A stretch of DNA of 64,000 nucleotides, taken from Chrysemys picta bellii. Taxonomy: Eukaryota > Chordata > Testudines > Emydidae. Under the pieces are notes generated by a model. It was given only the letters and a program-made list of their open reading frames with translations, made no database searches and was not told the origin of the DNA. Made by a program: the position numbers and the translations under genes. Positions 1 through 64,000 of this stretch are shown here, one piece after another; position 1 is the first letter of the stretch, and every line of letters starts with the position of its first letter. The stretch lies in contig NC_088804.1 in the NCBI RefSeq assembly GCF_011386835.1, positions 36,629,549 to 36,693,548 on the forward strand. The letters are read 5' to 3'.

Positions 1-438
1 CAGCCTCTTTAGCAAGACAATCTCTGCTCAGAACTCCAGTGCATTTATTTGAATGTAGGGATAGAAAAGTGGGCTGGTGGGGCTGCAACTATGTGGGGTG
101 TCTGGGAGTGAATCAGGAATAGTTTTGGGATGAATCTCCAAAGCTTTTGTGCTTGGGTTTGTATAAGCAGTATTTATATGTGTGGATGTTATTTGAACTT
201 TTCCAAATCCCTCTGGTCTGGTAGTTGCTTGATCTGGGGAAAACTCGCAGGAACCAGATTTGCCATAAGAATATTTGAATTTTTCTGGGGTGACTGTTTA
301 TGTGTCTAAGCTACTAGTGTGAAATAGCTAGGGCCCAGTCCTCAGCTGTGCTATACTTCTGCCTCTCTGGCAGAGTAAAAGAGCCTTAAATGGGAAGGAA
401 CAGGGGATGTCTTTGACCAGCATAGAATTGCAGTAAGG

Positions 439-443
439 GCCAT
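439..443. repeat. Target-site duplication, left (GCCAT)
   Basis: The five bases GCCAT immediately outside the left LTR are repeated immediately outside the right LTR. A 5-bp duplication is typical of Ty3/Gypsy integrases and fixes both element ends. Confidence 0.9.
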
Positions 444-1259
444 TGTCAGGACTGAGATCCCCACTTTGAACTTTAGGGTACAAATGTAGGGGCCTGCATA
501 AAAACTTCTAAGCTTAATTACCAGCTTAGCTCTGGTTCGGCTGCCACCATTTTCAATGGATTCCCTCCCTGGGAAACCTTGAAAAACCTTCACCAAATCC
601 CTGGTGAAAACAAATCCAACCCCTTGGATTTAAAACAAGGGGAAATTAACCATTCCCCTCCTTCCTCCCACCAACTCCTGGTGAATCAAGATCCAAAACC
701 CCTTTGGATCTAAAACAAGGAAAAAATCAATCAGGTTCTTAAAAAGAAGGTTTTTAATTAAAGAAAAAGGTAAAAATCATCTCTGTAAAATCAGTATGGA
801 AATCAACCTTACAGGGTAATCAAACTTAAAGAGCTCAGAGGACTCCCCTCTAGTCTCAGGTTCAAAGTACAGCAAACAAAGAGAAACACTCTAGTAAAAG
901 GTACATTTACAAGTTGAGAAAACAAAGGAAAACTAACACGCCTTGCCTGGCTATTTACTTACAAGTTTGAAATAGGAGAGACTTGCTTAGAAAGATGTGG
1001 AGAACCTGGATTGATGTCTGGTCCCTCTCAGTCCCCGAGAACGAACACTCTCCCAAACAAAGAACACAAACAAAAGCCTTCCCCCCCCCAAGATTTGAAA
1101 GTATCTTGTCCCCTTATTGGTCCTTTAGGTCAGATGCCAGCCAGGTTACCTGAGCTTCTTAACCCTTTACAGGGAAAAGGATTTTGGAGTCTCTGGCCAG
1201 GAGGGATTTATAGTACTGTACACAGGACAGCTATTACCCTTCCCTTTATAGTTATGACA
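444..1259 (-). repeat. 3' LTR of the Gmr1-like element
   Basis: 816 bp, matching 5261-6078 base for base by eye except that a C-run near 1080-1089 has nine Cs here and eleven in the other copy. The termini TGTCA and TGACA are inverted, as integrase requires. Short ORFs inside it are shared with the other LTR and are chance reading frames. Confidence 0.93.
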
Positions 1260-1270
1260 CGCCCCCCAAA
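1260..1270 (-). other. Polypurine tract (plus-strand primer)
   Basis: On the minus strand the bases directly before the 3' LTR read TTTGGGGGGCG, a G-rich purine run abutting the LTR start. This is the expected place and composition for the RNase H-resistant primer of second-strand synthesis. Confidence 0.75.
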
Positions 1271-1420
1271 TCACAGATAGTGTTGGATGTTCGGTTCCAC
1301 ACTGGCTGTGATTTCTTCCTGGAGTTCTAGGAGAAAACAGAGTTAATAAGACACATGTACCTTTAGACATACTACTGATTATATAAAAACTAACAATATG
1401 TTTCATTCCAAGAACAATTG

Positions 1421-4400
1421 TTAACCAGTTAACTCTGGGAAACTTTCCCGGGAAAGTGCATCAGCCACTTTGTTAGAAGCTCCCGAAATGTGTTGTATTT
1501 CAAAATCAAAATCTTGGAGAGCTAAACTCCACCGAAGAAGTTTTTTGTTATTTCCCTTGGCGGTATGAAGCCACTGTAGCGCAGCATGGTCTGTTTGTAG
1601 TTGGAAACGCCGTCCCCAAACATATGGGCGTAGCTTTTCCAGCGCGTACACAATGGCGTAGCATTCCTTTTCACTGATTGACCAATGGCTTTCCCTCTCA
1701 GACAGTTTCTTACTGAGAAACACGACAGGATGGAATTCTTGATCCGGTCCTTCCTGCATTAAAACTGCTCCCACGCCTCGCTCGGACGCATCTGTGGTTA
1801 CTAGGAACGGTTTGTCAAAGTCTGGGGCCCTTAGCACAGGGTCAGACATGAGTGTTGCCTTAAGCTGGTTAAAGGCCTTTTGACACTTATCAGTCCACTG
1901 AACTGCATTTGGCTGTTTCTTTCTGGTTAGGTCTGTCAGCGGGGCGGCGATTTGGCTGTAGTGGGGTACAAATCGCCTATAATATCCAGCCAACCCTAAG
2001 AAGGATTGGACCTGTTTCTTAGACTTTGGAACCGGCCACTTTTGGATAGCATCCACTTTGGCCTGTAGGGGATTTATAGTTCCTTGACCCACCTGGTGCC
2101 CCAGGTAAGTCACTCTGTTTTGGCCTATTTGACACTTTTTAGCCTTAACAGTTAGTCCTGCCTGCTGGATGCGCTCGAAAACTTTTTCCAGGTGCTCCAT
2201 GTGCTCTGCCCATGAATCAGAAAAAATGGCCACATCATCGAGGTAGGCAACTGCAGATTCTCCCAATCCCGCTAGGAGACCATCTACAAGTCTTTGGAAG
2301 GTGGCGGGTGCATTTCGCAACCCGAAAGGAAGTACATTGAATTCATACACCCCTGCCTGGGTGACGAAGGCTGACCTTTCCTTAGCGGGTTCATCTAGTG
2401 GTACTTGCCAGTACCCCTTGGTTAAGTCCAAAGTAGAGATGAATTGGGCATGTCCCAATTTCTCCAATAGCTCATCTGTGCGTGGCATTGGATAGTTGTC
2501 AGGACGAGTTACAGCATTTAGCTTACGGTAGTCCACGCAAAAGCGTATTTCCCCATCTGGTTTGGGAACTAGAACCACTGGAGATGCCCATGCACTCTTA
2601 GAGGGGCGGATTATACCCATCTGTAGCATGTCCTGGATCTCCCTTTGTATAGCCGTTTTGGCATGAGGTGACTCCCGGTAGGGTGGGGTTCTAATAGGGT
2701 GAGCATTACCTGTGTCAATGGAGTGGTATGCCCGTTCGGTCCATCCTGGAGTGGCTGAGAAAATTGGTGCAAAGCTTGTGCACAGCTCCTTGATCTGCTG
2801 TCGCTGCAGACGTCCAAGGGTCGTGGAGAGGTTCACCTCTTCCACGCCACCATCCTTTTTTCCTTCGTAGTAGACACCTTCAGGCCACTCCGCATCATCT
2901 GTTTCCTGGGCTGTAAACTGGCAAACGTTTAATTCTCTGGAATAAAAGGGCTTAAGAGAATTAACATGGTATACCTTAGGCTTTATGTTGGAGGTGGGGG
3001 AGGCTATGAGATAGTTAACAGCTCCTAGGCGCTCCTGGACCGTGAATGGTCCTTCCCACGACGCTTCCATTTTATGGGCCTGGAGCGCCTTTAAGACCAT
3101 GACTTGGTCTCCTACCTTGAAGGACCGTTCTCTGGAATGTTTATCATACCAGGCCTTTTGCTCTTCCTGAGCATCCTTTAGGTTTTCTTTAGCAAGGGCC
3201 AAAGAGTGTCGGAGGGTGCTTTGTAGGTTGCTTACAAAGTCTAGAATGTTTGTTCCTGGAGAAGGCGTAAACCCCTCCCATTGCTGCTTCACCAACTGTA
3301 ATGGCCCCTTAACCTCACGGCCATACACAAGTTCAAATGGTGAAAACCCTAAACTGGGATGTGGTACAGCCCTGTAGGCAAAAAGCAACTGCTGCAACAC
3401 GAGCTCCCAATCATTGGAGTGTTCATTTACAAATTTACGTATCATGGCCCCCAAAGTTCCATTAAACCTCTCCACCAGGCCATTGGTTTCATGGTGGTAA
3501 GGGGTGGCAACCAAGTGATTCACCCCATGAGCTTCCCACAGGCTTTCCATGGTTCCTGCCAGGAAGTTAGTTCCCGAATCTGTAAGGATGTCGGAGGGCC
3601 AACCTACCCTGGCAAAAATGTCTGTTAATGCCTGGCACACACTTTTAGCCCTGGTGTTGCTTAAGGGTACTGCTTCCGGCCATCGGGTAGCAAAATCCAT
3701 GAAAGTCAGTACGTACTGCTTTCCTCTGGGTGTCTTCTTTGGGAAAGGACCCAGAATATCCACAGCTACGCGCTGAAATGGGACCTCAATTATGGGTAGT
3801 GGCTGGAGAGGGGCTTTAACCTGGTCTTGGGGTTTTCCCACTCGTTGGCACACCTCACAAGACCGGACATAATTAGCAACGTCCTTGCCCATTCCCTCCC
3901 AGTGGAAGGACTTCCCCAACCGGTTTTTGGTTCTGTTCACCCCAGAATGGCCACTGGGATGATCATGGGCTAAGCTCAAGAGCTTTACCCGATACTTAGT
4001 GGGAACTACCAACTGCCTTTGAGGATGCCAGTCTTCCTGGTGCCCACCAGAAATAGTCTCCTTGTATAAAAGTCCTTGTTCTACAACAAACCGGGATCGG
4101 TTAGAAGAGCTGAGAGGCGGTGGGGTGCTCCGCGCCGCTGCCCAAGCTTTCTGAAGGTTGTCATCTGCTTCCTGCTCGGCCTGGAACTGTTCCCTTGATG
4201 CTGGAGACATCAGTTCCTCCTTGGACTGTGGACTGGGGCTTGGTCCCTCTGGAAGCGATGCAGGTGCTGGGGCTGTTTCCATTGACTGTGAACCGCTGTC
4301 CGCTGGAGCACTATGTGGTAACTCAGGCTCTGGCTGAGCCTCTTGGGTAGGGTTATCTGCTGCTTCTGCCAGTTCAGGCTCGCTGGTGCCCTCTGGCATT

Positions 4401-4909
4401 GGAGTTGTAGACGGGTTTGCAAGCGCTGGACTCAGGGCTGGCAATGGTTCTGGTGCTGGTTGCGTTGCCAGTTCCGGTACTGGGACTGGCTTTGGCTGGG
4501 TCTCTGGGATTGGATCCACTACGGCTGTTGCAGTCGTTGGCAGGGGATCCGGTTCCACCACCGTTGTTTGGGTCTCTGGTAACACAGACGGGGCCCTGGT
4601 GGATGGCTCAGGAACAGGGATGGGGGTGAAAGCTTGCTTAGCCTTTGCTAGTTCCAGTTCATGTTTCCTTTCTTTTTCTCTCTCCTCCATCTCTTTTTCT
4701 TTCAGCTCCATCTCTCTCTTGTGGGCCCTCTCTTTGGCTTTTTTCAGCTCCATCTCTCTTTCATGGGCCTCCTTTTTGGCTTTTTCTTCTCTTTCTTTCT
4801 GCTCTGTCTCGAGTTTTGCTAATTGAAGCAGTCTCTGATGTTTTCTTTCATTTTCTTCTGCTTCTAGTTTGGCCAGTTCTATTTTGTTAGCTACTTCTTT
4901 GGTAGTCAT
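1421..4909 (-). CDS. Retrotransposon polyprotein: coiled coil, Pro-rich, IN-RT-RNase H
   Basis: One open frame of 1162 codons from the first ATG after the leader. Residues 1-92 are a highly charged Lys/Glu/Arg coiled coil, and about 93-270 are Pro/Ala/Thr/Glu-rich. Integrase follows: an HHCC zinc module (His near 315-321, C351, C354), a catalytic triad D384, D444, E480 with the canonical 35-residue D-E gap, and a GPF module near 620. Reverse transcriptase spans roughly 690-930, with D828 in LDLTKGYW and the YLDD box at 889-892. RNase H spans about 1030-1152, with D1040, E1082, D1107 and D1150. All these active-site residues are present and there is no stop. No capsid, CCHC knuckle or retropepsin motif is visible. 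The coil could be the N-terminus of the original Gag. Enzyme domain calls are secure; the role of the first 270 residues is unknown. Confidence 0.93.
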   Translation of the reverse strand: MTTKEVANKIELAKLEAEENERKHQRLLQLAKLETEQKEREEKAKKEAHEREMELKKAKERAHKREMELKEKEMEEREKERKHELELAKAKQAFTPIPVPEPSTRAPSVLPETQTTVVEPDPLPTTATAVVDPIPETQPKPVPVPELATQPAPEPLPALSPALANPSTTPMPEGTSEPELAEAADNPTQEAQPEPELPHSAPADSGSQSMETAPAPASLPEGPSPSPQSKEELMSPASREQFQAEQEADDNLQKAWAAARSTPPPLSSSNRSRFVVEQGLLYKETISGGHQEDWHPQRQLVVPTKYRVKLLSLAHDHPSGHSGVNRTKNRLGKSFHWEGMGKDVANYVRSCEVCQRVGKPQDQVKAPLQPLPIIEVPFQRVAVDILGPFPKKTPRGKQYVLTFMDFATRWPEAVPLSNTRAKSVCQALTDIFARVGWPSDILTDSGTNFLAGTMESLWEAHGVNHLVATPYHHETNGLVERFNGTLGAMIRKFVNEHSNDWELVLQQLLFAYRAVPHPSLGFSPFELVYGREVKGPLQLVKQQWEGFTPSPGTNILDFVSNLQSTLRHSLALAKENLKDAQEEQKAWYDKHSRERSFKVGDQVMVLKALQAHKMEASWEGPFTVQERLGAVNYLIASPTSNIKPKVYHVNSLKPFYSRELNVCQFTAQETDDAEWPEGVYYEGKKDGGVEEVNLSTTLGRLQRQQIKELCTSFAPIFSATPGWTERAYHSIDTGNAHPIRTPPYRESPHAKTAIQREIQDMLQMGIIRPSKSAWASPVVLVPKPDGEIRFCVDYRKLNAVTRPDNYPMPRTDELLEKLGHAQFISTLDLTKGYWQVPLDEPAKERSAFVTQAGVYEFNVLPFGLRNAPATFQRLVDGLLAGLGESAVAYLDDVAIFSDSWAEHMEHLEKVFERIQQAGLTVKAKKCQIGQNRVTYLGHQVGQGTINPLQAKVDAIQKWPVPKSKKQVQSFLGLAGYYRRFVPHYSQIAAPLTDLTRKKQPNAVQWTDKCQKAFNQLKATLMSDPVLRAPDFDKPFLVTTDASERGVGAVLMQEGPDQEFHPVVFLSKKLSERESHWSISEKECYAIVYALEKLRPYVWGRRFQLQTDHAALQWLHTAKGNNKKLLRWSLALQDFDFEIQHISGASNKVADALSRESFPELTG

Positions 4910-5242
4910 TTTCCTGTTTTCTTGTGCTGGGTAACCCCCTCTGCAGTGGGCTGAAACTGGGAAGCTCTCAGCTCTGGCTGCTGCAGAGTTAACAGTAACT
5001 TTCTAACTAGCTACTCCCGAGGATGTAAAAAGAAAAGAAAAAAAAACAATTCAGCTTGTAAATACCTTTTACCAGTCATTTGCTAATTGAACCCTTCTCT
5101 TAACAAAGGACCTGTAAAAAAAAAACTTAACACCTCTGCCTTCAGGCAAGGAGAGATAAGATATGCATCTATCTACTTCCAGCTCGGCTTTCCAAGCAGC
5201 TAGAAGGAAAAAAAAATCTCACTGGCTTTTGGGTTTAAAATG
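4910..5242 (-). other. Element leader between primer site and ORF
   Basis: About 330 bases separate the primer-binding site from the polyprotein ATG. They are A/T-rich on the plus strand with A-runs near 5040 and 5117 and show no long ORF. Packaging signals usually lie here, but nothing specific can be read. The leader plus the first 270 codons is too short to hide a normal capsid-nucleocapsid-protease block. Confidence 0.6.
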
Positions 5243-5260
5243 ATCCCACCGCTGCCACCA
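5243..5260 (-). other. Primer-binding site for tRNA-Leu
   Basis: Directly inside the 5' LTR the plus strand reads as the last 18 nt of a mature tRNA, ending in CCA. The 15 nt before CCA match, from memory, the acceptor and T-arm end of vertebrate tRNA-Leu (AAG/TAG class, 3' end ...CCGCTGCCA). The minus-strand RNA would pair with all 18 bases and prime first-strand synthesis. Confidence 0.8.
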
Positions 5261-6078
5261 TGTCAGGACTGAGATCCCCACTTTGAACTTTAGGGTACAA
5301 ATGTAGGGGCCTGCATAAAAACTTCTAAGCTTAATTACCAGCTTAGCTCTGGTTCGGCTGCCACCATTTTCAATGGATTCCCTCCCTGGGAAACCTTGAA
5401 AAACCTTCACCAAATCCCTGGTGAAAACAAATCCAACCCCTTGGATTTAAAACAAGGGGAAATTAACCATTCCCCTCCTTCCTCCCACCAACTCCTGGTG
5501 AATCAAGATCCAAAACCCCTTTGGATCTAAAACAAGGAAAAAATCAATCAGGTTCTTAAAAAGAAGGTTTTTAATTAAAGAAAAAGGTAAAAATCATCTC
5601 TGTAAAATCAGTATGGAAATCAACCTTACAGGGTAATCAAACTTAAAGAGCTCAGAGGACTCCCCTCTAGTCTCAGGTTCAAAGTACAGCAAACAAAGAG
5701 AAACACTCTAGTAAAAGGTACATTTACAAGTTGAGAAAACAAAGGAAAACTAACACGCCTTGCCTGGCTATTTACTTACAAGTTTGAAATAGGAGAGACT
5801 TGCTTAGAAAGATGTGGAGAACCTGGATTGATGTCTGGTCCCTCTCAGTCCCCGAGAACGAACACTCTCCCAAACAAAGAACACAAACAAAAGCCTTCCC
5901 CCCCCCCCAAGATTTGAAAGTATCTTGTCCCCTTATTGGTCCTTTAGGTCAGATGCCAGCCAGGTTACCTGAGCTTCTTAACCCTTTACAGGGAAAAGGA
6001 TTTTGGAGTCTCTGGCCAGGAGGGATTTATAGTACTGTACACAGGACAGCTATTACCCTTCCCTTTATAGTTATGACA
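5261..6078 (-). repeat. 5' LTR of the Gmr1-like element
   Basis: 818 bp, the promoter-bearing copy in minus-strand orientation. It differs visibly from the 3' LTR only by two extra Cs in one run. TATA-like boxes lie very close to its upstream end, which implies a very short U3. Confidence 0.93.
6026..6070 (-). promoter_or_regulatory. TATA-like boxes in the 5' LTR
   Basis: On the minus strand CTATAAAGGG (6061-6070) and CTATAAATC (centred on 6026-6031) lie about 10 and 50 bases inside the LTR. Either could position transcription of the element. The second leaves a more usual U3 length. The same boxes occur in the 3' LTR. Confidence 0.45.
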
Positions 6079-6083
6079 GCCAT
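6079..6083. repeat. Target-site duplication, right (GCCAT)
   Basis: Exact partner of 439-443. The pre-insertion locus can be read as sequence up to 443 joined to sequence from 6084. Confidence 0.9.
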
Positions 6084-7919
6084 GATGCCCTGAGAATGTT
6101 GGGGACAGTATTAGGGTTTTAGGGTTTAGAGTGAGTTCTACCTTTGCCCTTGCTGTCATTTTTTCCATGGCACCCTTTCCAGGTGACAGGACTAAACCTG
6201 CACTTTCTTCAGAGTGAAATCCCATCTCACTTTTCAACTGAATCACCAGGCTGCAGCACTCGCTGCTTACCTACTGTAGGTTGGTGGACCCAGTCGCCCC
6301 CTGGGAAAGCAATCGGCCTTGCCCAGTTCATGCTGCAGCCCTTACTACAGGGCCCTTTTTATTCTCCAGTACACAAAACAAAGAAACATGGAACCATAAC
6401 ATAAACCTATTCCCAACCCAGGTTGTAGGTCTTCTGGCTTCCAGCATCTTAATGGTCAGGACCTTTGTCAGGCTCTGGGTGAGGGTCACGCAATCCACAG
6501 GGCCTGCTTGCCCTGCTGTCCCAGTAACATGTACATTCCACCCTCTACTAGTCCCCTTGTTCCCCTTATAAAGGTGAGCCCTCATTTATAGCCCCCAATA
6601 GGGAATTATCAGACCCAATCACGTGGTGCCACCCACCTATATTGGATGATTCCCAGTATCTGCATGCTTGATTCTTCTCCAACAGAGGGCTGGCTGCCCT
6701 CCAGCACTCCTGGCTCTTAAAGGGGCAGACCTCCATGGTGTACCTATTATACCATCTCAGCACAGTCAGATGAGTTTGGGCCCTGCTACAGACTTTTCTC
6801 TGAGATCTTGTGACCGGTACGAAATTGCAGTGACTCAAGACAGCTTCTTCAAAACAGGTATAATTTGCATGTCCATCAGACAACATCACCATCAGAGAGG
6901 AAGGGTTAAAATAATAAGACCCTCAACACACATTGTCTTACCTAGGCTTAGCCTCTCCTTGCCAGTTTTAGTAGGTCCCACTTGACCCAGGGACCTCTCA
7001 GCTTTGGGGGACTGGTTGAGACAAGGCTTCATCCTGCACCTTCTGCCTCTCTGACAGTCTGATCCCCAGTCAGTGTATCCCCCTCACGTCAGTCTCTTAT
7101 TTATCCATTTCAGAGTTCCTTTGTTCAAGAGGTCCCATCCAAAGACACCACAAGGTTTCGAGTATGGCTCCTGAACCTGGCCAGACTGGTTTCTGCATCT
7201 CTCCAGGTGGGTCAGGGGGCACAATGTTAGCACTGGATTAATTGTATTGTCCATTGGGGCACTGCTGGGCAATTGAATTAGAGTCAGTGCTGAGTTCCTG
7301 GATGTCTGGTGAGAGCCCCAGCTGGAATTAACCCTTAGGGCTCTATAGAGCCAGCCACAAAGTAACGACCAAGTCCACACAGACATACACACCCACCCGG
7401 GAAGAAGTGGATCAGGCAGCCATGGGGGCAAGGCTGAAGTGCATGGTGCTATTCTCTGCTTCCCAGGGACTATATGGGATAGTAACTTTACATTACTATC
7501 TACATGTGTGAGGGAAGCAGGGTTTAGACCCCTCTGTGGTACCATCCATAGTAAGATCATTCAATTAAAGATACAGTTCAAATTGTGGGTTGAAAATTGG
7601 GTTCTTATTTTATCTATCTTGATTTTACTAAGTTTATTCTAAAGTTGCTCTGACTTGCATGACTGATGGAGACTGGGCATTCATCAATGTGACAGCCATG
7701 GGTGTGAATTCAGACAAATGGGAACATGCAGATATCACCACGCGTTTGAAACTCAATATTTTCATCAGATAAGTAAAAGTGAACAGAAGTCTTCATGGTA
7801 CAAGCTATTTTACCACCTGGGGGCCTGATTGTCAGTTCTGCCCAGACTCCACTGAGTGAAAAAATGGAGAGATGGGAACTAAGATGACTTTATGTCACTT
7901 TCATGCTTCCTTACACTAA
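6084..7919. other. Gene-free stretch, no recognised feature
   Basis: No ORF here resembles a known protein. The moderately GC-rich part at about 6240-7100 has, on the minus strand, a CTATAAATG box near 6583-6591 and could be an old LTR, but I found no matching partner or duplication. Confidence 0.4.
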
Positions 7920-8223
7920 GGGTACGTCTACACTACCAGCCGGATTGGCGGGTAGTGATCGATCTATCGGGGATCGATTTATCGCGTGTAGTGTAGGCAC
8001 GATAAATCGATCCCCGATCGCTCTCCCGTCGACTGCTGAACTCCAGCAGTGCGAGAGGCGGAAGCAAAGTTGACGGGGGAGCGGTGGCCATCAATCCCAC
8101 GCCGCGAGGACGCGAAGTAAGTAATTTTAATTCGATCTAAGATGCGTCGACTTCCGCTACGCTATTCTCGTAGCTGAAGTTGCGTATCTTAGATCGATCC
8201 CCTCCCCTAGTGTAGGCCAGGCC
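7920..8223 (+). mobile_element. MITE, GGnnTnGTCTACACTA terminal-repeat family, copy 1
   Basis: A 304-bp non-autonomous DNA transposon. The ends are inverted (CTACACTA core at both), and TAA flanks it on each side (7917-7919, 8224-8226). It holds two internal hairpins: 7969-7984 with 8000-8015, and about 8132-8161 with 8169-8197. A 3-bp duplication fits PIF/Harbinger-like elements. No coding capacity. It is nearly the reverse complement of the copy at 18767-19071. Confidence 0.8.
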
Positions 8224-8226
8224 TAA

Positions 8227-10161
8227 GGGATGCTCTAATCTACACTCAGCTGCCTATGTCCATGTATGGGGGTTCACTCACCACAGGAGCACCTCCTTGT
8301 GGTCAGGTGTGGTGTAGCAGCTGTCTCCTCATATGGCTCTCTCTGCCGATGGTCACTCCATCACTGCGGTGGGATCTCTTTGCACAACTTGGTCCTCGGG
8401 CCAGGTCACCCTTTAATCCATCCCTTCCAGGTAACAGAGTTCAACCCAACTATAGTCAAATGACCTCATAGCAGGTCTTCTGTCTGTCTCTGGACTTCAT
8501 GGTCTTCACTCCCCTTGCCACAGGGAGTTTCACCCCACCTTCCTCAGTGGCTGGTAGGGGAACCCAGGCCCTCCCTCTGCTCTGGGTTCCAGTCCAGGGA
8601 CCCTGTAGCTAGCAGCCAAGGTCTACTCCCTCAGGCTCCTTGCTGGTTCCCTGGACTGTTTCCTATCTCTTATCCCCCGTGAGAGTGATGGCAGCCTCTT
8701 TCTTCCACACACTTCCTGGCTTTATAATCACCACCCAGCCCCTCCCCAGTGGGGCTTCATTATCAATTAAGCCTGCCTTTCTCTCTCTCACAGGTGCTGC
8801 CAGATATGTTAAGTGGCCCACATTAACCCCTTCAGGGCATTTGTGGGGTACACACTCCATGAGGACAGCTGCCAAGATTGGCTACAGCACATAGGTACAC
8901 TCAGCATGGCTATTTTCCCCCAGCATGTCCTCTATACTGGGGGCTGCTGGGAGGAGGGGCTAAAAGTCACTATGTTGGCTTTACACCAATCCGGGAATCC
9001 CCTGTTCTAGGCATATTTCCTGGTGGCCAGAAGTTCCGGCTTTATAGTGCCCTCCTGCAAGGTACTATGCATCCTTAACCCTCATTGAAGTCAATAGGTG
9101 TTATAGTCATTCAGCAATTTGCAGATGCACAGCACCAGGCAGGATAGGGTGCTATGCTATGAAAGAGAGACATGCAAGTGAAGGGGTTTGGTTGTGGAGT
9201 AATTGGAGTAAGCCAAGAAGTGGCAGGATAGGTTATCCGAACTGTTATTATAAAAAGTTATGCCCACAATTTGCCTTTAATCCACTCATCTCACTAGGTC
9301 CACATTTCCTCAAATAGTTCAGTTGTTCATTTCATAGAGACAATAAATCGTTTCTATTCCCTTGATTGCTATATCCTTCTCCGTCAAAAGAATTTAACTG
9401 GCCAACTGTTGCATTTGTAACCATTATTTGTCATCTTTTAATATTTTAACAAGCAGGCAAGAGTTATTGATTCTAGCTGAAAAGGAAATTAGTCATGCCC
9501 AACAAGTAAACGATGTACCTGCCTCACCACTCAAAGTTTGTGCTAAGTGATTTTAAAGTTCCCATTATATATGGATTTTGTCATTCAAATCAAGAATGAA
9601 TTAATGTTAATAGGTACGTTTGCAGAAGAGCAGGTGAGAAGTCATTACAGTTTTTTTTAGGGCAAAATAACACAGGAACTAACTACTTATGAATCTTTTT
9701 CCAGGGAATCTGTTGAAATGGCTGTGATTTATACCCTGCTGAGATACTAGCCTAGTTTTCAAGGCAATAGAATTTGCCCAGAATTTGTTCTCTCTCTTTC
9801 TATTTCATGGTCATAAAAACAAAAAAAAGTCAGTTTCAGACCAAACTGAAGGAGGGAAGAAAACTTTTTGAATTTTTAAACATTGTAAGTTATTCAGTGC
9901 AGTTCATTTTCTTGACATTTTGTTTATTTAAATTGTGTTGCCTTTAATGTGACTATTCACAATATTGAACTTGGGTTAGTTTGGGCAAAATCCAGCTTTC
10001 AGTCTGGATATAGTGGTCCATTTATCTGCAGTGCAGACCTTTACTACGTATTCTACCCTCAAGCCATGCCCTTTCACTGATGTTACTGTACAGCCATGTT
10101 TGTAGGGAGAGGAGAACATCAGAGGCATACCTCTCAACCTGCCACTATCTTGTTGGGGGAC
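8227..10161. other. Gene-free stretch, no recognised feature
   Basis: No supported ORF. About 8500-9080 is GC-rich and looks like decayed repeat (possibly an LTR), but it has no ends I can define. From 9100 to 10160 the sequence is AT-rich and unremarkable. Confidence 0.4.
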
Positions 10162-10500
10162 TGTAACAGGGTACTGGCCAGGAGGTCCTGAGTCAGGCCC
10201 TTGTTAGCCCAGCTCCAATTAAGAAGCATTAATTGGGGCTGGCTGAATATGCCACGCCTAATTGCCAGAAGGGAAGCACCTGCAGGCCTCATTAGCCAGG
10301 GGGCTATATAAGGCTGGCAGGAAGGAAGTGAGGGGGGAAAAGAAAAGAAAAGAAAAGAAAAGGAGGAGCCAAAGGTGGTATATCCCTGCTGGCTTGGAGC
10401 AGACTGTAAATAGAAGGTGGTGGGAACTGACACTGAAAATAAAAAGCACTGGTGATTACACTCAGAAGAGGTCTCTGGCTGATTTGTTGTGAGGGCAAGC
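10162..10500 (+). mobile_element. LTR-like repeat (TATA box plus poly(A) signal)
   Basis: Starts TGTAACAGG, carries CTATATAAGG at 10304-10313 and AATAAA at 10438-10443, about 130 bases downstream. That spacing fits U3-R of an LTR. Between them is an (AAAAG)n run. The 3' boundary and duplication were not found, so it may be a solo or partial LTR, or another repeat with a promoter-like arrangement. Confidence 0.4.
10337..10363 (+). repeat. (AAAAG)n microsatellite
   Basis: Roughly five head-to-tail AAAAG units, purine-only, inside the LTR-like repeat. Confidence 0.8.
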
Positions 10501-12350
10501 AAAGGCCTCATTAGTGAGACACAGTGTGTGCCAGAGATCCAAAAATGAGGGACATGTGAAATTGAAGCAGTACGCAAGCACTCTCAGATACTATAGTGAT
10601 GGAACATGGTATATTCCTAAATAGAACAGGAAATGTAAAGTGTAGTGAGATTCATTCCCTTAATGTCATTCATCAATAATAGTTTCAGGATTCTTTGTTT
10701 CTGAGGTCAATAATTTTCCATTAAAAAAGTAGAGCAGACACCAAATTTGCGTTCAAGATAGGTAACTTGGGAACTAAAGTTTTGTCCCAGGTAATGAAGG
10801 GTATTGGAGAGAGCTGATCGGTGGTGAAATCTGCTGTCAGGATCTAGAAGGAGGATTTTGTCTTTAAGATTCTTTCTTTGATGGAGAGTCAAAGTCATTA
10901 CAGAAGATGTGTGCCTTAAATGGTGACTTGAATTTAGTAATTTACAACTAGATACCTCAGTATTTCCCTTCTAGGACCTTCTCTTCATCTCTGCCTGGAG
11001 AAAATTCTCCGAAGTATGAAGAAAGCTTTGTAGGAGATCACAATTTCAAGTCCCCTCTTCCTTCTACTCACCCTAGTCAAATGGCTTTTCCCCTATCCCT
11101 CTTGACTTTTGCCAGTGCATGGGATGTCTCTATTGTGTGTTGCCTGGACTGAGCACCCCACCTCATTTACCTTCTGCTCCTCCTCTGCCTGTCACTGGAA
11201 GTCAAAGTTGCTTTTCCTTTGAGAAGGTATCACAGTGAAGTTACCGCCAAAGAGAGCTTAAAACGCAAAGTGCCTAAGATAAAAAGTTGTCAGAGTAAAA
11301 AGAGAGAGAGAATTTAACATGATAAATTGCAACTCTTTGGTCCTCACTTGGGAGGCAGAAAAATTCTGTGTGGTACAGATAAAATTTAGTCTAGAAAAGC
11401 TCACTCACTGGGTTCTGCCTTTTTTTCTGTGACCTGCCTTGTTTAAACCTCCAGGTTTTATTGCATCCAGCTCTGATACTTCCCAGTGAGTCCTCCTCTC
11501 GCTCCCTTCTCCAATTCTCTGGGCCTCCCTGTTTGCTTTGTGAGTGGCCACTCACACCCTCCTGCCCTGTGTTGGGTGAATAGCTCTGCCCATGTGATCT
11601 AACCCATCCCTTGCAAAGCAGTTCCTGATACCCCGTACTCACCCTGAGTAGTGCCTTATGGCCATGACTAGCCCCATCGAAATCAATGGGACTGGCTTTG
11701 GAGTGAGGTGGAGTAAGGGTAGCAGATTTGGGCATTTAATGTTCTCCCTCTTCCTCCCACTAAGTCATCAAACCTTCTCCTCTCTACCTCTGTGGTAATC
11801 ATTACTCATCTATAATTGTTTTAATGACTTCCAATCACTCTGTCAATCTGCACTTTCAGGGTCCTCAGCACTCGGCCTTAATTGCTCATCGGCCTGGGAT
11901 TTAACATTCCCCTGCTACAAGCAAATTATACCAGCATCTAACAACATGCAAGAGAATAGCGTGTTTCTCTGCCACAGAATTTAAGTTCAATCTGTCATAG
12001 AGGCCCAGAATTCAAGCAAAACTCAGTATCCTCCCTGACTTCCACTTCCTCCAGATAGACTTCTGGTTTAACAGCCAGAAAATCGGGTTAGCTTATCACT
12101 TATAAATTCACTGCATGAGTTCTTAATGGAGACTGTACAAATTGCATTTTCATTATCTAAAGCGAAGCAGCTTATATCCCCTGACAGTAAAAGAAATGGC
12201 TCCGTGCACTCCACCTGGCCCAGTATTTATTATTCCTTGAAAGCTCCTGCCTTCAAAGGTGCAACTGCTGGACCCACTTCATGTTCCGGGGCAATGTGCT
12301 TCTGAGCACCTACCGGCTCATTGTTCACTATGGAGAACTGTTTGTAATGT
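10501..12350. other. Gene-free stretch, no recognised feature
   Basis: No ORF with family resemblance and no repeat whose ends can be defined. Ordinary intergenic sequence. Confidence 0.4.
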
Positions 12351-12526
12351 TGTTGTAGTTATGTTGGTCCCAGGACATTAGCAAGACAAGGTGGGTGAGA
12401 GAATCTTTTATTGGACAAACTTCCATTGGGGAAAGAGGCAAGTTTTCGAGCTATACAGGGACCAAAAGAAGAGTTCTATGTAGCTCAAAAACATAAAAGA
12501 TATTACCTCACCCACCTTGTCTCTCT
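12351..12526 (-). mobile_element. Decayed snap-back retroposon (second foldback family)
   Basis: Two diverged inverted arms share the segment around TAAAAGATATTACCTCACCCACCTTG (right arm, 12493-12518) and its complement (left arm, about 12382-12412). The arms meet near 12465. The centre retains GAGTT/AGCTC helix-forming segments next to an A-rich GAAA-like box, in the same place as the hammerhead-like core of the elements at 38.1 and 56.0 kb. No flanking duplication could be read. Assignment to a Penelope-like origin is inference. Confidence 0.45.
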
Positions 12527-13891
12527 ACCATGAAGATCATCAGTTTCAACCCCTAAACCACTTGCTTACCTGGGTAAAAAGTGACACCGGACTTTTAAAA
12601 AGTAGAAAACCCAAACAGTTGCAGGTGCCTCAGCTTTGGTAGATAAAATAAGCAAAATAAAAGCACATTTTATAGGAAAAGAATGTTTGGCTTTGTGTTA
12701 AACATCAGGTCACTGCTATTTATTGTTATTTCCAAGACTACTGGCCACATAGGAGCAGCAGCGAATCCATGTGAAAATTTTCTCCTGAAATGCTAGCAAA
12801 GCACCATGCTATTTTGAATTACCTTGCTGCCTAGAGTCCAAATTGTGCAGCCTTTACTCAGGCAAAACAGCTAGTCAATGAGCGAGATGCCCCCTATTAG
12901 GACTAAATAATAGTCATCCTTGTTATGCCCATTTAACAGATGGGTGTAAGTGAGTCTATGATGACTTGGAAGGGGACTATGTTTGTATAATTTATGAAGC
13001 CTGTGGGAGATTATGAACTTCATGTGTCTATGTCAGGCTGCGAACTCCATTCTGAATGTGCAGCTTTTTGCCTTCTCTATGGCTTGTCTCCATATTGGGC
13101 TGAAATTCCAAAGGCTGGTGGCAAAAGAACAACAGTAGAGGGAAATTGATTCTAAGTACCCAATCACTGGAAATCTAGTCACGCTAGACAAAAGACTGGT
13201 CTTGCCCAGAAGAACTGGTTTATCAGGGGTGAGATTGTTTTGGCAATGAAGACACATGGCAGGGGTCTGTGTTTATGTGGGGAAGTTAGCAAGAGTGTCA
13301 CCTGACAGAGGGGATTGCAGGTTTTAAAAGGGCAGAAGCTGGTCTGGTCATTGGAGGCTTTTTTTCTCCGGTCTATGAGGAGAGATCACCCATCATGTAA
13401 CAGCCTGCATGAGGCAGAGGACACCTTGCCTGCCTTCCTGGTCCCCTAAGGGCTCCCCAGGGAATGGTGAGATAGAAAGGGACATTTCAGTTTGATATTT
13501 ATTGGTTTATATACTTAAGTATAAAAGATCTTAAAGGTGTTAGACTCTGTGCAAAGTGTGCATGTGTTGACTGCTTCACACCTGCTGCACCCCCCTGAGC
13601 AAGTTAAACTATCCCCGAAGCGTCACACCTTTTGGGTGGCATTCTGGGAAAGGGGTGTGTTTTAAGTAACTGGGTTATCTCAGGGGTCAGTGCTGGTCCT
13701 GGAGGTTTAGGGCAGTTGGACGGAGAAGGAGCTCAGTGCTCAAGGAATATGCCAGCGAGGACAAGGGAGGAACCAGTGCGGCAGCCTGCCGAGGCTCCAG
13801 GAGCTTGAAACACCCTGGGGATGCGGAGCAGCTGAGGTTTGGATTCCCCTCAGAGAAATCCTAGTGGGTGGTCAGGAGGGGGCGCTTGCTA
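12527..13891. other. Gene-free stretch, possible decayed LTR sequence
   Basis: No coding sequence recognised. About 13000-13870 has patches that look repeat-like (for example a TATAAAAG at about 13520) but no paired ends. Confidence 0.35.
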
Positions 13892-14347
13892 GGATCTTCA
13901 TTGGAGGTTTCTAAGAACAGGTTGGACAAATACCCATCAGGGATGGCCTAGGTCAGGGATAGGCACCTATGGCACGCGTGCCAAAGGCGGCACGCGAGCT
14001 GATTTTCAGTGGCACTCACACTGCCCGGATCCTGGCCACCAGTCGGGGGAGGCTCTGCATTTTAATATAATTTTAAATGAAGCTTCTTAAACATTTGAAA
14101 ACCCTTGTTTACTTTACATACAACAATAGTTTAGTTATATATTATAGACTTATAGAAAGAGACCTTCTAAAAACGTTAAAATGTATTACTGGCACACAAA
14201 ACCTTAAATTAGAGTGAATAAATGAAGACTCAGCACACCATTACTGAAAGGTTGCCGACCCCTGGTCTAGGTTTACTTGGTCCTGCTTCAGAGCAGGGGG
14301 CCGGACCTCTCGAGGTCCCTTCCAGCCCTACATTTCTATGATTCTAT
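13892..14347 (+). mobile_element. CR1 LINE 3' end, interrupted by a hAT element
   Basis: The outer parts read as the 3' untranslated end of a CR1 LINE: a TTGGAGGTTTCTAAGAACAG-type segment on the left, then the GGTCCTGC...GAGGTCCCTTCCAG segment and the terminal TTCTATGATTCTAT octamer repeats on the right. The hAT element 13954-14264 splits it. Only the 3' end remains, as usual for CR1. Confidence 0.85.
13954..14264 (+). mobile_element. hAT-type MITE inserted in CR1
   Basis: Ends CAGGGATAGGCACC and, inverted, CAGGGGTCGGCAACC. Flanked by 8-bp duplications GCCTAGGT (13946-13953) and GTCTAGGT (14265-14272), one mismatch. The interior is AT-rich and non-coding. It belongs to the same terminal-repeat class as 24012-24345 and 46311-46645, but its body differs. 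Confidence 0.85.
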
Positions 14348-14490
14348 CTGTGACAGAGGCACAGAAAAACCTAGGGCCTGATTTTCAGGGCATCTCTTGT
14401 CCAAGGTCACAGACAGGGGCAAAACCAGGAATGAAACCCAGGTTTCTTGATTCCCAGTGCTATATCTCACCCACTGCACCATGTACCTTA
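14348..14490 (-). mobile_element. MIR-like SINE relic
   Basis: On the minus strand this resembles the MIR middle section (a GGCACATGGTGCAGTGGGTG-like start, then a GACCTTGGACAAG-like segment). Diverged; boundaries approximate. Confidence 0.4.
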
Positions 14491-15104
14491 GGACAAGATC
14501 CTGAACATTTTACTATATGCCAATCACATCAAGTAGACCATCCTAGAACTTTGTGCAATGTGTGCACCTGTCTTTCAAAAAATATATTCTGCCCTTCTTT
14601 AATTTCTGTTCATAAATTTGCATTCTCTTTTTGCATAAGCTGGTTCCCATCATTCTTCACTCCTTTCTGGCTTGTGCCAGGCATCCGTCCCATAGTGTGC
14701 TTTGAAATCCAGGTCAGTTAATATCAGTTTTCATGTAACATGAGAAAAGCTTGTTACGAGATTTAGCTGTGTAACCATGTGACAGTAGAGCAGCAATTAG
14801 ATGCACAGCACAAATGCAGCACCATGTGTAGGGCTCAAACTGTCAGCCAAAAGCTGGTTATATGGATGATGGCACAAGATGATTTGTTATAGCATGAAAA
14901 TATGTGAAACTCATGTTTTAGTGGGCAATTAATACATGCCTCAGGGGTGTTGTGACTTTGAGACAATGCCATTAATTATCATGCTGTACAGCAATATAAC
15001 AAATTAACGACTTCTTCAAAGTGAATTTCGAGTGAGCTCAAACCAGGAGGAAACCGACAGCCTACCAGATGGGTACTGAAATCAGACATCTGCAAGAAGC
15101 AATA

Positions 15105-15300
15105 GAATGACATGGATCAGTCACTGGACTGCAGGTCAGGTGACTTGGATTCCGTTTCTGACCCTGCCACTGCCTGGTTGTGTGACGTTAGGCAAAACTC
15201 TTGGGGCCACTTTCTTCCCAAGCGCTCAGTTCTCATTTAGGCAACTAAAGGAAGTGGGCAGATTTTCAAAAGCCCATGGCAGCCAACAGCTCTGACTGTT
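15105..15300 (+). mobile_element. MIR-like SINE relic
   Basis: Order of segments matches MIR: TGGATCAGTCACTGGACTG, GACTTGGATTCCG (B-box region), then TGTGTGACGTTAGGCAA of the conserved core. Old and diverged. Confidence 0.55.
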
Positions 15301-15850
15301 CTCACTTTCGAAAATCTGGCTTCTTCATGTAGGTCTCTAACTGGGAGCTGAGCTTTTGGGCAAATCTGGCTATTGAGGTTCAGTGTGTTTCTTCAGACAT
15401 GCTGAATGTTACTGGGTTTATAAACCCTGCACTAGAACCAAAGGGGTTAAAGAGCAACTTTGGCCCAGAGGACCCTGCTCAGCCATACCTGCAGATTGTG
15501 CACCAGCTGGAGGTGGAGTGTAAAAGGGAGACAGACAGCTCAGATGGGGGCTGATGAGGTGGGGAGAAGGATCTGCCCTGAGAGCTCCTGAGGAAGGGTG
15601 CTGCAGAACCCTTCTCCTGGAGAAGAAGAGCCTGCCCTGTGCCCAGATGGCCTGAAGGTTCAGTTAGTACTCTTTTCTGTTGCTATTTTGGGACAGACTG
15701 CAAGACTTGGACAACAGAGTGAGTGGTATTTAGTGGCCCACCAGAGGCAGCCATGGGTGCTGGGCCAGAGCCCAGTGGACTGGGAGGACCTGGGCTCCCC
15801 TACTAACCCCTTCCCCCTATTAAGAAGGGCATGGAACCCCTGACATTATA
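15301..15850. other. Gene-free stretch, LTR-like GC-rich sequence
   Basis: Begins a GC-rich run at about 15407 with TGTTACTGGGTTTATAAACC. The tone is that of a decayed LTR, but no partner or duplication was found and no protein is recognisable. Confidence 0.3.
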
Positions 15851-16134
15851 GGGCTTGTCTATACTTACGCGCTGGTTCGGCGGCAGGCAATCGAACTTCT
15901 GGGTTCGATTTATCGCGTCTTGTCTGGACGCGATAAATCGAACTCAGAAGTGCTCCCCGTCGACTCCGGTAATCCTGCTCGCCGCGAGGAGTACGCGGAG
16001 TCGACGGGGGAGCCTGCCTGCTGGGTCTGGACGGCGGTAAGTTCGAACTAAGGTACGTCGACTTCAGCTACGTTATTCACGTAGCTGAAGTTGCGTACCT
16101 TAGTTCGATTTGGGGGTTTAGTGTAGACCAAGCC
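15851..16134 (+). mobile_element. MITE, GTCTAnAC terminal-repeat family, copy 2 (distinct subfamily)
   Basis: Ends GGGCTTGTCTATAC and, inverted, GGCTTGGTCTACACTA. It contains the same plan as copies 1 and 3: a CGATTTATCGCG hairpin near the left end and a long TACGTCGACTTCAGCTACG hairpin near the right, with a different middle. The flanks (ATA, TTA) do not give a clean duplication, so the exact left end is uncertain by one or two bases. Confidence 0.75.
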
Positions 16135-16489
16135 TTAGACTCTCCCCTGATGGGAAGGAAGGGAAGCATAAGTACCTTTTGAAACCCCTGGCTGGGGTTG
16201 GCACTCGTGGGGGTCAATACCGAACCCCTATCTTCCCAGGCACCCTGCCCCACTGGGGGGAGATAGGGCTGAATGGATTACCTGACCTGATCACAGGGTC
16301 GACTCTACCCCCAGCATAACAAAGACCAACACCAGGTGTGAAGGTGGTCTGGGGGAAAGAATAGGGGTGTGGGAACAAAAGATCTGATCCCCTAACACTA
16401 GGCGATGCTGCCAGCAAGCACTGGCCATCACACTGAACAATTCCAAATGCAGTCAATACGAGCAGTGGGTACTCATCACCTCTGAAATT

Positions 16490-16600
16490 CAGGGCACTGA
16501 GTTCTCTGCACCTCAGCCTCCCCATCTATAAAATGGTATAATATATTACTTTATCCACCATTGTGAAATGCTTGGAGGTCTACAGGTGAAAAGCAGCATT
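16490..16600 (+). mobile_element. MIR-like SINE, 3' part
   Basis: Contains CTGCACCTCAGCCTCCCCA followed by TCTATAAAATGG, the recognisable MIR core and downstream segment, then AT-rich decay. Confidence 0.5.
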
Positions 16601-17954
16601 TGTGCTAAGTTATTATTTTTGCAGAAAAGCACATGCTACTGCAGACCTATGTGACAAAGGGTTTTCTAAAGAGATTAAAAGTTATGTTTTTCATGTATTC
16701 CAATAACAAAACAATGGAGCAAGTTATTTACCTGAGTGCATAGAGGCTTTAAGAACTAAAGAGCTAAAGAGCAGGCAGTGGATATTCGCTATTTAAGATT
16801 TGATGAATTATGACTGTCAGACTTTGTGAAAAGGGAAAAAAATATATGCTAAATAATTCTTTGAGTTTGTCCCCCAGTATTAAGGCTCTGATTCTTTGTG
16901 GGACTATAAATAGCCCTAATGTTTTTAGGGCTGTCATTTCTCTTTTTTTGTAGGAAGATAAATAAGAACTAGAGCATTTTGGACAGTAATATTAAAACAA
17001 AATTGGGTAGCATCAGAAAAGAAGTGTCACACAATGCCGAGACCTTTTACAATCTAATTCAGCATTCCCTTTTCATTTTATAATTCATTCTGGTCTTCCA
17101 GTCAGATGTCCTTACTGTGACAGGTAATAGCATGTAGCCTGGAAGGCTTAAGTGACTTGCAACAGGCCACAACTAAAGTCTGTGGAGAATCAGAAACTGA
17201 ACGCAGAAGTTCTGAATCCCGATGGCTCTAAGCAATAGATTATACTCCTGCATATCGCTTGTAACATTGTAAACCACATAAATTGCAAGACGTTGAAATA
17301 TATGAACACTGCTCATATACTAAAATTGTCCACATCTCAATTGACTGTAACCCAGCCTTTTAGATTTATCTCCATTCTCAAACCTGAAGCTTCAAATAAA
17401 TCTAAAATAATGTGCTGAAAGTGACTTTAACGTATGATTTATTTATAATGAAAATAATATAAAATCCCCCAAATTCTGCAGTTCTTTTCATTTTTCAACC
17501 ATTTCAGCAAAACTTTAACATTTGTTGGCATAACTCCAAAAATTGACTTATAAATGTTATAAACTGAACATTCTGCAACATAATTTTACAACTCTTGACA
17601 TTTATAGCTGAATGTTGCAACTGCTTTAGACAAGTGAACCGTGAACCCAAGTCAATAACATACGATGGGCCATTGTGAGAAGCAGATCATGATTCATCAA
17701 CTTTTTTCACCCAGAATGACTGTTCAGTGGGAGGCATTCGTGATTGCACAAAAGTTGTTAACTGAAGAGCAGCTGCTGAGGTCTGAGGCTTCACAGCCTG
17801 CATTGATGTTGGTTTATTGATTTCAGGAAGATATTCTGGGTGCATTACTTTGCCTACTAGAAAATGGAGATGTTATTGTTTCATCTTTCTCCTCCCTTGG
17901 ACCATACATGGAGAGAACATTTCGTAAAGCTCATTTTAGGAATTATCAGTCAGA
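16601..17954. other. Gene-free stretch, no recognised feature
   Basis: AT-rich intergenic sequence with no supported ORF or repeat ends. A weak copy of a MIR tail may lie near 17100-17230. Confidence 0.4.
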
Positions 17955-18040
17955 TCCTTAGCTGGTATAAATTTACATAGATGGCATAGCTCTTCTGACT
18001 TCAGTGGAGCAATGCCAAACCAGTTGAGGATCTAACCCAG
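17955..18040. repeat. Short palindromic repeat, family B
   Basis: A diverged inverted repeat: GATCCTTAGCTGGTATAAAT at left and CCAGTTGAGGATCTAACCC at right around GACTTCAGTGGAGC. The same plan recurs at 20755-20843 and, more decayed, near 21905 and 33110. Confidence 0.5.
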
Positions 18041-18296
18041 ATTCCCTAATTTTCTGCAGATCCTCAAGTTGGCCTGCTATTTTTCACCCACTAGTAGCTG
18101 CAGACACAATATTAGTGGGAACAGTGATTGTGAGCTTTAACAAAGAAGACTGATTGTATGATTTGGGAGTGTCTTAGGCATGGAAGGGTTGTAAAATACA
18201 CTCAACAATTATATGCAAGGGCAAAATCATGCCCTATGTACATTTGGTTTAAAATATTGGAAGCAGATGATGCATGTATAATTATGAAAAGATCAC

Positions 18297-18382
18297 GGCT
18301 CAGATCATCCAGGGATTTAGTGCCTAACTCCCATTGGAGTGAATGGGAGTTAGGTGCCTAAAATTCTTGGAGGGTCTGGGCC
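18297..18382. repeat. Short palindromic repeat, family A
   Basis: A near-perfect palindrome: arms with CAGATCATCCAGGG...TGCCTAACTCCCATT and the inverted AATGGGAGTTAGGTGCC...TCTGGGCC. Also seen at 33038, 44049 and 62920. Probably a small MITE; no terminal duplication is certain. Confidence 0.6.
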
Positions 18383-18766
18383 TTGTGTATTTTGAGCTTG
18401 GGTCTAAATAACTGTCAGCAGAGCTTCCCTCTGACCAAAGAAATCCCTGCCCTTTTATGTACGTGGTCAGAAATCTAAATCTCCCAAGGCAGCTCATTAT
18501 TAAACAATAATATTCTGCTAGACTTTGTCATTAATGGTTGTTCCAAAGGAGCTGTTTAAGCTGAAATGCATCCACACCGGCTCAGAATCAGATGCATGTA
18601 TCCCTCACGCTTTGCTAGCACCAGCTGCTGCTCTGGCAAGTGCCACTGCAGAACCATCCATCAAGAGCGCCACGGAAGAGAAACATTTGTTAGATCTGGC
18701 TGCCAACCCGAGTCAAATTCTCCTCCTGTGGATCAAAAGTAAGATGCTCCTACTGCTCCTCCCTGT

Positions 18767-19071
18767 GGCCTGGTCTACACTAGCGGGGGGGATCGATTTA
18801 AGTTATGCAACTTCAGCTACGAGAATAGCATAGCTGAAGTTGACGCATCTTAGATCGAATTAAAATCACTTACTTCGCATCCTCACAGCTCTGGATCGAC
18901 GGCCGCAGCTCCCCCGTCAACTTTGCTTCCGCCTCTCGCACTGCTGGAGTTCAGCAGTCGACGGGAGAGCGACCGGGGATCGATTTATCGCATCTACACT
19001 ACACGCGATAAATCGATCCCCAATAGATCGATCGCTACCCGCTGATCTGGGTGTGTAGTGTAGACGTACCC
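18767..19071 (-). mobile_element. MITE, CTACACTA terminal-repeat family, copy 3
   Basis: 305 bp. Ends GGCCTGGTCTACACTA and, inverted, GGGTACGTCTACACTA. It is essentially the reverse complement of 7920-8223, including both internal hairpins. TGT flanks both sides (18764-18766, 19072-19074), supporting a 3-bp duplication. Confidence 0.8.
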
Positions 19072-19074
19072 TGT

Positions 19075-20084
19075 CTGAGCAAATCATTAAGAATCCATGG
19101 ATGAACTCTTGTGTGGATAACTAGCTGCAAAGAACTTGCAGCAAATGTTAAATACTTTAACAGTCCTAATAATAGCTCCAGCACTCCTGTTGATCGTGCA
19201 AGCTCTGAATTTCCAGGATCTATCTCTTTCTATCCCATTCCCTTGATCCAGTATTGAGGGTTTGGATATAGGTGTATCGTGCTCAGTGGAACTGGCCGTA
19301 GAAGGCCCATGTTCCCTGGAGTGACTGTTATTGAAGAGACGCCAGTGGAACAGGTAATGTGGAGAGTTATGCTGGAAGCAACTCAGCCATGTGGACAGAG
19401 CCATCCGCAGGGTTAATAAAGTTCCACTTGACCTGCATTCAGCTTCACTCTTTGCAAATAAAATAGTAGGGGTTTGTGGGAAAGGAACAAGTTTCTGGGT
19501 GAATCTGTTTTTAAAGTAAGCTGGTTGCTTACTGGTTGATAATAGATGTTGCATTGCAGCCATTAGGGGTCCCCAGCAGCCATTTGTTATCTCACACCAT
19601 CACTGAAGACATACCTGTTTGTACAATGTCACATTTCATGTAGAAGACTATGAAGGGCCTGGTGGAAAGCCCATTGGTGTCAATGGGATGCTGTCCATTG
19701 ATGTCAGTGAACAGTGGACCAGGTCCGTAGCTCACATTTATTTTGAGAGGCAGAAGGTGAGATTGAATGAGAACTCTAGAACTTCAAAACAAAGAAAGGA
19801 GAAGAAAGAAACAAAGAAGCGTCTCTGCAAGCTTGTCTAAGCTCCCTTCAGTCTCTTGGGGTGGGCGTTATATGGACGGTATGTAAATACATTTGCCTTA
19901 CTGGCGGATCTTTGCACCAACCCTACCAGAGGATTATGGCGCACACACAACATAAATAAATAACATGACATAAGAACAAGAGAGTAAAGACATGATTCCT
20001 GAGGTAATGCTACTTAGAGAGCCCTGGGTTTATTACAGATTGGATTTACAAATGTATTGGATAGCTATAGTTTGGTGTATTGAG
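19075..20084. other. Gene-free stretch, no recognised feature
   Basis: Several short ORFs, none resembling a known family and none with splice or codon context. Confidence 0.4.
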
Positions 20085-20335
20085 AGGGATGATCTTGTGA
20101 CTAAGGAGCTGGTCTGGGACTTGGGAAATAGGGATTCAGTTTCCAGCTGAGCCACAAACATCCTTGGGCAAGTCATTTAATATCTCTGTGCCTCAGTTGC
20201 CCACCTTTAAAGTGGGGATAATAGTCCTTCCTCCCCCACACCTTGTGTTTCGATGGTAGCTCGATGGAGCAGGGACTGTGTATCTGTACAGTTCCTAGCA
20301 TAGTGGGCCCTGCCCTCAGCAGGAGCTTCAGTACT
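20085..20335 (+). mobile_element. MIR-like SINE
   Basis: The clearest MIR in the window. Core segments CCTTGGGCAAGTCATTTAAT, CTCTGTGCCTCAG and AAAGTGGGGATAATAG occur in the expected order, followed by the GGGACTGTGTATCTGTACAG-type tail seen in reptile copies. Confidence 0.75.
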
Positions 20336-20754
20336 AGCAATCATAATTTTTTGCAGAGAAAATGGAGACCCAGAGACTCGGACTTTTCAACAGTTGGCAA
20401 GTTGCTTTGCTCTGTTTGTGTTCATTTTTGATTGCTTTAGTGCCACTAGCGCCTTGCCTGAACTGGTTCACCGAGCCATCACCCTCCTCCTCTTCATACA
20501 CCTCCATAGGGCCCATCTGCACTGCTAGACCCACTAGACATGTGCCTTGGCATTTTTCTCTCTAGGGGCTATTTATTATATATTTAAAACTATACAAAAA
20601 TATTCTACCTGGCTTATGTGCGTGCCTTGGCTGAGTAACAACATAATCCTTGTTTTTATTTTGCTTTCCCTTATCTTGTATCCCGCCCTTTGGTTGCCTC
20701 TTAATTGCATCTGGTGTGCAAATAGATTGCAAGCTCTGCTGGGCAGGGACCTAG

Positions 20755-20843
20755 GGCCTGATCCTCCACTGGTATAAATTGGTATAGCTCCAACTGACTT
20801 CAGTGGAGCTCTGGCAATTTACACCAACTGATGTTCCGGCCCA
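20755..20843. repeat. Short palindromic repeat, family B
   Basis: Inverted arms CTGATCCTCCACTGGTATAA and, at right, TTTACACCAACTGATG, around ACTTCAGTGGAGCT. See 17955-18040. Confidence 0.55.
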
Positions 20844-23279
20844 ACATTAAATTTCGGAGTACCGAGTTATCAATTTTGGCGCTGGGAAAATAATAACAAA
20901 TAACAGGAATCAATCACCATGTTAACAGGCGAACAGATTCAAAAACTGCCAGGACTTTCTGGTGCTTCATGTAGAGCGACGAAAGCAAAGGGTAAAAGCT
21001 AGCTGTTGCTGGGATGTTTATTCCACGGGCTAGCAAAAACTCTTGAGTAGAGTATAAATTGGACAGGTCTGCTTTCAGTGAGTTGATTGCAGCACTTCCC
21101 AAGGAACAAAGCAAACAAATCCAAGTGATTTGCTCAAGGTAGATGCAAGGGGTCGGAATTCTCATGAGGCCAAATGGAGAGAAGTGTAAGGTAAGGGAAA
21201 CCAAGAGACTATAGCTGTAGAACTGGCTATCGCCCGGGGGTGAGGAGGGGGCAGAATGTATTCGGGAGGGGGACGTGGGTGTGAGAAACTTTAGGGGGAA
21301 AACCCTCACTGCGCACATTTTACCCACAGCAATGAATAACTAGCAGTGCCGATTCCTCCAGACATATCAGATGGTGCTGTACATTTGACTCGAGCTGGCG
21401 CTGTGCATTTTGATGGATTTCTGTTGAGCTTGCACAGCATTATAGAAAGTTGTTGCCATCTGCACGTTAATCCCTTGGCTGCGACGCAGCACGCACATTA
21501 ATGGTAAGCATCAACCGCAGGCGCAGCTTTGCTTTTGCTCTTATTACAATGGATCATACTGTTTTTAGTGAGAGTTGCATGTTGATTTTTTTTAATTGGT
21601 ATTGTGTGGCGGGAGGGGTGTAAACCACTACAGACACAAAGGAGGCGGGGGAGGGGGGGCGCGATCAAAGAAGTTTGAGAGCCACGGCTGTCGAATAAAA
21701 CAGTACAGCACGACTCAGACCAGGATATGGAGGGGGAGGGGGGTTAACTGGGAAATCTGTGGATAATAGCTGTCCCTGACACCATCTGATAATTTGCTAA
21801 GTATTAAGACTGTATGTCAGGGCAGAATTTAGCCCTTTATTTCCCTATAAATCACTACATGCCATGGAGTTATTCTGGTGCTAGTACCAGCTCCTTTTGG
21901 AATACTGGGCCAAATTCTCAGCTGGTGTAAAGTAATGCAACTCTGCTGGAGGCAATGGAGCTATTCTGATTTACACCCCCTGAGGATGGGGACCATTGTG
22001 TGCAATGAGACTGACCAGGTATAGCAGAGAATGACCAAATAAACGCGGGAAGCCAAATTCTGCTCTGTTATACCTGCATGTCCGCACTGAAGGCAATGGT
22101 GCTGTGCAAATTGAAAGCCTCAATCCTGCAGCTGACCGTGTAGGGGCAGCCTATGGGGAAGCCCCATTGAAGTCAGTGGTTCTCTGCTTGGGTGCAACAA
22201 TCTGCCCACACGCTGTCAGTTACCAGGTCTGGGGCTTGACGGATGATATAAGAGTTCAGAGAATTGCCCTAGGTAGCCTCTATGGATGTTGTCTGTAGAA
22301 ACCAGTCTATTTCTATATGTGTGATCCTGAAAGGAAAGGCACAGCCTGATGCAAGGTTATTGAGAGAATTAATTTTAGCAGCTGCATATGTTTAGTTGGA
22401 AACTCTTAACAGAGCATGGCTGCAAGGCTAAACGGGAGCCTGGAAAGAAGTGGGAAATCACTCAGCTATGAACGCCAAGTGTGTCAGAACTTGTCTCACT
22501 TGGACAAGTCCTCCCAGGAGTTGCAAATGATTTGTGCCACTGCCACTCTAGGCAGACATTCCACTGTTGGGGGCTGAGGTTTCCACCAGTGCAACTGAAT
22601 ATAGCCAGGGGCCTGAGACTAGGGAGTTTGGTGAATAATTACCAAATGGAAATGCATACAGGGTTACTGAATATTTGGCATAGTCTATGCAGTGCATCAT
22701 GACTTTATATACGTCGGCTAAGATTTTCAAAGATACCCAAACAATCTGGGCACCCAATTTTCAAAAGACAATTCAAAAGTGTCCAAATGAGTTAAGTGCC
22801 CGGCTCTCATTGTCAGTCGATGGGAGCTGGGTGCCTGAAAAGTTCCCTTAGGAGCTTCTGAAAATCCCACCCTGGCTGCCTAAGCCCCCTAGCTTTGAAA
22901 ATCTCAACCATGTATTTATGCATACATGCCATTTCCTGTGTGAATCTCTTATGACAAGCCAAGTCTTGTGATGTTTTTCATGAGTCATGGGATTTCAGTT
23001 GGATGGCCCACCTCCTGGGAAGGGCTGTGGCAGGAAGCAGACAGAGCTCTCTCCCGCTCCCTCAGGAGTTGGTACCATGCTCGCTGTGGGAGGCAGGAGA
23101 GAGAGAAAGAGCCCAGCAGCTCAGGGTGGCTACCCTCTCCCTTTCACCCTCAAAACAATGGGATAGCTCCTCTACTCCTCCCCCTCCCTCCCTGCAAACA
23201 CCCAGCAGGGAAAGGGACAAGCGGTGCAGTCTCCCCCCTTAGAACTGGAAGAAAGGGGATGAAGAATCCCAGGAGAAAT
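20844..23279. other. Gene-free stretch, scattered decayed palindromes
   Basis: No gene recognised. Decayed relatives of family B (about 21905-21985) and family A (about 22725-22910, with a CTCATTGTCAGTCGATGGGAG centre) are visible. A short G-rich patch lies at about 21640-21665. Confidence 0.4.
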
Positions 23280-23490
23280 AGCATTGAGGTTTGGGGAACA
23301 GAACTGATGTGGGGGCTGGGCAGATGTGGGGGCAGAACTGATGTGAGGGCTGCTGAGGGATGGGTAGAATTGATGTGACAGGCAGCTGTGGCGGTAGAAT
23401 TGATGTGGGGACTGTGAGGGAGATGACTGATCTGGGAGCAGAATTAATTGCTGGGCAGGGGATGGGCATATGTGGGGGTGAGAACTTCTG
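23280..23490 (+). repeat. Degenerate tandem repeat, about 35-45 bp unit
   Basis: The motif AGAATTGATGTG or AGAACTGATGTG followed by a G-rich spacer recurs about five times. Open frames across it on both strands are by-products of the repeat. Confidence 0.6.
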
Positions 23491-24011
23491 CATGGGGGCT
23501 GAAGTCACCGTACTCAATACATTTGGGAGAGTGGGCGACACTGATTGTCACACACATACACAATGCGGGTGGGCAGGGGGGTGTTCAAAAAGACAGACCC
23601 CAAAACACAGTATAATCTTTATTTTGAAAAAACCTCATGGGTTTGGGGGTCTGACTCAAGATTTTTGAACGTTCGGGGTTGGCAGTACTGGATATTCTTT
23701 TCTGTCATGTTATCTTTCCTCTCTTTACTACCTCGCTGACTTTAACTGGCATTTCTAATACAAAACTTGGAGAGAGGCATAGATTAAAAAGTAAAATTTA
23801 AATGCAAAAGACCAATCTGATTTGGATTTACATCCAGTGGTTGGCTCTGAATTAATCATCTTTCTCATATAAAAATCAACATTTCCTAATTATTCCAGTA
23901 AATGTCCATTAATCTAATTAATTGCTTTCTTTAATAGCAGGACATTGCTGCTCAACTGAGAATTCAATATAGCCTGTTCCATCAATGTTTGTCTTTGTTT
24001 ATATTATAAGG

Positions 24012-24345
24012 CAGGGGTCGGCAATGTTTGGCACGCGGCTAGCCAGGGTAAGCACCCTGGCGGGCCGGGCCAGTTTATTTACCTGCTGACGCGGCAGGTT
24101 CAGCCGATCGCGGCCCCCACTCACCGCGGTTCGCCGTCCTGGGCCAATGGGGGCGGCGGGAAGCGGCGCGGGCGAGGGATGTGCTGGCCGTGGCTTCCTG
24201 CCGCCCCCATTGGCCCGGGACGGCGAACTGCGGCCCATGGGGGCTGCAATCGGCCGAACCTGCCATGTCATCAGGTAAATAAACTGGTCCGGCCTGCCAG
24301 GGTGCTTACCCTGGTGAGCCGCGTGCCAAACATTGCTGACCCCTG
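24012..24345. mobile_element. hAT-type palindromic MITE (CpG-rich body)
   Basis: 334 bp with terminal inverted repeats starting CAGGGGTCGGCAATG and CAGGGGTCAGCAATG. Flanked by the perfect 8-bp duplication TTATAAGG (24004-24011, 24346-24353). The whole element is close to a palindrome. Its CpG-rich centre carries a CCAAT box on each strand (GGCCAATGGGGG and its complement). Non-coding. Confidence 0.92.
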
Positions 24346-24353
24346 TTATAAGG

Positions 24354-26971
24354 TATGTATAGTAAATGAAACTTTATATACTTCTTCCCTGTTTAGAGAT
24401 GGCGTGTCAAAAGTTTAGATGGGAAATGTGTCTGATTTGGATAATATTTACAGATTGTCATCAAAGCACAATAAAAGATATTACATATGACAGACATTTG
24501 TTTATAACCTGCATCTTTCTGATCTCAAGTTGGGTACCCAAAAATTGAATCGCTGTTCACTTCTGAAAATCTGGGCCTAAATAAGTAAAGGTTGGCAGCA
24601 AAGCAACAATTTCCTTTACAGGGAAAACTGTTTAGCAGAGCAAAATGTGTCTAACTGATCTAAATGTTCTCTTAGGAAATGAAACCTAAAGCTAAGGCAG
24701 TGACAAGAGCTTTTATATTTTGTATTCAGTTTGGAAATGAAAGTGGAATCTGTGCAAATATGAATAGTTTTCCTTTTAAAATAAACACCCTTCCGAGCAT
24801 CCTGTTTCTTATCAGCGATATTGTTGAACACCTCTTCAAACTTTGTAACAACCTGATGTCTTAGGCACATCCAGTTGTGTTGGACACTCGCACCCTATGC
24901 AAGAGAGAGTTGCCTGATTATAGAAAACATTAATTACTTGCTAGGCTGTCAGAAACTGAACAAAGGAAATCAGCATGAGTCTCTAATGCTTCATGCTTCA
25001 TGATTATCTGTAATGCACGGCTTTTTGAAATGCAGCATTCTGCTGAGAGATGTGACCAGCCAGTTTTGCTGTTTGGAAAAAAACCAAAACCTTCTTGTCA
25101 AGATGGCAAATGGGAAACCAGCCTCTGAAATGCTGAAAATTCTAACTTTTCGGACCTGAATAAGAAACAAAGCATTTTGTCCTGCTTTTATGACAATCAG
25201 GCTCTTGTTTAATCATCCAATCTTTGGATATACTGAGTCAGTGACTATTCTAATAGCAATATATTAGTTAATCCTTATGGAACATGTTGCGAAATTCCGC
25301 CTAGAAAACAATTCAAGGTTTAATGGCTACCGGAGAAAAGCTGATGTTAAACTTTCTTGCTGTTCTAGAGTAAAAGAAATGTGGGTGTTTTCTCTCCTGA
25401 TTTTTTTTCTGAAATTAATCTTCTGACAAGAGCACACCTGGTTATTTCAGGCATCCTCAATCATACAAGGTGATTTTTAGATGGGTTTCATTATGAAATG
25501 CATTCTAAATTCTCTTTGTGCAGATGGATGTTAGGAAGCGTAAAATCCTCCCACACAATAGGAAACAAAGGGAAAAAGAGCTATTAATTATGAAGATCCG
25601 ATTCAGCTTCACATAATTCTGTGAATGTGTATGTTTAAGCCAGTCTGCAAGCTGATAATAAACTTCTCTTTAATGCTGTATGAGGTAGTAAAATATCTCA
25701 AAGTGAAAAAAATGTGATATGTGTGAGAATTACACTGAATTGTTCCCCAGTTGCATCACTGAAATATTGTCACTCAAAAATAAAAGAGGAGAAGAAGAAG
25801 CAAATAGATGAATATTAGATAAAAGAACGGGCCGTACAGATTGAATTCTGAGTTCTTATTTAAAGCTGGTTGAAAAATGAAAACCTATGTGGAAATTTTG
25901 AACTTGTTTTCCTTTTAAAGTCTTTGAAATGGACCCATTTTTCATTGTTTTGAACAACCAGGTTCTTGATAAACAAAACATCTTGATAGAGTAAAGGCCC
26001 AAATTTTCACAAATGATGAAACATTTTGACAATGTCAACAATCTTTTGTGGAAGGGAAAAATGATTTTCAAAAAATGGCTGGGTTTGGATTAAAAACAAC
26101 AACAACAAAACCCCATCCCTTTTCATTCAAAAATTTCAACTCGCTCTGTCTTATTAGTTCAAAATGCTACATGCTCAGTTTGCGCGTTCCTAAACTGTCA
26201 CTTTGTGCTCATGTTCTTTATAGAGTTAGGCCCTGATCTTCAAAGGAGTTTAGATGCCTTACTCCCACTGATTTCTTTGTGGATCTGGGTCTACCATTTC
26301 AACAGCAACAATCACAGAATCCAGCATTAAAGTGGCAACCACAGAATCAAGAACTAAGAGGGCAATGCAAAAGAATATATGATCAGCACTGACATGCGGG
26401 CTTCAGTGCCTTTATATGGAGTCAATATTCTGCTTCACATTTAATATGTAATATTTAAGTATGCCAAGAGACCTATGTGCTTCCTTAATACATAATATCT
26501 GAGAGGCAAAGATGTAGTACTACAGGAGGTTTAAGGCCACCATTGCCATTCGGATCTGACCCTAAACCAAATGTAAGGTTTTGATTTCAACTTGATTGTG
26601 CCAAAGTTCTTTGGGCTGTCCTTGCAAGATTTGAACCGCCAAATAGTGCCAGCAATGGCTCATTTGCCCAATGAACTACAGCCTTTACACAGGTGTGCTC
26701 AACTCATTAAATAGCACTAATTCATGTAGCCCTCATTCAGAGCTGTACCCGGGGCAAGCAAGCATATTTGCAGCCCCAGAAGAGACACCGGGGGGGTCGT
26801 GCAGGGTCCTGTGCCCCCCCAGACTTCTGTCTTCCATTTAGCACAGAGGTTTTCAAACTGTGGGGCATGCTTTTGCCAGGATCCGCCTCTTGCCAGGACC
26901 CGGCAGATCGGAAGCTGGCAGGAGCCGCCTGGCTCACTTGGCCCCTGGCTCTCCACGCTGTGGGAGCTGGG
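24354..26971. other. Gene-free stretch, AT-rich
   Basis: No supported gene. AT-rich from 24360 to 26700. A weak family-A-like half (GATCTTCAAAGGAGTTTAGATGCC region) lies at about 26232-26290, and a hAT-like end CAGAGGTTTTCAAACTG at 26843. Confidence 0.4.
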
Positions 26972-27128
26972 CAGTGCTTAATCTGTAATGAAAGAGGTGC
27001 CAAGGCTCAAGCAATTAGGTGCCGAGGCTCAAACAATTTTTTTTTTACTTTCATAACTGATGCAGCAAGCGCAGGGATGCCAGGGGTATGAACTGCCACA
27101 AACAGCGCTGGCACAAATATAAGCACTG
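26972..27128. mobile_element. hAT-type MITE, CAGTGCTTA ends
   Basis: 157 bp, ends CAGTGCTTAATCTGTAATG and, inverted, CAGTGCTTATATTTGTGCC. Perfect 8-bp duplication GAGCTGGG at 26964-26971 and 27129-27136. Contains a T-run and no coding sequence. Confidence 0.88.
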
Positions 27129-27136
27129 GAGCTGGG

Positions 27137-30100
27137 ACGCTGACTGGCTACCCGGCAGCCCTCCCTGCCCTGTTCCCCGAGCCGGGCCACCTCTGCATGG
27201 CCGGGCACTCCCCAGACAGAGCAGAGAGCCCAGCTCTGAGCTGCACCCCTGACATGCTCTTGCCTCTCCAAATAAACACTGATGGATTACCCTGTCTCTT
27301 ATCCTTTTGCTGCCTGAAGCAGTGGAATAAGTTAACAGTGAAAGGGATCCGGACACCAGCACTGCAGTAGTGGGATCAGTCCAGGAGATGAGCATGCTCA
27401 ATGTCCCACCTCTCCCTCACCCACCTCACAGGAAAACATTTATGGGAATGAACTTGCTCTTGTACCTAGGACTTCCTTCCATGCAGCCCCTTATACCTTT
27501 AACTATCCTCTGTAGCCTGGTCCACTATGTCTCATTTCTCTCTTTTAAATGTACTTCTTCCTGAAGTCCTATAAATCCGTCTACAGAGAAGGGTTAAAAT
27601 GGATGGCTTGAAAAAATAAAATCCAAACAAACATTGTGAAACAAATAAGACACAACAACAAGATCACACCAAATCACTCTATTTCCCCCCATCTTTCCAT
27701 TTAAAATGTAAGCTTTTGGGGGCAAGGACTTTAACTTCTGATGTATGTGTTGCACCTAGTAAACGGCTGCTGCTGTACGTATAAACAATTAATGGCCAAA
27801 TCTTATGCTCCCGACTCAGGCTGAAATTACATTGATTTCAGTGGGAGATTTATATGGGAGAAGAGAGCAGGACTGGGTCTTATGTAGAGAAAGTTTCTAC
27901 AAAGTTATTGGGAATGCATGATCCGAGTGATTTCTCTCCCCCCCCCCCCCGCCCCCCCAGGTTCTATTTATGGGCCCAATTTTGCAAACACTTACCAATG
28001 GGACTACACACAGTAGTAAACATTATCCTCAGGAATATATAGTTTCAAGATCACGTGCTATGATTTAATTTTTTCTGAAGTAACCCTTGGTTCTGAACAT
28101 TCCATGCAAAGACAAACTGCTTATCAAAAACCAACTTCTAATTATAAATCAATGACTAATCAATTAGATCACTGAGAATTTCAAAAATCTTTAAAATACA
28201 GGAATTAAATCTTCACAGGTAAAATGATGTGGATTAATATTTGACATTTCCTGTTGCCCTCTTTATCTTACATATAAGGGCATGTCTGAATTCTCTCCTG
28301 ACCTAGTTTCTAGGACATTTGCTATATACGATTTTTTCCCCCGGGTCTGTGAGAGATTTATTTGCTGGAAGAAGACTGAGGATATGGTCAACTGTCTCCT
28401 GCTACTTGGGACAAAGCATCAATTTACTTGGCCAGGCTACAGACCCCCTTGTAAGTTTCATGCTAACAGGGATCTTATTTGCATACCTTTCTATGCATTA
28501 TATTTGGATTATATATGCTGAAATACATACAATTATGTTTTTTAAAATTGTTAATTGGAACACTTGCTCCAAGACAAAGAATGAGTTGTAATGTATTTTC
28601 CCTTTTCTCCAACTGAGTCTTGATCTATTAGCTTGGATCTTCCTTTCCATGAATATATGTATACTAGCTCTTTTCAGCATGATGGAATAAGGCTAGATCC
28701 CATAATGAGACGTGCCTGTGTTCAGTGCTTCTGGATTATGAAAGGAGCTGACCTGTGTTTAAGTTATAGATCGAATCCTGCATCGTCCTTTTAGTTTGGG
28801 TGAAAAGGGTTTTAAACTAAAACAAGAACAGTATTTCTGTAACACAGTGATTCCGAACTGTTTATCTTATTTTACAACACACTGGTTAGGAGATCCCTCC
28901 TGGTACATTGTGACATGAGGGTGTGGAAGCAGAGAGAGTTTTTCTCCGACAAGGGATTTAACCATGTCACTGAGTTCCAGTCTGAGTATTTGGAGGGGGC
29001 TCCAGCTAAGCCTTTTTCCTCTCACTCCCCCCTTCTTTTAGTGGTGTCCTGGGGCACACAAAGGGTTAATGACTCAGGGCAAGGGCTAGGGGGAAAACAT
29101 CCCTCTGTTAATTGGGGATGAGGGCCAGCTGGAGATCATTATAAATTTCTAGAGGCTGTGGCCTTCTGTAAAGCACAGAGCTCTGGGGGTGAGGATGAGG
29201 ATGAGGGTTGGGTCACAAGAAATTTAGCTCTCAGTGATGATAGATCGGAAAGAGGAGAAGGTTTCTATCCATACTGAGCTCGAGCTACAGGGAAATTAGA
29301 GATGGTGTTCCCTGTTAATCCAAAGGGTTCTAACCAGCTGCTCCTAGAGTGTTTATTAGTATAAGGATTTCATTGATTCTTACTGTATGTTGGAGAAACA
29401 TACTGGGCCCAGGATCTTTAAAAAGCATCAAATTGCTGCTGTGATGTAATGGGCTGCCATAGGACCTTTACTTTCATAATGGATAGTTAGGGCTTGGTTG
29501 TGTCTGGAATGAGGGGCAGGCACATAGAGTGCTCCCCAACACGCGCATGGCTTAGGGGACTTGGAAAAGCCGTGTCCTTGAATGTGAGAGTGTGAGGGCT
29601 CTGGAAAGCTACTGCCTACCACAGCACAAAGGGAGTGGGAATGACAGCCCTACCTCATCTGCGACAAAGTGACTGTGCGCCATAGAGCCCCAGGAGGCAA
29701 ATTTGCCTGAGAATTTCTGCTGGAGAAGTACAACTGCCTCTTCATTGCAGCCCTATGGCTGAAGAGCCCACACTGACCCCTTAAGGTTCTTCTGGGACTG
29801 TTAAACTTGTTTATATTCCTGCCCCTACGATTAACCAGACTGAAATGTACTCTCAGCTTTTTAAAGTCTCCACTGTCAGGCCAAACGACCCAATGCAGCT
29901 TTTCATGTGTTTGTGGTTCTCCATGCTTCAGAGCAGCTGAAAGGAAGGGGCAGCCTAAATCTAGAACATGGCGATTGGCGCCTGTAGTTAGGAATGAAAG
30001 CAACAGTGTATCCATCCTAGATACAAGTTCTACATTACACGAGTACCTGTTAGTTTGGCATGTGACTGTTTTGAGGGTTCATTCTTCTGGCTATTGTTGG

Positions 30101-31436
30101 ACTACAGTGAGCAGCGTGTTCTGGATTGCTCAGAGAAAAGGAGCTTAGAAGGGTAACTTATGGAGACAAGTATACAAAAAGATCTGTAGGTGATGCAGAG
30201 GACAGATGGTATAAAGGTGTTATGTTTCTAATACAAAAGGGGCAAAGAGAAGCTGAGGAAGGAATCAGAGGAACACAAAGGAGCTGTCTTTATGCAAAGA
30301 GTAGTGAGTATGGGGAATACACTTCCAAGTACAGGACTAGCAAGTGTAGCCAGCCTTGAAAAGGGGCTCGACAAGTCCTTAGCTGGTATCTAATATTAAC
30401 TGAGTAGCACAGAAGTATGTAAATGCAATTCATATACGAGCGGACGAGAATATCCGGATGGTGGGAGTTCTCTTGCTCTTATTTGAAGAAAGAATCCGAT
30501 TTAGACCTCCTGACTGCTAGCTTACTTCAGTCATAAGGCAACAGCTTGGAGGTTAAATGATTGTAGGATACAACTGGCTGCCGTAAGCCAAAGAATGGAA
30601 ATAGACATAGAAGGATCCCCAGATTTCCTTATATCACCACAGCATTCAGCGTTGTCATGTCTCACCCTCCCTCATGCAAGTTGTCCATGTAATGGTCATT
30701 CTATTCAGAAAAATGAAAGAAAATACATTTATTTTACTTTACATTTTATCTTGATTCAATATGAACCAATCAAACCTCTAAATTCCATTTTTCCTAGACA
30801 GCAGTTAATGCCAGTAACATCCCTCTTCTAGGGAAGGGGTTATCTGTTCTATAATCCCTCCCTGTGTGGCACACATGGCACTAGGTGGCCCTAAAGCAGC
30901 AGTAGCAAGACCTACAAGAGGGCAACCAGGCTTTTTTAAGCAGCCCAGGAAATACAGTGGGGGCTTAAGGGAAGCTGGTTTCAAAAGTGCTTCCCCACCT
31001 GAGATTTTGATGGAGAGTCTCCACTATCGGGGTAGCGGAGATGCTTCGGTGTCACTGAAATACAGAGAGAAGGGAAGAAAAAGGAGAGGATTAGTCCCAT
31101 TGACCTGTATTTGCCTAACAGGAGCCCTAGATGTCAATTATAATTGTGCCTTTCATATGGGGCTGGAATAAAATATTCCATGGACAGAATATTGCATCAC
31201 TGCCTGCTATAGGATTTCTTACACCTGAAGCATCTGTCAGAGACAGATGGACCTTGGTCAGATCCAGTCTGGTAATTCATATGCTACCGAGAATAAGAAC
31301 TCCCCTTGCAATCCCCTGTAAGGAAACAGTGCTATAACATAAGAGTATTTTCCTTCACGATATTCCCACTTAGTATTATTATTTGCATTGCAGTAGAACC
31401 TTGAGACCCCAACTGAGCTGAGGGTACTGTTGTGCT
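27137..31436. other. Gene-free stretch, no recognised feature
   Basis: No ORF with family resemblance. A poly-C tract lies at about 27938-27958. Otherwise ordinary intergenic DNA as far as I can see. Confidence 0.4.
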
Positions 31437-31621
31437 AGGCATTGTATCTCTGAGTGCTTTACAAAGGAGGTACCGTTATCCCCATTTTAAAAGATGGGGA
31501 AACTGAGGCACAGTGAGGGGGGGGGGAATTGACTCACCCAGAAGACCAGTGGCACAGCTGGGAATAGAACCTAAGTCTCTTGAGTTGTCTAGTGCTCTCT
31601 CCACTAGGCAACATTGCCTCC
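31437..31621 (-). mobile_element. MIR-like SINE
   Basis: On the minus strand: AGTGGAGAGAGCACTAGAC (A-box side), GTTCTATTCCCAGC (B-box side), GCCTCAGTTTCCCCATC and AATGGGGATAACGG, in MIR order. A G-run (minus strand C-run) interrupts the core. Confidence 0.65.
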
Positions 31622-33037
31622 CCATTCCATCGAAGGCTCTAGTCAGGCAAACACAGTTCAGTGGGACATCCCACAAACATGTGTTTGCAGGTTCAGGCCC
31701 TGGGTTAGCTCTTCTCTCTGCTTTTCCCTTGATATACGAATTCAGTTCCTTTAATATATTAGGAACAGTATCCCCTACCACTAATTAAAACACATCCACA
31801 AAAGAATCCATGCTTGAATGTTGCTGAAATTAAATACAGTCTTGTGTTTTCATTAACTAAATGAATATCGTGAGGTCTCTGATTACAAAGACCAGGCAGT
31901 GGGTACAATTGGAAACTCCTGTTAAACTCTTAGACAGTCTTGGTGATCTGTGTTCCAGTGAGAGCCTGGAAGGAGCCACTTGGCTAAGAAGCTCTCTTGA
32001 AAAAAAAAAAGCTCCCAAACCTAGTAGAAGCTTGATTATTCAACAGAGAAATCACTTAGGAAAAATGAATGCTTCTGTGGGCTCGTTTTGTTTCCGGAGA
32101 CTTTCTTTGCTGATTGCTCTCACTCTCTGAATAAAATGAGGGAATCACATAAATAAATATTGGCAACCCTCAGAGCTGCTTTTTTATCCAGCGCCCAGCA
32201 AGTAAACAGCTGTGATTATGCCAGCTTTTCCAAATGATCGGCCCTAGAGGAGCTTGTTCAACAGCTCCTTGGAGCTCTAATTAAAATATATCCTCTCCTG
32301 ACCCAGGCAAATTAGAATATAGCAAGCACACAGCCAGTTTCTAATGGACAGCTGCAGGTACTGACATTCCCACCTCTCGCTTCTACCTATCCATATATAT
32401 CCCCCTTAATCTAGCCTCTCCCCTCTCTCTCTGGAGAGAGTAACATCAGAACTAGCATAGAACAATGGTTCAGTTGTAATTGGCTTGTGTACAAGGATAA
32501 GGGGAGATTTCTTGTATGTTTTTCTACCACCATAGGACACCATTGCCCATCCTTGCATCCCACACGGGGCCAGCCACAATATAGAGCTAATATGGGATTT
32601 GAATGTCCTATTAAGATCCCTGCCTTTCAAAAACTAGGACCACGGTCCCTACTAGCAGATGGCCTTTAAGTTATTGCCGGTTCAGAGAATGGGTAATATA
32701 AGCTTCAGAAGGTTGTGGGGGAAAGGTGCTTGCAATGGCAGAGTGCAGTTAAGGATGGAAATATACAGGGGTCTATATTTGACTTCCGTGCATTTCTGGG
32801 GCCTGCAGTTCATGACAGCAAAAATGTTGAAAGGTAAGATGCCACGGTCAAGCCAATCTGGTGGATTGCTCTTCCCACCATTCTTATGTGCTGGTGGTAA
32901 AAAGGATGAATAATCTTTTTCTGTCTCTCTTTATAATACTCTGTTTTACACCTCTGAATAACACAATAGGCTTAATGCAGCGTGCCGAATGACAGGGACG
33001 GAAGAGAGATTGCTGCAGCAGAAAGAAGAACATTTAG
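31622..33037. other. Gene-free stretch, no recognised feature
   Basis: No supported ORF and no repeat ends. Confidence 0.4.
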
Positions 33038-33103
33038 GCCCAGACCCCTAGAGGTATTTAGGTGCCTAACTCCCATTAATACCTTTGAGGATCTGGGCCT
33101 TAA
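33038..33103. repeat. Short palindromic repeat, family A (partial)
   Basis: GGCCCAGACCCCTAGAGGTATTT at left and CCTTTGAGGATCTGGGCC at right, around TAGGTGCCTAACTCCCATT. One arm is shortened relative to 18297-18382. A decayed family-B copy follows directly (about 33111-33190). Confidence 0.55.
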
Positions 33104-33919
33104 AGCCTTCTCCTCAACTGGTGTAAACTGGGAATGGTGCGTTGATTTCAATAAAGCTGTGCTGGTTTCCACCAGCTGAGGATCTGACTCTGATGCTCCA
33201 TCTTTTGGCATCCCGCAGGCAGCATGAAACTATCTACCTTAAAACAGTCCCGTCTAGGACCAGTGTTTTCCTTCTAAAACAGAGTAGAATTCTGTTTCTC
33301 ATTTCATTTTTACTGATTATTGAAGAGACTCGTATTTGAAAAGTAGTTTCTCCCCTTCAGTAAGGACCTATCTGTTCCTTCTACAACATTGCTTCAGTGG
33401 AACTAGGTCTCTTTACAGCAGCTTAGAATCTAGCCCATTGAAAAATATAGTTCTTTGCACCATATTGTTTATCTGCTATGTTCCTGTAACGAAGATACGT
33501 CAAGAAAGAAGTAATTTGCAAGTGAAATTTGTAATTAGAAAATCTTAACACATTTGCTTATCAGTCAGTCCTCCTGCCTGATGATTAACGGAAATAAAAG
33601 GCTCACCATATGTTTTATCGGCTTTTTCCTTTCATTAATGGAGTCAAGTAATCTTCAGTGTTTATTGCACTATATCCATAAGTTTGGGATTGGGGAAAAA
33701 TATCCTTTATTGAGATAGCACGTCTTCTGGCAAACTGCATTTCCTCATGTGGTTCCATTTGCAAGCAAGCAGAAAAATGAACTCAGGAGACACAGAATTT
33801 AGAATTTATCTGGTCTAATCCTTGTTCATCTTTGTGGTTGAAAGGGACAGAAACATTAGGCTGATTAAAAAACAAGCTATGAAAAGCTCAGCAAAGTTTT
33901 TGTTATAATAAAAGTTCAT

Positions 33920-33944
33920 TCAGACTAACACGGCTACCCCTCTG
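33920..33944 (+). mobile_element. 25-bp fragment of a retroposon 3' end with 12-bp duplication
   Basis: The insert is the last 25 bases or so of the element found at 38016-38225 and 55896-56114 (CAGACTAACACGGCTACCCC plus the following TCTG). ATAAAAGTTCAT occurs directly on both sides (33908-33919, 33945-33956), a 12-bp target duplication. The shared GATA makes the right boundary ambiguous by up to three bases. It reads as an extremely 5'-truncated retroposition. Confidence 0.8.
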
Positions 33945-33956
33945 ATAAAAGTTCAT

Positions 33957-36394
33957 GTGGTTTGTGATAATATGATGCCGGTAATTAGTATGATCTGAGA
34001 AGTGATTGTACTGGCATGGAGATACCATTAGGACTGTCTTACAGCTTGTGTCATCCTTTTCAGCTGTGCAAGGTGGGTATAAAATGCAACTACTCTACTT
34101 TGGAAACACTTTACTTCCACTTTGCACTGATGTAAGTGGCACGAGGCAATGGAGAATCAGGACCCACTTACGGACTAGAAAGAGATAGCTATTGCAACCT
34201 TTCCGGTGTAAATGAGTCACTTTAACTTTAAGGAGAAGAAAAATACTTTAGACCTAATTTGTTCTTATTGATAAAAGTCACAGTCTGGTGACAGTTGGTG
34301 ATAGTAAATGGTCATGGAAACACTCGAGATAATAACCACTGATTTGTGCCTAACAGGAGCTGGTACATAGCTGAACACTAAAACTACTGAGCAAGAATAT
34401 TTGGAAGATATGACTTTATTGCCTATATATACAGAACTCTGGACAACTACATTAAGTACTAAAGCAGTGATACTCAGACCTCTGTAATTCAGGAGCCAAA
34501 CTACTGATCAACATTACCCAAAAGAGCCACATTAGTATGAATTCATTGTTTCATTTACTATTTGTATATATATAATTCTCCCAGCAAAATGACTGACCAA
34601 GTATTCTACAATTGGTTAATTACATAGTAAAAGTATCCTAATTGGTTAATAACTTAAATTGGTTAATAATTAAATCACTGTATTTTAATATCATGTGCTA
34701 CAAAGAGCTTCAGGGGACACATTAAAGAGCCACTTGCGGCTCCGAAGCCTCAGTCTGAGTCTCACTGCACTAATGTCTATTTTTTTTAAGGTAAAATTGC
34801 CATGTATAAAGCAGTGGCCCTCGTATTAAAGATTTAAAATGTCAAGTACCAATAGGTGCCGTCTGCTTGGTTACATTCATTACGTAGCTCTGGAACTGAT
34901 TAATGGTGATAGATCAGATTATAACTTTCTAAAAAATTATCCAAAGGGTCTGTCCCAACCATTTCCTATTGGACACATGCATTTCCTTATTGCAGGCCAT
35001 TTGCTTTGGTCATAGGTGACCAAATCAAGAAAAAATAAAATCCAGCCTGACAATTCAGCCTGTCTCCAACCTGACCCCCAACTCTACTTTAAAGTTTGGC
35101 TAAGATGCTTCATAGGCTTCCCTCCCATGGTGCTAATGTTCCAGGTCCCAGTTACTGCGCTAATCTCTTGGTCCCTGGTGTCAGTCCGAATGGAAATCTC
35201 ATTCATAAAAGAGGAAGCCCCAGAATGCACTGCATGTCAGAGATTTGTCATGTAGACCAGGCATTGGAACTGAGCAGAGAGACTACAACAGCTGCTGGGC
35301 ACATAACTCACCTTGAGAACCAAAGGTTAGAACAAGTTGCTGGGAGTTCTGATCAATTGGGAGTAGAATGTTAACAGTTGTAAAAAACGGGGGGGGGGGG
35401 GGGGGGAAGTGATCACAGAAAAAGGAACCACAAAGGTTCAGATACTTTTGGGGAGTCATCCCAACATTTCCAGGCTTACGTTAGCTACCTAGAATCTCTG
35501 TTCACTTAGATGTTGAGTATGAATTTTTGCTAGTTATTCTCTCAGCCACAATTCCTCCTCCAAAAGGCCACTAGATCTCATTCATTTTTCACCAGGTCAC
35601 ACTAAAGTGGCCATGGGAGATATCAGCAGTACGTATATAAAGGATCTTGTACAATGGCCAGCTAGAAGAAGGTTGTATTGTCATAGCGACTCTGCATTAA
35701 CGAAGAGACCTAAAGAAATCTTTTCATACAACACCAGAGTGACAGAATCTAGAGAAATCTGTTTCCTCATAGACACCTTCCTAAATGTATATGCATTTTC
35801 AGAATCCCTGGATAATGTCTTATGAGTGGGGCTTGGTCAAGTGTTGCAAACAACCATTCAAAATTTGAGTGAATATTTTTGTTGGATAATGTTTGTACAT
35901 CTTAAAAATCACTATTTGTGAAAAATACGTTTGTTTGCGAGAACAGTTAGGGAAGCATTGTTCTTCCTACCAATACTCCTCTCTGCTTACCTACACAGGT
36001 GCCTATGGACAAACAAGTCCGTTCACAAATTATTATTTGTTCTTCATTCTTTTTCTGCTGATTAAAAAGTTTCAGCCACCCAGAAAATAAATGCTATGTA
36101 ATTTAGGAGACCAATCCTAATACTGCAAAAAATAAATAGAACAAATGAACAGCACCCATAAGCTGAAAAATTTGTCTGCTATGTGGTGAACTCTTACATA
36201 CAATGACATAGTAGAAATCAAGATAGATAAATGTTACCTGCCCAGAAACAAAGAGTACTAGTTTTTACCTAGTTTAGTTTTTGTGCTTTGCTTACAGGGA
36301 AAACCTACTCGAATCTCCCAAAAGAGAGGCCAGAAAAGATATCAGTGTGTATGTTAAAAATGTTCAATGTTATTCATATATTATTTGACTTAAT
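33957..36394. other. Gene-free stretch, contains a poly-G tract
   Basis: AT-rich, no supported gene. The only marked feature is the G-run at 35389-35406. A possible decayed element ending GAGCCACTTGCGGCTC lies at about 34460-34760. Confidence 0.4.
35389..35406 (+). repeat. Poly-G tract
   Basis: About 18 uninterrupted Gs after AAAAAAC. Length is prone to sequencing error; able in principle to form quadruplex structure. Confidence 0.8.
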
Positions 36395-36594
36395 AGGTCT
36401 TTTCCATCTGTAACTTCTGTGATTCTGGTATTAGGCTTGTGCAATAATCTTCCAAGGGAAATAGTGGAAGGCCTATCATTTGAGATATTTTAAACGAGAT
36501 TGGACAGAACAGTAGCTTACATACAATAAAGAACAATCATGCATTGGCAGGGAGCTGGGCTGAATTATCTGGCCTTTCACCTTCTATGACTGAT
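36395..36594 (+). mobile_element. CR1 LINE 3' end, decayed
   Basis: The segments CTTCCAAGGGAAATAGTGGAAG, ATCATTTGAGATATTTTAAAC and GCATTGGCAGGGAGCTGGGC occur in CR1 3' order, ending at CTTCTATGACTG. An adjacent AATAGGTCTTTTCC...TGTGATTCTGG at 36395-36428 is the end of another CR1 copy. Confidence 0.75.
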
Positions 36595-37289
36595 TAGAAA
36601 ATGAATATTACACAGTAAATCTTCACATTTTGTTTTATTTTAATGAGTGATTAAGAAAAATCACCAGTGTTAGGAGACTAAAACTTTCTGTCAGTCTATT
36701 GGAGAACTTGTTTTCATTTTCATTTCCATGAATATTGCTATGTCTTCATCTGTATTTAAAGGTTCGTCTCAAGCTTTAAAATAATTTACTGCATAATAAT
36801 CACAATTCATTATGCACAATTCATTATGAATAAGATTTAGTTGAGGGTGCTTAGTCAATTTTATTCAGCAGAAATGTATAATTCTCCCTTCATTAATAAA
36901 GTTTGAAATAACAATACTGAGTGCACCTAAATTGCTTCGCTTTGCTGTCTGATTCATGATTAAAATATGCAGTATATTCAGGAGTAAATTGTAACAGAAT
37001 TCATCAGACTATCACACTAATCCCACTGATGAATTTATCTAAGTTAAATATTAAACCCTGTATCCTTAATTATATATGAATGCTAGTGTGTAGGACACAA
37101 ACCTCAGGCTGTACAATGAAGACAGCTGGTAAGCTGTAGCAGATTCCATGACACCCAAAAGACTAAGCTAACAAAATCCTCCACCAGTGAAGTCTGTGGG
37201 AGTTTTGCCAAGGATGTTATATGCTAATAACAATACATACAATAAAATAAAATATAAAAATAATAATGCCTAGCTCTTAGCTATATAGA

Positions 37290-37397
37290 ACTTTTCATCA
37301 ATAGCTTGCAAAGTGATTTACAGAGATCAGTCTCATTAGCCCCATTTTATAGATGGAGAAACTGAGGTACAGAGGTGATGCACTCTATCCACTAGGC
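37290..37397 (-). mobile_element. MIR-like SINE, cut by hAT insertion
   Basis: Minus strand reads GGCCTAGTGGATAGAGTGC, then CTCAGTTTCTCCATCTATAA and AATGGGGCTAATGAG. The B-box half is shortened. The hAT end at 37398 abuts the 5' end of this relic. Confidence 0.55.
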
Positions 37398-37588
37398 CAG
37401 TGCTTCTCAAAACCAGTCCGCTGTTTGTTCAGGGAGAGCCCCTGGTGGGCCAGGCTGGTTTGTTTACTTGCCGGGTCCGCAGGTTCGGCCGATCGCGGCT
37501 CCCAGTGGCCGCAGTTCGCAGCTCCAGGCCAATGGGGGCTGCAGGAAGGGTGGCCAGCACATCCCTCGGCCCACGCCGCTTCCCAGGT
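37398..37588 (+). mobile_element. hAT-type MITE, left half only
   Basis: Starts CAGTGCTTCTCAAA and shares the CpG-rich body (GTCCGCAGGTTCGGCCGATC...GGCCAATGGGGGC) with 24012, 38674 and 46311. It stops abruptly near 37588 without the second terminal repeat, so it is truncated. Confidence 0.75.
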
Positions 37589-38001
37589 TGACCCCAGGGA
37601 CAGAGATAGGGCCTGTGCTTTAAAAGGAATGTGTTGCTATCAGTAAGAGCTAAAATCATGGTCCCTACCTTGATAATAGACTGTATTTCTCAATGCTGCT
37701 GATTGCTGTTTCTGAGGTTTAGATGAGGGGGGAAAAAACAGACCTGAAACTAAGAGCAGCTGAACGTCCGGCACCTCAACTATTCTTTTAATTAAGTCTG
37801 GTTATGAAATGATATGTACTTGGCAGCAACAACATCCGTTAATTGTAACTGCTTGTTCTGAATTCATTACTAGATTGAATTACACAGGCACTAAATGTTC
37901 CTTTCAACACATTTTTTTTCTTTCTAATAACATAGTGAATCATGACGGACAATTTCAATGGAAGCCAGTGCAGCGCAGACCAAGCTATAGGATGAGAGCA
38001 A
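37589..38001. other. Gene-free stretch, no recognised feature
   Basis: No supported ORF or repeat. Confidence 0.4.
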
Positions 38002-38015
38002 TTAGAAATAGAAAT

Positions 38016-38225
38016 CAGAGGGGTAGCCGTGTTAGTCTGAATCTGTAAAAAGCAACAGAGGGTCCTGTGGCACCTTTGAGACTAACAGGAGTACTGGGAG
38101 CATAAGCTTTCGTGGGTAAGAACCTCACTTCTTCAGATGCAAGAAGTGAGGTTCTTACCCACGAAAGCTTATGCTCCCAGTACTCCTGTTAGTCTCAAAG
38201 GTGCCACAGGACCCTCTGTTGCTTT
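38016..38225 (-). mobile_element. Snap-back retroposon, possible Penelope-like origin, copy A
   Basis: Flanked by the 14-bp direct repeat TTAGAAATAGAAAT (38002-38015, 38226-38239). Inside are two arms, 38047-38133 and 38141-38227, that are perfect reverse complements over 87 bp around a 7-base centre (CAGATGC). The outer two Ts of the right arm overlap the duplication. A 31-bp single-copy end (38016-38046) carries the retroposon 3' terminus. The microinsertion at 33920 shows which end is 3', so this copy lies on the minus strand. No ORF. Long variable duplications argue against a cut-and-paste transposon despite the palindrome. The family name is not known to me. Confidence 0.75.
38100..38140 (-). 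ncRNA. Hammerhead-ribozyme-like motif, copy A
   Basis: Within 41 nt on the minus strand: GCAU, box CUGAAGA (fits CUGANGA), a stem-II hairpin GUG-a-GGU / ACC-CAC with loop UCUU and one bulged A, GAAA, GCUU, then AUGC pairing with the first GCAU as stem I. Stem III is absent in the monomer, but AGCU after GAA is self-complementary and could form it between two molecules, with cleavage expected after the following U. One extra A sits between the CUGANGA box and stem II, which is non-canonical. The flanking inverted arm would compete with this fold. Activity is unproven. Confidence 0.35.
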
Positions 38226-38239
38226 TTAGAAATAGAAAT

Positions 38240-38665
38240 GTATCTTAAGGCCCGAAGTCAGCAAGCATGGAAACACATGCTTCAGCAGAATCATGCGGGT
38301 AATCCCCACTTCTATTCAACTTCATTGACTTCAGTAGGACTTAAACATGTGCTTAAGTGATGGATCGAGGCTTAGCTCACTGGGACCTTTGACTGAGCAT
38401 GATATAGCCCCTTGACAAAGGACACATCAGAAATTAAACTGATACGACACTTGCCATCAACAAAAAGGCCATGCACTTCTCCGGTTATTTAATTTTCTTA
38501 GAATAATTTTGCTGGGCTCGTTATGCATTTAATCATTTTGAAATAATTCTTCAAATGATAAAAACTACTAATTTAAGAAAGAAAATCAGTGGCATTGCCT
38601 AATTATATATGTTTCCAGAGACTACCAATGCTTTAATGTAAATGTGTATTTCACAGAGGTACATA
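38240..38665. other. Gene-free stretch, no recognised feature
   Basis: No supported ORF or repeat. Confidence 0.4.
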
Positions 38666-38673
38666 CTCTAAAG

Positions 38674-38995
38674 CAGTGTTTCCCAAATTTGGGAGCCACT
38701 CGTGCAGGGAAAGCCCCTGGCGGGCTGGGCCATTTTGTTTACCTGCCACGTCCGCAGGTTCGGCCGATCACGGCTCCCACTGGCCGCGGTTCGCCACTCC
38801 AGGCCAATGGGAGCTGCTGGAAGCGGCGTGGGCCAAGGGACGTGCTGGCCACCGCCCCCATTGGCCTGGAGGGGCGAACCGCAGCCAGTGGGAGCTGCAA
38901 TTGGCCGGACCTGAGGACAGGGCAGGTAAACAAACCAGTCCGGCCTGCCAGGGGCTTTCCCTACACAAGTGGCATCCCAAGTTTGGAAAACACTG
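38674..38995. mobile_element. hAT-type palindromic MITE, first of a tandem pair
   Basis: 322 bp, ends CAGTGTTTCCCAAATTTGG and, inverted, CAGTGTTTTCCAAACTTGG, CpG-rich body as in 24012 and 46311. Left duplication CTCTAAAG (38666-38673), right CTCTCAAG (38996-39003), one mismatch. Confidence 0.88.
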
Positions 38996-39003
38996 CTCTC
39001 AAG

Positions 39004-39296
39004 CAATGGTACCCAAACTTTTCCTGTCAGGCCCCCCTTACCAATAATGGAATCTGTCTGCATCCCCCCTTCTTTATTGCACGGTTGGCTCAGCAGAAGA
39101 GCTTGGGCTGAAGGCAGAGCTGGAGGCTGAACTGGGGATGGGGAAACAGCTGGAGATAGATGCAGAGCTGGCCTGGGGGTGGAGAGGGAATGAGGGCAGA
39201 GTTGGGCAGGGGCAGAGCAGAGCTGGGGCTGAGGCTGGAGCAGAGGGTGCTGGCCCAGGCCCTGCTGCATGCCCCCCCCCAGTTTGGGGACCAGTG
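39004..39296. mobile_element. hAT-type MITE, second of a tandem pair
   Basis: Ends CAATGGTACCCAAAC and, inverted, CACTGGTCCCCAAAC. Left flank is the shared CTCTCAAG, right flank CTCTAAAG (39297-39304). The interior is G-rich with GCAGAGCTGG-like repeats, unlike the first element. Non-coding. Confidence 0.85.
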
Positions 39297-39304
39297 CTCT
39301 AAAG

Positions 39305-40050
39305 ACTTGCTGGCAGGTAGGACAATATGGGTTAGAGCTTAGTTTCAGATAGAAATCAGGTGGATACAGGTATAAAATAGGGCAGAATTTGGTTCAGTCT
39401 GTGAAATAAGTTTAAATGCCTCAAATACAGTATCTTCATGCCCTGATTATGTTGGAGCATCAGATCTCTGAGCTGCTGAGTTTTCTTTGTTTTAGGTCAC
39501 GGGGTCAAAAGCCGGACAATACAGGAATACTTAATTCCAAGTCATGCATTGTAACCCTCTCTCAGCCAATTGCAATGATAAATAAGCCTGGTTGTGGTTT
39601 ACTATTTATAAACTGTGAGGTAGTTAGGATAAATACAGGCCGAAGTTCTCAAATATCCATGTGAAGGATGAGCCACACAAAATGTGTAAACACCCATTGC
39701 AGTCACATCATGCTGTATTTGCACGTATTTGTGTGTGCAAATAAGGTGATTGCATGTGCAATTTCCTGAACATTTATATGTTTACAATGAATGTGAATGC
39801 ATTTGGGGCTTTGTCCTGCAAAGTACAGTGTAAGATTGGAGCTTTGCAGTGGTGCATATATAACAAAGCCCTTTTGAAAATTTGGACCATAATATTCACT
39901 TTCATGGTACTTTAGTAAGATTTTAAAAGACACATTAATTTAGACTGCCAATCAGGTCTGAAACTTTATTAATTTAGGCTTTGATTCAGCAAAGTACTTA
40001 AATATATATTTAACTTTAAGTAAAAGACTGGTCCCATTGAAGTCCATGGG
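39305..40050. other. Gene-free stretch, no recognised feature
   Basis: AT-rich, no supported ORF or repeat. Confidence 0.4.
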
Positions 40051-40283
40051 AATGTCTATAGGACAAGTTAATGCATGGCAAGCTACGGTGTACTGGCCAT
40101 GTGGACACTGCACTAAAAGTTCCCTCATGTGTTTTGTGCACTATAGTTTCAAACAGCAAAAGGTCAAACACACAAGGGAACTTTTAGGGCCTACGTGGAC
40201 AGTTAGAGTTAGGCACGCTAGTGTGCTGTAAATTTATGCCCCAGTTTGCCGAGTACTGACTCATTGTGTAGACAAGCCCTAAA
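40051..40283 (-). mobile_element. MITE, GGGCTTGTCTACAC terminal-repeat family, long-arm subfamily
   Basis: The right end (minus strand) starts TTAGGGCTTGTCTACACAATG. The interior has inverted segments around CTAAAAGTTCCCT and AGGGAACTTTTAG. The left end is diverged. A relative with the same TACAGCACAC and AAAGTTCCCTCGTG segments starts at 63829. Confidence 0.65.
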
Positions 40284-40477
40284 TGTAAGTACCATGCTGA
40301 ACTCAGGTGTTAGTTCATAAAGTTAGGCCCCATACTTTAAATTAGTTTAATTTATTTATTAATTAATTTAATTCACAGCATCTAAGAAGTTAGAATTGCA
40401 AAAAAATATCTAGGCCATCTAGATTATCCCATGAGATAACATTGCAGCTTATTACATTGTCTAGACCTGTCCGGATC

Positions 40478-41117
40478 CAGGGCCGGTGCAACCTATTAGG
40501 CGACCTAGGTGGTCACCTAGGGTGCTAGGATTTGGGGGGCCGCATTTTCTTCGGCAGTCGCCGCTGGCATTTAGGCGGAGGGACCTGGGGTAGGGGGGCG
40601 CGGGGAGGGCCTCCTGCAGCAAGTAAGGGTGGGGGGCGGCATGCAGGGGAACTCCCCGCCCCAGCTCACCTCTGCTCTGCCTCCTCCCCTGAGTACGCCG
40701 CCCTGCTCTGCTTCTCTCCCTCCCAGGTTTGTGGCGCCAAACAGCTGATTGGCACTTCAAGCCTGGGAGGCGGGAGAAGTGGAGCAGCGACGGTGTGCTC
40801 GGGGAAGAGGCGGAGCAGAGGTGAGCTGGGGTGGGGAGCTGCCGCACGGCTCCCCGGGCAGAGAGCTGCCACGGGAGAGGCGCCTCAGGGCGGAGAGGAG
40901 GGGGTTGGAGAGCTGCCGCAGGGGAGGCGCCTCAGGGCGGAGGGAGAGGTGGGGAGCTGCCGCAGAGGGGGCGCCTCAGGGCGAAGGGGGGGAGAGAGCT
41001 GCCGCGGGGGCGGGCACCTCAGGGCAGGGGTGGGGAGCTGCCGCAGGACTTGGGGCGGGGGGAGGGTGCAAGGTGGAAGTTTTGCCTAGGGCGCGAAACA
41101 TCCTTGCTCTGGCCCTG
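40478..41117. mobile_element. hAT-type element with internal GC-rich minisatellite
   Basis: Ends CAGGGCCGGTGCAA and, inverted, CAGGGCCAGAGCAAGG. Flanked by TCCGGATC (40470-40477) and TCTGGATC (41118-41125), an 8-bp duplication with one mismatch. 640 bp, strongly GC-rich. Long overlapping frames on both strands come from the minisatellite and are not genes. Confidence 0.85.
40835..41055 (+). repeat. GC-rich minisatellite, about 40-46 bp unit
   Basis: GAGCTGCCGC or a near match begins each unit, and most continue with GGCGCCTCAGGGCG and a purine-rich spacer. About five to six units, near 40837, 40864, 40910, 40954, 40994 and 41034. Confidence 0.8.
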
Positions 41118-41125
41118 TCTGGATC

Positions 41126-42124
41126 TAAATGTCCCAAGTGACGTGTCCACGATTTTCTGTAGGAAACTAAACCAAATACCTTTCTGGAAATGTTTCCTGA
41201 TATTCAACCAAACCCTTTCCTGTTTAATCCCCTCATTCCTAACTACACCCATTGTCCCACCCTAAATATTTCATTCCACTGTTCGATATTTATGCCCTTT
41301 GAATATTTAGAGAGTGCTATCACATCGGCTGGATTTATTTGTAACTTTTCTTACATGGTGACACACCATCACACTCCAATAAACAGGATTACATTGATTC
41401 CTCTCTTTTCATCACTAAGCTTTTTTTATTCTTTCGTCATTATCTGAGTCGAGTATATGTAAGAAAAAAGTCTGAAAACTCTTTGTATCTAGTGTGAAAT
41501 GTTTAAAGATGGCAGATTGAAATTTCATTTTAAGCAAAGTCTTTTATGGGATTATGTAAGTCATTTACAGTAGCAGTGCAATTCTTTACTTATACATAGA
41601 TCATGTAACTGCAGAACAAGTTTTAAAAACTTTTATTTAAGCTTGTTGGTGCCTTTGGATATAGATATGTATTGATATCAAGGACTCTTCTACATGCCAG
41701 TTGATGAGCATTGTAAAAAGGGCAATAATGTGTAGCCCTAGAAGAATCCATTCTAATGCTTAGCTCCAGGTGTTAATTGCAAAGAACATTGGAAATTCAA
41801 AGGCAAACAAAAGAACAATTGTTATTTAGGCCAGCAAAATTCTGCTTGCTACTCATTCAGTGTTAGGGATTCAGCAGGATATCCATACGATATAGACAAA
41901 GTAGGACTTTATCACTAGTTTTATCAATAAGAAGAGAAAATTAGTGCTTAATATAATAAATATCTGTTGTTGAATAACCCCTGATCTTTGACTTCCTTAG
42001 TCAAAGTGATGAAAGACTAAGTCCGTAGTGCTGTATTGTAAGACTCCATTTGGCTTGGTCAATTTATTACACCCATTTCAGCAATTGCATTGCACATGGT
42101 AAGTCACCCAGGTTGTTGCTTTGC
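41126..42124. other. KCNG4 3' flank or 3' UTR
   Basis: AT-rich, no repeat recognised. Further minus-strand AATAAA signals occur here (for example 41632-41637), so part of it may be a longer KCNG4 3' UTR. Confidence 0.4.
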
Positions 42125-42130
42125 TTTATT
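42125..42130 (-). terminator. KCNG4: Candidate proximal poly(A) signal of KCNG4
   Basis: AATAAA on the minus strand, about 30 bases after the stop codon. Its closeness to the stop would give a very short 3' UTR, so distal signals near 41.6 kb may be the ones used. Confidence 0.35.
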
Positions 42131-42160
42131 CAAGTACTCAGACATATTTTGCAGCAAGCC

Positions 42161-42946
42161 TTAGTTTCCTGTGTAAATGTACTTAATCGGTGACATTGGC
42201 GCCTCTGATATCAAGCTGTCTGTCTCATTGAAGGTATCCATTTCACCGGAGTGATTGGTGTTTTTTATCCTGTTTAGCCGGGACTGTAATCTTTCATGTT
42301 GTTTTCTCAACTCTGAATAGGAATGAGAGAAAGTGTGGAATATCGAGGTTGCTGGGAAAGCCATAATTAGAATCCCACTGAGGATGCTACTCAGCGCCAC
42401 CATCTGGCCCGAGACACTTCTTGGTACCATATCTCCATATCCCACAGTGGTCATTGAGATGATAGCCCACCAGTATGAGGCAGGAATGCTTGTAAATTCA
42501 AGGACCTTCCCAGATTCATTTTCAGCCAGGTAGACCAGGGGAGAAAACAGGGTGACAGCTACACACAAGAAGAGCAAAAGCAGCCCAAATTCTCGGGTGC
42601 ACCTTCGAACCGTGAGCCCTAAAGTCTGCAGGCCTAATGAGTGCCTGGCAAGGCGCATTACATACAAGATCCTCAAGGCACGTAAAACTCGTAGCACCAG
42701 TCCGATCTTCTCCAAATATGAGTTGCTGCTCGGCCTCTCGTCTTCTTCACTTGGCTCGTCATCTACCACTATGAGGGAAACATAATAGGGTGAAATAGCC
42801 AAGAAATCAATGATATTTAGGGGGCCTCTGAAGAAGTGACACTTGCTCTTCGCCTGAATAAATCGGAGGCAGAGCTCCAGCGAGAACCAAGCCACGCAGA
42901 TGGTCTCGATGATAAAGATGTAATAGCACTTCTGAGAACATTCACC
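42161..42946 (-). CDS. KCNG4: KCNG4 coding exon 2: Kv6.4 S2 to C-terminus
   Basis: Encodes residues 251-511 of an electrically silent (KvS) potassium channel alpha subunit, which is expected to act only in heterotetramers with Kv2 subunits at the plasma membrane. The exon opens after a CAG acceptor with a T-rich tract and begins GECS; the stop is at 42161-42163. Visible: S2 about 258-279, S3 292-310, S4 331-351 with Arg at 336, 339, 342, 348 and 351, S5 369-390, selectivity filter TTVGYGD at 416-422, and S6 about 431-454. S6 has Pro-Ala-Thr (448-450) in place of the Pro-Val-Pro bend of conducting Kv channels, a mark of Kv6 subunits. Recalled similarity to mammalian KCNG4 is very high through the core; the last 50 residues diverge. 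An upstream ATG at 43072 lies in the intron and is not the start. Confidence 0.96.
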   Translation of the reverse strand, partial: GECSQKCYYIFIIETICVAWFSLELCLRFIQAKSKCHFFRGPLNIIDFLAISPYYVSLIVVDDEPSEEDERPSSNSYLEKIGLVLRVLRALRILYVMRLARHSLGLQTLGLTVRRCTREFGLLLLFLCVAVTLFSPLVYLAENESGKVLEFTSIPASYWWAIISMTTVGYGDMVPRSVSGQMVALSSILSGILIMAFPATSIFHTFSHSYSELRKQHERLQSRLNRIKNTNHSGEMDTFNETDSLISEAPMSPIKYIYTGN

Positions 42947-43946
42947 CTGGCGCAAAACAAACAGAAGGTCAAATAAATGAGCAATCTCTGAACTGATATC
43001 AGAAATCATTAAAGGAGCAGAAATGTGCATCTTCGTGGGTGTACTGGTATTGCGGGAAAACAAACCCAGCAAATAGCTACTTCTATAGCAGCCATGTTAC
43101 ATCCTGTTAAAAAGCTATTCGAGTGAACTGTTGTTATTTTAATTTTATTACTCTTATGAGTCTGAATGGATGAAATTCATCTTTGTGCAAAGGCCCAGCA
43201 CAAGGCATATGGACTATTTAAGTCCCATTTAAGCCCTGAAAATAGAAATTAATTGAGACTTAAATGGTGCATAAGTCTGCACAGAAGTAAATTTAACCCT
43301 AAGTGAGGGATTATTTTATGGATGTTCTGATTCTCTTTCTGCTCTGTGTGTAAAGTACTATTCAAAGTGTGGTGACTGCACAGATACTAGGTAGTTTGAT
43401 GTGATGAAGGGAAATAGCTCAGAGATGGAGAAGACCTACTACATCATTTTTTAGACCTTGTCCCTAGTTGTGCCCTAATATAAACCACATATTTTCTTTC
43501 AGGCTATGCAAGTATGCTATGAACATTAAAATCAAAAGGAAGATTAAATAAAAAAACACTCATCCAGCAGGTGCAACATACCAATGGAGATTTCTGTTCT
43601 AGGGTTGATGTCACATGATACCAGTGCTACCTTCTGAGCCACTACATCAAGACAGTTATACAAACGTCAGCTGCCCTGAGCAGTGATGGATTCACTATTT
43701 CCCTTGTCCCAGGATGAGCCTAAAAATGTTACCTTCCATGACTTGTTCAACCTGAAGGCAAGAGTCAAACACAACTTGCCTCCCCAGTCCCTTCAGTCAC
43801 TTAGGAATTGGATAAACTTTAGAAAACATCACATACATGAGAAACTACATTGGGCACTTCACCTAAGTGATAAGAGAGCCAAACACTGGGTCTGCTGACA
43901 ATGTCCAGATGATCAGAAAACCATCCAGTGCTCACATTAGATACAG

Positions 43947-43967
43947 TTTTCAGAGTAACAGCCGTGT
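43947..43967 (-). mobile_element. Short fragment of a related retroposon 3' end
   Basis: On the minus strand ACACGGCTGTTACTCTGAAAA parallels the ACACGGCTACCCCTCTGATA terminus of the 33.9, 38.0 and 55.9 kb elements. It looks like a third subfamily. An 8-9 bp imperfect flanking repeat (AGTGCTCA, AGTGCCTCA) is suggestive only. Confidence 0.35.
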
Positions 43968-46302
43968 GCATCAGTGCCTCAAAGGTATTTAGAAAGAATT
44001 CACTGGACCATAGCAAATTGACACTAAACTGGATAATAATCAGCGTTACTCAGACCCTCAAAGATATTTCCATGGGAGTTAGGTGCCTAAATATATTTGA
44101 GGATCTGGGTCCATATTATTCTCTCTCTCTCTTTCTCTCTCTCTTGAATGCTCCATAGTACCCCTCATTTGCTCTTGCCTTAAAATATGGCCCACTTGGC
44201 CCATAGATTAACACATTAAAATCCTACACCTTGGGATAGTAAATTAATATGATAGCTGCTCTTGATGTTTGACTAAAACTGAAATGTTCATTTAAATATT
44301 GTGAATAAACCTCTGGAAAACCACTATTGTGACAAAGACTCAAAAGACGTAGGCAATTGCATAATATTTCCACACCAGGATGCTGTAACTGTTAAGGAAC
44401 ACATGCTTTGATGCATTATAGGCCTGATCCAAAGCCCACTGAAGTCAGCAATGGTTTTTGAAGCAGGGCCCATACATTTTCCCCTGCCGAATAGATATTC
44501 AAAATGAAGGCATCTCAAATGCATTAGCTGTGCAGTCCTTGGGGGCATAAGAATTCTATTCTTTCCCCATAAATCCAGGATGGTTTCCTATATGAGAACA
44601 GGAGTAATGGGTTAGTAAAATACTGTTGTCACCATCAGTTGAAATTTCATGCTGGGATTACACTAATTAGATTGCCAGGGAGGCTGTAATTACAGACCCA
44701 GGGGAGCAGCGAGGGAATGCTGGGGAGCAATAATTTCAGCTAATGTTGTTAAGAGGCTTGAAAATGAGACTGAAATATCTGCTGCTCGGGGCTAGATTGT
44801 GGCTGCCCTTTTGTGGGTGCAGAAAGGCCTGGAGAAAGTCCAAAGAGTCTTATTTTCCTTTGCACCTGCTGCACAAGGGCCAGCCACAATTGCATGCTCT
44901 GTGCTCAAACATAGCTCCCTGGTAACACCTCTAAAAGTTCAGGGAGAGGTAGGAGGACTATCTGCAGAGGGGATCATGAGCTGTACCTGTCTAATGCGAG
45001 CACGGTGGGCATGCTTCTTCTGTGGGCCAGTGAGAAAGAAGAGGCACTGAGCCCAATCCCAGAGCACTCTCAGGGGAGGTGTAGCATGTGAGACTGTGCT
45101 TTAGGGACACAGTCTGGCCAGAGTGGGACAGTGATTCCAAGCTTAGGAGCTCACCATGTGGTATGAGTTTGGAGGAAACTTAGTGAGAATAAGATCACAG
45201 AACTTTCCTCCCCTGAGCTGCCTGCTCTGAGATTGCCCTTGAAGGAGGTGTCCTAATGCTTGGCTCTAGAATAAGCAGTTTGGGTTTTATCTCTAGCTTC
45301 AAGATTTAGTCTTGAAAGCAAGCACCTCAGAAGATAATGAGGAATCTGCACTCTTTGTTTTATTCATAGAGGATCAGATTTTAGCCTCATTGAAGTCAGT
45401 GCCATGGACTTCAATGGGCTGCGCATTATGTTTGGAGAGTTTGCTGACTTAGCTTGAAGTAATTGCTTATAATCAGCAGTCACAGTGTGCAGAGTTCTCT
45501 TTTTCCAAGATGGAAATTATTCTTTCAGCACAGCCTGTACTTTGTCTGCCTGTGGTCACTCCAATGACTTGTGAATTATTCATTATTTTCAGGCGTGATT
45601 TAAAATTTTTGCTAACTGGGCTGAATTACAAGTACATCAGCTACTTCATTTAGCTTTGTACATTTGGGCTTATGTGCCAAATGGAGGAATATTACCTAAG
45701 ATACAATAATGCCTTCAAGCAGGGTGCTTGTTTTGAGATCCCACATCTCAGGCCCCCCAGCCTTCATGAGTCTCCTCTACCAAGAAACCACAGGAAAAGG
45801 AGTCTTTTTGCCAAGAATTTTAGCCATAAAACAAAATGGTCTAAGCTGCCTCCAGAATTGAGACGTGAAATTTTCAGGTACCATTTCTTCAGAACTGATT
45901 AGTTTATTTCACTCACACCTCTCCCCCCCACCACTCCAGCCCACCAGAGGTAGATAACTTACATCTGCTTCCTTCCTTTGAAAGCTGAATGATCATCTTC
46001 CCAAATGCACTGTTACCAATTCCAGTGGGAAATAACCTTCTACTTGGACATACTAGGAAATCTTACTCTGCTTTTTTTTTTTATTTCTGCCACTACTTAT
46101 CTGAGACTTATCTGACATAAAACTTTCTCTTGAGCAGAACAAAAAAAATAGACAAATAATATATAAAATAATAATAATTCCACAGTCCCCATCACTGTGA
46201 TAGAAGCACTCCTTTCCCTGCTTCAAACAGTCTATTGAAATAAAAGATTTATTGTTTACTTATTCAGCCAATTTATATAGTATAGCTGCAAAAAAAAACA
46301 AC
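43968..46302. other. KCNG4 intron stretch without recognised gene
   Basis: Contains the family-A palindrome at 44049, a (TC)n run at about 44117-44143, a MITE-like end near 44400, and otherwise nothing I can name. Confidence 0.4.
44049..44112. repeat. Short palindromic repeat, family A
   Basis: CTCAGACCCTCAAAGATATTT at left and TATTTGAGGATCTGGGTCC at right around ATGGGAGTTAGGTGCC. Compare 18297 and 33038. Confidence 0.6.
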
Positions 46303-46310
46303 CTCTAAGC

Positions 46311-46645
46311 CAGGGGTCGGCAATGTTTGGCACGCGGCTCGCCAGGGTAAGCACCCTGGCGGGCCGGGCCAGTTTATTTACCTGCTGACGCGGCAGGTTC
46401 GGCCGATCGCGGTCCCCACTGGCTGCGGTTCGCCATCCCAGGCCAATGGGGGTGGCGGGAAGCGGCGCGGGCGAGGGATGTGCTGGCCGCGGCTTCTCAC
46501 CGCCCCCATTGGCCCGGGATGGCGAACCGCGGCCAGTGGGGGCCGCGATCGGCCGAACCTGCCATGTCAGCAGGTAAATAAAACTGGCCCAGCCCGCCAG
46601 GGTTCTTACCCTGGCGAGCCGCGTGCCAAACGTTGCTGACCCCTG
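46311..46645. mobile_element. hAT-type palindromic MITE (CpG-rich body)
   Basis: 335 bp, near twin of 24012-24345: ends CAGGGGTCGGCAATG and CAGGGGTCAGCAACG. Perfect 8-bp duplication CTCTAAGC (46303-46310, 46646-46653). Lies in the KCNG4 intron. Confidence 0.92.
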
Positions 46646-46653
46646 CTCTAAGC

Positions 46654-47990
46654 AAATGCTCAAAAATATTAAAATACATACACATTATATGCTTCCTGAA
46701 AATAAAATCTGTCTAGTTGGCTATCTAGAAACACGGGATGAAACCCTGGACCTATTGAAGTCAATAAAAACACTCCCATTGACTTCAATGGGAAAATAAT
46801 TTCACCCAGGGACTCCATATGTGTGTTTTATATATTAGGATTTTTTTATATATTAGCCAATATATATATTATGTTTTTCATATAATATTCCTCCCTACCA
46901 TCAATCTTTCTAGTGTTCAGTAGGTGACAGTCCTATTCCTGAGCTTCTCATTAGAACAAGACTAACATCCAAACTCTAAAGTAGCAAATGTCAGAGGAAA
47001 AAAGTAGGAATTAAGTATCAAAGCCAATTTCTCAAAGCATCTCATATTCTGCTTATGAGTGTTACCCAGACTGCATGGAAAATGGCACATCCCAATGGTC
47101 CTGCACTATGAAATGATAAAATGTGCACAGATATGAGTCTCCTGTAGTGTAGATTAAGTAAAATGTCAGTTGTCTGGTAGCACGGGACAAGGGAAATGAT
47201 AAATTCCTAGTTTCCCCAGTGCTTTGTAGGGCACTGTTGAAAGAAAGTTAAAAAATATACTTCCAAGATGTACAGTTAATGAACATTCCCATAAATAAGG
47301 AGAGACAGAGTTCTAATAGAAAATACTAAAATAATAAACAGGAGTTTTGGAAGTGTTATAAACTCTCCTGCTTCAGAGCACAAACCAAACTCTAACTAAT
47401 GGGGACTAAGAAGAATTTTTTTCTATGGGCAGGTTATTCCATAACTGCCCACTGCAGGCCTTCTTACACATTTCTCTGAAGCATCAGGTACTGGCCTGGT
47501 TGGCGATGGGCTACTGGACTAAATCAGCCACTGGTTTGACCAGATTACAGGAATCTGTCCAGCAGAGTGTGTGTGTATAATGTGTGGAGGAGCAGCTTCC
47601 TAATTCCACATGAAATAGTCATTCCTTGCAGAGTTTCTTTATGTTAAAGAATAGAGGATTTCACTTGTTACATTATTTATCATGGCCACCAATTTCTTTG
47701 TTTTGTGACAAGGTAGAAAGATGTTTCACAAGCCCAGTACCTAAAGAGTTAACTCAGACCCTTGCCTGTCACATGGGTGTTCGGGGTGGGGCGAGGAAGA
47801 TGAGGAGAAAGTGGTGATGGCAAAAGAGTTGAGAAACTGGAAAGGTCTTTAGCAATTGGGGCCCCCTGTTCTGAGTAGTTGAGTGGCCTGAGAAAAGAGA
47901 CTGAAATTCTGCTGCTGGTGAGAGCAGTATTTTTCTTTCCTGGCTGGTGGTTTTATCCATCGGCTTACATTTTTATTCAGAACTTTTCTT
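46654..47990. other. KCNG4 intron stretch without recognised feature
   Basis: AT-rich; ATATAT runs near 46830-46870. No gene or clear repeat. Confidence 0.4.
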
Positions 47991-49245
47991 AAGAACACAA
48001 GAACGGCCATATTGGGTCAACCCAATGGTCCATCTAGCCCAGTATTCCATCGTCCGACAGTCACCAGTGCCAGATTCTTGAGAGGGAATGAACAAAACAG
48101 GTGATCCATCCGCTGTTGTCGGAGTCCCATATTCTGGCAGATGGAGGTTTAGAGACACTCTGAGTATGGTTGCATCCCTGGCCATCTTGGCTAATAATCA
48201 TTGATGGACCTATCTTCCATGAACTTATCTCATTCTTTTTTTGAACCAAGTTATACTTTTGTCGTTCACAACATCCCCTGGCAATGAGTTCTACAGGTTG
48301 ACTGTGTATTGTGTGAAGAAGTACTCCCTTTTGTTTGTTTTAAACTTGCTGCCTATTAATTTCATTGGGTGACCCTTGGTTCTTTTGTTATGTGAAGGGG
48401 TAATACTTCCTTATTCACTTTCTCCACACCATTCATGGTTTTATAGACTTTTATTGTATCCCCCTTAGTTGTCTCTTTTCTAAGCTAACCATTTCCAGTC
48501 TTTTTAATCTCTGTTTGTATGGAAGCATTTCTATACCCCTAATCATTTTGTTGCCCTTATCTGCACCTTTTTTAATATATCTTTTTTGAGATGGGGCAGC
48601 CAGAACTGCATGCAGTATTCATGGTGTGGGTGTACCATGAATGTATACAGTGGCATTATGATATTTTCTGTTTTATTATCTATTCTTTTCCCCATGGTTC
48701 CTAACATTTTGTTAACTTTTTTAACTGCTACTGCACATTGAGCAGATATTTTCAGAGAACAAACCATGATGACTATAAAATCTCTTTCTTGAGTAATAAC
48801 AACTAATTTAGACCCCATAATTATGTATGTATAGTTGGGATTATTTTTCCAGTGTGCACAACTTTGCACTTAGGAACATCAAATTCCATCTGCCATTTTG
48901 TTATCCGGTTTAGTGAGATTCCTTTGTAGCGCTTTGCAGTCAGCTTTGGACTCAACTCCGCTGAGTAATTTTGTTTCATCTGCAAATTTTGCCACCTCAC
49001 TGTTCATCCCCTTTTCCAGATCATTTATGAATATGTTGTACAGCACGGGTCCCAGTACAGAGCCTGGAGAGACCCTGCTATTCACCTCTCGCCAGTTACA
49101 AATCCATGAGAGGAACTTCCCTCTTTCCCATGGCAGCTTAGTTTTCTTAAAAGCCTTTGGTGAGGGACCTGGTCAAAGCCTTTCTGAATGTCCAAGTACA
49201 TTACATAAGTGGCTGAATTTTTCCCATGTCTATAAAGCTTGATTG
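47991..49245 (-). pseudogene. CR1-type LINE relic with reverse transcriptase remnant
   Basis: The minus strand encodes fragments of a CR1-like reverse transcriptase. A segment with PGSVLGPVLYNIFINDLEKG and FADET (about 48879-49085) is followed in the same frame, after stops, by a segment with NNPNYTY, MGSKL, IIMPLY and HEYCMQFW (48543-48869). The 3' untranslated part with TGGATGGACC-like and CCAATATGGCCG segments runs to about 47991. The catalytic FADD is FADE here and stops interrupt the frame, so it is dead. The 5' part is missing, as usual for CR1. It lies in the KCNG4 intron in the same orientation as the gene. Confidence 0.85.
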
Positions 49246-50971
49246 GATACTTCTTCAATTTTATTATGACCTTCCACCATAGGGAAAGAGCTGCATGATG
49301 TTATACAAGAGAAGGACTGGCAAGGTGTATGACAATCTATTACTATATTACTTTTCTCCCTTAGTCTTGGATATTTTAAGTTGGAGGAGAAGCGCTAAGA
49401 ACTCCTGCTGGTCTCTAAAAGTCCTATGATGATCTCTTTGTCTATGTTTCTTTGATTCTTTATTGAGGCTTTAATTAGTTAGAAGGGTTGCTGACAGTAT
49501 TTTTATATTCACTTGCACAAGTTCTCTTCTCTTACTATTCCATGCTGGTCTGGCCTTCGGACACACGACCTCTTTAGTGTGACATACACTGATATAATTT
49601 TGAACACCGCTCTTCTTTTTAGTAACGAGCTTGGAGCAGTTTGTGTTGCATCAGTGGTGTGATATTCTGCCTTTTAATGATGTTCACGCCATATGAAAAC
49701 TTAATCGGTGCAGTCAGGTTTTTCTGTGAGGGAATAGTGTTTAGAATTTAATTGCTATAGGAAAACTTTGCTACTCTAGTGAGTGGTTTTACTGCAACTG
49801 TAGTTACAATTCACCTTGTCTGTTCAAAGGGACATAGAGTGCACCACCAAGTCAGCAAACCTAAGAAGACTATACCAGGCAAGGATAGAAAATGAATATT
49901 GATAATGAACTTCAGCTGAGTGAAGGGCCTCAAACCAGAGGCAGATTTACAGAAGAGATCCTGGTAATCACTAATCGTTTTTATGCTTCATGAAGTGGGG
50001 TGAAATGAGCCACTTGCAAGACAAAATAAATAAGACTAATTTCTGATTTTCTGAAGTACAAGAAGAGCAAATCTCTATTATTTTCCTCCCTCCCTCCTTC
50101 TTTTGTTATCCCATCAGCCTAGATCATGTTGAGGACAGTGTTTTTAGGTGGTTTAAGCAATGAACACCTGACCAGGCGTATATTTTCAGATATCACATGG
50201 GCCAAGATATACTATTACTTGTAGACTATTATGGTAGCATATGCTGGTGTGTGGGTTATTTCAATAGCCCATCCACCCATTACAGAATTTTCCAAGGAGG
50301 GTGGCCAACTTTCTCATTTGTGAAAAACGGACACAGAGCACCAGAACCTCCCCTGCCCCCTGCTCCACCTCTTTCCCTGAGGCCCTGCCCCCGGTCCGCT
50401 TGCCTCTCCCCTCTCCCACAGTCGCTTGTTGCTCTCTCCACCACCCTCCCCCTGCCAGCTGAGCAGGGTTCTAGGTGAGTGGGGCAGGAAGGGACAGGGA
50501 GAGGTGCGTTCCAGGTGTGGAGGAGGGGTGAGTGGAGCAGGGCGGGGGAGGGAAAGTCGTGCTCGGGGCAGGACGGGGGAGTCACCAGTATCTCTCTCCA
50601 CTAGAGCCGTTGCTAAGTGCTCCTTCAGGCTCCAGCAGCAACTGCTGCTCTTCCCGTCCCCTGGTAGCAGAGGCCAGTTACTGCAGATAACCGCATTTTT
50701 ATTGTGCTGACCTGACACTGCCAGGTTCCCTTTTCAACCGGACATTCTGGTGGAAAGAGCATGTGCTCTTAACATGAGCTGCTAGAATACGGTCCTCGGT
50801 GACCCTTTTTCCAAGCCATATATTGGAGATTCAAATCCTGCATTACAGAATGTATACAAATAGCTTAATCAAGGTTTTGAAACTGTGACCTGTATTGTAC
50901 CTACAAAGAAGATTTACAATATTATCATTTTAGAATCCAAGGAGCCTCAAGTGCACAAAGAATGAATTAAT
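49246..50971. other. KCNG4 intron stretch without recognised gene
   Basis: GC-rich at about 50340-50580 with C-rich low-complexity frames on both strands. This is possibly an old hAT body, with no ends seen. No gene. Confidence 0.35.
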
Positions 50972-51047
50972 CGGAACACCCAGTGAGGTAGATATTGTTA
51001 TTCCAGTTTTACAGACAGGGATACAGTCAGTGGCAGAGCCAGGACTT
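50972..51047 (-). mobile_element. MIR-like SINE relic
   Basis: Minus strand: CCAAGTCCTGGCTCTGCCAC, CCCTGTCTGTAAAACTGG and AATAACAATATCTACCTCAC in MIR order. The 5' part appears replaced by the Cry I SINE that follows on the plus strand. Confidence 0.5.
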
Positions 51048-51204
51048 GGGAGGGATAGCTCAGTGGTTTGAGCTTTAGCCTGCTAAACCCAGGGTTGTGA
51101 GTTCAATCCTTGAGGGGGCCACTTAGGGATTTGGGGCAAAATCAGTACTTGGTCCTGCTAGTGAAGGCAGGGGGCTGGACTTGATGACCTTCCAGTTCTA
51201 GGAG
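51048..51204 (+). mobile_element. Cry I (tortoise pol III) SINE, tRNA-derived
   Basis: The head resembles tRNA-Lys: A box TAGCTCAGTGG at 51056-51066 and B box GAGTTCAATCC at 51099-51109, spaced as in tRNA promoters. The body is TGAGGGGGCCACTTAGGGAT. The tail CTTGGTCCTGC...GCAGGGGGCTGGAC resembles the CR1 LINE 3' end at 14273-14320. The family is known from cryptodiran turtles, so this is the main organism marker. It is not a functional tRNA gene: the anticodon-arm and acceptor pairings are not kept. Confidence 0.85.
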
Positions 51205-53179
51205 ATAGGACATCTCCATAACTCTCACCACCCACACAGATGATGTAGGTATCAGACCGGTCCCTCCTCGGTTAATACGGTTATTAGTATTCCACAGAGT
51301 TATAGGGCCTCGCATTTTGTGAAATGCTGTAGGGACAAGATTCATTAGTATCCTGCAGGATACCATAATCCAACCACATGTGCTTTGAAATAGCACAAAA
51401 TCAGTGGTGGGTGAACCCAGAAGAGTTTGTGTTTGACTGTTTATAGTAGCCCAAATTCAAACTTGTACTGAAGCATAGGGGGGTCTGCCTGGATGAGTGT
51501 ATTAGGAAATGGTTGGCTTTGCTTTGCAGCATGTGCTCTTAACATGGGTTGCTAGAATATGGTCCCCAGCAACTGATCAACACAGCACTGCAGTGTGGTG
51601 AAACAAGGTCACAACTCAAACATCTGCTAAACTTATCTTGGCACATGCAGATTTTGTTTGGCAGATTCAAATGTGGCCTATTACTGCCCATTTCCTTCCA
51701 TCAGCCTTACACGCAATTACATGGATTGAGGTCAGTGTCCACTAACACACCGACAGATGGGAGCAGACGGCATTGTTGCTATAGGCTATTAGAGTTATAG
51801 TAGAATAGAACCAGCCTTCCGCCTCCTTGCACAGATAGATCATTATCCTAGCAGGGTTGCTCTTGTTTTCATTTGCACAGCACTGTGGTCCACTCAGATG
51901 GAAATTATTCAGGCCTGTATTTAGAGGATTTAGAAATATAACTCTCGTAAGCAACAACAGGAACTTGCCACCTCATTTCCCCAGGCAACTTGCTTCTTGG
52001 GCCAGATTCAGCATCACCATCCAACTCCTGTGCCCTCTCAGACAGCACAAAGGGCTGGATTCTGGCCATAACTTGACAGCAGAGTATTCCCCAGGTGGAG
52101 TGGAACTTCTCCAATAGGGTAAAGCTGGAAAAATCAGCTCCTGCACCAGGTGTTCCAGCAACCTGCGTGTAGGGGACATGTCAGAGGAAGGAGGTGTGTT
52201 GTGTGTGGGAAGAGATGGACCAGGACTGTGGTCTGCTCTGCCAATCCTTCAGTGGGAACATACAGTAATGGCATATATTATAGCAGCCCCTAAATTGCTC
52301 TAGTTCATGCCAGGATTGGGCCATTGCAGAATCAGAGAGCCATAACCAGGCCATTCCCCCCACCCTTCTCCATGCACTAAGCAGAGCTCAGATACAGGGG
52401 AGAACTGAGACCTTTAGACTGGAAAATCAGAATTTGGAAATTCAGCATGTGTACCATTCTGATTCTGTTCCCGATCTGGAGCAGCAGGAATCTGACTGCA
52501 CTGCCGCAGGTACTGCTGAGTCACCATGCCTGCATTGCTGCTGTTATTTGAATAATTTAACTACGCTCCGTTAAATCAAACGAGACACTGGGAGAACTTG
52601 AAAACTCCCTGTTATGGATCACTCAGGCACTTGAATTTATGGTTACAGAGCTGATGCGGTGAAAGGAAAAGGTTGACTGCCTGTGGAAAGAAAGACTCTA
52701 ATCTGATTTGCAGGACCACTAGCTGTTAAAAACATTGTGTACTCTAATCACACAGCGATCTCCCACCCAACTCAGCTTGAAAAAAAAAAATGGACATCTG
52801 AAAACTACTGTTAAAACTAGTACAGGTTTCAGGTCCTTTAGCAGGGCTCCAAAGCACTAAGGTAATATAGATAATAAATAATAATAGTGTTAATATTGGG
52901 TTTGTAGTAACATGGGCATTAGCAAATGAATTGAGATATTATGTTTACATCTGTACACAGTATGCTGTGCCTTTTATTGGGAACAAAACATTAAAATTGG
53001 AAAGGAATACTTTATTAGTTTATATTAATTAATTTATAATCTTTATTATATTATTTTGTTTCTATATTATTGTATTCAAGATCTTTATTATGTTACATTA
53101 ACTAATTTATAATCTTGAGTCCTGAGTGTTACTTTCAGGCATAGTGCTCACTAATGTAGGACTCACTCAGTAACAGAAG
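51205..53179. other. KCNG4 intron stretch without recognised feature
   Basis: No gene or repeat ends identified. Confidence 0.4.
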
Positions 53180-53415
53180 AAGGATGGTTCAGTGGTTAGG
53201 ACACAAGCATAGGTCTTGAGAGACTCTCATCCAATCCCCTTCTTTGCTACAGACTTCCTGCGTAACTTTGGGCAAGTCACTTATGCCTAGACACACTGAG
53301 TGCCCCCAGCTGTTCAATGGACCTATGATAGCACTGCCCATAGCTTGCAGAGTAGAAGGATAAATATGTAAAAAGTTTGCAGTGCTCAGACACTATGGTG
53401 GGGGGCATATAAGTA
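53180..53415 (+). mobile_element. MIR-like SINE
   Basis: TGGTTCAGTGGTTAGGACAC (A-box side), CATCCAATCCC, ACTTTGGGCAAGTCACTTATG and a GATAAATATG-type tail follow MIR order. Diverged. Confidence 0.6.
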
Positions 53416-53574
53416 CCTAAGAAAGATCATGACTTGAAGGAGTGATGCTGATTTACACCAGCTGAAGGTTGGCCCTTCTGTTTCTGGGCCCAGAACATGA
53501 AGGAGGGGCGGTAGCTATGCAGGAATTATTGTATTTCAAGGAGCAAGCTTAGTGGAACTCACTTTTTAAACGTG

Positions 53575-53770
53575 AGAAGCAGCATGGTCAAGTGGATCGA
53601 GGCCTGGAGGGGACTCAGGTGATTTGTGTTTGACCTTGGACAAGACACTTTCTCCCCACCATTTCTCCTCCTACCTCTTGTCTACTTAGATTGTCAGTTC
53701 TTGAGGGCAGTGGTTGTCTCTTATTATATGTTTGTGCAGCGCACAGAACAATGGGACCACTAAACATGGT
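53575..53770 (+). mobile_element. MIR-like SINE
   Basis: GCAGCATGGTCAAGTGG, GACCTTGGACAAGACACTT and a tail with GATTGTCAGTTCTTGAGGGC and GCACAGAACAATGGG. The tail type matches reptilian MIR relatives such as 20085-20335. Confidence 0.55.
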
Positions 53771-55883
53771 CGAGACTTCCAGATAATACTGTAATTTAAA
53801 ATAATACTGCTTAAAGAGGCCATTAACATTCCATGCACAATTTCATAATCCATCCATAGTCTAAGCAATATCTTTAGCGTGCCTGAGATAGAACTGTAAA
53901 ATCTCTTTAATGATGAACGGCCAGATTCTGATCTCAGGTACACCAGGCTAAATCTGGAGTTAACTTCATTGAAATCAATGGACTGAGAACTTACCAAAAC
54001 AATATATCATACTGGAGAAGGAATTTCACAGGTGTAAGATTAAGGGGGCTTGTTACACAGAGGCATTATCGTCATAAAATTAGAGTTTCTGCTGGCTACT
54101 ATTGACCGTCTCTGTTTTTGGAAAGGTCTAGCACCCAAGAGGAGATGCCTGTCACCCAAAGGAGGTAGCCATTACACAGTTATTCCTGTTGAAATCACTC
54201 AGACAACTTGTGCGAGTAAAGTGAACTGGATTTGGTCCTACTGTAGGTAGCTGCAAACTTCAAAAACACAAAAAGGGTCCCCTAGAAAGCATGTCTATCC
54301 AAATCGAATGCATGTGATAGCATACAGAATTTGAACTGATTGGGTGCTAACAGCAGCTGTGTGATCCCCCCAGAGTCAAGTGAGAAGCCAAGGGACTGTT
54401 CTAAAGCTGTTGGGAAATAGCAAAGACTGGACTAGTGTAAGGCAAACTAATGATTGTTCCTCCTGAATATGGGACCTGTATAACTGGCCTGAGGAGCCTG
54501 GACTATTTCAGGGTAAGAAGGTGCAGTGCTTTTATAGGCAGGAGACTGAGTAGTGGAGTTATTAACCCTGGCAGTACAAATAGGTCGTCTTCGATTTTCT
54601 TGTTTCCCTTCCCAATAAGGTCAATAAATTGTCTTTTCACCTGTGTGGTAAAAATCCTTCAACTGCTCAAGATGTTTTTTTCTCTGTAGTTTCCTCTAGA
54701 GTCCAGGGCAACTAGGACATTTTCAGTATGATTCATACAGCATTCAAATATCACGAGCCAGGCCCCCAAAATACATGGTAGGTTTCGAAATCATTAGATT
54801 TTACCAAATAATGGTTTGGAGGCTCTTTTTATTTGCCCTTTGGCTTGGGGGCCTTTATGCTGCACAACTTGGGAAAAAGCAGATTACCTTGGAGTAAGCT
54901 TGGACTCCACATCAAGGGCCATAGGACTAGGAGGGAGCCCATGCCTGGGGGCTGTATTGCCTGCTTTTGTTAACTTTCGTTATCTTTTCTGAGGAAAAGG
55001 CTTTGCTGCATCTTTTCTGCTTAGTCATCCCACAAGATGACACCCATTTTAAGGGTTCAGTAAAAAATCTCCCCCAACTCTTCAAAAGAAACTTCCACTG
55101 GTGTCCAGTTCAAAGCAGATCCTTTCCCTAATCAAGCACTTCTATGGTGGTTGGATTCCATTCCGGTCACCTCCTTTATCTTTGGATTATCTACACTCTT
55201 TATCTCTGCAGCCTGCTGAAAGCTGTGCAATGACCATTTTGGTGACTTTGCTGGTTCTCAGGTCTTTGGGTCTGAATTGTAACCCTGGAGCGGAACCCAT
55301 TACCTGTCTGTAATGGATTGAGCTAACCTCCTTTATCTGAACACCCACTGCTAACTTGAGAAATTCTGAATCTGGATTGTATGGTTTATGTCTGCCTGCT
55401 CTACATCTTCTACTTATCTGCAGCACGATTCTCTCTCTTCCCAACTCTCGTAAGGAAGTGCCACATCTACACCTGTGCACCTCTGTTGTTGGGATTATTT
55501 CATTTTATACGCTAATAGATGACATTATGGGACAATTTTCCAGAAGCCTTCATGATCAAAATGCATATAAACATGCACATATTTGCATGCCTGGGAGAGC
55601 CTTTTCCATAACTGCATGTGCACTTGTATTAACTGTTTGCACAAACAATCCAATTTTTCATTGGCCCATTTTATACTCTTTTTTCTGGTTATAAATTAAG
55701 ACCAATTGTGACAGCTGCCATCTTGCCCAATAAACCATGGATTAAGCCAGGAACCTTGTGTCTAGACTCTAGATCAATAAGCTTGTGTCTCTACTTCTTG
55801 AGCTAAAGGTCCAGTTCTCTGTAGTTGGGGGCTGTAACAGACTCATATCCTTTGTGGTCTGGGTACACTGGGGGACTCATAAC
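53771..55883. other. KCNG4 intron stretch without recognised feature
   Basis: Short ORFs only, none convincing. A decayed family-B-like segment lies at about 53920-53985. Confidence 0.4.
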
Positions 55884-55895
55884 ACTAACCAGTGG

Positions 55896-56114
55896 CAAGT
55901 ATCAGAGGGGTAGCCGTGTTAGTCTGAATCTGTAAAAAGCAACAGAGGGTCCTGTGGCACCTTTAAGACTAACAGAAGTACTGGGAGCATAAGCTTTCGT
56001 GGGTAAGAACCTCACTTCTTCAGATGCAAGAAGTGAGATTCTTACCCATGAAAGCTTATGCTCCCAATACTTCTGTTAGTCTTAAAGATGCCACAGGACC
56101 CTCTGTTGCTTTTT
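55896..56114 (-). mobile_element. Snap-back retroposon, possible Penelope-like origin, copy B
   Basis: Flanked by the 12-bp direct repeat ACTAACCAGTGG (55884-55895, 56115-56126). The two arms, about 55934-56020 and 56028-56114, are inverted with a few mismatches around the same 7-base centre as copy A. The unpaired 3' end (minus strand) runs seven bases further than copy A, to GATACTTG. Non-coding. The different duplication sequence and length show it is an independent insertion. Confidence 0.75.
55987..56027 (-). ncRNA. Hammerhead-ribozyme-like motif, copy B
   Basis: Identical 41-nt arrangement to 38100-38140: stem I GCAU/AUGC, CUGAAGA, bulged six-pair stem II, GAAA, GCUU. The opposite arm of this copy has changed CACGAAA to CATGAAA, so only the minus-strand version keeps the motif. 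Same caveats as copy A. Confidence 0.35.
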
Positions 56115-56126
56115 ACTAACCAGTGG

Positions 56127-57589
56127 GTTACATAAAGTATATACAAATTATATGTCCTTCTCTCGGTGTCTTCATATTTCCAAGGTGCCTATAACTGGGT
56201 GTCTAAGTATTGCTTGAAATACCCATGGGAATTTACATGTCATTCCTTGTTCTTGTGGGCAAGCCCTAACACAGAATGAATCGGGGTCTTCATTTTGGCC
56301 ATGCCTCAGAAGCGGGTTACAGGAAACACAGACTCATAATTTTCTCTTCCTCATTTGCCTTTAAGTGGGATCTGTGCCTTTACGACAGTCCTCCCCCTCA
56401 CCCCCCACCCCGTTGCTACCATTTCTGGAGAAATGGCCACCTTCCTTCCTTCCCTCTCTCCTGTTACTATGGCAACTGGGCTTCCCTGATGCAGATGCTT
56501 GTTACTTGGCCGAGTGCCACATCTCTCAGCAGAGCCCGAGTTTTCGCTTTCCCTTTGGTGGCAAGTTGTTCTGTTTGCTCTTCTTCTGCTTGTCCAGGCA
56601 GCCCTTTCCTGGGATACTTAGCTAGAGCGAGAAGGGAATGTTACCACAGAGCATGCAGTGTCGAGACAGCCAAACCCGCCGACTGAAGTCGAGCTCACCT
56701 TGTATTATTCTCCCTTGTCTTTTTGCTTCCTTCCTTCCTCAGGCACTGGAGAGCAGCCAATTCTGACACTATGGAGTGTGGCTGGGATGCTGAAAGGAGC
56801 CCGGAGAGGTACATGTGGCAACAGAGGTAAAATCTTTCTTACTGATATCTTGGAAGCAATACACCCTCCTTCCTGGGTTAGTGATGTGGGGGAATTGACC
56901 CTTACAATATCTTTCAGCGAAGCTCCAGTCTGAGGTGGATCCAAGCCCAAACCCCAGAACTGAACAGCCCTCAACTTTGGACTGTTCTGAATTCAGATCT
57001 GGATCTGAATGTTGCTACTGGTTAACACCGGAAACCTGATTCAAAGAGCTGCACTCATGTAGTCAGTGGATAGAAGCAAATCACATGACCTTTGTGTCTA
57101 GTCCAAGCAGCAAGAATTTCACATTCTGAATGCTCATCTGAAGCTGCTGGTGAACATGTCCCAGGCTAGGCATCCTTTACCGAAGTCACACGGGGAATAT
57201 TTTTGCATAACAAATACATTCAAGAAAATTGTCGTTTGTGGGTGGATGAGTCACAGTGACAACCAAGAAGCTACATTTTTTGAATACATTACTTGCTATG
57301 GGTTACTTGCCAAGCTCTAGCTAAGACACTGTCCCTCAGAAAGGAGACCTTCGGTGTTGCAGCACTTTAGGCATAATAGGGTCAGTTCACAGCCTCATAG
57401 AAATGACAGAGGGAAAATACTTATTAGGTCATGTAGTCTATCCCTCCACAAGCCAGGCCAATTCACCACTATATATTCACAGGTGCTTTGCCAATCTTGG
57501 TTTAAATTGAATCAAACAATTGGATTTTTATAACTTTGTCCATGGTCCACGCTATTTCACAGTCTAATAGATTCTGCTATTGAGACAGA
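56127..57589. other. KCNG4 intron stretch without recognised feature
   Basis: Pyrimidine-rich patches near 56380-56470. ORFs here are low-complexity and unsupported. Confidence 0.4.
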
Positions 57590-57836
57590 GGGCTTGTCTA
57601 CACGTGAAATGCTGTAGTGCTTGAATGTAGGCACTATTTACACTGACAGGAGGCGTTCTCCCATCAGAGTAGGTAATCCACCTCTCCGAGAGGCTGTAGC
57701 GAGGTTGATGAGAAGACCTAGCGCTGTTTACATTGAGGATTATGTTGGTATAGCTAAATCTTTCAGGGTGTGGATTTTTCAAACCCCTACGAGACATAGT
57801 TCTACCAATGTAAGTTCCCAGCGTAGAGCAGCCCTA
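57590..57836 (+). mobile_element. MITE, GGGCTTGTCTACAC terminal-repeat family, further subfamily
   Basis: Begins GGGCTTGTCTACACG and ends GCGTAGAGCAGCCC (inverted GGGCTGCTCTACGC). The interior has GAGGCGTTCTCCCATC near the left end and a GTGTGGATTTTTCAAACCCC hairpin near the right. No clean duplication. An AATTCTATGATTCTAT octamer tail about 80 bases downstream looks like a CR1 end. Confidence 0.65.
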
Positions 57837-59883
57837 ACTTTATCCTTTGCTCAACTTCACCCCATTACTCCCACTTCCATGCAGACTCTTTCTCAAATAC
57901 TGCAGCATCTATGAATGATAGAATTCTATGATTCTATATTATTAATGTCTTAATCCCAACTTTTTAAAGTGTCTACACATTAAAAACCTGACTATATATA
58001 TAAAAAAAAACCTATGCTAATTAACACAGCTCTATTTTATAGAACACTCTGGCTGCAATGAGACTACTACATCTTACTACCAGCTACATTTGTACCCCTA
58101 AGCTCAAAATTCTTGCCTTCTGAAGATAGGGTTAATTTTAAAAAAAATGCAGCAAATTAGACCTCGTTGAGATCTGATACAGTGATTATGTGTTTCTTGT
58201 TTTTCTTTAAAAATATTTAGACAAGAGTTCTCTTGTTTATGTTTTAAATTTGAGATAAAATATGCATCATGCTCTCTTTTAGGAACAAAGTTAATAGGAT
58301 GCAATATTTCCCATAGAAGTCTTCATGTTCATTTGCTTATAACCATAAAAACATGCTCTGTATTTAAAGCTGCATCTTGGAAAAGGCACTGAAACATCTT
58401 AACAATTTTTACTTCAAAATGCAATAGCTTTGGGAGGCTAGTAGATACTCAGAGATATTACTGAAGGGATTCAAACTTTTTATAAAAATGTAAGTAGAAA
58501 TTCAAGGTTATATCGAACAGGAAATGATCTCTTTAAAACCCAAACTTCTGTGCCATCCTTAGCTTTATTGAAAGACATCAAATATCATGACATATCTTTG
58601 ATGTGACTGCATTCTGTGCCCTCCTGAATTACTACTTGGACAATAAAATGCACACAGCATATTGTGCAATAAATGTGGAAATGGTTTCATTAAGCCATGC
58701 ACAATAAACTGATGAGAAACTTATCATCTATGGCATCAACGGGAAAAGGTGAATGTGGCTTTTTTTTATTTAATCTTGGTGTCGGTATTTTGAAAAGTGT
58801 CATGTTATTTTCCAAATCAGTTTGTAGAATACAGCATGGGGAAGAATCCACTAGTAGTTTGGATGTTATTATACCTAAAATCACATTACATTTTTAACTC
58901 CATCTCTTTTCTTATTAGAATGACAGATCTTTATAACATTGAAAGTTTCTCCCACATATGATATAAGTTTGATTTATTTGCCCTGAATTATTTCAGGAGA
59001 TGTGTTTGGAGAGGGTTTATATGTACTTAATGGGTTAAAATTTCAGCCACCCTTTAAGAGTGTTTCTGCAATTTGTTTGTGTGTCCAAATGCAGGGTACT
59101 ACAGACACAAAACTTGTGCATCCATTTTGAAGGCAAACTTTGAAACTCCACTTCGGTGGTGGTGTTTGTTTGTTTGTATATCATAATGTGTTATCATTGT
59201 ACAAAATGTAACACAATATTATTCTGGAAAAATGATTTCAAGTCTCCTAAAATAATAACTAATCAGAGTTGCTCTAGTTATCACAACAGAAGACAACTTG
59301 CTATTTTTAAAAATAAAGATGCCAGGGAAAAATATTTCTTTCACTAAGTCTGTTTGAAATATTGCTGATAACTAGAGTGATCCTATGGTAGGATAAAGCA
59401 TGTGGTAGATGAAACTCTGCTATGAATGAGTGTATGAGACTCACTGCTAACAGCAAATAAAATAACTTTTGCTAACAACTCTTTCCTAAGCTGTGGGTGA
59501 GGTGTGTGTGTGGGGCGGAGATGCTGTGTTACAATGCTGCGTGCTCGGTATTTGCTAAATGCAGGAGCAGTTGTAGAATCTTAATTCTTTGATTCCATTC
59601 AGAAAGCCTTTTCTATATCTCTGGCTGGCAAGCAATACAAAACTTTACTTAATTCTTTGTGACTGAATATGGCTTTGAAACTGATACAAAGTCAGTTTCA
59701 GGAGTTATTTCTATTTATAATAATAACAATATACACTGGCAAATTTTGATATTATTTCCTGAGGATTTTCTCCGAGGATTATTTTGTATCTTTTTGTGAT
59801 GCATGTTTAACAATGACAGGTTTGCTTCTTGTAACACTATAGTAGGCTTATAGAGGGTTGAAACACTAGTTAAAAGGGGACTT
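57837..59883. other. KCNG4 intron stretch without recognised feature
   Basis: AT-rich. A (TTTG)n patch lies near 59162-59177. No gene or named repeat. Confidence 0.4.
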
Positions 59884-59889
59884 ACTTAC

Positions 59890-60639
59890 CCTGTCTTCTT
59901 CGGCTCTTAAGTCCGGCATGGTGCTAACACAAAGGCTTATAGCTGTGGTGGCCACAAAGAGGATGGAGAGACAAGCAAAGACTTTTCCTGGGAGTCCTGA
60001 CTGGGGATTTTCGACCATATCCCTGAGTTTATTCATAAATTGTTCAAATTGTGTTTCCTCAACCAAGACACATGTGGTCTCCTTGCTCATTTGCATCTCT
60101 TCCTCCTTGTGCATCTCTGCCAGCTCCTGCAGTTTTTGAAACAGTTTTCGGAAGCAGCATTTCTCCAAGTTGGATTCCTCAATTCCCCAGTATCTCAGCT
60201 CCTCCTGGAATGACAAGGCACACATGTCTCGGAAGAGCATCAGCTTCCCTGCTGCTAGAAAGCTGACGATCATCCCAAAAGCGTTGGGATTCCGGTCGAA
60301 GAAGAACTCATGGGTGTCTTCATCATAATCATCACACAGCTGAATAATTTCATCGTAGCTGCTGCAAAACTTTAGCTTGCTTAGCCGGGTCAGTGGGAAT
60401 TCGTCTAAAGTGCTCCAAGGCAGCAGGTATTTGATTCCTCCAACATTTATGATGATCTCCCTCTTCACATCAACTGTACAGAGCTGATCAGGGTGGTAAA
60501 TTCTCCTGGCCCTTTGATAGTGGACCCCTTTGACAGAAGGGGTGTCAACAGAGATAGGGAACAGATGGTTTAAGGAACTACAAGAACCGTAGCTAATGTT
60601 ACTATAGTCCTGGTTGCTGCCTCCCGAGACAATAGGCAT
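59890..60639 (-). CDS. KCNG4: KCNG4 coding exon 1: N-terminus, T1 domain and S1
   Basis: Encodes residues 1-250 of Kv6.4. The start is the first in-frame ATG of the family-like N-terminus (MPI...). The T1 tetramerisation domain (about 61-163) is recognised by INVGG, LPWSTLDEFP, the LCDDYDED and EFFFDRNPNAF segments, and the C-x20-CC pair (C140, C161, C162). T1 selects partner subunits. A charged linker follows, then NPQSGLPGKVFACLSILFVA leading into S1 (about 217-239) and MPDLRAEED. The exon ends AGG with donor GTAAGTAAG; reading through adds seven intronic codons before a stop. Joined to exon 2 it gives EEDR-GECS in frame, where human has EEDQ-GECS from memory. 511 residues against about 519 in human. 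Confidence 0.96.
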
Positions 60640-60653
60640 TTCTGAGAGTTCTC

Positions 60654-60691
60654 ACTGGGACATCCGAAATGGCATCAGAGCAGGGTTAACT
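60654..60691 (-). other. KCNG4: Candidate 3' splice sites for the start exon
   Basis: If a non-coding first exon is used, the start exon should begin shortly before the ATG. On the minus strand two AG sites fit: exon start 60654 (after GGATGTCCCAG) or 60691 (after a better pyrimidine tract, then GGGTGAAG). I cannot choose between them. Confidence 0.3.
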
Positions 60692-60786
60692 CTTCACCCA
60701 AAAGATGGGGATAGAGGAAAGAAACATAATAAAGGTTATTATGAGTTAAAAGGCATCACAGGCTACTTCCCTAAGACATTCACAAA

Positions 60787-60815
60787 GTGTGTGTGTGTGT
60801 GTGTATATATATATA
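60787..60815 (+). repeat. (GT)n(TA)n microsatellite
   Basis: About eight GT units passing directly into TA units, about 150 bases upstream of the KCNG4 start codon on the gene strand, probably within the 5' intron. Confidence 0.85.
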
Positions 60816-61525
60816 AGTCATACTGCACCTCTTTTTGAAATCTGCAGCCTGCGAATCCCCTGTCATTAATTTTCTGGTAACACACACAGACAGAAAAATG
60901 AAGCCTCATTCATAATTATTGCAGAGCACTGGATGACTGCAAGTCATAAAGTGAACAGATCAGGCTCTTCCGTTTGGAGCTCATTTTTGTCACAAGCATG
61001 TCTTTGTAGAAATAGCAGAGGCAAGTGCTAACAAATACAAACACTTAAATATGTCCCAGCTAAATGAAGCTGCTTAATAGTTATTAAAGTTAGACTGGTC
61101 AATTACCCATCATCAGAGGGATACATAGTTCTTCTTAATTGTTTTAACTTGAAACGTACACAGATTGAAATTCCTCCTTCTCCTTTTCACTATGCTCCCT
61201 CCTTACCAACCTCTCCTGCGTGTTTGTAAAGTGCTTTGAAGATGGGAAGTGCTATATAAATGATGAGCAGCTTTATTTAATCACCGCTGTTCATTGCAAA
61301 TTACTGAGAGAACATAAGTAAAATTTGCCCAGCCAGAGAAAACTTTGGAGTATGCACAGTCCCAGAGAGCAAAATATTCTCCCAGTTTATGGGCTGATTT
61401 ATAGACTCCTCAATAAAGATCAAAACACTCTTTTTGCTCTTAATCTGTAACAATCATTAGCAACTAATCTCCCCAACCCACCACCACAACAACAATCCCA
61501 AAGCAACTTCCCCAAAGTTACTTAC

Positions 61526-61695
61526 CACCCTGACACAGGCTGCTTCCAGGCATCCTGCTCCCCTGCACACATGCTGCAAACTGAAGACTCTCCTCTGGTA
61601 CCAGTTAGCAGAGAGACTTGGGCATATTTTAAGAATACTGATTACATGGAGAATCTCTATTGCACCCAGTAAATCTCAGTCCCTTCTCTCCCTCT
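61526..61695 (-). other. KCNG4: Probable non-coding first exon of KCNG4
   Basis: A strong donor, GGGTG|GTAAGTAAC, occurs at 61526/61525 on the minus strand. Upstream of it is about 170 bp without an AG-pyrimidine acceptor pattern, then TATA-like boxes. The exon would hold short upstream ATGs (for example in CAGCATGTGTGC). Start and use are inferred. Confidence 0.4.
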
Positions 61696-61720
61696 CTCTC
61701 TCACTCTATCCCCTGTGGAG

Positions 61721-61738
61721 GGAATATATCCATATATT
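61721..61738 (-). promoter_or_regulatory. KCNG4: TATA-like promoter element of KCNG4
   Basis: Minus strand ATATATGG and GATATATTCC lie about 25-35 bases upstream of the presumed transcription start. A purine-rich GAGAGA tract follows downstream. Weak consensus. Confidence 0.3.
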
Positions 61739-62919
61739 GACCAGCAGTCCCTTTGCAAAAGGGCATCCTCATAGGCTATCAGAGACTCAGGAGACAGCTC
61801 CTTATCTCGACTCCTGGGGTGTCATGGTGAAATGAATTGAGGGAGAGCTGGTGGAGCCTGCCCTCTTCCCCATCTGTCCTCTGCTTCCCTTGGGGATTGT
61901 CAGTGTGGTCCTGAAAGAGCAGGGAGGGAGAAGGAGGAAGGGCTTAGAAATAATCTCTCCAGCATCCATCCATCCATCCAGCAGGCAGCAGCAGCAACTC
62001 AGTAACAGTCTGCAGTGAAAGAGGCATCCCCTGTAATCATGCGCAGTAATAAATAAATTCTGGCAAACAGAGTTAATAAAACAACCCCTGTCCCCATTAA
62101 CACCTGCCACCTATATGAATCTTCTGAGAGTTGTTTGCTTTGGAGATACCAGCTGAGTACTTTGGGAGCAGCTTCCATTCACAGCACCGCTGGCCATCTT
62201 CTGAAATAGGGATTCACTAATGGGATTTTATGGGAAAAGGTAAGTTGCTTGCTTGCTTGCTGGGAGGATGGATCCCACCGCCCTCCTGGTTGCTGGGAGA
62301 AGACATTCCTCAGCGCAGTGGGTCTCCCCACCCACCTGCCCCCGAGACCAGGGAGTGGGGTCTGAGCCTTCCATTTCCCACAGAGCTGCCCAGAAAACTC
62401 TCTACCCTCCCTGCCTTTTGTAGGGGGCGGGGGCTTTCTCATCGCTTCATTACACAGGCAGTTAAGGAGGCTATTCCATATATTCCTTCTCTCCCTTTCT
62501 TCCACATGTGATCAAGGGGGATTGGGTATAGCTGGTGGCTGCAATGCTATTGGTCTTTGGGCTGAACGATGGGGGTGTTAGAAAGGAGGCATGGATTAGA
62601 TCAATATTCCATTCACCGTGCCACAGTAGAATCAATGAGCTGATCAGCAGATCCCCAAAGGCTCATGCTCCCAAATGGTGAGCTAACTCTGCCGAGGCAA
62701 CAGCCTTAGGATGTGTCGTACCTGGGTTGTCCAAAGTCACAGAACTCAGATCCAGAGCTGGATTTTAACACAGGCTGTTCAGATCCAAAGGTTTTGTTTG
62801 GCCGATTGCATGGATAAGGGCTACTTGCAAAAGTGTTCCTCAGAGTTTGGATTTCATTGGCGCTTGGGTTTTGGTTTGAGTGCCTCTCTCATTCGCACAG
62901 TCAATATACTGTGCACTTC
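61739..62919. other. KCNG4 upstream flank
   Basis: An (ATCC)n patch lies at about 61966-61982, and the 62280-62420 region is moderately GC-rich. No CpG island is obvious and no neighbouring exon was recognised. Confidence 0.4.
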
Positions 62920-62998
62920 GGCCCAGATTCTCAAAGGTATGGTGGCTCCTAATTTCCATTGAAATCAAGCCTAAATATCTTTGAGCATCTGGGCCTTT
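62920..62998. repeat. Short palindromic repeat, family A (diverged)
   Basis: CGGCCCAGATTCTCAAAGGT at left and CTTTGAGCATCTGGGCC at right around TTTCCATTGAAATC. Confidence 0.55.
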
Positions 62999-63699
62999 GT
63001 CCCCTTGGCTCATTTTGCCCCACTTCCACACTTAACTTTTGGAGGAATCACCCACCACCAAATTGCAACCCCTTTGAAGCAGAATGGTGCAGCTGTTGAT
63101 CAATGTATAGCTATGCTCTGGCATCGTTTAGGACAGGAAGGCTTCTAGTTCTAATTGGACACTTTGGCACATCTCCTTTGGCCCATGAGGTGCCCAGATG
63201 ATGAACTTCTTATCAAGCTCTAGCACTGGAGTTTACACACAGGTACTAATTATGCAGTCTACTGAGAAGACAAGATAGATGCCTTTAGGCATCAGAGTCC
63301 TGGGAATGTAGCTCAAAATCACTTAAATCCTATCACGTTAATAAATGTAGCTGTTCACTCTTCATATCAGCCATTCCCATGGATTTCAGTGCAAAGAAAA
63401 AACAATTCTATTCTAATTAACTTTGGATAAATTATTTCATAAAATGGCAAATCAATCAGCATCGTCGCGTTACCTCAGCCCCCCTCCCCCCTTTGTCAGG
63501 TATATTTAAAGGTAACATTTCTGAAGTGCATTGAGACAAGAATGTGTCCAACAGCAATGCGCAAAATTGCACTACAATGAATAATAAAATGTTATCAGTG
63601 TTTACCAAAAAGTGTATGTTTATGACTATTTAATGCCTCATCCCTGGTATTAGGAATCTTATTTGTTTTACAGTAGTGCTCCCATCTGAAATCAGGGCC
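62999..63699. other. Gene-free stretch, no recognised feature
   Basis: No supported ORF or repeat. Confidence 0.4.
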
Positions 63700-63826
63700 C
63701 CATTGTGCTAAGCAGTATTAGTATTAGACAGTCCTGAAGAGTTCACAGTCTACGCAGACAAGGTGGAAATATCATTATCCCCATTTTGCAGATAGGGACC
63801 GAGGCACAAAGAGACTCAGGGCTTGT
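63700..63826 (-). mobile_element. MIR-like SINE relic
   Basis: Minus strand: CTGAGTCTCTTTGTGCCTCGG, CCCTATCTGCAAAATGGGG and GATAATGATATTTCC match the MIR core and downstream. The 5' side is cut by the MITE at 63829. Confidence 0.6.
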
Positions 63827-63828
63827 CT

Positions 63829-64000
63829 AGACAGCACGGACAAGCTGGGGAATAAATCTACAGCACACCAGTATGCTGTGCACTAACTGTCCATGTGGAT
63901 CTTGGTACCATGCACTGAAAGTTCCCTCGTGCACACTGACCTACTCCCATTTCAAAGCAGAGTAGCTCAAAGTACACTAGGGAATTTTTAGTGCACGGTA
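63829..64000 (+). mobile_element. MITE, GGGCTTGTCTAGAC end, runs off the window
   Basis: Starts GGGCTTGTCTAGACAGC and shares TACAGCACACCAGTATGC and AAAGTTCCCTCGTG with the element at 40051-40283. Its second half starts AGGGAATTTTTAGTGCAC and is cut by the window end. Confidence 0.65.

What the first reader, a model, noticed from the sequence alone, without database searches (positions are those of the whole stretch)
1421..4909. Integrase-before-RT Gypsy element with intact enzymes but no capsid, nucleocapsid or protease
Seen: one 1162-codon frame with integrase (D384, D444, E480), then YLDD reverse transcriptase, then RNase H, all active-site residues kept. Known: this order within Ty3/Gypsy is restricted to Gmr1-like elements of deuterostomes, whose Gag is the proposed source of the vertebrate SCAN domain. 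Odd: the Gag-PR block is missing, yet the frame is open and the copy is young. Inference: this is either a recent in-frame deletion, or an expanding sublineage that borrows Gag from relatives or from a SCAN-like host protein.
Basis: partly seen in the sequence, partly recalled or inferred. Interest (0 to 1): 0.78.

Follow-up and report, generated by a model that had tools for sequence, protein, structure and literature searches.

The report
Capsid-less turtle jumping gene lineage
A jumping gene in what is very likely a painted-turtle genome has lost the genes for its capsid and protease yet sits at dozens of chromosomal places, likely because it is packaged by intact sister copies that live in the same genome, an arrangement known from barley.

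Summary
Window 444-6078 is an LTR retrotransposon (minus strand): LTRs without a substitution between them, a 5-bp target-site duplication, and one open 1,162-codon frame for integrase, reverse transcriptase and RNase H, without capsid, nucleocapsid or protease.

Full-length sisters carry the missing 1,170 nt (SCAN-type capsid, CCHC knuckle, retropepsin) at exactly that place; the junction lies in a 10-nt direct repeat. The window's junction recurs exactly at 53 places (253 with up to 3 mismatches; control 0). Of the 40 scored copies nearest the window, 12 carry the deletion and 28 are full-length type. Ten deletion copies read to both ends have different target-site duplications and LTR divergence of 0-2.7%; six of the seven young ones keep the frame open, as do 13 of 14 full-length copies read. 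The two forms share recombined sequence.

So this is not a private lesion but an amplified, persistent Gag/protease-less sublineage, most likely packaged in trans by full-length siblings, as in barley BARE2, rice Tos17 and mouse IAP I-delta-1. No host SCAN protein is needed. Domain order and RT phylogeny (moderate support) place it with Gmr1-like elements, which are not confined to deuterostomes.

The parts
439..443 (.). target-site duplication, GCCAT (left copy)
   Evidence: sequence
444..1259 (-). 3' LTR
1260..1270 (-). polypurine tract (TTTGGGGGGCG in element sense)
1421..4909 (-). single 1,162-codon ORF: Gag N-terminal charged region - proline-rich linker - integrase - reverse transcriptase - RNase H
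1508..1897 (-). RNase H domain, residues 1005-1134
   Evidence: Pfam PF17919/PF17917
2090..2569 (-). reverse transcriptase, residues 781-940, YLDD 889-892
   Evidence: Pfam PF00078
2948..4006 (-). integrase (H2C2 finger, DDE core D384 D444 E480, p58-type C-terminus), residues 302-654
   Evidence: Pfam PF17921, PF00665, PF22938
4635..4644 (-). deletion junction inside the 10-nt repeat AGGCTAAGCA; 1,170 nt (SCAN-type capsid, CCHC, protease) absent here, present in full-length siblings
4646..4909 (-). retained N-terminal charged, coiled-coil-like Gag region, residues 1-88 (coiled coil judged by eye, not predicted)
   Evidence: alignment with P0098
4910..5242 (-). leader between primer-binding site and start codon
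5243..5260 (-). primer-binding site TGGTGGCAGCGGTGGGAT, complementary to the 3' end of a tRNA-Leu gene of the same genome plus CCA
5261..6078 (-). 5' LTR
6079..6083 (.). target-site duplication, GCCAT (right copy)
   Evidence: sequence

Best explanation
The window holds one copy of a sublineage of a Gmr1-like (integrase-before-RT Ty3/Gypsy) retrotransposon in what is very likely a painted-turtle genome, which lacks capsid, nucleocapsid and protease through the same 1,170-base in-frame deletion that recurs at dozens of places, and which likely moves because intact full-length siblings package its RNA and supply Gag and protease in trans. Shown: the deletion, its recurrence, separate target-site duplications, near-identical LTR pairs in the young copies, open full-length siblings, shared leader, primer site and polypurine tract, and RT-RNase H segments shared without a substitution by copies of the two forms whose junction-side sequence differs. 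Inferred: the deletion arose once, by a reverse-transcriptase jump (or recombination) between two copies of the 10-nt repeat AGGCTAAGCA; packaging is by the siblings' particles; the shared segments come from two RNAs co-packaged in one particle; the deletion copy's own integrase-RT-RNase H polyprotein is matured by the siblings' protease, if it is used at all.
For: The junction sequence occurs exactly at 53 places (50 on contigs C1-C26) and at 253 places with up to 3 mismatches, control 0. Of the 40 copies nearest the window (the 40 scored of 1,150 candidates), 12 have the deletion and 28 are of full-length type (14 of the 28 judged from the 3' boundary of the block alone). LTR pairs of the 7 young deletion copies read differ by 0,0,0,1,0,2,0 substitutions per about 816 bp, those of 13 full-length copies by 0 or 1; all 20 have perfect 5-bp target-site duplications, all different. 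Three older deletion copies: 5/819, 24/886 and 14/894. The block missing here codes SCAN (40.0 bits, cut-off 27), CCHC (20.0, cut-off 20.8) and RVP (17.1, cut-off 20.7) in each of 3 siblings tested. 13 of 14 full-length copies are open (12 with 1,552 codons, one read as 1,607) with all markers; 6 of 7 young deletion copies keep the 1,162-codon frame. The allele CTAG beside the junction marks the deletion lineage: 53 exact deletion places against 1 place with the full-length sequence; no deletion is found on the allele GTGG that all 14 full-length copies read carry. Deletion and full-length copies share RT-RNase H without a substitution over 1,688 columns in 7 of 98 pairs, although the first 80 nt after the junction differ by 4-6 substitutions between the forms.
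Against: No RNA, particle or mobilisation data exist here, so trans-packaging is inferred. The two forms are interspersed in the PRO-IN tree, so single origin rests on the CTAG marker and on raised association within 100 nt of the junction (mean r2 0.216 at 7 sites against 0.064 at 63; one-sided Mann-Whitney p=0.0026, a cut chosen after seeing the bins), whereas the trend over the whole 1,676 nt is not significant (Spearman p=0.60); recurrence at the same repeat in the past is not excluded. Shared segments could also come from gene conversion between genomic copies, or, for leader types, from exchange between deletion copies (L013 groups with deletion copy L052 before the full-length ones). 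Integrase polymorphisms present in two or more copies are N:S 26:22 in deletion copies against 8:15 in full-length ones (no significance test), which hints at weaker constraint on the deletion lineage's Pol. At least 31 of the first 100 listed junction places lie on small contigs C31-C56 in a repeated pattern, so 253 overstates the number of insertions.
Confidence: 0.85

Rival explanations
1. The deletion is formed again and again from full-length RNAs at the same 10-nt repeat, so deletion copies are dead-end by-products and not a lineage.
For: Deletion copies are scattered among full-length ones in the PRO-IN tree; 32 of 70 informative sites show all four combinations of form and allele in two or more copies; GTAG and CTAG versions of the junction both exist.
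Against: CTAG is at 53 exact deletion places and 1 exact full-length place, while 99 of the 100 listed of 256 full-length 5' boundaries carry GTAG; no deletion on the current full-length allele GTGG.
Confidence: 0.12
2. The deletion began as a spliced RNA that was reverse-transcribed (a GC-AG intron removing capsid to protease).
For: With the common full-length allele the junction can be read as AAG|GC...CAG|GC.
Against: GC donors are rare and this one is weak at +3, +5 and +6 against the consensus as I recall it; no long pyrimidine run precedes the acceptor; a 10-nt direct repeat explains the junction without splicing; the form is not found on the current full-length allele.
Confidence: 0.07
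3. The deletion copies borrow a capsid from a host SCAN-domain protein.
For: The missing capsid is SCAN-type, and vertebrate SCAN proteins are thought to derive from Gmr1-like Gag (PMC3424704, passage).
Against: Full-length siblings with the same leader, primer-site alleles and polypurine tract are present and open; shared segments point to exchange with those siblings; a host SCAN protein would bring no protease.
Confidence: 0.03
4. A private deletion of this one copy, or an assembly artefact.
For: None beyond the window itself.
Against: Same junction at 53 exact places, 12 of the 40 nearest scored copies, different target-site duplications.
Confidence: 0.01

Closest known systems
BARE2 of barley (Ty1/Copia)
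   Same: Subfamily that cannot make Gag, is parasitic on BARE1 and is packaged in its particles (PMC3735527, abstract and passages seen).
   Different: Copia of a plant; [quoted passage not shown] packaging there was shown by experiment.
Tos17 of rice (Ty1/Copia)
   Same: Active element with an open integrase-RT frame and no gag, presumed to use another element's Gag (PMC3977881, abstract and passages seen).
   Different: Copia; gag gone without identifiable remnant; the presumed donor is a distinct element, 57% similar in DNA (Lullaby), whereas here the donors would be near-identical siblings.
IAP I-delta-1 of mouse (endogenous retrovirus)
   Same: 1.9-kb deletion of part of gag and pol leaving a fused open frame; [quoted passage not shown]
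   Different: A retrovirus; deletion takes part of pol as well; here all of IN, RT and RNase H remain and the whole protease is lost.
Gmr1-like Ty3/Gypsy elements
   Same: Integrase before RT; SCAN-type Gag in full-length copies; RT in the same clade.
   Different: No Gag-less sublineage of Gmr1-like elements was seen in the listings (open-licence papers only).

Membership tests
Gmr1-like Ty3/Gypsy | integrase upstream of reverse transcriptase in one pol frame | tested here: met
   all 26 relatives put in the tree have the same order (26 of 120 listed were used)
Gmr1-like Ty3/Gypsy | RT groups with other integrase-first elements, apart from RT-first Gypsy | tested here: met
   28-tip integrase-first clade (window, 26 relatives, P0185), UFBoot 84, which is moderate; all 10 proteins read as RT-first lie outside; the 27-tip set without P0185 has 63; no named Gmr1 sequence was in the tree
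Gmr1-like Ty3/Gypsy | SCAN-type capsid in Gag | tested here: met
   absent in the window copy, present in 3 of 3 full-length siblings tested and in P0098
LTR retrotransposon | paired TG..CA LTRs, target-site duplication, primer-binding site, polypurine tract | tested here: met
Gag-less, trans-mobilised LTR element (BARE2/Tos17 type) | no Gag, open Pol | tested here: met
Gag-less, trans-mobilised LTR element (BARE2/Tos17 type) | has inserted although Gag-less | tested here: met
   10 deletion copies with own target-site duplications, LTR divergence 0-2.7%
Gag-less, trans-mobilised LTR element (BARE2/Tos17 type) | shares packaging and priming sequences with a Gag donor | tested here: met
   leader, both primer-site alleles and polypurine tract shared with full-length copies; the packaging signal itself is not mapped
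Gag-less, trans-mobilised LTR element (BARE2/Tos17 type) | RNA found in the donor's particles | not testable with these tools
   needs particle RNA
IAP I-delta-1 | endogenous retrovirus with part of pol deleted | tested here: not met
   Ty3/Gypsy element with IN, RT and RNase H complete

The most novel reading that the evidence does not exclude
The family is becoming a two-part retrotransposon: the Gag-less lineage is kept, not merely tolerated, as a dedicated Pol supplier (integrase-RT-RNase H without capsid or protease), while full-length copies, whose relatives in sea turtles and a tortoise appear as Gag-protease-RT proteins without integrase at one boundary that fits a GT-AG intron, act mainly as Gag-protease-RT suppliers; exchange of segments keeps the two parts matched.
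Probability: 0.07. Interest if true: 0.85.

Novelty: new variant of a known kind. Interest (0 to 1): 0.5.

Why it matters
As far as I know, Gag-less but Pol-intact partners are best documented for plant Copia elements; this is a candidate in an animal Ty3/Gypsy family, with many young copies of both forms side by side in one genome. That makes open questions testable by sequence: how long a parasite of a parasite lasts, whether it slows its helper, and how often retroelement RNAs are co-packaged and recombine. The missing capsid is of the type from which vertebrate SCAN domains are thought to derive (PMC3424704, passage).

Tried and rejected
A capsid or protease frame in the leader or antisense: none found (10 of 21 further ORFs scanned; leader frames closed). 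A deletion-bearing relative among known proteins: of the 129 proteins listed, two (P0016, P0063) have the linker without capsid and protease, and neither has the N-terminal region, so none shows this junction (E-value and block searches only). Relatives in viral contigs: none confirmed. Integrase-less copies in this genome: 0 places for one junction pattern. Spliced origin of the deletion: see rivals. Purifying selection on the deletion lineage's Pol: counts only, not decisive. Other Gypsy elements of this genome as outgroups, and a second primer tRNA for the other primer-site allele: requests did not complete. Of the two genome places matching the tRNA-Leu end, ARAGORN calls a gene at one (L073), not at L072. 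Age in years is rough: with the crocodilian rate 3.9e-10 per site and year (PMC4299795, passage) the oldest pair (JC 0.0276) gives about 35 My, with an assumed 1e-9 about 14 My; the window copy, 0 of 816, is under about 5 My or 2 My (upper bound 3/816).
Full report
What is in the window. Bases 444-6078 are one LTR retrotransposon on the minus strand. The LTRs (5261-6078 and 444-1259) align without a substitution and with 2 gap columns; the element is flanked by GCCAT on both sides. The 18-nt primer-binding site is complementary to the 3' end of a tRNA-Leu gene of the same genome plus CCA, and a G-rich polypurine tract precedes the 3' LTR. The only long frame, 1421-4909, has 1,162 codons and codes integrase, then RT and RNase H; catalytic residues are at the stated places and invariant among 17 aligned proteins. 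No Gag, zinc-knuckle or protease family is matched, and 10 of the 21 other ORFs of the region, those scanned, match nothing.

What is missing. A protein search listed 120 of 378 relatives. P0098 of Chrysemys picta (818 aa) matches the window at 78 of 85 aligned residues in the first 92 (plus a 7-residue gap) and at 321 of 328 in linker-integrase. Between them it carries 390 further residues with a SCAN domain (40.7 bits, cut-off 27) and, below their cut-offs, a CCHC knuckle (15.2, cut-off 20.8) and a retropepsin (14.9, cut-off 20.7). The window joins ...AKAKQ directly to AFTPIP..., exactly where the block sits in P0098.

The window lies in assembly G000 (2.37 Gb); contig C2 is 291,300,265 bases against 291,303,948 for a Chrysemys picta contig, so the host is very likely painted turtle (inferred). 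A 901-bp integrase-region probe gave 40 scored copies of 1,150 candidates, the window among them. I read 20 others at length and 201 bases at the junction of the remaining 19. With the window, 12 of 40 carry the identical deletion and 28 are of full-length type; for 14 of the 28 only the 3' boundary of the block was read. These 40 are the nearest to the window, so the ratio is not genome-wide. Genome-wide, the junction is found exactly at 53 places and at 253 with up to 3 mismatches; the full-length 3' boundary at 555 and the full-length 5' boundary at 256, each with up to 3 mismatches; the backwards-pattern controls of these searches are 0. At least 31 of the first 100 listed junction places are on contigs C31-C56 in a repeated pattern, so 253 counts some duplicated scaffolds; 50 of the 53 exact ones are on C1-C26.

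The deletion copies have moved. Seven young deletion copies have LTR pairs with 0-2 substitutions per about 816 bp, 13 full-length copies 0-1 (L028 left out: its 3' LTR is cut short); all 20 have perfect 5-bp duplications, all different. Of four further deletion copies, chosen with variant junction alleles, three have both LTRs, with 0.6%, 1.6% and 2.7% divergence and their own duplications. So copies with this junction were inserted over a long time and until recently. Frames: 13 of 14 full-length copies are open (12 of 1,552 codons from the first Met, L028 read as 1,607; L010 is broken), 6 of 7 young deletion copies are open (L015 ends early), and the three older ones are broken. Pfam on the block of 3 siblings gives SCAN 40.0, CCHC 20.0 and RVP 17.1 bits, the last two under their cut-offs (20.8, 20.7).

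Origin and exchange. The common full-length allele GTAGCAAAGGCTAAGCAGG (99 of the 100 listed of 256 places) and the downstream CCAGGCTAAGCAAG share AGGCTAAGCA; loss of 1,170 nt between the two gives the junction seen. A base next to it (CTAG for GTAG) marks the window's form: 53 exact deletion places against 1 exact full-length place. All 14 full-length copies read carry GTGGCAAAAG; a deletion on that allele is found nowhere. This favours inheritance of the deletion from copy to copy over constant re-formation. Yet in a tree of 1,676 bp (PRO-IN; 23 deletion, 22 full-length copies, two of them only half covered) the two forms are interspersed, 32 of 70 informative sites show all four combinations, and the association with the deletion is raised only within 100 nt of the junction (cut chosen after seeing the bins; the whole-length trend is not significant). 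Among the 21 copies read at length, deletion and full-length copies have RT-RNase H without a substitution in 1,688 columns in 7 of 98 pairs, while the first 80 nt after the junction differ by 4-6 substitutions between the forms, at most 3 within the deletion form and at most 1 within the full-length form. So the junction haplotype is old and distinct but the enzymes are shared: the forms exchange sequence. L013 shows exchange on the other side: RT-RNase H as in the window, but a leader/N-terminal segment 12-17 substitutions from full-length L023/L026/L028 and 67-71 from the other six young deletion copies; its closest leader is that of deletion copy L052, so the partner in that case may have been another deletion copy. 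Retroelements recombine when two RNAs share a particle (established knowledge), so this is what co-packaging would leave; gene conversion between genomic copies is the alternative.

How it most likely works. Full-length copies make Gag, protease and Pol. The deletion RNA has the same LTRs, leader, primer site and polypurine tract and so would be packaged, copied and integrated with them. Whether its own integrase-RT-RNase H is used is unknown; integrase polymorphisms present in two or more copies are 26 replacement to 22 silent in deletion copies and 8 to 15 in full-length ones, which does not show that the frame is needed.

Family. Domain order and RT phylogeny put it with Gmr1-like elements: 57 sequences (window, 26 of the 120 relatives, 30 of the 120), 414 columns; window, the 26 integrase-first relatives and P0185, also integrase-first, form a clade (UFBoot 84; 63 for the 27 without P0185), and the 10 proteins read as RT-first fall outside. 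Nineteen outgroup proteins showed no integrase match, so their order is unknown, and no sequence named Gmr1 was in the tree. Gmr1-like elements are also reported from crustaceans (PMC3587641) and an annelid (PMC8220671), passages seen.

Against what is known. The arrangement works like BARE2/BARE1 (PMC3735527), Tos17 (PMC3977881) and IAP I-delta-1 (PMC6466679), of which I saw passages, and for the first two the abstract. It differs in being an animal Ty3/Gypsy element, in losing capsid, nucleocapsid and protease but no part of IN, RT or RNase H, and in living beside near-identical intact siblings. The listings showed no paper on it; only open-licence papers were searched.

Noticed in passing
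P0021-P0062 and others; window about 4092 (donor) and 2948 (acceptor): 53 of 129 listed relatives have capsid, protease and RT but no integrase, 50 of them with the same boundary NRSR|EL or NRSR|DL, in sea turtles and a tortoise. The boundary coincides with a GT...AG pair present in the window (weak donor, pyrimidine-rich acceptor), and one pattern for such a DNA junction has 0 places in this genome, so a facultative intron around integrase is likely.
   Followed up: partly
window 5243-5260; 21 copies: Two primer-binding-site alleles, TGGTGGCAGCGG (complement of tRNA-Leu) in 6 copies and TGGTGAATAGCGG in 15, occur in both deletion and full-length copies, as expected if the site is sometimes rewritten from the tRNA primer.
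   Followed up: partly
P0076 (Lepidochelys olivacea, 1,193 aa): In a second, about 50% identical turtle Gmr1-like family, one protein model goes from the Gag N-terminus to integrase without capsid, knuckle or protease: a second Gag-less form, or an intron in a gene model.
   Followed up: no
L023, L048: LTR length varies in steps of about 81 bases; in L048 the 5' LTR is 981 and the 3' LTR 819 bases although they differ by only 5 substitutions.
   Followed up: no
L020: A stretch of the leader (about 100-130 bases) is present twice or interrupted in this full-length copy.
   Followed up: no
G000 contigs C31-C56: Small contigs carry GTAG and CTAGCC versions of the deletion junction again and again (31 of the first 100 places), suggesting an amplified scaffold with an embedded deletion copy.
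   Followed up: no
window 42161-43096 and 59866-60651 (-): Two exons of a host ion-channel gene (Ion_trans and BTB_2 domains; voltage-gated potassium channel by recall); the element lies about 36 kb 3' of it.
   Followed up: partly
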